DNA from: Acidobacteriota bacterium
GTDB taxonomy: Bacteria > Acidobacteriota > Terriglobia > UBA7540
Reading direction: 5' to 3'
Assembly (NCBI GenBank): GCA_902812365.1
Contig: CADDZC010000042.1
Span: forward strand, 1-34,524
Length of the DNA: 34,524 nucleotides
Part shown: positions 1 through 34,524 of the stretch, in pieces
Numbering within the stretch: position 1 is the stretch's first letter
Layout of the letters: each line of letters opens with the position of its first letter
The notes under the pieces: model-generated
What the model saw: only the letters and a program-made list of their open reading frames with translations
Database searches by the model: none
What the model was told of the DNA's origin: nothing
Position numbers and translations under genes: made by a program

Positions 1-42
1 GAGGAAAGTCAAGTCTGTCAACCGCCATCCTTGGGCTTCGGA

Positions 43-71
43 TTGACAAAATTCCGCAGGCGTCTAACAAT
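43..71 (+). promoter_or_regulatory. sigma70-like promoter of the BlaI-type repressor gene
   Basis: A perfect TTGACA (43-48) is followed, 17 bases later, by AACAAT (66-71, four of six matches to TATAAT). Transcription would start near 78, which would place the ATG at 84 almost at the 5' end of the mRNA. The GTG at 72 lies inside the promoter zone and is therefore an unlikely start. The palindromes found at 2126-2179 have no counterpart here. Confidence 0.5.
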
Positions 72-83
72 GTGGCGAGCGCA

Positions 84-509
84 ATGTCTTTATTACGTCG
101 GCATCCTGGCGGTCGGCAATTACCTACCAACGCCGAACTGCGCATCCTGCGGGCGCTGTGGAAGATCGGCCAAGGCACAGTCGAGGACGTGATCCAACAT
201 CTTCCCTCTGCGGCATCGGCAAACTATAAGACCGTGCAGACGTTTCTGAGGATTATGGAACAAAAGGGGTTCGTGCGCCACGTCGCGCGCGGCCGCGCCT
301 TTGTGTTCGAACCATGCATCAGCCGCGAAGAGGTAGGTCAGTTGACGGTTCGAAACGTGCTCGAGCAGCATTTCAACGGTTCGCGTGCCCAGCTCCTGAT
401 TAACCTGCTAGGAGATGGCCGGATTGAGGAATCCGAGCTGGACGAGTTGGAGGAACTGATCCGTCGGTACCGGGCCCAGCGGACGGTCGACTCCTCGAAG
501 ATGGAATAG
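84..509 (+). CDS. BlaI/MecI/CopY-family transcriptional repressor
   Basis: This 141-residue protein has the winged-helix layout of BlaI/MecI repressors. Helices covering about residues 15-75 include the typical recognition stretch (NYKTVQTFLRIMEQKGFV), a wing with aromatic residues (RAFVFEP), and an acidic helical C-terminal dimerisation tail. Family members bind dyad operators as dimers and are inactivated when a partner M56 membrane protease senses a signal. That partner lies directly downstream (558). I chose the ATG at 84 over the in-frame GTG at 72 because the -10 hexamer overlaps 66-71. No Shine-Dalgarno precedes 84, so the mRNA may be leaderless. Which genes it represses is not shown directly. 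The palindromes at 2126-2179 are the best candidate sites in the window. Confidence 0.88.
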   Translation: MSLLRRHPGGRQLPTNAELRILRALWKIGQGTVEDVIQHLPSAASANYKTVQTFLRIMEQKGFVRHVARGRAFVFEPCISREEVGQLTVRNVLEQHFNGSRAQLLINLLGDGRIEESELDELEELIRRYRAQRTVDSSKME

Positions 510-557
510 TGTAAACTGCAGATTGGCAGTACTGGGTTCGGCTACGGAGCAGAATCT

Positions 558-1442
558 ATGCCTACCTTCGCTGATCTTCCCGCGCTCGCCCTCCTGGCCA
601 GTTATTACGTTCGTATTACCGCTGCATTTGTTGTCTGCTCCTTGATCAGGCGCACCGGCGTCCAGCCTCGGACACGCTTTCTGATCTGGATTTCGTTTCT
701 GACCGGTTCGGGGCTGTACTGGCTAGTTGTCCTCATCGGGAATGTTCGACCCCTCTCGACTCTCGGGAGGGCTGCCACCGCACCGCCGCCAGCGCTGGCA
801 TGGCCGGTTCGGCTGCCGGGCTGGGAGGTTCCCAGGGAGTGGAGCTCCGGGGTCGGTTGGGCCCTCAAAGTTCTGATTGCCAGCTATGCCGTCGGCGTCG
901 CTTTCTTTCTTCTTGGGATGGCCAAGAATCGCATTCAGCTCTGGCTCCTGCTGCGCCGCTCGAGTCCCCCTTCACCCCAAGCCCGCGCCGTGTTCGATCG
1001 GCTGTGCCGAGAACTCCGGGTGAACGGCTGCGGCCTTTACGTGTTACCGGGCCTGACGTCTCCGGGGACCGCTTGCATGTGGCGTCCGCGGATTCTGCTG
1101 CCGGAGTTGCTCGAATCTTATCTGGACACGGCCCAACTGGAAGACGTCCTCACCCATGAATTAGTGCACGTGCGGCATCGGGACTATTTCTGGACCACCG
1201 CCGCCGAGTTGATCCGCTGCCTTGTGTTCTTTCATCCCTCGATCTGGCTGGCCTGCCGAAATCTCAACCGAGAACGAGAACTGGCTTGCGACGCAAGCGT
1301 GCTCCTCCATCGCCACCATCGACGCCGAGAATATGCCGAGTGCCTGACGCGACTGGCCCGTGTGCGGCTTGCCGAGGAGCGAGCCCGCAGCATGGCTGTC
1401 CATATCTTGCCGCTTCCGGTTCGTTCTTGGCTCTGCGGGTGA
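558..1442 (+). CDS. M56-family (BlaR1-like) membrane metallopeptidase, N-terminal part of a frameshifted gene
   Basis: This reading frame encodes 294 residues. Hydrophobic segments lie near residues 5-27, 40-62 and 105-128, followed by a zinc peptidase domain with HELVH at residues 200-204 and the downstream acidic ligand region ERELACD (about 239-245). BlaR1/MecR1 relatives sense envelope signals and inactivate the cognate BlaI repressor, encoded immediately upstream. A Shine-Dalgarno-like GGAG (546-549) precedes the ATG by 8 bases. The frame ends soon after the peptidase domain with a non-family tail (PVRSWLCG). The expected continuation, a Leu/Arg segment and a further membrane helix, is found in the -1 frame from about 1406. 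The intact gene would span 558-2056, so the sequence shows a single-base loss, a sequencing error or a recoding site. The active-site residues are all upstream of the break. Confidence 0.85.
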   Translation: MPTFADLPALALLASYYVRITAAFVVCSLIRRTGVQPRTRFLIWISFLTGSGLYWLVVLIGNVRPLSTLGRAATAPPPALAWPVRLPGWEVPREWSSGVGWALKVLIASYAVGVAFFLLGMAKNRIQLWLLLRRSSPPSPQARAVFDRLCRELRVNGCGLYVLPGLTSPGTACMWRPRILLPELLESYLDTAQLEDVLTHELVHVRHRDYFWTTAAELIRCLVFFHPSIWLACRNLNRERELACDASVLLHRHHRRREYAECLTRLARVRLAEERARSMAVHILPLPVRSWLCG

Positions 1443-2056
1443 GAACGTTGCTCACGGAAAAAGGCCGCGGTTCGCCGTGGAGGCGCGGGGCAGCGATGGC
1501 CGCCCGCGTGGCGGTGCTGGGCGCGTTGGCGGTGTCGTGGCCGGGGCTCAGTCTCCTGCTGCGCTACGCTCCGCTGGCCAGCGTGGCAGCTTCTCCGCCG
1601 AGCGGTCACTCAGCCGGCAAAGCCCACCGGCGCGGCCGCCGCCGCCCCCGCGTCCTCGCCACACGCCAGCCTACCGACGTGCCGGCGGCGATTCGTCGGT
1701 TGCCCTCGAGCCGGATCGATCCCGCTTCTTTTTCCCTTTCCCTGACCGCGCCCGCCCCGGATGTTGCCAATCTTTCCACCCCGGTTAAGAGTTCACTTCA
1801 CCCAGAAATTGATTCCGCGCCGAAAACGGATGCCGCCTCCGTCGCAAGCAACCCCGCATCCGTCGCGCCGCCGATCTATCAAGGCCCAGTCTGGAGCGAA
1901 TCTCCCGTTCTCAGCCGCCCTCCAGCTCCCTTAGCCAAGTGGGGCACCACCGCCATTCGTGTCGCGGCGGCCATAGGGCGTGCCGCCGTCACGGCTGGGG
2001 CCGAGCGCCAGGACCAGGAAGGGGAACATTTTCTGACCTTCCATCTGACCCATTAG
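1406..2056 (+). pseudogene. C-terminal part of the M56 peptidase, in the -1 frame
   Basis: From about 1406 the -1 frame reads ASGSFLALRVRTLL followed by a hydrophobic helix (about AARVAVLGALAVSWPGLSLL). This is what M56 proteins carry after the peptidase domain: a short Leu/Arg segment and the last transmembrane helix. A Pro/Ala/Ser-rich periplasmic tail of about 150 residues runs to the stop at 2056. There is no convincing start codon or ribosome site of its own, so I read it as the displaced 3' part of the gene starting at 558 and not as an independent gene. The tail has no recognisable domain. Confidence 0.6.
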
Positions 2057-2125
2057 GCCAGCCCATACCACCCCTCGCGTAAGGTACGCCGATCGGCCTC
2101 GCTTTCAGCGCCGGCCACACAGAAC

Positions 2126-2143
2126 ATCTTAATCACTTAAGAT
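2126..2143. promoter_or_regulatory. upstream palindromic operator
   Basis: ATCTTAA-tcac-TTAAGAT is a perfect dyad with 7-base arms and a 4-base centre. It lies just upstream of the -35 hexamer at 2149. It shares both arms with the dyad at 2160-2179 but in opposite orientation, its centre being tcac instead of gtga. It resembles a dimeric repressor site. The repressor is not identified. Confidence 0.7.
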
Positions 2144-2148
2144 TTTCC

Positions 2149-2178
2149 TTGACATTCTTAATCTTAAGTGATTAAGAT
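2149..2178 (+). promoter_or_regulatory. promoter of the small secreted protein gene, embedded between operators
   Basis: A perfect TTGACA (2149-2154) and TAAGAT (2173-2178, four of six matches) are separated by 18 bases. The -10 lies wholly inside the downstream palindrome, so repressor binding would be expected to block RNA polymerase. The predicted transcript starts near 2185 and carries a consensus AGGAGG (2221-2226) before the ATG at 2232. Confidence 0.65.
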
Positions 2179-2179
2179 T
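2160..2179. promoter_or_regulatory. downstream palindromic operator overlapping the -10
   Basis: AATCTTAA-gtga-TTAAGATT is a perfect dyad with 8-base arms. Its centre is 35 bp from the centre of the dyad at 2126-2143, a little over three helical turns, so dimers would sit on roughly the same face of the DNA. Read together, 2126-2144 and 2160-2178 form 19-base inverted repeats flanking the -35 box. Confidence 0.7.
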
Positions 2180-2231
2180 GCCTTGCGCCGTTCGCAGTGA
2201 TATCCGAAACGACGCAGTTCAGGAGGTAGTA

Positions 2232-2630
2232 ATGAGAATCCGACTTCCATGGTGGGTAGTTCTAGGTGCAGCGGGAGCCTTCCTCTCTCTTTCCTTTCAA
2301 CGGGTGATCGCCCAACAGAAGACAGGGGGGCCTGATGTGGGACAGCAAGGCGAATTTCAAGGAGAGCATGTCGATACGGGCGCCGCGGCTCTCGATTCGG
2401 GACCTGAAGCAGCCGAACCGGGTGAAGCGCTCGAATCCGCCGAGCTGGGCGAGAATGGCGAAACTCTGAAGACAGAGGATTCAACGCTGAAAAGCCGTGT
2501 GACCAAACCGTCTTCGGGAAACTTGTCGGTAAAGGGGAGCAGGTCTGGCTGGTCCGACCCGGACGTCGACCTCGAGGGAGAGTTCGATTTCCAAGAGATC
2601 TCCGGCCTGGATACACCCCAACTTCGTTGA
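2232..2630 (+). CDS. small acidic secreted protein, unknown function
   Basis: The ATG at 2232 has an excellent Shine-Dalgarno (AGGAGG at 2221-2226). The 132-residue product begins with a signal peptide: basic MRIR, a hydrophobic core to about residue 22, and a likely cleavage after VIA-Q near residue 26. The mature part is low-complexity and strongly acidic, with many Glu/Asp/Gly/Ser residues and no cysteines or recognisable domain. It sits between the M56 protease gene and the TPR-barrel gene, and its promoter lies between two matching palindromes, so it is probably the most tightly repressed gene of the cluster. A long hairpin follows the stop. I do not recognise the family. It could be an export chaperone, a surface component or a ligand for the sensor. 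Confidence 0.7.
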   Translation: MRIRLPWWVVLGAAGAFLSLSFQRVIAQQKTGGPDVGQQGEFQGEHVDTGAAALDSGPEAAEPGEALESAELGENGETLKTEDSTLKSRVTKPSSGNLSVKGSRSGWSDPDVDLEGEFDFQEISGLDTPQLR

Positions 2631-2636
2631 GAACCG

Positions 2637-2671
2637 CCACCGACTTGGCGAGCGGCTCGTCAAGCCGGTGG
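2637..2671 (+). terminator. long stem-loop directly after the secreted protein gene
   Basis: Seven bases after the stop codon the sequence folds as CCACCG-a-CTTG-g-CGAG, loop cgg, CTCG-t-CAAG-c-CGGTGG. That is fourteen Watson-Crick pairs, one G-T wobble and one A-C mismatch around a 3-base loop. No T tract follows, so it could be a Rho-assisted terminator, an mRNA-stabilising 3' end, or an attenuator ahead of the TPR-barrel gene. Confidence 0.5.
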
Positions 2672-2792
2672 GACGGCACAACCCAACCGTACCGCTACAC
2701 GGACTGACACGCCTGAGGTCCGGCAGGGGCTCTGTCTGCGCGGCTTGAGGGCGTTGGTGCGTCCTGGCTGCCGGGAAACTCAGACCACGGCG

Positions 2793-4535
2793 ATGAACAC
2801 CCAAACTGCTCGCCAACGGCTCGAGAGTCGGGCCATCAAAGCCCAGCACGCGGCGGCGCCCGGAGAGCATGGGGGCTGGCGCGGCCGTCAATGGGTTGTC
2901 TTGGCGCCGCTCGCGTTCTTGCAGGCATTGTTCCTCTCAGCCGCAAATTCGCCGAAGCCGCCCCTTCCCGCAACAAGTGACCAGAAAACCTTATCTCAGG
3001 CCGAGGCAGCCGCCACCCAGCACGACTACTCGCGTGCGATCGCACTCTATCAACAGGTAATTAGCGCTCGGCCGGAGAACCCTATCGCCCGGCTGGGCTT
3101 GGCGAAAGCGTACCTTCTTTCCCGGCAATTCAAACTCGCTGTGGCGGCCTACAAATCGGCGCTGCGGCGCGATCCGCGCAACCAGGACGCCCTCATCGGC
3201 CTTGGGGAGGCCTATAACCTGCTGAAAGAATATCCGAGCGCCGAAGGCCCTCTACGGCGTGCTTTGAGCGCAGTCCCGGAGGATGCCAACGCTGCCTGGG
3301 CGCTCAGCCGTACGTATTACTATGAACAGCGGCTGGGGCACGCTCAGCAACTGTTGGAGCGTGTCCTGCGCCGGCATCCCGAGGACTTTCGGCTCTGGGA
3401 ATCGTTGGGGGAAGTCCAGTGGGAACAGGGCCGCCGAGCGGCCGCCCGAGAGAGTTTTCAGCGCGCTCTCCACCTCAACCCTAAAGCGAAACGCTCCGAA
3501 ATTCTACTTCAGAGTCTGGAAGGCAGCCGAACCAACCAGCCGATCCTCAACGTCGTCGGGTTTCACGCTTCCAGTTACTGGATGAATGATGCGGTTGGGA
3601 ACCAGATTCTGTCTTTCCCACAAGCTGTTGATTTCTCGCACGGAAGCCGGTGGCGCAGCCGGTTCGCCAGTGAGTACCGCCGCCTCGCGTTCCGATCCGC
3701 TACCGGGCTGGGCTCCAGCTCGGAGCCGGGCTCGGGTGTGGAAACGGATGCGGCGGCCACCGCGGGCGGTACGCCGGCCCTGGGGATCGCTTCTGTGCGA
3801 AGCACCGTGGAATTCCGGGTTAACGATGACCTCACTCTGATCGGGGGAGGAGGGCTGGCTGATTTTGTCGGGCAAGGCGCGAACCGTCCCCTCTATACCG
3901 CCGGTTTCAGGTTTTCTCCCACGTCGCGGACGCGGTTCTCTTTCCGCTACGGACAAAGCCTCGTCGCGCCCACCGAATTGGCGGCCCGGCGCGCCCTGAC
4001 GCAGAGCGGATGGACCAGCGACTTCCATTACGATCTGCCGGCACTGACCTCTCTCGATCTGACCTACTACCAAAACCGGTATAGCGACTCCAACGTTCTC
4101 CGAGGTGGGAGCGCCGCCGTGCGGCACGTTCTCTGGCGAGGGCCCCTCCAAATCAGCGCGGGATACGACGCCCAAGACCTTTCGTTCGCCCGAATGGATC
4201 TGTTCCACGGCTACTTCAGTCCTAAGCGTTATATCGCCAGCAGCGGGCTACTGAATCTGCAAGGGCGCAAGGGCCGGCTGCACATCGATGACGATTTCGA
4301 CATCGGCCAGGAGGCTTACACCCGCCTGGTGCTACGTCCGCTTTTTTCGCGGGCGCTCGTCGCCGAGCGGAGCGCGAATCCGCTTTTCATCGCCCGGATC
4401 CGGAACTCCTACGACCTCAATTCGCGCTGGTCCGCGGAAGCTTCCTTCCTGTTTTACCGCTCCTCGCTGAACAGCGGCACCGGAGCTTATCGAGCTTATG
4501 GATTCCTTTTTGGTCTGACCCGGCGCTTTCCCTGA
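2793..4535 (+). CDS. TPR protein with probable C-terminal outer-membrane beta-barrel
   Basis: Numbered from the ATG at 2793, the product has 580 residues. An N-terminal cytoplasmic-like stretch precedes a hydrophobic segment at about 33-50, likely an uncleaved anchor or a late signal peptide. About five tandem tetratricopeptide repeats cover residues 65-235, with the usual W/L-G-Y-A-F-A-P spacing. From about residue 250 to the end the chain alternates polar and aromatic/hydrophobic residues in short strands and ends in an aromatic-rich strand (YGFLFGLTRRFP), as outer-membrane barrels do. The architecture recalls the TPR-plus-barrel exporters of exopolysaccharide systems such as BcsC and PgaA, but sequence identity to them is not claimed. 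The glycosyltransferase gene follows 23 bases downstream. An in-frame TTG at 2745 would add 16 residues with no better ribosome site. Confidence 0.7.
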   Translation: MNTQTARQRLESRAIKAQHAAAPGEHGGWRGRQWVVLAPLAFLQALFLSAANSPKPPLPATSDQKTLSQAEAAATQHDYSRAIALYQQVISARPENPIARLGLAKAYLLSRQFKLAVAAYKSALRRDPRNQDALIGLGEAYNLLKEYPSAEGPLRRALSAVPEDANAAWALSRTYYYEQRLGHAQQLLERVLRRHPEDFRLWESLGEVQWEQGRRAAARESFQRALHLNPKAKRSEILLQSLEGSRTNQPILNVVGFHASSYWMNDAVGNQILSFPQAVDFSHGSRWRSRFASEYRRLAFRSATGLGSSSEPGSGVETDAAATAGGTPALGIASVRSTVEFRVNDDLTLIGGGGLADFVGQGANRPLYTAGFRFSPTSRTRFSFRYGQSLVAPTELAARRALTQSGWTSDFHYDLPALTSLDLTYYQNRYSDSNVLRGGSAAVRHVLWRGPLQISAGYDAQDLSFARMDLFHGYFSPKRYIASSGLLNLQGRKGRLHIDDDFDIGQEAYTRLVLRPLFSRALVAERSANPLFIARIRNSYDLNSRWSAEASFLFYRSSLNSGTGAYRAYGFLFGLTRRFP

Positions 4536-4558
4536 CGCCGGATGACGGAGCTCTGCGC

Positions 4559-5752
4559 ATGGATGGGTGGTGCCAAGGCGACGTCACTCATAATTGTCCC
4601 CAAGGCTGGGCGCGCCAAGTCGCGGCGGCGGGACACTCGCCTTTGAAGATACTGATCTTGACTCTGTCGCATGGCGGCGGACACGAACGCCTGGCGCGGG
4701 TGTTGCGGGCAGCTATCCTGGACATTCAGCCCAACGCCCTCGTGGAGGTTGTCCACGCGCTGGATCACTGCGCATCCTGGTTTCGTGCCTACTACGACTC
4801 CTACCGAATTCCATTAAAGTACTGGCCCGGCCTTTGGGATCGAATTGAAAGCTTCCAGCATAGCGCGGCCAGCACGGGTCCGGTTTGGCTGTATCGGCGC
4901 GGCGCGCGACCGTTCTTCCAATACCTTCGCGAGTGCGGCCCCGACGTGGTGATCGCCACCGAGGTCGGCCTGTGCGAGTTAGCGGCTCTTTGCAAACGGG
5001 ATCGTCACGCCCCTTTCCGCCTGATCGCGGCCCCGGCGCTAGACGTCGATCGAGCCTGGGTGCAGCCCGAGGTCGACCTCTACGTCAGTGCGCCCGGCGA
5101 GGCGGCGGCGCAATTGCTCGCAGCCGGGGCGCCACAGGCCAAAATCGTCGACTGCGGAGTGCCCGTCGATCCCGTCTTCGGATTGCAACGGAATCTCCGA
5201 TCCGTCCGCATCCAACTCGGGATCGATCCTGATCAGCCCCTGTTATTGGTCTTATTCGGCGGCGCCGGGCACGGACGAGTATCACCCATCCTGCCGGAGC
5301 TGAAAAAGCTCCCAGGTCCGCTCCAGGTCACCTTTATCACCGGGGCTAACCCGCGCCTGCAAAAGACGCTGGAGCGCCAATGCCACCGCGAGCCGCGCTG
5401 GCGGGTGTTTGGCTGGATCAATAATATCCACGATTGGATGGCGGCGGCAGACCTGCTGCTTACGAAGCCTGGAGAGACCACGGTCTGCGAAGCCATGGTG
5501 TCCGGCCTGCCCATTCTGGCCTTTGGGCCGCTTCCGGGCGGGGAGCGCCGACTTTGCGATTTGATCGAGAGGTGGAGGATTGGCTGTTGGGTGGAGCGCC
5601 CACAGCACCTCGCGCCTCTCGTTTCTCGCTTGCTGGCTTCTCCCGCTGAGCGCTCGTGCCTGCGGGAGCGAGCTTTGGCGCTGGCCCGCCGCGACGCGGC
5701 CCACGAAGCGGCCGCCGCCATCTTGACCTGGGGGTACGGCTCGGCCCGTTAG
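4559..5752 (+). CDS. MGDG-synthase-like (GT28) lipid glycosyltransferase
   Basis: This 397-residue protein has the two-domain GT-B fold signature of the monogalactosyldiacylglycerol/processive diacylglycerol glycosyltransferase family. The N-terminal acceptor domain starts with the glycine-rich ILTLSHGGGHERLARVL (about residues 32-48). The C-terminal donor domain has FGGAGHGR (about 234) and the signature VFGWINNIHDWMAAADLLLT followed by KPGETTVCEAM and LPGGE. Family members transfer galactose, glucose or GlcNAc from a UDP-sugar to diacylglycerol or related lipids on the inner membrane face. The donor and acceptor here cannot be read from sequence. The ATG at 4559 is 23 bases after the TPR-barrel stop, suggesting co-transcription. 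A TTG at 4643, just before the conserved strand, is an alternative start. Confidence 0.8.
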   Translation: MDGWCQGDVTHNCPQGWARQVAAAGHSPLKILILTLSHGGGHERLARVLRAAILDIQPNALVEVVHALDHCASWFRAYYDSYRIPLKYWPGLWDRIESFQHSAASTGPVWLYRRGARPFFQYLRECGPDVVIATEVGLCELAALCKRDRHAPFRLIAAPALDVDRAWVQPEVDLYVSAPGEAAAQLLAAGAPQAKIVDCGVPVDPVFGLQRNLRSVRIQLGIDPDQPLLLVLFGGAGHGRVSPILPELKKLPGPLQVTFITGANPRLQKTLERQCHREPRWRVFGWINNIHDWMAAADLLLTKPGETTVCEAMVSGLPILAFGPLPGGERRLCDLIERWRIGCWVERPQHLAPLVSRLLASPAERSCLRERALALARRDAAHEAAAAILTWGYGSAR

Positions 5753-5781
5753 CCCCTTCACAAACCGGCGGGGGGAGCGCT

Positions 5782-5798
5782 TGATGTAGCCTACATCA
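5782..5798. promoter_or_regulatory. perfect 17-base palindrome upstream of a promoter
   Basis: TGATGTAG-c-CTACATCA is an inverted repeat with 8-base arms around a single central base. It ends 11 bases before the TTGACA at 5810. The position suits an activator or an upstream operator. Its TGTA/TACA halves resemble, in reversed order, the dyads used by BlaI-type repressors, but I cannot assign a factor. Confidence 0.55.
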
Positions 5799-5809
5799 CG
5801 GGCTTTGTG

Positions 5810-5837
5810 TTGACAAGCTGGGTCCTCGCGGTATCAT
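5810..5837 (+). promoter_or_regulatory. strong sigma70-like promoter giving a leaderless mRNA
   Basis: TTGACA (5810-5815) and TATCAT (5832-5837) are separated by 16 bases. The start codon of the next gene is at 5844, seven bases after the -10, exactly where transcription should begin. There is no room for a Shine-Dalgarno. Confidence 0.7.
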
Positions 5838-5843
5838 CTGCTT

Positions 5844-7088
5844 ATGGCTCCAGCCCACGCTCCCGAGGAGAGCGCCCGCGACCGCCCTTGCCCAAAGTGC
5901 GGCCGGCTGATCCCGCGCGGGAGTCTCGAGTGCCCGCGTTGCCTGCCGGGTGCTCTGCCCCGGCCGCACGACGTCGAAGCCGTGCTGCTCGGCAGCCTTC
6001 TGATCCTCGGGCTGCTGTTCGCGGTGACCGGCTTCGCTACCCGCCTCTATCACGCTCAACAAAAAGCTATAGCCCAGCACTGGTTTGCGAAAGGCCAGCA
6101 GGAGTTGCGGGCGGGCCATGCCGACCGCGCAGTGGTGGACTTCCGCACGGCGCTCGTCTATCAGCGGGACAACAGCCAGATTGAGTTGCGGCTGGCCCAA
6201 GCGCTCGCGACCGCAAACCGCACCGACGAGGCGCGCTCGTACCTGGAAGACTTGCGCAGCCGCGAGCCGGAAAACGGTCCGGTCAACCTTGAGCTCGGGC
6301 GTCTGGCGGCCCGCCAAGGCGACCTCCGCGCGGCTCTAACTTATTATCGCAGCGCGATTTACGGGGATTGGGCGGGCCAGGACGCAGCGCCCGAGCGGCG
6401 GGCCGCGCGCCTGGAATTGTACCATTTTCTGATGTCCCACGGCGCCACGGCCGAAGCTCAGGCGGAGTTGATGACCCTCGCCGCTACGCTCCCGCCCGAC
6501 CCCAACCTGCACGCCCAAGTCGGCCAGCTCTTCCTCGACGCCGGTGAAAATGATCAGGCGCTCAAGGAGTTTCAATCCGCCTTGCAAGAGGACCGGCACA
6601 ACCTTCGGGCCCTGGTCGGGGCCGGTGAAGCCGAATTCCGGCTGGGGCGGTATTCGCCGGCGCGCGCGTATTGGGAGCGGGCGCTTTCTTACGGGCCCCG
6701 GAACCCCGAGATCGTGCGGCGGTTCCAGATAGCCAACGCCGTCCTGAGCCTGGACCCGTATGCGCCCGGCCTGCCGGCCGCCGTGCGCGGGCATCGGGTG
6801 GCGGAAGCATTTCGCCTGGCGATGGCCCGTCTCACCAAGTGCGCTCGGGCGCGCGGCGAATCACTGGGCGGGCCTGAGAAGGGCACCCCGCTCGAAAGCC
6901 TTTACGGGCGCGGCGCCAGACTCCGCCCCCGGGCCAAGGAGGCCGCATTGCGGCGGGATCCGGACCTGATCACGGCGGTCATGGACTGGGTGGCCGACGT
7001 CGAGACCCTGACCGCGTCCTATTGCGGCCCGGCGCAGGGGCTCGATGAGGCCCTGGTGCTGGTTGTCCGCGAGCACGGAGGAGCCTAA
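5844..7088 (+). CDS. zinc-ribbon and TPR membrane protein
   Basis: This 414-residue protein begins with a zinc ribbon of two CPxC knuckles (Cys16/Cys19 and Cys30/Cys33). A single transmembrane helix follows (about residues 46-66), and then several tetratricopeptide-like helical repeats (about 75-285). The C-terminal 120 residues are Ala/Arg-rich without a clear domain. The topology implies a cytoplasmic zinc ribbon and an extracytoplasmic TPR scaffold. The function is unknown; such proteins usually organise envelope complexes. The ClC gene starts 3 bases after the stop, so the two are co-transcribed. The start codon coincides with the predicted transcription start (leaderless), and a perfect palindrome lies upstream at 5782. 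Confidence 0.75.
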   Translation: MAPAHAPEESARDRPCPKCGRLIPRGSLECPRCLPGALPRPHDVEAVLLGSLLILGLLFAVTGFATRLYHAQQKAIAQHWFAKGQQELRAGHADRAVVDFRTALVYQRDNSQIELRLAQALATANRTDEARSYLEDLRSREPENGPVNLELGRLAARQGDLRAALTYYRSAIYGDWAGQDAAPERRAARLELYHFLMSHGATAEAQAELMTLAATLPPDPNLHAQVGQLFLDAGENDQALKEFQSALQEDRHNLRALVGAGEAEFRLGRYSPARAYWERALSYGPRNPEIVRRFQIANAVLSLDPYAPGLPAAVRGHRVAEAFRLAMARLTKCARARGESLGGPEKGTPLESLYGRGARLRPRAKEAALRRDPDLITAVMDWVADVETLTASYCGPAQGLDEALVLVVREHGGA

Positions 7089-7090
7089 GC

Positions 7091-8881
7091 GTGGCCGAAT
7101 CCTCGCAACCGGCCGCAGCAGTGTCGACGTCCAGCCCCCCGAGGCGATGGGCGAAGGCGCTGCGAGCCGGTTTGCAGGTTGTCCCGGAGCAGCTCAGCCT
7201 GGGAGAGGGCCAGCTCTTCCTGCTGCTCGCCATCCTCATCGGTTTGCTGGCCGGCCTCTCCGTCGTCTGCTTTCAGGTTGCCATCGAATGGGTGCACTGG
7301 TGGCTGCTCGGCTCGGCGCTCGCACCCTCACCTTGGCGCGCGATTCTGGCCCCGACGCTGGCCGGGCTGGCGGTGGCCGCGCTGGTGATGAAGCTTTTCC
7401 CCCGCGTGCGGGGCAGCGGCGTCAACCAGACGAAAGCGGCGGTTTACATCTATGACGGCTATATTCCGTTCAGCACGGTGGTCGGGAAGTTCCTCACCTG
7501 CGCCCTGGCCATCGGCAGCGGGCAATCCCTGGGTCCCGAAGACCCGTCGCTGCAAATCGGAGCGGGCATCGCATCCGCCCTCGGACGCCGGCTGCGCTTG
7601 TCGCGCGACAAGGTGCGGCTGATCGCACCGGTGGGCGCGGCGGCAGGCCTGGCGGCGGCGTTCAACGCGCCGATCTCCGCCGTGCTGTTCGTCATCGAAG
7701 AGGTGATCGGTCGCTGGAGCGCCGGAGTGCTTGGGGCCATCGTGCTCTCCGCCGTCTCGGCCACCGTCATCGAGCGCGGCTTCCTCGGCTCGGAACCCTT
7801 GTTTCGCATTCCGGTCTATCGGCTGGTTCACGACTGGGAGCTGGGGGCGTATGCGATCCTCGGTGCAGTCGGCGGCCTGGCCTCGCTGATCCTCGTGAAG
7901 CTGCTGAGTTACCTCCGGCCCCGCCTGAAGGCACTGCCGCGCCGCACCCAATATGTGCAGCCGGCCGCCGCCGGTCTACTGATCGGCGTGATGGCTCTGT
8001 GGCTCCCGCAGGTGACGGGGGCGGGCTATCAGGTGATGGACCAGGCGATCAACCGTGAATATGCCTGGCGCATGCTGGCCCTGCTCGCCGCCGCCAAGAT
8101 CCTGGCCACGGGCCTTTCGTTCTCCAGCGGCACGCCGGGCGGTATGTTCGCGCCCACACTTTTCATTGGGGCCATGGTGGGCGGGGCCGTTGGCGGGCTT
8201 GAACGCCATTTTTTTCCGGGGCTGACAGGTTCGGTGGGAGCCTATGCGCTGGTGGGCATGGGAACCCTGTTTGCCGGATTTCTTCGCGCTCCGATGACGT
8301 CGGCCTTTATGGTCCTCGAGCTGAGCGGCAATTACTCGATTATTGTGCCGGTCATGATTTCGAATGCCATTGCCTATTTCATTTCTCGCCGCTACCAAAC
8401 CGTCCCCATCTTCGATCTGCTGGCGAGGCAGGACGGCTTCCATCTGCCGTCGATGGAGGAGCAGCGCGAGGAATCCACGCTGCGGGTTGAAGACGCGATG
8501 CGGCGGGATGCCGGGGTCATTCTCGACGGACGGCAGCCGATTGCCGAGGCTCTTCAGATTATCGCCACGAGGCCCGAAGAGCATTTCCTGGTCAGGCTCG
8601 GATGCCGCGGCTGGAGCGGCGTCAGCAAGGAACTCGTGGCCTGGCAAGCCGGCCAGGGACGCGGAGGAGTGACGCTGGCCGAACTGCCGGAGAACATCCG
8701 CTTGCCATGGCTGCATCCCGATCAACCGCTGGAAGTGGCGCTGCGGCGAATCGACGACCATCCGGCGCTTCCCGTGGTCAGCCGCCTCGATCCCCAGGTC
8801 CTCGAAGGCGTCATTTCCCTCGAGGACATTCTGAACACCTACAGGGCAGCCTACCTTGGCGGTCCCACGGCCGGAAGGTAG
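7091..8881 (+). CDS. ClC-type chloride/proton antiporter with C-terminal CBS domains
   Basis: This 596-residue protein starts with GTG two bases after the preceding stop. It carries the ClC signatures in order: RGSGVNQTK (selectivity loop), GPEDPSLQIGAG containing the gating glutamate, LFVIEE containing the internal proton glutamate, and SSGTPGGMFAP. Presence of both glutamates favours a Cl-/H+ exchanger over a passive channel. The usual G-K/R-E-G-P is G-P-E-D-P here, with Asp replacing the glycine after the gating glutamate. After about ten membrane helices, residues 460-590 form a pair of CBS modules (VEDAMRRDAGVIL ... VLEGVISLEDILNTY) that normally bind adenine nucleotides and regulate gating. 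It is likely in an operon with the zinc-ribbon/TPR protein. Confidence 0.92.
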   Translation: MAESSQPAAAVSTSSPPRRWAKALRAGLQVVPEQLSLGEGQLFLLLAILIGLLAGLSVVCFQVAIEWVHWWLLGSALAPSPWRAILAPTLAGLAVAALVMKLFPRVRGSGVNQTKAAVYIYDGYIPFSTVVGKFLTCALAIGSGQSLGPEDPSLQIGAGIASALGRRLRLSRDKVRLIAPVGAAAGLAAAFNAPISAVLFVIEEVIGRWSAGVLGAIVLSAVSATVIERGFLGSEPLFRIPVYRLVHDWELGAYAILGAVGGLASLILVKLLSYLRPRLKALPRRTQYVQPAAAGLLIGVMALWLPQVTGAGYQVMDQAINREYAWRMLALLAAAKILATGLSFSSGTPGGMFAPTLFIGAMVGGAVGGLERHFFPGLTGSVGAYALVGMGTLFAGFLRAPMTSAFMVLELSGNYSIIVPVMISNAIAYFISRRYQTVPIFDLLARQDGFHLPSMEEQREESTLRVEDAMRRDAGVILDGRQPIAEALQIIATRPEEHFLVRLGCRGWSGVSKELVAWQAGQGRGGVTLAELPENIRLPWLHPDQPLEVALRRIDDHPALPVVSRLDPQVLEGVISLEDILNTYRAAYLGGPTAGR

Positions 8882-8895
8882 CGTTGGCCAACGCT
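8880..8895. repeat. perfect 16-base palindrome at the end of the ClC gene
   Basis: AGCGTTGGCCAACGCT overlaps the last bases of the TAG stop codon and has no central spacer. A loop-free palindrome is a better protein-binding site than an RNA hairpin, and no T tract follows. The role is unknown. Confidence 0.4.
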
Positions 8896-8970
8896 GGGCG
8901 GGGCTTGCCGCGCGGCCGCCCCTCTTCGCCTCCATGCTCATCCCCTCCGCCGCGGTTTCGCGGAATCTCG

Positions 8971-9000
8971 TTTACAATCCGGACCACTCCCGGCTAGAAT
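8971..9000 (+). promoter_or_regulatory. promoter of coaD
   Basis: TTTACA (8971-8976) and TAGAAT (8995-9000) are 18 bases apart, and transcription would begin near 9007. This gives a leader of about 27 bases to the ATG at 9034, or about 6 bases if the in-frame GTG at 9013 is used. No Shine-Dalgarno is visible before either. Confidence 0.5.
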
Positions 9001-9033
9001 AAGCTACTGTGAGTGGGCGCGGCGACGGCATCC

Positions 9034-9531
9034 ATGCCTCGTAATCTTGTCATTTACCCGGGCTCGTTCGACCCCATCACCAATGGCCACCTGGACCTGG
9101 TCGAACGCGGGGCCCGCATTTTCGACGAACTGGTGGTCGCCGTGCTCCTCAATATGGAGAAAGAGCCGCTGTTCACGGTCAACGAGCGCGTCGAGATGCT
9201 CCGTCAGGTCACGCAGACTCTTCCCAATGTGTCGGTGGATACGTTCAGCGGTCTGCTGGTGGACTACGCCAGGCGCCGCCAGGCTCGGGCCATCCTGCGC
9301 GGCATCCGGGCCATCTCCGATTACGAGTACGAACTCCAAATGGCGTTAATGAATCGCAAGCTGGAACCGGAAATTGAAACCGTCTTCATGATGCCGGCGG
9401 AGTCGTATACCTATATCAGTTCGCGCTTGGTAAAGGAGATTTTCCGGCACGGGGGCGTGGTGAAAGGCCTGGTGCCGCCCATCGTCGAAGAGCGGCTGCA
9501 GCGGAAGCTGGCGGCGGTGGGAGGCCAGTAA
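9034..9531 (+). CDS. coaD: phosphopantetheine adenylyltransferase
   Basis: The 165-residue product catalyses the fourth step of coenzyme A synthesis: ATP plus 4'-phosphopantetheine gives dephospho-CoA and pyrophosphate, in the cytoplasm. The N-terminus carries the nucleotidyltransferase signature YPGSFDPITNGHLDLV with the T/HxGH motif. The middle has RGIRAISDYEYELQMALMN, and the end has the SSRLVKEIFRHGG signature. Length is normal for the family. I start at the ATG at 9034 because family members begin just before this motif; an in-frame GTG at 9013 would add seven residues. It is followed by an aspartate aminotransferase gene after an 84-base gap. Confidence 0.95.
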   Translation: MPRNLVIYPGSFDPITNGHLDLVERGARIFDELVVAVLLNMEKEPLFTVNERVEMLRQVTQTLPNVSVDTFSGLLVDYARRRQARAILRGIRAISDYEYELQMALMNRKLEPEIETVFMMPAESYTYISSRLVKEIFRHGGVVKGLVPPIVEERLQRKLAAVGGQ

Positions 9532-9615
9532 GCCACCGCCTCGCGCGGCCCGGCAGCACGCAGAGAACCGAGGCGAACCACTCAAGCTGGATCTTTAACT
9601 CGCGAGGTGCGACGC

Positions 9616-10812
9616 ATGCGATTCTCCGAACGGATGTCCCGCATTTCGGTCTCTCCGACGGCGGCCGTGGTTCAGAAGGCCGACCAGCTCAAGGCCGGCG
9701 GAGCCGATCTGGTCGACTTCGGGGTGGGCGAGCCCGATTTCCCTACACCGGAGAACATCAAGCGGGCGGCCGTCGAAGCGCTGTCGGAAAACTTTACCAA
9801 GTACACGCCGACGGGCGGCATCCGCGAGCTGAAGCGGGCCATCGTGGACCGCCACGCGCAGGATTTCGGTTCGAATTACAGCCCCGAGGAATGCGTGGTC
9901 ACGGTCGGCGGCAAGCACGCCATCTTTGAGGCCATCTCGGCCACGATCGACCACGGCGACGAAGTGATCCTCCCGGTTCCTTACTGGGTGACGTTTCTGG
10001 ACGTCATCAACTACGCAGGGGGGAAGCCGGTGCTGCTGCGGACGCGGGAAGACGAGGACTTTGCCATCCGCGCCGATGCGGTGGAGAGGCTCATCACGCC
10101 GCGGACGAAACTGATCGTCATTAATTCGCCCAGCAACCCCACGGGCGCGGTTGTTCCGCCGGACGAGATGGAAAAGTTGCTGGCGCTCGCCGTGCGGCGC
10201 GGAATCCTGCTGCTGAGCGACGAGTGTTACTGCAAGTTTCTCTACGACGGCCGGCAGCCTTACTCCCTGGGGTCATCGCGGAACCGCGAGAATCTGATCG
10301 TAGTGGGGTCGCTGTCGAAGACCTATTCGATGACCGGCTGGCGGGTGGGGTTCGCGCTGGGCTCAGCCGAGCTGATCGCCAGCCTGCTGAAGCTCCAAAG
10401 CCATTCCACTTCGAACGTCACCTCGATCGCCCAGAAGGCCGCCGTCGAGGCCTTGCGCGGCCCGCAGGACTCGGTGGCGACCATGCTCGGCGAGTACGCC
10501 CGCCGGCGGCGACGCGTGGTGGACGGGCTGCGGTCAATCCCGGGCATCCGTTGCGCGGAACCGCAGGGGGCCTTCTACGTCTACCCGAACGTCACCGCGT
10601 TTCTGGGCACCGAGGGCGCGGCCGGCGCGACGGCTCTTGCGGCGCGATTGTTGGACGAGGCGCACGTGGCGGTGGTGCCCGGTCCGGCCTTTGGCACGGA
10701 AGAGCACGTGCGCATTTCCTACGCTGCCTCGATCGAGCAGATCGACGAGGGCCTGCGGCGGCTCAAGAGGTTTTTTGCCAATCTCGTTCCCGCAGCGTAT
10801 GCTCAAGCTTGA
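9616..10812 (+). CDS. class I aspartate aminotransferase
   Basis: This 398-residue PLP enzyme interconverts aspartate/2-oxoglutarate and oxaloacetate/glutamate or a closely related pair. Visible motifs are GVGEPDFPTP near the N-terminus, YTPTGGIRELKRAI, the NSPSNPTGAV loop, DECYCKFLYDG, and the lysine region SLSKTYSMTGWRVGFA in which Lys forms the PLP aldimine. This matches subgroup I-gamma aspartate aminotransferases, the AspB/AspC type common outside gammaproteobacteria. Some of these enzymes also use prephenate. I chose ATG 9616 over GTG 9607 because an AGGTG (9605-9609) lies about 6 bases upstream. Its last codons overlap the start of manA (10799), implying translational coupling. Confidence 0.92.
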   Translation: MRFSERMSRISVSPTAAVVQKADQLKAGGADLVDFGVGEPDFPTPENIKRAAVEALSENFTKYTPTGGIRELKRAIVDRHAQDFGSNYSPEECVVTVGGKHAIFEAISATIDHGDEVILPVPYWVTFLDVINYAGGKPVLLRTREDEDFAIRADAVERLITPRTKLIVINSPSNPTGAVVPPDEMEKLLALAVRRGILLLSDECYCKFLYDGRQPYSLGSSRNRENLIVVGSLSKTYSMTGWRVGFALGSAELIASLLKLQSHSTSNVTSIAQKAAVEALRGPQDSVATMLGEYARRRRRVVDGLRSIPGIRCAEPQGAFYVYPNVTAFLGTEGAAGATALAARLLDEAHVAVVPGPAFGTEEHVRISYAASIEQIDEGLRRLKRFFANLVPAAYAQA

Positions 10813-11905
10813 TCTGCCCCTGCTTCTCGTCCCGGTGTTCAAACCGAAGCCGTGGGGCCGGGTGGAGCTCGCGCCGCCGTTCGCCGAGCGCCGTCATGAA
10901 GAGGGCGCCGAGAAGCTCCGGCGGCCGCGCCGGGCTGGGCGGCCGCCGGCTAAGGACCGGGAGCGGATCGGCGAGGTCTGGCTGACCGCGGACTCAGCGC
11001 GCTTTCGTACGGGCCCGGTGGCCGGAATGACGCTCGGCGAAGTGTCCGAACACTATGGCGCGGCGTTGCATGGCGCCGGGTGGAAAGGCGCCCGTTTCCC
11101 CATCCTCGCCAAATACCTCTACACCGACGACTGGCTTTCCGTGCAGGTGCATCCCGATGACGAGTACGCGGCCCGGCACGAGCGCGGCAGCCCGGGGAAG
11201 TGCGAGATGTGGTATTTTCTCGAATCCCGGCAGGAAGCCGTCTGCTGGCTGGGAGCGAAGCCGGGCACCAGCAAAAAAGCCTTGCGAGACGCGCTGGCTC
11301 ACAACCGCATTGGTGAGGCGCTCCAGCGTTTCCGCCCAGAAGCTGAGGAGGCCGTGTGGGTGCCCCCGGGAACAATCCATGCCCTCGGCCCGGGCCTCAG
11401 TCTCTTCGAGGTGGAACAGAACTCTGACGTCACCTACCGCCTCGACGACTTTGGCCGCCCGGGACCCGACGGCAAGCCCCGCCGGCTGCATCTCGACGAC
11501 GGCCTCGCGGTGGTCCGCCCCGAGCTCGCCATTCACCGCGACCTGCCGCGCCTGATCGTTCCGGAATCGTACGGCTGGCGCCGTTACGTCCTTGCCTGCC
11601 CTTTCTTCGCTTTGGAGGAGCTTCGGGTCGAGAAGCCGGGCTCGTTCACCGGCTCGCCCGAGCGGGTCGAGGCGTTTTCGGTGGTCTCGGGCCAGGGCCG
11701 GATCGAAACGGCAGCCGGCTGGCTGGGGTATGGGACGGGGGAGACATGGTTGATTCCGCCCGGCCTCGAGCGCTATCGCCTGGTGCCCTCGGAACGCACC
11801 CGGCTGCTAAAATTCTACGTTCCGGACTTGACTCGCGATTTCGAACAGCCGCTGGTGCAGCGGGGAGTGAAGCCGGAACAGATCAGCCGGATCATCTTCC
11901 CTTGA
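10799..11905 (+). CDS. manA: class I mannose-6-phosphate isomerase
   Basis: This 368-residue cupin-type zinc enzyme interconverts fructose-6-P and mannose-6-P, the entry step to GDP-mannose. Zinc ligands are visible in SVQVHPDDEYA, in GKCEMWYF and in VPPGTIHALG. The ATG at 10799 lies inside the 3' end of the aminotransferase gene, with a 14-base overlap. Upstream in-frame starts would add residues encoded in another frame of the aminotransferase and are unlikely. A Lys/Arg-rich insertion near residues 35-50 looks like a surface loop. manC follows 94 bases downstream behind a long stem-loop. Confidence 0.9.
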   Translation: MLKLDLPLLLVPVFKPKPWGRVELAPPFAERRHEEGAEKLRRPRRAGRPPAKDRERIGEVWLTADSARFRTGPVAGMTLGEVSEHYGAALHGAGWKGARFPILAKYLYTDDWLSVQVHPDDEYAARHERGSPGKCEMWYFLESRQEAVCWLGAKPGTSKKALRDALAHNRIGEALQRFRPEAEEAVWVPPGTIHALGPGLSLFEVEQNSDVTYRLDDFGRPGPDGKPRRLHLDDGLAVVRPELAIHRDLPRLIVPESYGWRRYVLACPFFALEELRVEKPGSFTGSPERVEAFSVVSGQGRIETAAGWLGYGTGETWLIPPGLERYRLVPSERTRLLKFYVPDLTRDFEQPLVQRGVKPEQISRIIFP

Positions 11906-11948
11906 GCCGACGGCGGCCAGAAACGATGCCGGTGTCCCGGCGCCCCAT

Positions 11949-11990
11949 CGCCCAGTGTGATCGCGCTCTGCGGCGATGCACCACTGGGCG
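11949..11990 (+). promoter_or_regulatory. long stem-loop in front of manC, candidate cis-acting RNA element
   Basis: CGCCCAGTG-TG-ATCGC (11949-11964) pairs with GCGAT-CA-CACTGGGCG (11973-11990). This gives sixteen base pairs with two single-base bulges (11978 and 11981) and an 8-base loop. The 3' strand ends nine bases before the manC ATG and includes GGGCG, the only purine-rich stretch available as a ribosome site. The hairpin could hide the ribosome site, act as a processing site in the manA-manC mRNA, or serve as a weak terminator. No T tract follows. Confidence 0.5.
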
Positions 11991-11999
11991 GGCTGCTCT

Positions 12000-13088
12000 A
12001 TGACGCTTGAAGAACCACTGTTCGAGCACGTTTACGCTGTCATCCTGGCCGGCGGCAGCGGCACCCGCTTCTGGCCGCTGAGCCGCCGGAGGCACCCGAA
12101 GCAACTTCTGAAGCTTTTCGGCGGGCGCAGCTTGCTCGAGCAGACCGTTGACCGCATCCGCGCTTTCATCCCACCCGAGCGGACGTACGTGTTTACCAAC
12201 GAACTTCTGCGCGACCAGGTGGTTGGCGCGTTGCGTCACATCCCGTCGGAACAGATCGTGGCCGAGCCGGCCTCGCGCAACACGGCCCCGTGCCTGGGAC
12301 TGGCGGCCCACGAGATCCGGCGCCGGGATCCGGAAGGCATCATGGTAGCGCTTCCTTCTGACCATATCATCAGGAAACCCGCCGTATTTCGTGCCGTGCT
12401 GCGGCGCGCGTGCCGCTTCGCCGCCCCCGAGGGCCGTTCAGTGATCCTAGGGTTGAAGCCGACCGAGCCGCACACCGGGTACGGGTACGTTAAGCTTGGG
12501 CCTCGGGTGGATCGGCGGGACAACATCTTCCGCGTCGAGCGATTTATTGAGAAGCCGCCGTTGCCCACCGCCCGGCGCCTGGTAGCTTCCGGGGAGTATC
12601 TGTGGAACGGCGGCATGTTCACCTGGCGCGCGTCCACTCTAATCCGCAACCTTGAGCGCTTCCAGCCCGCGATGGCCGCCGCCATCGAACGGATCGCCCG
12701 GTCGGGCGGCGTCCGCTCGGCTGAGTTTCAGCGGCTCTATCCGGCGCTCGAAAACATTTCCGTCGACTACGCTCTGATGGAGAAGATTCCTGACCTGTAC
12801 GCGGCGGTGGCCGACGTGGGCTGGAGCGACGTCGGAAGTTGGTCGGTGGTCTACGATCTCAGCCGCAAGGACCGCAACGGAAACGCTCGGCCCGCCCACA
12901 GCCTCTGCCAGGATTCGAAAGGCAACATGATCGTGTCGGAAGGAAAATTTGTCGTCACGGTCGGCACCCAAAACCTCGTCATCGTTGAGACGGACGATGC
13001 GCTCCTGGTATGCCAACGCGAGCGCTCGCAGGACGTCGGCCAAGCCGTCCGGGAGTTGGAACGAAAAGGCTTCCAAGGACTGCTCTGA
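12000..13088 (+). CDS. manC: mannose-1-phosphate guanylyltransferase
   Basis: The 362-residue product transfers GMP from GTP to mannose-1-P, yielding GDP-mannose. The N-terminal pyrophosphorylase loop is VILAGGSGTRFWPLSRRRHPKQ (split: the GGSGTRFWP core and the conserved PKQ). Downstream are PSDH, FIEKP, WNGGMFTW and VGWSDVGSW, all family landmarks. It lacks the C-terminal isomerase domain found in bifunctional ManC/AlgA enzymes, consistent with a separate manA upstream. I chose ATG 12000; an in-frame ATG at 11976 lies inside the stem-loop before the gene. The mutase needed to supply mannose-1-P follows 38 bases later, completing the pathway. Confidence 0.93.
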   Translation: MTLEEPLFEHVYAVILAGGSGTRFWPLSRRRHPKQLLKLFGGRSLLEQTVDRIRAFIPPERTYVFTNELLRDQVVGALRHIPSEQIVAEPASRNTAPCLGLAAHEIRRRDPEGIMVALPSDHIIRKPAVFRAVLRRACRFAAPEGRSVILGLKPTEPHTGYGYVKLGPRVDRRDNIFRVERFIEKPPLPTARRLVASGEYLWNGGMFTWRASTLIRNLERFQPAMAAAIERIARSGGVRSAEFQRLYPALENISVDYALMEKIPDLYAAVADVGWSDVGSWSVVYDLSRKDRNGNARPAHSLCQDSKGNMIVSEGKFVVTVGTQNLVIVETDDALLVCQRERSQDVGQAVRELERKGFQGLL

Positions 13089-13126
13089 GGGTTGGTGGGC
13101 CCGGCCGGCGGCGAAAGCGAATAACG

Positions 13127-14548
13127 ATGCCAACCATCCAATTCGGCACTGACGGCTGGCGAGGCGTGATCGGCGATGACTTCACGTTCGCCAACGTTCG
13201 CGCCGTCGCCCAGGCTGTGGCCGAGTACATCCGCCGCGAAGGCGACCCGCAGCGCGGACTGATCGTCGCGTATGACACGCGGTTTCTTTCCCCCGAATCC
13301 GCACGACTCGTCGCCGAAACCGTTGCCGCTGCCGGGATTCCCGTCCGGCTGGCGGATCGCCCCACCCCGACGCCCGCGGTGAGCTACGGGGTCGTCGAGC
13401 GCAGAGCGGCGGGGGCGATCATGGTCACGGCCAGCCACAATCCGAGCCGCTGGAACGGCATTAAGTTCAAGGCCTCTTACGGTGGCTCGGCCGACTCGTC
13501 GGTCATTCGCCGCATCGAATCCTATTTGCCGAGCCGCCGGTCATCCTCCCGCCCGAAGAGCTCGACTGTCACCCGGGGCGCCAGAGTGGAAATCACCGAT
13601 CTGGTGACGCCTTACCTTCAGCGCTTAAAGCAGGTGGTTCGCTTCGACCGCTTACGCGCTTCGGGCCGGCGATTCGTCATTGACCCGATGTATGGCGCAG
13701 GAAGCGGCCTGTTGGCGCGCCTGTTCGACGAGGCGCAGATTCCCTATCGTGAAATCCACAACGACCGCAATCCGCTGTTCCCAGGCCTCAACCCCGAGCC
13801 GATCGAACCCCATATTCAGGATCTTCGCGCGGCGGTGCTCGAAAGCGGCTTTGATGCCGGTTTTGCCACCGATGGCGACGCCGATCGCCTCGGAGCGGTC
13901 GATCAGGACGGGACGTTTATCGATTCCCATCGGATTTTCTCTCTTCTACTGCGGCATCTGGTCGAAGACCTGGGACTGCGCGGCGAGGTCGTGAAGACGT
14001 TTTCCACGACGCAGATGGTCGATGGACTGGCGCGCAAATACGGTCTTCCGCTCTACATCACACCGATCGGCTTTAAATACATCTGTGAACGCATGCGCTC
14101 GGGAGACGTTCTGATCGGCGGCGAAGAGAGCGGCGGCATCGCCATCAAAGGCCACCCTCCGGAGCGCGACGGGATTCTCAATTCGCTGTTGCTGGCGGAA
14201 CTGATGGCGGAAAAGAATCGCTCACTCGGCCAACTCGTGCAGGAACTCAGCGAGGAATTGGGCCCTCACTTTTACGGTCGCATCGACCTGGAACTGGACC
14301 GCGAGGCCATGCGGGCCGTCTTCCAGCGCGTGCGGCACTATCGGTTTCGCCGCATCGGAGGCCTCACAGCCGTTTCGAAGGAGGACCTCGACGGCTGCAA
14401 GATGTTTTTCGATCGTTCCACATGGCTGCTGGTGCGCCCCTCGGGCACCGAAAACTTGCTGCGCTTGTATGCCGAGGCCCCGTCCCGGGAGCAGGTGCAA
14501 ACGCTGCTCGATGCCGCTGTGGCCCTGGCCAAGGAGGAGAAGGCTTGA
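13127..14548 (+). CDS. phosphomannomutase/phosphoglucomutase
   Basis: This 473-residue alpha-D-phosphohexomutase shows FGTDGWRGVIGDDFT at the N-terminus, the phosphoserine loop TASHNPS (catalytic Ser103), the magnesium loop DGDADR (Asp249, 251, 253), the sugar-binding GGEESGG, and the phosphate-binding RPSGTEN near the C-terminus. It interconverts hexose 6- and 1-phosphates. Placed between manC and an M48 protease gene, the likely job is mannose-6-P to mannose-1-P. The sequence type is also common among phosphoglucomutases, so it may serve galU as well. It is translationally coupled to the next gene (TTGA overlap at 14545-14548). Confidence 0.9.
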   Translation: MPTIQFGTDGWRGVIGDDFTFANVRAVAQAVAEYIRREGDPQRGLIVAYDTRFLSPESARLVAETVAAAGIPVRLADRPTPTPAVSYGVVERRAAGAIMVTASHNPSRWNGIKFKASYGGSADSSVIRRIESYLPSRRSSSRPKSSTVTRGARVEITDLVTPYLQRLKQVVRFDRLRASGRRFVIDPMYGAGSGLLARLFDEAQIPYREIHNDRNPLFPGLNPEPIEPHIQDLRAAVLESGFDAGFATDGDADRLGAVDQDGTFIDSHRIFSLLLRHLVEDLGLRGEVVKTFSTTQMVDGLARKYGLPLYITPIGFKYICERMRSGDVLIGGEESGGIAIKGHPPERDGILNSLLLAELMAEKNRSLGQLVQELSEELGPHFYGRIDLELDREAMRAVFQRVRHYRFRRIGGLTAVSKEDLDGCKMFFDRSTWLLVRPSGTENLLRLYAEAPSREQVQTLLDAAVALAKEEKA

Positions 14549-15702
14549 CGACGGCCGCGAGGCTGACCGCTGTTGATGATGCGGCGCGACCCGCCCCCTC
14601 CGAACGCGAGTGCCGTGCCCGGCGCTATCATCGGGCCCGCCGCGTTGCCGCCGTCGTCGGCCACGGCCTCGAGTTGGCCGTCCTGGTCATCCTGCTCGCG
14701 ACAGGCTGGACGATCAGCCTTCGCGCCTGGGCCGAACGAGGCAGTCGAAGTCCGGCGTTATCCCTCCTCATTTACCTTCTGCTCGTAGGACTCATGCTCG
14801 AGGCTGCGTCTCTGCCTTCCGACTTCGCCGCTGGCTTCTGGCTGGAGCGCCGTTACGGCCTGGCCAGCTTGTCGTTCGCAACCTGGGCGAAGGATCGGGC
14901 AAAAGGCCTGGCGGTCGGCGGAGCGCTGGCGGTTCTCGGCCTGGAGTTTCTTTATTGGACGCTGCGGCGCTGGCCGGCACACTGGTGGCTGATCACGGCG
15001 ACGGCGTTCATCGCCTTGATGGTGCTTCTGGCGGCCTTGGCGCCGGTTCTCTTGCTCCCGCTGTTCTATGAGTTCACGCCGCTGGAAAATCCCGCCTTGG
15101 TCGAGCGTCTGACGGCACTGGCACACTCCGCCAACACCCGCATCATGGGTGTGTGGAAGTGGAAGCTGAGCCAGAAAAGCAACAAGGCCAACGCGGCGGT
15201 GGTGGGCCTGGCCGGCACGCGCCGAATGATCGTCGCCGACACCCTGCTCGACCAGTTCACCGCCGACGAAGTCGAAGCCGTGCTGGCCCACGAACTGGGA
15301 CACCACGTCGGGCGGCATCTCCTGCGGGGCTTGGGCCTCCAAGCCGCCGCGATTGTCGCCGCATTCTACCTGCTGAAGGTTGGATTAGACCGGCTCACCG
15401 GTTTCTTTGGCTTCCGCAACCTCGCCGACTTTGCCAATCTGCCGCTCGTGGCCGTCGTGATCACTCTGTTTTCACTCCTCATGGCGCCCCTCATCAACGC
15501 CCACTCGCGATGGCTGGAACGCCAAGCCGATGCCTTTGCCCTGCGTTTGATTCCTCGCAAGGGGGCGTTCATTTCAAGTCTGGAGAAACTGGCGCGACTC
15601 AACCTGGCCGAGCGAAAACCGCACCCATGGATTGAATTTATCTTTTACAGCCACCCCTCGATCGAAAACCGCATCGCCTTAGCGAAACGAGAGCAAGACT
15701 AG
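14545..15702 (+). CDS. M48-family (Ste24-like) membrane zinc endopeptidase
   Basis: This 385-residue integral membrane protein has the M48 catalytic helix HELGHH (His249, Glu250, His253) and the third ligand in ERQADA (Glu325). Several transmembrane helices precede and follow the site. The segment KSNKANAAVVGLAGTRRMIVADTLLDQF is typical of Ste24/CAAX protease 1 relatives. Bacterial members are thought to act in membrane protein quality control. The start is the TTG at 14545: a clean AGGAGG (14532-14537) stands 7 bases upstream, and the codon overlaps the TGA of the mutase, giving tight coupling. Hydrophobicity begins about 30 residues in. Confidence 0.87.
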   Translation: MTTAARLTAVDDAARPAPSERECRARRYHRARRVAAVVGHGLELAVLVILLATGWTISLRAWAERGSRSPALSLLIYLLLVGLMLEAASLPSDFAAGFWLERRYGLASLSFATWAKDRAKGLAVGGALAVLGLEFLYWTLRRWPAHWWLITATAFIALMVLLAALAPVLLLPLFYEFTPLENPALVERLTALAHSANTRIMGVWKWKLSQKSNKANAAVVGLAGTRRMIVADTLLDQFTADEVEAVLAHELGHHVGRHLLRGLGLQAAAIVAAFYLLKVGLDRLTGFFGFRNLADFANLPLVAVVITLFSLLMAPLINAHSRWLERQADAFALRLIPRKGAFISSLEKLARLNLAERKPHPWIEFIFYSHPSIENRIALAKREQD

Positions 15703-15711
15703 CGCGGCCGG

Positions 15712-15728
15712 CCGGCTCCGCCAGCCGG
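15712..15728. terminator. weak hairpin between convergent genes
   Basis: CCGGCT, loop ccgcc, AGCCGG lies between the stops of the M48 gene (15702) and nusB (15752). It could serve both directions, but the stem is short and no T tract follows. Confidence 0.3.
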
Positions 15729-15751
15729 TGCCGCCGGTCTCCGCATGCCTT

Positions 15752-16189
15752 CTAGCCTGCGCCATTGGCCGCGCGGTCGCTGCCGGCGGCGGTCTGTCTG
15801 CGAATGGCGTCCAGCACACCGTTCACAAATTCCACCGACTCTTCGGAAGAGAACCGCCGCGCCAACTCCAGCGCCTCATTCATGGTCACCGCCGGCGGCG
15901 TCTCCGGTTCATACAGGAGCTCGTAAGCCGCCAGGCGCATCACGTTGCGGTCTACAGCCGCCAGGCGCTCCAGGCGCCAATTTTCGGTGTGGTTCCGGAT
16001 CAGGGCATCGAGCTGCCCGGCGTGGGCCACCGCCCCTTCGAAGAGCGCCTGGGCGAAACTTTTAGTCTCGTCTTCAACCCGTTGGGCGTCAAGAAACGTC
16101 GCCACCACGTGCGCCGGCGCGTGTCCCCCCAGATCCCACTGAAAGAGCATCTGCAGCGCCAATTCACGAGCTCTTCTTCGGGAGGCCAT
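15752..16189 (-). CDS. nusB: transcription antitermination factor NusB
   Basis: The 145-residue all-helical protein matches NusB. It begins with the RRRARELALQMLFQWD signature. Mid-protein it has the conserved helices with WRLERLAAVDRNVMRLAAYELL, and it ends with TMNEALELARRFSSEESVEFVNGVLDAI. NusB binds boxA RNA with NusE (S10) to sustain rRNA transcription. It is transcribed after the enoyl-CoA hydratase gene with a 21-base gap, an unusual partner; nusB more often follows ribH or accompanies other housekeeping genes. Confidence 0.95.
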   Translation of the reverse strand: MASRRRARELALQMLFQWDLGGHAPAHVVATFLDAQRVEDETKSFAQALFEGAVAHAGQLDALIRNHTENWRLERLAAVDRNVMRLAAYELLYEPETPPAVTMNEALELARRFSSEESVEFVNGVLDAIRRQTAAGSDRAANGAG

Positions 16190-16210
16190 GGCATCACCCC
16201 AACTCAGACG

Positions 16211-16996
16211 CTACTTCCCGACAAACCTGGCAGGACGCTTCTCGAGGAAGGCCCGCGTCCCTTCCTTCATATCCGCCGTGGCGCAGCAGAGGCCAAACAA
16301 CGTGGCTTCGAGGGCCTGGCCCTGCTCTTGGGACATTTCCAGACCTTGGCGCACAGCCTCCATAGCGAACCGGACCGCCTGCGGGGCGTTGGCCATCATT
16401 TGGCGCGCCAGTGCTTCCGCGGCTCCCATTAACTCGTTTTGCGGCACGACCCGATTCACCAAACCCATCTCATAAGCCTCTGCCGCCGTGATCATCTCGC
16501 CGGTCAGAATGAGCTGCAGGGCGCGCCCCGGGCCCACGAGGCGGGGCAGGCGCTGGGTGCCCCCGTAGCCCGGAATCAGGCCCAATTTCACTTCTGGCTG
16601 TCCGAATCGCGCCTTCTCGGCGGCGACGCGCAGAGTGCACGCCAAGGCCAGCTCGCACCCGCCTCCTAAGGCGAAGCCGTTGACGGCAGCGATCACAGGC
16701 TTCCCCAGGCGCTCAATGCGGTCCAGGACCCCTTGTCCGTGAATCGCTTTCTCCCGGCCCTCGGCCGGTGTCTGCGCCGCCAATTCGTTGATGTCGGCTC
16801 CCGCCGCGAAGGCCTTCTCTCCCGCACCGGTCAGGATCACGGCCCTGACGGTACTGGCGAGGCTCATCTCGCGGAAGCATCGATCCAGTTCGTCCATCAC
16901 CGTCCGGTTCAGCGCATTCAACTTCTCCGGACGGTTAATCGTCACATATCCGATGCCGTCGAGCACCTCGTCAATCAACGTTTCGTAACCGCTCAT
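16211..16996 (-). CDS. enoyl-CoA hydratase/isomerase (crotonase family)
   Basis: The 261-residue product carries the crotonase fold: NRPEKLNALN near the N-terminus, an oxyanion-hole segment AFAAGADINEL, GKPVIAAVNGFALGGGCELALAC, and the catalytic loop PEVKLGLIPGYGGTQRLPRL with both expected acidic positions. It ends in the usual basic FLEKRPARFVGK. The likely reaction is hydration of short-chain enoyl-CoA in beta-oxidation or a crotonyl-CoA pathway. I chose the ATG at 16996; the upstream in-frame start (17029) adds an Arg-rich stretch not seen in the family. nusB follows in the same transcript. Confidence 0.92.
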   Translation of the reverse strand: MSGYETLIDEVLDGIGYVTINRPEKLNALNRTVMDELDRCFREMSLASTVRAVILTGAGEKAFAAGADINELAAQTPAEGREKAIHGQGVLDRIERLGKPVIAAVNGFALGGGCELALACTLRVAAEKARFGQPEVKLGLIPGYGGTQRLPRLVGPGRALQLILTGEMITAAEAYEMGLVNRVVPQNELMGAAEALARQMMANAPQAVRFAMEAVRQGLEMSQEQGQALEATLFGLCCATADMKEGTRAFLEKRPARFVGK

Positions 16997-17069
16997 GCCT
17001 GCTCCGCGCCGTCCTGGTTTTCGCCTCACAGGTGGGAGGAGCGAACACCCATCCCCACCGACCCCTGGG

Positions 17070-17094
17070 TCCGGCCCGTGACGGACGGGCCGGA
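17070..17094. repeat. 10-bp stem-loop in the divergent hydratase/lepA region
   Basis: TCCGGCCCGT, loop gacgg, ACGGGCCGGA is a perfect inverted repeat 74 bases upstream of the hydratase start and 83 bases upstream of the lepA -35. It is not at any gene end, so it is either a 5' leader structure on the minus-strand transcript or a protein-binding dyad. The rest of the 17000-17261 gap holds only the lepA promoter. Confidence 0.4.
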
Positions 17095-17176
17095 ATCAGA
17101 ATAACCGCCCGCTCGCAGACTTTCAAATCCGGCGCCGCGCGCCGCTCTCGTCTAGCCTAGACAGCACCGGCGTTCC

Positions 17177-17205
17177 TTGACAGCCATCGATCGTTGCTTT
17201 AGAGT
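17177..17205 (+). promoter_or_regulatory. promoter of lepA
   Basis: A perfect TTGACA (17177-17182) and TAGAGT (17200-17205, four of six matches) have the optimal 17-base spacing. Transcription would begin near 17212, leaving a leader of about 50 bases before the lepA ATG, with no strong Shine-Dalgarno. Confidence 0.6.
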
Positions 17206-17261
17206 AGGAGTTCAGCGTGCAAGGGTTGGCCTTCGTCAAGTCCGGCACGTCGAAAGCTTAG

Positions 17262-19064
17262 ATGACCGATGTCCGCCTCATTCGTAACTTCTCCATCGTC
17301 GCCCATATCGATCACGGAAAGTCCACTTTAGCCGACCGGCTGCTGGAGATCACCGGCGCGCTTTCCCGACGCGAGATGGCATCCCAAGTACTGGATTCCA
17401 TGGACCTGGAGCGCGAGCGGGGGATCACGATCAAGGCCCATGCCGTCCGCCTCACCTACCGCGCCCGAGACGGTCAAGAGTATCAGCTTAACCTGATTGA
17501 CACGCCGGGTCACGTGGACTTTTCTTATGAGGTCTCGCGCAGCCTTTCCGCTTGTGAAGGAGTCCTTTTGGTCGTCGATGCCTCCCAGGGAGTCGAGGCG
17601 CAGACCGTCGCCAACGCCCAATTGGCTATGCGCCATCAGCTCGCAATCATTCCCGTCATCAACAAGATTGACCTGCCGGGGGCCGATGTGGAAACGACGC
17701 GGCGCCAGATCGAGCATGCCTTGGCCCTCGATCCGGCTGACGCCCTCCTGGTCAGCGCCAAGCAGGGCATCGGCGTCGAAGACGTGCTCGAGGCCGTTGT
17801 CCGGCGAATCCCCCCGCCCAAAGGCTCGCTCCAGGCGCCGCTCCGGGCGCTGATTTTCGATTCCTGGTACGATGCCTACCGAGGCGTGATTGTGCTGGTG
17901 CGGGTGGTGGAAGGCAGCGTCAGCGTCGGCACTCGGATCCGCTTATGGTCGAACGGCCAGGTCTACACGGTGGAAGACGTCGGCGTGCTCACACCGAAGT
18001 CGGTCAGCACGGGCCGGCTCCGCGCCGGCGAGGTTGGATACATCATCGCCAACATCAAGAGAGCGTCCGACACCCGCATCGGAGACACGATCACGGACGA
18101 CGACCAACCGTCATCCGAGCCGTTGCCCGGCTTCGAAGAGATCAAACCCATGGTCTTTGCGGGCCTCTACCCGGTCGAGGCCAGCCAGTACGAAGGGCTG
18201 CGGGACGCCCTGGAGAAACTGCGGCTTAACGATTCATCGTTCGTTCATGATCCGGAAACCTCCGTGGCTTTGGGCTTCGGTTTTCGTTGTGGCTTCCTCG
18301 GGTTACTCCACATGGAGATTATCCAGGAGCGGCTGGAGCGGGAGTTTAACCTCGACCTCATCACCACGGCGCCCAGCGTCCGTTACCGCCTGACGACCAA
18401 ATCCGGCGAGGTGCTCTTTGTCGATAGCCCGACGAAGTTCCCTCCGCTCGGGGACATTGCCCAGATCGAAGAGCCGATCATCACCGCCATGATCATGACT
18501 CGGGCCGAGTATCTGGGCGGGATCCTGGCTCTGGTCGAGGAGAAACGGGGGGTGCAGAAGGGGTTTGAATACATCGCCGCGGATCGTGTGCTGCTGACCT
18601 ACGAACTGCCTCTCAACGAGATCGTGCTGGATTTTTACGATCGCCTGAAGAGCGTTTCCCGTGGCTACGCGTCGCTCGACTACCACTTTTCGGGCTATCG
18701 GGCATCCGACCTCGTCAAGGTCGACCTCCTGGTGGCGGGCGAGCCGGTCGACGCGCTGTCGTTTATCTGCCATCGGGACCACGCTCAGGCCCGCGCCCGC
18801 GCCCTCTGCGAACGGATGCGCAGGCTGATCCCCCGCCAGCTCTTCGAGGTCGCAATTCAAGCCTCCATCGGCTCCAAGATTATCGCCCGCGAAAACGTGG
18901 CCCCGATTCGCAAGAATGTGCTGGCCAAGTGCTATGGCGGCGACGTGTCGCGCAAACGCAAACTGCTCGAAAAGCAGAAAGAAGGCAAGAAGCGCATGAA
19001 GCGCGTCGGGAGGGTTGACATCCCGCAGGAGGCCTTCTTGTCGGTTCTGAAAGTCGGTTCCTGA
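17262..19064 (+). CDS. lepA: elongation factor 4 (LepA) GTPase
   Basis: The 600-residue protein has the full EF4 layout. The GTPase domain contains AHIDHGKST, the switch-[19 protein letters not shown] and NKIDLPGAD. Domains II, III and V-like follow, and the LepA-specific C-terminal domain has [20 protein letters not shown] with a Lys-rich tail ([17 protein letters not shown]). EF4 acts on ribosomes, promoting back-translocation or aiding initiation and assembly. Length is exactly typical. It has its own promoter; the FmdB gene downstream has a separate one. Confidence 0.97.
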
Positions 19065-19066
19065 AG

Positions 19067-19096
19067 TTGTCCGGCCGTTTCACCCCTGGCTATAAT
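19067..19096 (+). promoter_or_regulatory. promoter of the FmdB-type gene
   Basis: TTGTCC (19067-19072) and a perfect TATAAT (19091-19096) are 18 bases apart. Transcription would begin near 19103, about 23 bases before the TTG start at 19126. Confidence 0.6.
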
Positions 19097-19125
19097 GGGT
19101 GTCATGGACACGAAGGGAGGTTCAG

Positions 19126-19431
19126 TTGCCACTTTACGAATATTGCTGCTCGCAATGCGGGGTCCGCTTCGAAAAAATCCAGAAATTCTCTGATCCGCCG
19201 CTCGAGACCTGCGAACAGTGCGGCGGGAAGGTTGACCGCCTGCTGTCGACTCCCGCCATCCAGTTTAAGGGCACAGGCTGGTACGTCACCGACTACGCTC
19301 GCAAGACGCCGGCGGAATCGAGCGCCGCCCCGGCGGGTTCTTCCGACGGCAAGGGAGATCAAGCATCGCCGGCGAAAGCGGAGAAGAGCGACACCACGGC
19401 CGCGTCCAGCTCCAAAGAAAAAAAGGATTGA
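19126..19431 (+). CDS. FmdB-family zinc-ribbon regulatory protein
   Basis: This small protein has 101 residues. The N-terminal zinc ribbon is the family signature: PLYEYCCSQCGVRFE, followed by CEQCGGKVDRLLSTPAIQFKGTGWY, with two CxxC pairs. The C-terminal half is a low-complexity Ala/Ser/Lys tail, common in FmdB-like proteins. I start at the TTG at 19126 because AGGGAGG (19114-19120) lies 5 bases upstream and family proteins begin MPLYEY. An in-frame GTG at 19099 would overlap the promoter. The molecular role of this family is not settled. Confidence 0.88.
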   Translation: MPLYEYCCSQCGVRFEKIQKFSDPPLETCEQCGGKVDRLLSTPAIQFKGTGWYVTDYARKTPAESSAAPAGSSDGKGDQASPAKAEKSDTTAASSSKEKKD

Positions 19432-19457
19432 TGATGGCCTCCGGCGGCGCGGGTCGC

Positions 19458-20375
19458 CTACAAGTCCAAGGATTTCAGATACTGCCGAAACCGCTCGCCC
19501 AGGTCGGGGCGTTTCAGGGCCATCTCGACGGTCGCCTGAAGAAAACCTAACTTGTCTCCGGCGTCGTATCGCTTGCCCTCGAAAATGAAGCCGTAAATCG
19601 GCTCCTTGACCAGCAGCCGGCGCAAAGCGTCGGTCAATTGGATTTCTCCTCCCGCGCCGCGCTTGGTAGCCGCCAGCTCCTGAAAAATGGCGGGGGTGAG
19701 AATGTAACGTCCGATGATCGCCAAGTCGGAGGGCGCTTTGGCCGGTGCAGGCTTCTCCACCATGTCGTCGATGCGGAAGAGGCGGCGATCCCACGAACGG
19801 TCACGGACAGGATGAGCCTTAATGATGCCGTAACTGGAAACCGCGCGTTTATCCACCTTCTGCACGGCCACCACGCTCCGGCCGTAACGCTCGAACACTT
19901 CCAGCATCTGTTTCAGGCAAGGAACCCGACTCTCGACGATGTCATCGGAAAGGAGAACTGCAAACGGCTCATCGTCCACCAAATCTTTCGCCATCAGGAT
20001 GGCATGCCCGAGACCGAGCGCCTGCTTCTGGCGAACGTAGGTCATCTGGGTGAGCGCGGAGATGGCTCGGATTTGCCGGCGGAGTTCCCGCTGACCGCGC
20101 CCGGCCAGTTGATGTTCCAGCTCGAACGACACATCAAAATGATCCTCGATCGCGTCCTTGCCACGGCCCGTCACAAAGATAGCCATCGGAATGCCCGACC
20201 GTCCAACCTCTTCCACCGCGTACTGCACGAGCGGCTTGTCGACAATCGGCAACATTTCCTTGGGTTGGGCCTTGGTGGCGGGAAGAAACCGCGTGCCCAG
20301 GCCGGCCACCGGTAAGACCGCCTTGCGAACGCGCATCGGTTTGCCCGCCGGTCGGTCGGATCCCGTGTGAAGCAT
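19458..20375 (-). CDS. galU: UTP-glucose-1-phosphate uridylyltransferase
   Basis: The product makes UDP-glucose from UTP and glucose-1-P. The signature VLPVAGLGTRFLPATKAQPKEML is present (its GLGTRFLP core and catalytic-loop Lys visible). It is followed by VDKPLVQYAVEE, FVTGRGKDAIEDHFD, VEKPAPAKAPSDLAIIGRY and the late EGKRYDAGDKLGF, all GalU landmarks. The first start (20375) gives 305 residues and has AGGAG about 11 bases upstream. An internal ATG (20336) gives a more typical 292 residues but a poorer ribosome site. The gene is divergent from tsaD and convergent with the FmdB gene. With the phosphohexomutase at 13127 it would supply UDP-glucose, a possible donor for the glycosyltransferase at 4559. 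Confidence 0.94.
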   Translation of the reverse strand: MLHTGSDRPAGKPMRVRKAVLPVAGLGTRFLPATKAQPKEMLPIVDKPLVQYAVEEVGRSGIPMAIFVTGRGKDAIEDHFDVSFELEHQLAGRGQRELRRQIRAISALTQMTYVRQKQALGLGHAILMAKDLVDDEPFAVLLSDDIVESRVPCLKQMLEVFERYGRSVVAVQKVDKRAVSSYGIIKAHPVRDRSWDRRLFRIDDMVEKPAPAKAPSDLAIIGRYILTPAIFQELAATKRGAGGEIQLTDALRRLLVKEPIYGFIFEGKRYDAGDKLGFLQATVEMALKRPDLGERFRQYLKSLDL

Positions 20376-20535
20376 GAGCAGGTCATCTCCTCTAGCCCAG
20401 TCAGTTTAGCGTTCGGATCGCGGCGGCGTCAAAGCGGAAGTGGGAATGAAACTGGCGCGGTGAGCGCTGGAACGGCCGTTCAATGCTTGCCGGCCCCGCC
20501 GGCCTTGTGTGCTAGCATAATTCGGAGGGAAACGC

Positions 20536-21675
20536 ATGCTGATCTTGGGGATCGAGTCGAGCTGTGACGAAACCGCCGCAGCCGTGGTGGCCGACGGCGA
20601 CCGGATTCTTTCCAACGTCGTGGCTTCCCAGGCGCTCACCCACGAAAAGTACGGCGGCGTCGTCCCGGAGCTCGCCTCGCGCGAGCACTTGAGGAAGATT
20701 ACACCGGTCGTCGACGAGGCTTGCCGCCAAGCCGGGACGGGCTTGTGCCAGGTTGACGCCATAGCCGTCACCGAGGGACCCGGGCTGATCGGATCGCTGC
20801 TGGTGGGTTTAACGTACGCCAAAGCTACCGCGCTCGCCCTGAACAAGCCGTTCATCGGCGTGAATCATCTGGAAGGCCACATTCATGCCGTTCTCCTTCA
20901 GAATCGGAGCGAGCGCCGCGCCGGCACGGCCGAGGCCGAGGCGCGATTTCCCAACGTGACGCTGGTCGTTTCGGGCGGCCACACTTGCTTGTTCCGAGTG
21001 GAAACCATCGAGCGGGACGGCTGTCCGCGCTTTTCATACCGGCGATTGGGCCAAACCCGAGACGACGCGGCCGGAGAGGCTTTTGATAAGGTCGCCAAAC
21101 TCCTGGCCTTGGGCTATCCGGGCGGACCGGTGATTGATCGGCTGGCTAGCTCCGGCAATTCCCGGGCCGTCGACTTCGGGCGCGTCCGCCTGAAAGGTAA
21201 TCCCTTGGATTTCAGCTTTAGCGGCTTAAAGACGGCGGTGCTGTACCGGCTTCGGGGCACGGACCTTCAGATCGAGGCCAGCGAGCGCCGGGCGTGGCTC
21301 AGCTCGCGGCGCGAGCAGGGCCGAGCCGTCTCTCCCCAGGAGCTGCGCGAGCGATGTTCGCAGGCCACCGTCGACTTGGTGGCGTCGTTCCAAGCCGCTG
21401 TCGTCGACGATCTGGTCGGACGCACACTGGCGGCGGCGGAGCAGGAAGGCGTCGAGTGCATTTTTGTGTCCGGCGGCGTCGCCTGCAACTCCCTCCTTCG
21501 CCGGCACTTCGCTGAAGCCGCCCAGCGAACTGGGCTCCCCGTCTTGTTCCCGTCCCCGGCACTTTCCACCGACAATGCCGCCATGATCGCCGCGGCAGGC
21601 TACTTCAAACTGCGGGCGGGTGAGTGCGCCGATCGCTCGCTGACCGCCCATGCCTCCTTTCCCCTCGGAGCCTGA
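20536..21675 (+). CDS. tsaD: tRNA N6-adenosine threonylcarbamoyltransferase
   Basis: The protein transfers the threonylcarbamoyl group to A37 of ANN-decoding tRNAs, with TsaB and TsaE as partners. Visible motifs are [14 protein letters not shown], the metal-binding [39 protein letters not shown] and [14 protein letters not shown]. At 379 residues it is about 40 longer than usual. The extra residues lie in an Arg-rich insertion after [16 protein letters not shown] and in a second one around [25 protein letters not shown]-type site (20523-20528) precedes the ATG. A TAGCAT extended -10 (20513-20518) without a good -35 may be its promoter. Confidence 0.95.
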
Positions 21676-21828
21676 TGCGTCGCCACGGCGGGGCCGGGCG
21701 GGGCAGATTCCCCCGGCGCGCGTCCTTCCGCCGGAAAGCGGAGGCGGATCTGGCCGTCGCTGGCGCTGGCCGATAAGGGCTGACAGTTTGAATGAAACCG
21801 TGTAATCTGCGAGGTCTGCAGGTTGGCG

Positions 21829-23889
21829 ATGCGCATCGGCGTCGACACGGGCGGTACGTTCACAGATTGCGTTGTCTTCTCGGGCTCTCGGCTCAGAATC
21901 CTGAAGGTGTTTTCCACCCCCGACGACGCCGCCCGCGCGATCATGGAGGGAGTTCGGCAACTGCGGGGCGGCGCGCCTGACTCCAGCCTCACTCTCATCC
22001 ACGGCACGACCGTGGGGACCAACACCGTGCTCGAGCGCCGCGGCGCCCGGGTGGCGCTGGTGACGACGGCGGGCTTCGAAGACTTGATCGAAATCGGACG
22101 GCAGGCCCGGCCCAGCCTCTATGACTTGGACGTGCGGCGCGAACCGCCGCTGGTTCCCTCGTCGCGCCGCTTCGGCCTCCGCGAGCGCACGATCGCCGGC
22201 GGCCGGATTCTGGCTCCGCTCCTCCCCGCGGAATTGCGCCGCCTCGCCGCCCGCATTCACCGGTCACACGCCGAGTCCGTCGCCGTGTGTTTTCTCTTCT
22301 CCTTTGCCAACGGCGCGCCGGAGCGCGCGGTGGCGCGCGCGCTGCGCGGCCTGGGCCTGCCCGTCTCGGTGGCTTGCGAAATTCTGCCGGAGTTTCGGGA
22401 GTATGAGCGCTTATCCACCGTGGTCATCAACGCCTATATCGCTCCGCGCATGCGCCAATATCTGTCGCGCCTCTCGCCCGCCCTCCGGCAACCCCGCGAC
22501 CGCATCTTTGTGATGCAGTCAAACGGCGGCATTACCCCGGCGGTGCGGGCGGCCCGCGAGCCCGTGCGCACGATTCTTTCCGGACCGGCCGGCGGCGTGG
22601 TGGCGGCAACGTGGTTGGCCCGCCAACTGGGCGTCCGCCAGGCCATCAGCTTCGACATGGGCGGAACGTCCTGCGACGTCTGTCTGATTGACGGCGAGCC
22701 CCGAACCACGCGCGAGACGACCCTCGCCGGCCTGCCCGTGGCCACGCCGGTGGTTGACGTGCACTCGGTCGGTGCCGGAGGAGGCTCCGTGGCGCGCCTC
22801 GATGTCGGCGGCGCTCTGCGCGTCGGACCAGAAAGCGCCGGAGCCTTCCCCGGACCCGCCTGTTACGGTCGCGGCGGATCCCAGCCGACCGTCACCGACG
22901 CCAACCTGCTGCTCGGCCGCCTCGATCCCGACTTCTTTCTCGGTGGAGTGTGGCGGCTGTCGTCCCGCGCCTCTCGACGAGTCATGGAGCAGTTTCTGCA
23001 GAACGGCAAAAGTACCCGGGCCCCCACCGAGTCCCGCTTCGAAACTCCCCTGGAACTGGCGCGAGCCATCATCCGCGTGGCGAACGCAACCATGGAAAGG
23101 GCGCTCCGCGTGATCTCGGTCGAGCGCGGTTATGATCCACGCGATTTCACCCTGATCGGCTTCGGCGGAGCGGCCGGGCTGCACGCCGCCGAGCTGGCCC
23201 GCAGTCTCGGGATGCGGCGGGTGGTAGTCCCGCGCCACCCCGGGGCGTTTTCGGCGCTGGGGGTTCTGGTCTCCGATATTGTGCGCGATAGTTGCCGGTC
23301 GGTGGTGGGAAGCTGGCCAACCGTGACGGCGGCGCAAATTTCGGATTCCGCCGCTTGGAGGCGGTTTTTAAGGCAACTCGAGCGCCACTTGGCTCGACTC
23401 GAAGCGGCCACGCGTGCCCAGCTTGACCGCGAGGGGTTCGCCGCCGAACGGGCCCGCGCGGAACGATTCTTGGATGTACGTTACGTCGGCCAAGCTTATG
23501 AGTTGACGATTCCCTGGACGCGCCGATTCCCCGAGCGGTTCCACGCGGAACACCAAAAAGCGTACGGCCACGCTTTGGCGGGACAGCCCCTGGAGATTGT
23601 CAACCTGCGTGTGCGGCTAACCTTGAAGACTCGCAAGCCGCGCCCCGATCTCGAGAACCATAGCCGGCGAACCCGTTGGCTTCCGGCCCGTTGGGCCGCC
23701 CAGATCAAGCCGGTGTGGTTTGACGATCGATTTTGGGAGACTCGGCTCTATGACCGCGAGCGCTTGCCAGCCGCCACGCGCCTCGCTGGCCCGGCCATCA
23801 TCACCGAATACAGCTCGACGACCGTCGTTCCGCCCGACTTTGTCTGCCATGTCGATCGGATGGGCAACTTGATTCTCGCTCGCCGGTAG
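21829..23889 (+). CDS. HyuA-type hydantoinase/5-oxoprolinase subunit A
   Basis: The 686-residue product has the ASKHA-type ATP-binding N-terminus MRIGVDTGGTFTD, the central ILSGPAGGVVAA, SFDMGGTSCDV and VGAGGGSVARLD, and the later AFPGPACYGRGG and IGFGGAAGLHA. This matches the ATP-dependent N-methylhydantoinase/5-oxoprolinase alpha subunits and the related acetone carboxylase beta subunits. The HyuB partner usually encoded next to it is not present on either side. It may be elsewhere, or this may be a stand-alone type. The ATG at 21829 is preferred over the TTG at 21823. The substrate cannot be read from sequence. The 150-base gap upstream holds only a weak CTGACA/TAATCT pair (21780-21808). 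Confidence 0.88.
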   Translation: MRIGVDTGGTFTDCVVFSGSRLRILKVFSTPDDAARAIMEGVRQLRGGAPDSSLTLIHGTTVGTNTVLERRGARVALVTTAGFEDLIEIGRQARPSLYDLDVRREPPLVPSSRRFGLRERTIAGGRILAPLLPAELRRLAARIHRSHAESVAVCFLFSFANGAPERAVARALRGLGLPVSVACEILPEFREYERLSTVVINAYIAPRMRQYLSRLSPALRQPRDRIFVMQSNGGITPAVRAAREPVRTILSGPAGGVVAATWLARQLGVRQAISFDMGGTSCDVCLIDGEPRTTRETTLAGLPVATPVVDVHSVGAGGGSVARLDVGGALRVGPESAGAFPGPACYGRGGSQPTVTDANLLLGRLDPDFFLGGVWRLSSRASRRVMEQFLQNGKSTRAPTESRFETPLELARAIIRVANATMERALRVISVERGYDPRDFTLIGFGGAAGLHAAELARSLGMRRVVVPRHPGAFSALGVLVSDIVRDSCRSVVGSWPTVTAAQISDSAAWRRFLRQLERHLARLEAATRAQLDREGFAAERARAERFLDVRYVGQAYELTIPWTRRFPERFHAEHQKAYGHALAGQPLEIVNLRVRLTLKTRKPRPDLENHSRRTRWLPARWAAQIKPVWFDDRFWETRLYDRERLPAATRLAGPAIITEYSSTTVVPPDFVCHVDRMGNLILARR

Positions 23890-23937
23890 TTCCCCGGCTC
23901 TGAGACCGCCCCCCCCGCGTCAGGCCGTCGCGGTGCC

Positions 23938-23967
23938 TTGACAACCCGTTTCATGGCTCGTTAGCAT
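23938..23967 (+). promoter_or_regulatory. promoter of the FAR-like reductase, near-leaderless
   Basis: A perfect TTGACA (23938-23943) and TAGCAT (23962-23967) are 18 bases apart. Transcription should begin at about 23974, two bases before the GTG start at 23976. No Shine-Dalgarno is possible. Confidence 0.6.
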
Positions 23968-23975
23968 GGGCGGGT

Positions 23976-25634
23976 GTGAGCCGATCGACTCGGCGCCAGC
24001 TCGATGAACGGTGCGCCTCGCTTCCCGACGTGACCAACTTCACCCAGACCTTCCGCCAGCGCGAGATCTTTTTGACCGGAGCCAACGGCTTCCTCGGCAA
24101 AGTCGTCCTGGCGCTTCTCCTCGACCGCTTCCCCGACGTCCGGCACGTCCACGTTTTGATCCGGCCCCGAAGAGGCGTTTCCGCCCCCGAACGCTTCGCG
24201 AAAGAGGTGCTGGCCTCCCCGGCTCTGGCTCCGGTGATCGATTCCCTGGTTCGCCAGCATGGCAGCACGTTTCTCCGCCATAAGATCACCGTCTGGCCGG
24301 GCGATATCAGCGAGGAACGCCTGGGCCTCGGCGCTGCGGACTACGACAGCCTGGCCGGGCGGGCGGCCGCGATCATCAATTGCGCCGGCCGCGTTGACTT
24401 CTTCCCTCCCTTGGACGAATCGTTTGAGCCCAATGTGGACGGCGTCGAGCGCATCGTGGCCGCAGCGAAACGCTGGCAAGCCAAGCTGATCCATATTTCC
24501 ACCTGTTATGTGTGCGGCGAGGCCGACGGACTGGTTGAGGAATCGGAGCCGATCCTCGGGTTTTATCCGCGGCGCCAGGGCCGCGACGACACCAGCTTCA
24601 ATCACGAGGAGGAACTGCGCTACTGCCGCGAGCGCATTCGCCGGATCACGCGTTCCGGCGAGTCGCGCGGCGCTCCCTCGGGGCGGCATCGCCGACAGGA
24701 TGTCGTCCAGCGGCTGACGGCGCTGGGCCGGCAGCGCGCCGCGCACTGGGGCTGGGTGAACACGTACACCTACACCAAAAGCCTTGGCGAGCAGATCATC
24801 GCGGCGAGCGAGAATCTGGACTACGTTATCGTGCGGCCCGCCATCGTGGAAAGCGCTCTGCGCTTTCCCATCCCCGGCTGGATCGAAGGCGGACGCACCG
24901 CGGCTCCTCTTGTGCTCATGGCGCTGAACGGCCTGCAAGACTGGCCGGTGCGCCGCGACGCCCCGCTCGAAGTCGTGCCCGTGGACCTCGTGGCAGCCGC
25001 CATTCTGTCGGTGACCGCGCTGGCGCTCGAAGGCCACCGCCAGCGCCGCGTTTACCAGCTCGGCACCGCCGATGTGAACCCGATCGAGCTTGAGCCGCTG
25101 GTTAAGCTGCTCCATGCCGAAGCGCGGCGAGGTGCCGGCCGGCGAAGCCTGGCCAACAGCGAGGCGGGATTCCTTCTCAGCCGGCTGACGGCTGCGCCTG
25201 CCCTCCCTTTTCGCCGCTCGGTGCGTTTTGTTTCCCTCGAGCAGGCCCGGTCCCAGCGCGCGCAGTTGCAGGAACGTCTTCGCCGGATCGAAACGCTGAT
25301 CTTCCAAACCAAAAAGCTGATGGAGGCCGCCCGGCTCCCCGGCCACCGACGGCTGGCGCAGTGGACGCGTACTCTCCGCGCCCTGGGACTGCAGGCCGCG
25401 TTTCGCGAACAGACCATCGAACAATACCTGCCCTTCCTGCTCCACAATCGCTACGTTTTCGAGGCCGAGAATATTCGCAGCGCCTACGCGCTGATGTCAC
25501 CGAAAGACCGGCAGTTGCTGCCTTGGGACCCGGAAAATATCGACTGGAAACGATACTGGACCTTCAACCAAGTGCAGGGCATCCAGAAATGGGTGCAGCC
25601 GGAAGCCGTCAGACAATGGAGCTTCAAGATTTGA
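23976..25634 (+). CDS. fatty acyl-CoA reductase-like SDR with FAR_C/sterile-like C-terminus
   Basis: This 552-residue protein starts with an extended Rossmann domain: IFLTGANGFLGKVVLALLL at residues 31-49 binds NAD(P)H. INCAGRVDFFPPLDES and LIHISTCYVCGEADG follow, then the catalytic YTYTKSLGE with the Y-x-x-x-K pair and the VRPAIVESA segment. This is the male-sterility/NAD_binding_4 type used by fatty acyl-CoA reductases and carboxylic acid reductase domains. The last 120 residues (YVFEAENIRSAYALM, then LPWDPENIDWKRYW) resemble the FAR_C/sterile domain of plant and animal alcohol-forming reductases. The likely chemistry is reduction of an acyl thioester to an aldehyde or alcohol, for wax or ether lipids. 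The substrate is unknown. The GTG start sits at the predicted mRNA 5' end. Confidence 0.78.
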   Translation: MSRSTRRQLDERCASLPDVTNFTQTFRQREIFLTGANGFLGKVVLALLLDRFPDVRHVHVLIRPRRGVSAPERFAKEVLASPALAPVIDSLVRQHGSTFLRHKITVWPGDISEERLGLGAADYDSLAGRAAAIINCAGRVDFFPPLDESFEPNVDGVERIVAAAKRWQAKLIHISTCYVCGEADGLVEESEPILGFYPRRQGRDDTSFNHEEELRYCRERIRRITRSGESRGAPSGRHRRQDVVQRLTALGRQRAAHWGWVNTYTYTKSLGEQIIAASENLDYVIVRPAIVESALRFPIPGWIEGGRTAAPLVLMALNGLQDWPVRRDAPLEVVPVDLVAAAILSVTALALEGHRQRRVYQLGTADVNPIELEPLVKLLHAEARRGAGRRSLANSEAGFLLSRLTAAPALPFRRSVRFVSLEQARSQRAQLQERLRRIETLIFQTKKLMEAARLPGHRRLAQWTRTLRALGLQAAFREQTIEQYLPFLLHNRYVFEAENIRSAYALMSPKDRQLLPWDPENIDWKRYWTFNQVQGIQKWVQPEAVRQWSFKI

Positions 25635-25680
25635 GCGGCGAGGACGCCGGCCGGCGACGCCGTGATCGCGCCCGGCCTCG

Positions 25681-25694
25681 TCCACCCGGGTGGA
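25681..25694. repeat. perfect 14-base palindrome between convergent genes
   Basis: TCCACCCGGGTGGA lies between the FAR-like stop (25634) and the P-type ATPase stop (25728). It has no spacer and no T tract. It may contribute to bidirectional termination or be a protein site. Confidence 0.3.
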
Positions 25695-25727
25695 GACTTC
25701 GGCTCAAACCTCAACCTTCCGGTCGCG

Positions 25728-28073
25728 TTAGAGCTGAACTTTGCGGAGCCGGAGCGCGTTGGCGATCACCGACACCGAGCTGAAAGTCATGGCCGCGCTG
25801 GCGATGATCGGACTGAGCAACCGGCCGGAGAAAGGGTAAAGCACGCCGGCAGCGAGCGGAATGCCCACGGAATTGTAGGCAAAAGCGAAGAAGAGGTTTT
25901 GCCGGATGTTGCGCATGGTGGCGCGGCTGAGCCGCCGCGCTCGCACGATACCTCGCAGGTCTCCCTTCACCAGGGTCACGCCCGCGCTCGCCATCGCCAC
26001 ATCGGTGCCGGTTCCCATGGCGATGCCGACGTCGGCTTGGGCAAGGGCGGGCGCGTCATTGACTCCGTCGCCGGCCATCGCCACCACGCGGCCTTGGCTT
26101 TGCAGGCGCTTGACAATTTCAGCCTTGCGGTCGGGCGGCACCTCGGCTTCAAACTCGTCAATTCCCAGCTCGCGCGCGATGTTTTCGGCCGTCCGGCGAT
26201 GGTCGCCGGTGAGCATGACGATGCGGAGACCCTCTTGATGGAGCAACCGGATGGCCTCGCGCGCCGACTCTTTCAGGGGGTCGGCCACGCCGATCAGGCC
26301 CGCCGCGCGCCCGTCAATGGCCGCCAAGACCACCGTCTCGCCCTGGCTCCGGAGCCGATCGGCCCGGCCCTCCCAATCCTCAACCGGAATGTGCAGCTCT
26401 TCCAGCCACGCCTCGGTGCCAACTACCACGGCGTGACCTTCCACCCGGCCGGAAGCACCCCTGCCGGTGACGGACTGAAAGTCTTCGACGGGCGCCAGCT
26501 CGAGCCGGCGTTCGAGGGCCGCCTGGACGATTGCGGCGGCCAGAGGGTGTTCGCTGGCCCGCTCGAGGCTGGCAACCAGCCGTAGCCATTCTTCGTCGCT
26601 CCGCCCGGGGGTGGCGACGATCGCCGTGACTCGGGGCTTGCCTTCGGTCAGCGTGCCGGTCTTATCAATCACCAGCGTGTCGACCTTTTCCAGAACTTCG
26701 AGCGCTTCGGCGCTCCGGATCAGCACACCCGCCATGGCGCCCCGCCCGGTGCCGACCATGATCGACATCGGCGTGGCCAAACCGAGCGCGCACGGGCAAG
26801 CGATGATCAGCACCGCGATGGCGTTGACCAGCGCGTGAGCCAGACGCGGGCTGGGCCCCCACAGTGCCCACACGACGAAGGTCACGACCGCCACCGCGAT
26901 GACCGCCGGGACGAAGTAAGAAGAGACGACGTCCGCCAGTCGCTGGATGGGAGCCCGCGTGCGCTGCGCTTCGATCACCAGACGCACGATCTCGGCCAGC
27001 AGGGTATCGTTCCCGACGCGCTCGGCCCGCATGATAAAGCTACCCTTGCCGTTCACGGTTCCACCCGTGACCCAATCGCCCGCACGCTTGGCGGCGGGCA
27101 TCGGCTCGCCGGTAATCATGGATTCGTCGACGGCGCTCGAACCCTCCAGAACCACACCGTCGACCGGAACCCGCTCGCCGGGCCGAACGCGGAGCCGGTC
27201 GCCCGGCCGAATCTCCTCGAGCGGCACGTCCTCTTCGGCGCCGTCCGCCCGCAACCGCCGGGCTGTCTTCGGAACCAGCTGGAGAAGGGCTTTGAGGGCG
27301 GTCGAGGTACGGCGGCGAGCCCGCAATTCCAACACTTGACCGAGCAGCACCAGCGTCGTAATGGCGGCGGAAGCCTCGAAGTAGACGGGCACCTGCCCGT
27401 GGCGGTCGCGGAACGCTGCCGGGAAGAGGCCGGGAATTAGGGTCGCTACCGTGCTGTATAGATAAGCCGTACCGGTCCCGATAGCAATCAGGGTGAACAT
27501 ATTGAGCCGGCGCCGGACGATGGATGCCCAACCTCGCTCGAAGAAAGGCCACCCACCCCAGACCACGACCGGCGTCGCCAACGCCAGTTCGATCCACTCG
27601 AACTGCTTTCCGCCCGCAGCCATACGCGGCATGCCGAGCACCAGGATGGGAAGGGTCAGGACCAGGCTTACCCAAAAGCGGCGGCCCATCGCCGCCAGTT
27701 CCGGATTCGCCTCCTCTCCCAGATCCCCGCCCCGGGGCTCGAGGGCCATCCCGCAGATCGGGCAAGAGCCGGGCCCGGGGCGCACAATTTGAGGGTGCAT
27801 CGGGCACGTGTACAGGGGGCCCAGAGCAGGACTCCCGGCGCCGACCGCCTCTTGCGCCGCCTCCGGCAGGCTTTGGACCGGAGGTGGGGCGGCCCCAACG
27901 AAGCGCGCGGGTTCGGCTCGGAAACGCTCGAGGCAGCGGGAGTGGCAGAAGTAGTACGTTTCGCCCTCGTATTCGAACGATCCGGCGGCCATCGCCGGGT
28001 CGATCTTCATGTTGCACACGGGGTCGGTCGCCAAGGACTGCCGGCGGCCATGCTCGGGGCGAGTTGGGCTCAT
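25728..28073 (-). CDS. copper-type P1B ATPase with YHS and heavy-metal-binding domains
   Basis: This 781-residue protein is a heavy-metal exporter. A YHS domain (residues 17-59, with DPVCNM and YFCHSRC) is followed by a heavy-metal-binding domain (YTCPMHP at 88-94 and CPICGM at 104-109). The P-type core then has the actuator TGEP (321-324), the membrane CPC motif (426-428), the phosphorylated Asp470 in DKTGT, and [20 protein letters not shown] near the C-terminus. CPC plus these N-terminal domains predicts Cu+ or Ag+ efflux of the CopA/SilP-like type, and no HMA (GMTCxxC) domain is present. It is encoded 53 bases after the CPBP protease gene, presumably in one operon. No copper-responsive regulator is adjacent. 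Confidence 0.93.
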
Positions 28074-28126
28074 GGCGTATTGATGCGCGGGAGCGCGATT
28101 TGGTTTTCGACTGATCTGCCTGGCGG

Positions 28127-29152
28127 CTACGAAGGCGGCGCCGAACCGGTGGAGATCAGGGGCTCAGACTCTCGCGCGGGGTAAGGCGTCCAGCCGCCGT
28201 CGGCGCGCGGAAACCGAACATCCCGATAAAAGCGGCTAAAGACCAGAAACATTATGCCGATGGCGGCGAAGGCCAACACACTGCCCTCCGGGCCGACGCT
28301 GCCTCCGGTGAGCCAAGTGGGGCCGTGAAACGACGGATTCAGGAGGTGGCCGGGCAGCGTGGCGCCACTGTCGGGAACCCCGTAAATAAAGCTTTCGGCG
28401 TAGTCCCAACTCGCGTGCATCCCGATGGCAAACCAAAGGTTCCCGGTGTGGCGCACGGTGAGACACCAGAAGAGCCCGATCAGCGCAGCCGCCAAGGCAC
28501 CCACCCGGTCTTCCCCGCCATTGCGGAGGTGGAGGGCACCGAAGGCCGCGGAAAGCAGGACGGCCGCCGGCCAGAATCCCATGCCTGTCGTCAAGGTAAA
28601 CAGCGCATAGCCGCGGGTTGCAAACTCCTCGAAAATCCCCACCAGCAGAAAGACCGCGGCCCAGGCCACGGCGGAGACCAGGATGGTCTGGCCGTGAATG
28701 CCCACTTGGCCGAAGTCGAAGGCGTGGCTGACGTGCATCAGTTCGAGCACGGCGGTCAGAGCCAGAAAACCCCACAGCGCGCCCTGCCAGAAGCGGGAGC
28801 CGAAGGCCTCGCGCAGGGGCAAACCGTAATCGGCCAGCGAACGTCCTTCGAGCCCGGCCAGTATCCGGGCCGGCACCAGAACAGCCCCCACCAACGCTAC
28901 CTGTTGCACCAGCCAGCGAGCCGGCATCAAGGAAGCGCTGCCCGCCAACGAGAACGCTGACAACAGACGAAAAAATATCCGGCCTAACACCAGCGCCATG
29001 CTGACGAAGGCCAACAGCCTCCAGCCAGCGCGGAGGCCGCCGGGTCCGACGAAGATGGAAAGTGGAAATTCCGGCCGGCGCTGACCGGAAGAGGCGGACT
29101 GGTCGACAACATTCAGCCGGTCGACCTCGCGTCGAGGGTTCGGATTGTCCAT
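28127..29152 (-). CDS. CPBP-family intramembrane glutamic protease
   Basis: The 341-residue membrane protein has about eight hydrophobic segments. It carries the CPBP (ABI/CAAX protease 2) motifs: EEFATRG with the paired glutamates and arginine, FGALHLRN with a histidine, and a third histidine segment [10 protein letters not shown]. Bacterial members include prenyl-protein-type proteases and bacteriocin immunity proteins; the substrate here is unknown. A GGAG-type ribosome site precedes the ATG at 29152. It lies upstream of the copper ATPase in the same direction, so it might act in processing or quality control of that membrane protein, which is inference from position. Confidence 0.87.
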
Positions 29153-29577
29153 AGCGTTCTCCGTTACCGATTCTGTACTGTCACGTCAGCCCTGGCGGCC
29201 AATCTGCTTATAAATCATTCGCCTCGAGGCGCGCAACCCGGACGCCGTCGAACGGCGGCAAGGCGGCGAGAGGGGAGCCCCGCTATGGCCTCGGGCGCCC
29301 GCGGCCGCAACCACTCAACTGTTACCAGTCCTTCCGAAGGAGCGATGGGAATTTTCTCATCCGCAGCCAGTGGGTCAGGTTTTCGCCGATCCGATTTCAC
29401 CCTGGCCCGCCGATCATCAAGGCTCGGCCCATCTCTTTCCCCTCTCCGAGTGCCGATAGATCAGGCGAGGGTTCAGAACGACCGGCGCGGCGCGGCGGGC
29501 CGGAGATGGCAACCTGCAAAGTGCGCCGGTTGCATCGATATTTTTGGAAGAGTAAGTTAAAGGAAGAGGTCACCGAT
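29153..29577. other. 425-base divergent intergenic region
   Basis: This stretch separates the CPBP gene (minus) from the secreted coiled-coil gene (plus). The half nearest the CPBP gene is GC-rich with short inverted repeats. A small hairpin GATGGGAA/TTCTCATC lies at 29344-29361. A possible plus-strand promoter, TTGCAT (29530-29535) with TAAGTT (29553-29558) at 17-base spacing, sits just before the ribosome site. I looked for known riboswitch cores and a small gene and could not support any. Confidence 0.4.
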
Positions 29578-30540
29578 ATGAAGCGGAACCATCGATTCTC
29601 AACCCCATGGCTTGGCCTCGGTGCCGGCATTTTGGTCGCTTTGAGCCTCGACGGAGCCCAGGTCCCGGCGGCCGCGCCGCCCTCCGGCCAAGTGGACATC
29701 CTGCATCAGCCTTCTCTGGGGGAAATCGCGCGCAAGTTGCGCGCGGAGCGCGCTCAGCAGCACGAACAGCCGGCCAAGGTCTACACGAACGACAACCTTC
29801 CCACCCGCGATTCCGGACTGAGCATCATCGGGTCATCAGCTCCGGCGCCTGGTGCGCCCGGCGCCGCGGGCGAAAGCTTGTCCCCTCACGGGGAGACCTA
29901 CTATCGCAACAAGATGAATGAGCTGAGGCAGCGCCTGGAGACGGATCAACGCGAACTGGCCGTATTGCAGCAGGAACTCGGCAACAACCAAATCCAGTAC
30001 TATCCGAACCCGAACGAGACGCTCCAGCAAGAGTACTCCCGCTCGGATATCGCCAAGCTCCAGCAGCAAATCGCGGAGAAGCAGAGGCAAGTGGCAGCGG
30101 ACGAAAAGGCCATTTCGGATCTGGCGGACCAACTCCGCCGCGAGGGCGGCGAACCCGGCTGGTTGCGGGAAGGCCCGACGATCGAGGCGACCGGGTCGCC
30201 GGCAGCAGGATCTGCTGCTCCCGCCCCGCAGCCCACCGAAGCCCAGAAGAAAAGCCGCGAGTATTGGCAGGGCCGCTTCCGCGAGGCTCGCGCGGCCCTC
30301 GCCCAAGCTCAGGAACAAAGAAATCTTACGGAGGACGAGCTGCAACTGCTGAAGAGCCAGCAGGCTCACGAGGCGGCCGACGCCGCTGCCGCCGCCACCC
30401 TTCAGGCCAGGATCGACGCGAAACAATTTGAGCTGGACCAAAGGCAGGCCGCAGTCGAGAAAGCTCAGCGCGCCTTGGACGAACTCGAGAAGGAGTTCCG
30501 CGAGAGCGGCGCCCCGCCGGATTGGAGCCGCACGGATTGA
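29578..30540 (+). CDS. secreted coiled-coil protein, unknown function
   Basis: This 320-residue protein starts with a signal peptide (MKRNHRF, a hydrophobic core at about residues 11-24, and an Ala-rich cleavage region). A Pro/Ala/Gly-rich stretch follows with VYTNDNLP, a motif I recall in secreted proteins of Acidobacteriota. Two long Glu/Gln/Lys/Ala-rich coiled-coil blocks (about residues 105-205 and 235-310) are separated by an Ala/Pro linker. Repeated LQQQIAEKQRQ- and QEQRNLTEDEL-like heptads support a rod-like periplasmic shape. The ATG has GAGG (29566-29569) 8 bases upstream. No catalytic domain is visible. A structural or peptidoglycan-associated role is possible but unproven. Confidence 0.8.
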   Translation: MKRNHRFSTPWLGLGAGILVALSLDGAQVPAAAPPSGQVDILHQPSLGEIARKLRAERAQQHEQPAKVYTNDNLPTRDSGLSIIGSSAPAPGAPGAAGESLSPHGETYYRNKMNELRQRLETDQRELAVLQQELGNNQIQYYPNPNETLQQEYSRSDIAKLQQQIAEKQRQVAADEKAISDLADQLRREGGEPGWLREGPTIEATGSPAAGSAAPAPQPTEAQKKSREYWQGRFREARAALAQAQEQRNLTEDELQLLKSQQAHEAADAAAAATLQARIDAKQFELDQRQAAVEKAQRALDELEKEFRESGAPPDWSRTD

Positions 30541-30634
30541 GCCTGGCCAGCCGCCTTAGCGCCGTCATCTCTCTGCGGCCAGCCCTTCCCACCGAGCGGT
30601 GCCGAAGGCGGATCCCGGCCGGCAGCCCCCGAAT

Positions 30635-32344
30635 TTACCGCTCGAAGGCCGGAGCCGGTTCGGGGACGGCGGCGCCGTCCTTGCGCGGATCCGAAGCGCC
30701 GTAATTGACTCCGGCGGCCGAATCGTGGAGCACGGCTTGGCCGCCGCCCATCGGGGTGGCAAAGTCACCGCGCTCGATCAGCCGGTGACCTCGCGCGACC
30801 AGCGCCTGCCGCACGGAAGCCGGCACGCGGGCTTCGATGAGAAAGTCGCAGCCTCCGAAATCGAGTTTGGTGAAACGCGGGGCCTCGAGCGCCGCCTGGA
30901 TGTTCAAACCGCCGTCGGCGAGGTTGGAGACAAATTGCGCATGGGCCTGCGCCTGATTCAGCCCGCCCATGATGCCAAAGCCGATGTGGAGACTCCCCTT
31001 CTCCATGAAGGCGGGAATGATGGTGTGAAAAGGCCGCTTGTGTCCCGCCAGCACGTCCGGATGGCCCCCCTCCAGCACGAATAAGGCGCCGCGATTCTGC
31101 AGCGTAAAGCCAAACCCGTCGACGCCGATGCCGGAGCCGAAGCCTTCGTAGAGGCTCTGGATCAGGGAAACGATATTCCCCTCGCGGTCGACGGCGGACA
31201 GATATGTCGTATCCGTACCGAAACGCTGCGGCTCACCGGGCGAGACGTCACAGTGGGCGCGGCCCAGGTCGATCGACTTGGCCCGCTCGGCGGCATAAGC
31301 CTTTGAGATGATCGCCGCCACAGGAATCCGGGCAAATCGCGGATCGCCGTCGTAGCGCCGCAGATCCTGGTAAGCAAGCTTCTGGGCCTCCATCTTGACG
31401 TGTAGAGCGTCGGCACTCATGAATCCCCACGCCGCGAGCGGGAAGCGCTCGAAAATATTGAGCATTTCCAGCGCCGCCATGCCTTGGCTGTTCGGAGGCA
31501 TCTCGTAGACCGTCCAGCCGCGATAGGTCGTCGAAATGGGATCGACCCACTCAGGCTTAAAATCCGCCAGGTCTTCCGCCGTCATCACGCCGCCCAACCG
31601 CTCCGAGGTCCGCAGAATGGCCTGCGCAATCTCACCGCGATAAACGGCGTCCGCACCGCGCGAAGCCACCAGCTCGAGGGCGCGCGCATACTGGGGATTC
31701 CGAAACACGGCGCCGGCGTCGGGCGGCGCGCCGTTGACCAGAAACACCCGGCTCGCGTTCGGATCGGCGGCCAACTTGGCGCGGTCCGCCTTCCAGTAAG
31801 CACTGATGAATTCCGTCACCGGAAATCCGTTCTTGGCGTAGTAAATGGCGGGCTGGAACAGATCCGACCACGGCAGCCGTCCAAATCGCCGGTGCAGCGC
31901 CTCCCAGCCGCGCACGGCGCCGGGTACCGTCACCGACAAGATGCCGCTCGCCGGCATTTGCGCAAAACCCTTCGCCCGCAGGAACTCGGGTGTTAGCCTC
32001 TCCGGCGCCCAGCCGCTTGCGTTCAGTCCGGTGAGATGGCCGCTCCTCGCATCCCACTCGATGGCGAAAAGGTCTCCGCCAATCCCGTTGTTCATCGGCT
32101 CGACCACACCGAGAACAGCATTCGCCGCGATGGCCGCGTCGGCAGCCGAACCGCCGCGAGCCAGGATTTGGGCACCGGCTTGGGAGGCCAGCGTCTGGCT
32201 GGTGGCGACGATGCCGAGACGCGTGATGGTCATCGACCGCGCCTGCGAACGGTCCAAGGGATGCTCGGAGGGCTGGCCGCCAGCCGCCGAACTATAGAAC
32301 GAGGCCATGCCGACACAGACCAGCAGAAACGTGGATGGTCGCAT
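30635..32344 (-). CDS. ggt: gamma-glutamyltransferase family (Ntn hydrolase)
   Basis: The ATG at 32344 gives 569 residues with a signal peptide (MRPSTFLLVCVGMASF, Ala/Ser-rich end), placing the enzyme in the periplasm. Landmarks are GIVATSQTLASQAGAQIL, GGSAADAAIAANAVLGVVEP and GIGGDLFAI in the large-subunit part. The autoprocessing/nucleophile site GTDTTYLSAVD (TTYLS instead of the classical TTHFS) comes next, and HKRPFHTIIPAF and GIMGGLNQAQ lie in the small-subunit part. Such enzymes hydrolyse glutathione and other gamma-glutamyl compounds or, in some branches, acyl amides. The TTY variant and altered substrate loop make the exact substrate uncertain. An upstream start at 32371 adds nine residues. 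Confidence 0.9.
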   Translation of the reverse strand: MRPSTFLLVCVGMASFYSSAAGGQPSEHPLDRSQARSMTITRLGIVATSQTLASQAGAQILARGGSAADAAIAANAVLGVVEPMNNGIGGDLFAIEWDARSGHLTGLNASGWAPERLTPEFLRAKGFAQMPASGILSVTVPGAVRGWEALHRRFGRLPWSDLFQPAIYYAKNGFPVTEFISAYWKADRAKLAADPNASRVFLVNGAPPDAGAVFRNPQYARALELVASRGADAVYRGEIAQAILRTSERLGGVMTAEDLADFKPEWVDPISTTYRGWTVYEMPPNSQGMAALEMLNIFERFPLAAWGFMSADALHVKMEAQKLAYQDLRRYDGDPRFARIPVAAIISKAYAAERAKSIDLGRAHCDVSPGEPQRFGTDTTYLSAVDREGNIVSLIQSLYEGFGSGIGVDGFGFTLQNRGALFVLEGGHPDVLAGHKRPFHTIIPAFMEKGSLHIGFGIMGGLNQAQAHAQFVSNLADGGLNIQAALEAPRFTKLDFGGCDFLIEARVPASVRQALVARGHRLIERGDFATPMGGGQAVLHDSAAGVNYGASDPRKDGAAVPEPAPAFER

Positions 32345-32520
32345 CGCCCGGCAGTTTACAAAGGGACGCAAGGAATGGCAAGTTGAGAGATGGGCCCGGA
32401 GCCTCGGCGGCCTTCCGTCACCGAACCCTCAACAGATTCAGCCGCCCGCAACCGGTTCCGAGCGGGGTACGGAACGGGGGACACTCAGACCGGAAGCGAG
32501 CGGCTGAAACCCGGAAAACG

Positions 32521-33231
32521 CTAGTTATTCGCTATCGTCACCGGCTCGCGCAGCACAAAACGCAAGCGAGTCTCGGGAGGGAGGTAAATATCCTTTTTGC
32601 CAGTCGCATACGCCGTCGCGGTGCCACCGCCGGCTCCAATGCCGGCTCCGATGGCCGCGCCCTTGCCATGTCCGACCAGCGCGCCGATCAAGGCTCCCGC
32701 ACCCGCCGCCCCGCCGATCCACTCGGCATCGCGCTTCTTGTGCGACGCCCCACGCCAGCGGCGCTCGGACGTGACCACAGCGTACGACTTCCCCGCCACC
32801 TCTACGGCGGTCAGCGTGACGGCCAGTTCGGCGGGCGTTCGCAAATGCCCGGACGGCCGAGCTACCAAAACCTTACCCGTCACGACGGCACCCCGGGGCA
32901 CGGCAACCATGCCGTTGGCCATGAGGGGCTCGGCCAGGGTCGCTCGAAAGGTCTCCCCGCTCCTGTCCTGCGCGGAGCCGATCGGGTCCGTCAGCCGAAC
33001 ATCAATGAGTGTCCCTGCCCGGATGGTCACGCGCGACCGGCTTTGCTGGGCGACCGGCCGAATCGGGCTGGCCGAGCGGGCCTCCGCCTCGCCGCCTGCA
33101 TTTTCCACGGAATTTCCATCGAGCGATTCGCCGCTTGGGCCCGTAGTCTGGCGGCACCCCGCGGCGGCCAGGAGCGCCGCTATCATCGCCGTGGTGAGGA
33201 GAATTCGAGAAGGCTTCATGTCGATACTCAT
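32521..33231 (-). CDS. lipoprotein with glycine-zipper segment, unknown function
   Basis: From the ATG at 33231 the product has 236 residues. It carries a lipoprotein signal peptide with lipobox LAAAGC (Cys about residue 25), so it is probably anchored in the outer or inner membrane. A folded middle part (about residues 65-170, starting SRVTIRAGTLIDVRL and including PRGAVVTGKVLVA) resembles a small beta-rich domain. A glycine-zipper stretch follows (GGAAGAGALIGALVGHGKG and its continuation), often found in membrane-inserting proteins. An internal ATG at 33219 is an equally possible start. No operon partner is evident; the ggt gene begins 177 bases further downstream in its direction of transcription. 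Confidence 0.75.
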   Translation of the reverse strand: MSIDMKPSRILLTTAMIAALLAAAGCRQTTGPSGESLDGNSVENAGGEAEARSASPIRPVAQQSRSRVTIRAGTLIDVRLTDPIGSAQDRSGETFRATLAEPLMANGMVAVPRGAVVTGKVLVARPSGHLRTPAELAVTLTAVEVAGKSYAVVTSERRWRGASHKKRDAEWIGGAAGAGALIGALVGHGKGAAIGAGIGAGGGTATAYATGKKDIYLPPETRLRFVLREPVTIANN

Positions 33232-33515
33232 CGATTTCCGAACCAGGCTAGCACTCGAGACCACCTCGGTATCCCTGGTTCCTAAATCCGAGCTCTTTCC
33301 AATAGCACGTCAGTTGCCAGCTCCCAACCATCTCGGATAACTGAGGTCACACCAATGAGATAGCCTCAAGGGCGCGAGGGCGCGCTGAACGGGGCCGGAG
33401 GAGCAATCTTGCTCGGGCCATGTAGAAAATGCCGCGCAGAGTCCTGCTTCTCTCTAGCGGTCAGTCGCCGGCCGCTCCAGGACAATACCCGGCGGACGGG
33501 GCGCCGGAGCAAATA

Positions 33516-33544
33516 CGAAGGGCCGCAGGAACTGCGGCCCTTCG
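33516..33544 (-). terminator. strong hairpin terminator of the small secreted protein gene
   Basis: CGAAGGGCCGCAG and CTGCGGCCCTTCG form a perfect 13-bp stem around a 3-base loop. On the minus strand it comes 27 bases after the stop of the gene at 33571-33930 and is followed by TATTTG, a weak T tract. The rest of the 33232-33570 gap holds no gene I can support. Confidence 0.75.
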
Positions 33545-33570
33545 CGTGCTATCTAGATGGTTCAGTGAGA

Positions 33571-33930
33571 TTATCTACCGGATGAGCTAGCCTTGGCCTT
33601 CGACTTCGCAGCCGGCGCTTCCTTCACCGACTCGACCGTAATCGTGTCGCCCTTGATCGTTCCCGTGACCACAACCTTCTTCCCAGCCAGGTCCGATGAA
33701 ATTTTGTCTTGCGGATCCAGCTGGTACACCTTCTTGCCGCGGCCAACTAGGACATATTTCGACCCGCCCGAAACGCACTTGGCCACGCACTGGGCAGCCT
33801 CAGCGCTGGCTGTGGCGTGCTTGGCTCCGCACATGCTGTCGCTAATCACCCCGGTCCGCTGGCTGGCCCAACCGAGACAGCCAAACGCCAACACCGTGGC
33901 GGCTAACATCAAAAGTCGCTTTTGCGTCAT
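33571..33930 (-). CDS. small secreted protein with conserved cysteines, unknown function
   Basis: The 119-residue product starts at ATG 33930 behind an ideal GGAGG ribosome site (33932-33940 region on the minus strand); upstream in-frame codons are not used. A signal peptide (MTQKRLLMLAATVLAFGCLG) precedes a compact domain with GVISDSMCGAKHA, AQCVAKCVSGGSKYVLV and KVYQLDPQDKI, ending VVVTGTIKGDTITVESV. Three cysteines and the final beta-strand pattern suggest a small OB-like or metal/disulfide-stabilised fold. Similar secreted proteins are, from memory, frequent in Acidobacteriota. A Lys/Ala/Ser-rich tail follows. It is monocistronic: a promoter lies at 34064-34092 and a strong hairpin at 33516-33544. 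Confidence 0.8.
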   Translation of the reverse strand: MTQKRLLMLAATVLAFGCLGWASQRTGVISDSMCGAKHATASAEAAQCVAKCVSGGSKYVLVGRGKKVYQLDPQDKISSDLAGKKVVVTGTIKGDTITVESVKEAPAAKSKAKASSSGR

Positions 33931-34063
33931 TGTTCCTCCTTTTGGTAGATGACCGTAGACGAGTCCTTCTGCGAACACCCCGTCGTGCTTGCCACGCCCG
34001 GGGGCGCGGTCAGCCAACTTCCGGCCCCGAACGCCCAAGTCGCGACTAACAACTAACATTAAG

Positions 34064-34092
34064 ATGATACACCCGCGACCTCCAAAACTCAA
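34064..34092 (-). promoter_or_regulatory. promoter of the small secreted protein gene
   Basis: On the minus strand TTGAGT (34087-34092) and TATCAT (34064-34069) are spaced by 17 bases. Transcription would begin near 34057, giving an unusually long leader of about 125 bases before the ATG at 33930. I see no recognised riboswitch in that leader. Confidence 0.6.
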
Positions 34093-34182
34093 CTTTACCG
34101 CGAACCCGTCCTGAGCCGGCCGTCCGACTTCCGGGACGACGCCGCCTCCGGAGGGCGGCTCCGGGAGATTCACCCGCGTCCG

Positions 34183-34362
34183 GGCACTTCGGCAAGACGT
34201 GCGGACGGGCTGGACGCCGCCAGCGCGGCCCTCGAGTTTGGGTACGAAAGTGCCAGCCACTTCAACCGCGAATACAAACGCTTCTTCGGCCAGACATTCG
34301 GGACTTCCTGGCGGCACGGACAACAGCCGCTTGACCTTTCCTCCCCCAGGGGACGGACGTAG
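34183..34362 (+). pseudogene. remnant of an AraC-family regulator, C-terminal helix-turn-helix
   Basis: One plus-strand frame encodes LDAASAALEFGYESASHFNR followed by EYKRFFGQTFG, the second helix-turn-helix of AraC/XylS regulators (A-x-x-x-G-Y-E-S-x-S-x-F-x-R-x-F/Y-K-R), then a stop at 34360. Upstream the frame loses family character within about 15 residues (GTSARRADG), and no start codon or N-terminal domain is present. The conserved tail marks a recently decayed gene. Some intact part could exist only if a frameshift lies upstream, but 33931-34180 shows no AraC-like coding in any frame that I can recognise. The last 160 bases of the window (34363-34524) hold no recognisable gene. Confidence 0.6.
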
Positions 34363-34524
34363 ATCGCTGTTACCCGCGGCCGCACCCTCTCGACATTCGC
34401 CGATCTCCGAAGCGCTCCGGTTCACAGGAGATAGGCTGGGAGTGGCGGGCGAGTTTTGCGCCCGGTGGCCCTAGGATCGTTCGCCAGCGGCGGGTAGCTA
34501 CCACCCCCCTGGCTCGGCCCGTCG

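Follow-up and report, generated by a model that had tools for sequence, protein, structure and literature searches.

Organization of the locus

The stretch of DNA analysed here, hereafter the window, comprises contig C42 in full (34,524 bp), which belongs to a 3.5-Mb draft genome from Acidobacteriota. At its left end, plus-strand genes for a BlaI/MecI-family repressor, an M56 membrane metalloprotease, a small acidic exported protein, a TPR-barrel protein and a lipid glycosyltransferase follow one another. A first-pass annotation had given this gene order and its coordinates, both of which proved correct against the ORF list and Pfam domain matches; its remark that beta-lactamases and penicillin-binding proteins (PBPs) are lacking also held, as tests of the main window ORFs turned up neither domain.

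The repressor gene (84-509, plus strand) encodes a protein matching PF03965 (E 4.9e-28, 98 bits) over residues 19-131, which span the winged-helix and dimerisation domain, and its profile matches the MecI/BlaI structures 1okr and 1sd4. The ORF opens with GTG at 72; however, the ATG at 84 agrees with relatives and is the likelier start. The contig begins 83 bp before blaI, and these 83 bp are all the upstream sequence available. An Asn in the window protein (LLIN-LL, nucleotide ~402) aligns with SLVLN-F of Staphylococcus aureus BlaI/MecI, and throughout the clade described below the motif LLVN-LLE places this Asn at the Asn101-Phe102 bond, the bond that is cut by S. aureus BlaR1 (PMC9834060).

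The M56 gene as read (558-1442, plus strand; PF05569, E 5.1e-28) carries the gluzincin motif HELVH at codon 200, ELACD at codon 241 and three predicted transmembrane segments, and its frame stops just past the protease domain. The continuation, comprising SFLALRVRTLL, a predicted fourth transmembrane segment and a tail of ~150 aa, lies in another frame (1404-2056, plus strand), and GC3 changes frame at 1380-1440. Since nine clade relatives (e.g., L163, L166 and L184) have both parts as one uninterrupted ORF of 458-513 aa, the interruption appears to be a one-base frameshift near 1404. It may be a real lesion rather than an assembly error, in which case the window M56 would be broken, M56-dependent induction would be impaired in the source strain, and the downstream unit would either stay repressed for good or depend on some other route for its release. 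No penicillin-binding domain was recognised: the ORF at 1286-2056 matches no family, and the M56 tails of the clade extend only ~150 aa beyond the fourth transmembrane segment. The lack of a PBP sensor on M56 argues against a beta-lactam signal.

Downstream, the gene at 2232-2630 (plus strand), preceded by the ribosome-binding site AGGAGG, encodes an acidic exported protein of 132 aa (pI 4.4) with an N-terminal hydrophobic signal; it matches no known family, and no homologue was found in the fetched loci. It is followed by the gene for a protein with six TPRs and an outer-membrane-type beta-barrel (2793-4535, plus strand; the ORF opens with TTG at 2745). In the AF2 model the TPRs are confident, and ~15 strands are predicted for the barrel, where pLDDT mostly stays <80 and the C-terminal end is poorly modelled. 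Foldseek placed BcsC at the top for this model (TM ~0.3) and further listed PgaA and PelB, and sequence models of BcsC and PgaA gave weak matches to the TPR region only. The BcsC-like match fits an exporter role but does not prove it. The TPR-barrel protein returned nothing as a query in the related-locus search, and one weak barrel homologue, in G313, lies in a type-IV-pilus/adenylate-cyclase context. TPR matches in 61/61 genomes were rejected as orthologues, as they reflect the repeat only.

Starting 23 nt after the barrel gene, the glycosyltransferase gene (4559-5752, plus strand; PF06925 and PF04101) has the MGDG_synth/Glyco_tran_28_C architecture of the MGDG-synthase or diglucosyl-diacylglycerol-synthase type, and the protein is UgtP-like, matching NF010135 below its cut-off (E 1.3e-33). 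A 56%-identical second copy of this glycosyltransferase lies at G000:C79:7215-8306 (L104) and is possibly the ordinary ortholog of the stand-alone glycosyltransferase of relatives. A separate predicted promoter, TTGACA-16-TATCAT (5810-5837, plus strand), precedes the next genes, for a second TPR protein and a CLC channel, and it probably marks the end of the regulated unit, which may therefore plausibly be taken as 2149-5752. At the window's right edge, the minus strand encodes a small exported DUF5818 protein (33571-34425); L085 has two look-alikes of it immediately behind its own, unrelated BlaI/M56 pair.

Candidate operators and the NYKT clade

Directly 5' of the exported-protein gene lie two candidate operator dyads, ATCTTAATCACTTAAGAT (2126-2143) and ATCTTAAGTGATTAAGAT (2161-2178), both perfect 18-bp palindromes of the form ATCTTAA-N4-TTAAGAT. 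They flank the TTGACA box of a predicted plus-strand promoter (TTGACA, 18 nt, TAAGAT; 2149-2178), the -10 element of which falls inside the second dyad. When up to two mismatches are allowed, these two dyads are the sole matches in their own genome, and the 18-mer without mismatch occurs in only one other genome (G204) among 297 of the phylum, where it precedes a gene for a PMT_2 glycosyltransferase (L073). The reading of that site as a chance match in a genome without BlaI was dropped, as G204 encodes a BlaI with the recognition helix NYKT (L171), the helix of the window repressor.

BlaI proteins with the NYKT helix form one clade in a tree of 59 BlaI proteins (support 100/99). A dyad with no more than one mismatch was found within 300 bp upstream of blaI in 10 of 12 NYKT relatives and before none of 46 other BlaIs (Fisher p 1.3e-9, an optimistic value because related genomes are not independent), and the background rate in other fetched loci is one dyad per 722 kb. 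Many of the 46 have AACTAA-N4-TTAGTT upstream of blaI instead, and the spacing TAA-N4-TTA is common to both kinds of dyad. A recognition helix and a DNA site that change together are the usual mark of a repressor with its operator. Of 27 clade dyads, 12 are preceded at 5-7 nt by a TTGAC-like -35 box, as compared with 4% of random positions. The predicted operator code of the NYKT clade is RTCTTAA-N4-TTAAGAY.

A scan that was blind to BlaI, for two neighbouring TCTTAA-N4-TTAAGA dyads in the genomes of ~85,000 species, returned four loci. At two of these (L129 and L131) the tandem dyads lie directly downstream of blaI-M56, with NYKT BlaIs that are 65% and 57% identical to that of the window; the genome of the third (L132) has a 50%-identical NYKT BlaI on another contig, and the fourth is an unrelated Clostridium tandem repeat. 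Exceptions within the clade exist, in that L164, with a 61%-identical NYKT BlaI, has no recognisable dyad within 19 kb, and at L184 a dyad is missing from the stretch just upstream of blaI. Nor is there a dyad in the 83 bp available before the window blaI, so any autoregulation of this gene is hypothetical.

Outside the NYKT clade, a second large Acidobacteriota BlaI clade was observed (L050, L144-L162, L173, L174, L185 and L186), with the helix AY[TN]S and AACTAA-N4-TTAGTT before blaI in nearly every member; this dyad could serve as a second operator code for regulon mapping. In a further non-NYKT lineage (L057), the dyads CTAAAATTTTAG and CTCCTAAACTTTTAGGAG stand on either side of a TTGACA upstream of blaI, which is the promoter layout of the window in different letters.

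Gene neighbourhoods in relatives

The first-pass annotation had proposed a regulated module running from sensor to effectors, to be checked by comparing gene neighbourhoods. In that comparison the cargo genes are not conserved beside BlaI/M56, and a conserved module is not supported. The glycosyltransferase was matched in 51/61 genomes, and BlaI/M56 was absent from all of the 20-odd neighbourhoods inspected in relatives, where the barrel, second TPR and CLC genes are likewise not conserved as its neighbours, and the single, weak barrel homologue sits in a different context. The locus is thus better described as regulated than as a conserved five-gene module.

Other genes accompany the NYKT pair elsewhere. 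Dyads at L184 and L166 precede genes for AsnB-like proteins and PMT_2 glycosyltransferases, with other genes between at L166. The closest parallel to the window is L132, where an acidic exported protein is followed by an outer-membrane barrel; the exported proteins of the two loci cannot be aligned and are not homologous by that measure. As judged from these comparisons, the conserved part is the BlaI-operator circuit, and the cargo is exchangeable and mostly envelope-related.

A separate observation concerns a gene cluster that accompanies NYKT BlaI/M56 at eight loci. Its parts, which vary from locus to locus, are a class-III aminotransferase, a geranylgeranyl-reductase-like FAD enzyme, YceI and, often, a type III polyketide synthase (PKS) of the DpgA-like kind. 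All four are found at L163, L165 and L131; the aminotransferase, FAD reductase and YceI at L166, L168 and L172; and the FAD reductase and YceI at L167 and L171. No description of this cluster as BlaI-controlled was found. The possibility that such a cluster lies beyond the contig edge of the window was unsupported, as its own genome has no PKS match and only weak FAD-reductase matches (33%).

A model for control of the downstream unit

Taken as a whole, these observations favour, at a probability of about 0.8, a reading in which a BlaI/M56 pair of the NYKT clade of Acidobacteriota, with its own operator code, represses the unit directly downstream through promoter-overlapping dyads. Upon the clade, the operator, the promoter overlap and the conserved cleavage Asn, all established by sequence comparison, a mechanism may be built for which we infer BlaI binding, cotranscription, proteolytic release and the signal. 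In this mechanism, BlaI dimers would bind the two dyads, on either side of the -35 and over the -10 of the 2149-2178 promoter, and would thereby silence the genes for the acidic exported protein and the TPR-barrel protein, together with the glycosyltransferase gene, which is probably on the same transcript. An envelope signal acting on the membrane part of M56 would lead to cleavage of BlaI, by analogy with the family at the conserved Asn (residue ~101), and so to release of repression. The claim of the first-pass annotation that the genes after 2232 are repressed by this BlaI is accordingly the part that is well supported, in that the promoter-overlapping operator tracks the NYKT clade, and for this reason BlaI very probably represses the unit at 2149-5752.

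It could be argued that the dyads instead serve some other, unlinked repressor as its operator and that BlaI/M56 is an unrelated neighbour, given that many regulators have palindromic operators and that the 83 bp before blaI contain none of these dyads. However, this explanation is very improbable, as the dyad follows the NYKT clade (10/12) and is absent before the 46 other BlaIs, a scan of genomes with the pattern alone returned genomes with NYKT BlaIs, and the TAA-N4-TTA spacing matches that of AACTAA-N4-TTAGTT upstream of other BlaIs. The order of the genes and their close spacing might suggest, in turn, that repressor, sensor, secreted factor, outer-membrane conduit and glycolipid enzyme form one dedicated and conserved envelope machine, a notion to which the dyad-controlled L132 lends some colour with its own acidic exported protein and barrel. 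Such a machine is improbable, however, since the same cargo was seen in no relative inspected, the glycosyltransferase is located elsewhere in relatives, and the small proteins of the window and L132 do not align.

A further scenario would have the pair in decay, with a real M56 frameshift, no functional inducer, and a unit that is permanently repressed or a BlaI that is vestigial. The M56 frame is indeed broken near 1404, where no long homopolymer points to a slip in sequencing, and the barrel is almost devoid of homologues. However, the first part of the downstream M56 frame is coding-like in composition, the promoter dyads retain perfect symmetry, BlaI is intact, and the assembly is a draft, the reads of which are not checkable. 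Decay of the pair is thus unlikely, though far from negligible.

As to what the repressing BlaI/M56 pair may be for, such pairs are abundant in Acidobacteriota, and nothing relevant was found in the literature searched on their signals or targets in this phylum. The present comparison suggests that BlaI/M56 systems of this kind have envelope lipids and surface proteins under their control, and not antibiotic resistance. A more tentative proposal, to which we give somewhat less than even odds, is that those of the NYKT clade serve envelope-lipid sensing in Acidobacteriota, with an M56 protein devoid of a beta-lactam sensor detecting the state of lipids or the cell surface and inducing lineage-specific surface genes via a switched operator code. 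If this were true, the induced sets would be the type III polyketide/aminotransferase/FAD-reductase/YceI genes in some relatives, the AsnB and PMT_2 glycosyltransferase genes in others and, in the window, those for the acidic exported protein together with what would be a TPR-barrel exporter and a glycolipid synthase. With an operator that is specific to the clade and searchable as a pattern, and a recognition helix that has changed in step, what was an orphan regulator becomes a regulon open to testing.

Comparison with known systems

The window shares with BlaI-BlaR1 and MecI-MecR1 of Bacillus and Staphylococcus a homologous winged-helix repressor, an M56 protease encoded next to it that carries HExxH and ExxCD, a conserved Asn at the cleavage position and operators that overlap the promoter. 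However, BlaI/MecI operators are of the TACA-N2-TGTA type and those of the window clade TCTTAA-N4-TTAAGA; unlike BlaR1/MecR1, the window M56 has no recognised penicillin-binding sensor domain and its frame is interrupted; and envelope genes are the cargo, with no beta-lactamase or PBP found at the window. The copper repressors CopY/CopR are likewise PF03965 proteins with two dyads per promoter, and the best below-cut-off NCBIfam match of the window BlaI is of this type. In contrast to CopY/CopR/TcrY, however, the translated BlaI lacks a Cys-X-Cys metal motif at its C-terminus; its operator differs from that of CopY/CopR, and no copper ATPase directly adjoins it in the window. A role outside beta-lactam resistance has a precedent in Mycobacterium tuberculosis BlaI (Rv1846c), which regulates atpH and sigC (PMC8265638) and thus resembles the window BlaI in having targets other than beta-lactamase, although phylum and targets are different. 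Finally, the TPR-barrel protein resembles the exopolysaccharide exporters BcsC, PgaA and PelB, in which periplasmic TPRs are followed by a C-terminal 16-strand outer-membrane barrel, although the window barrel is a low-confidence model of ~15 strands and, unlike these exporters, its gene has no cellulose, PGA or Pel synthase operon seen beside it.
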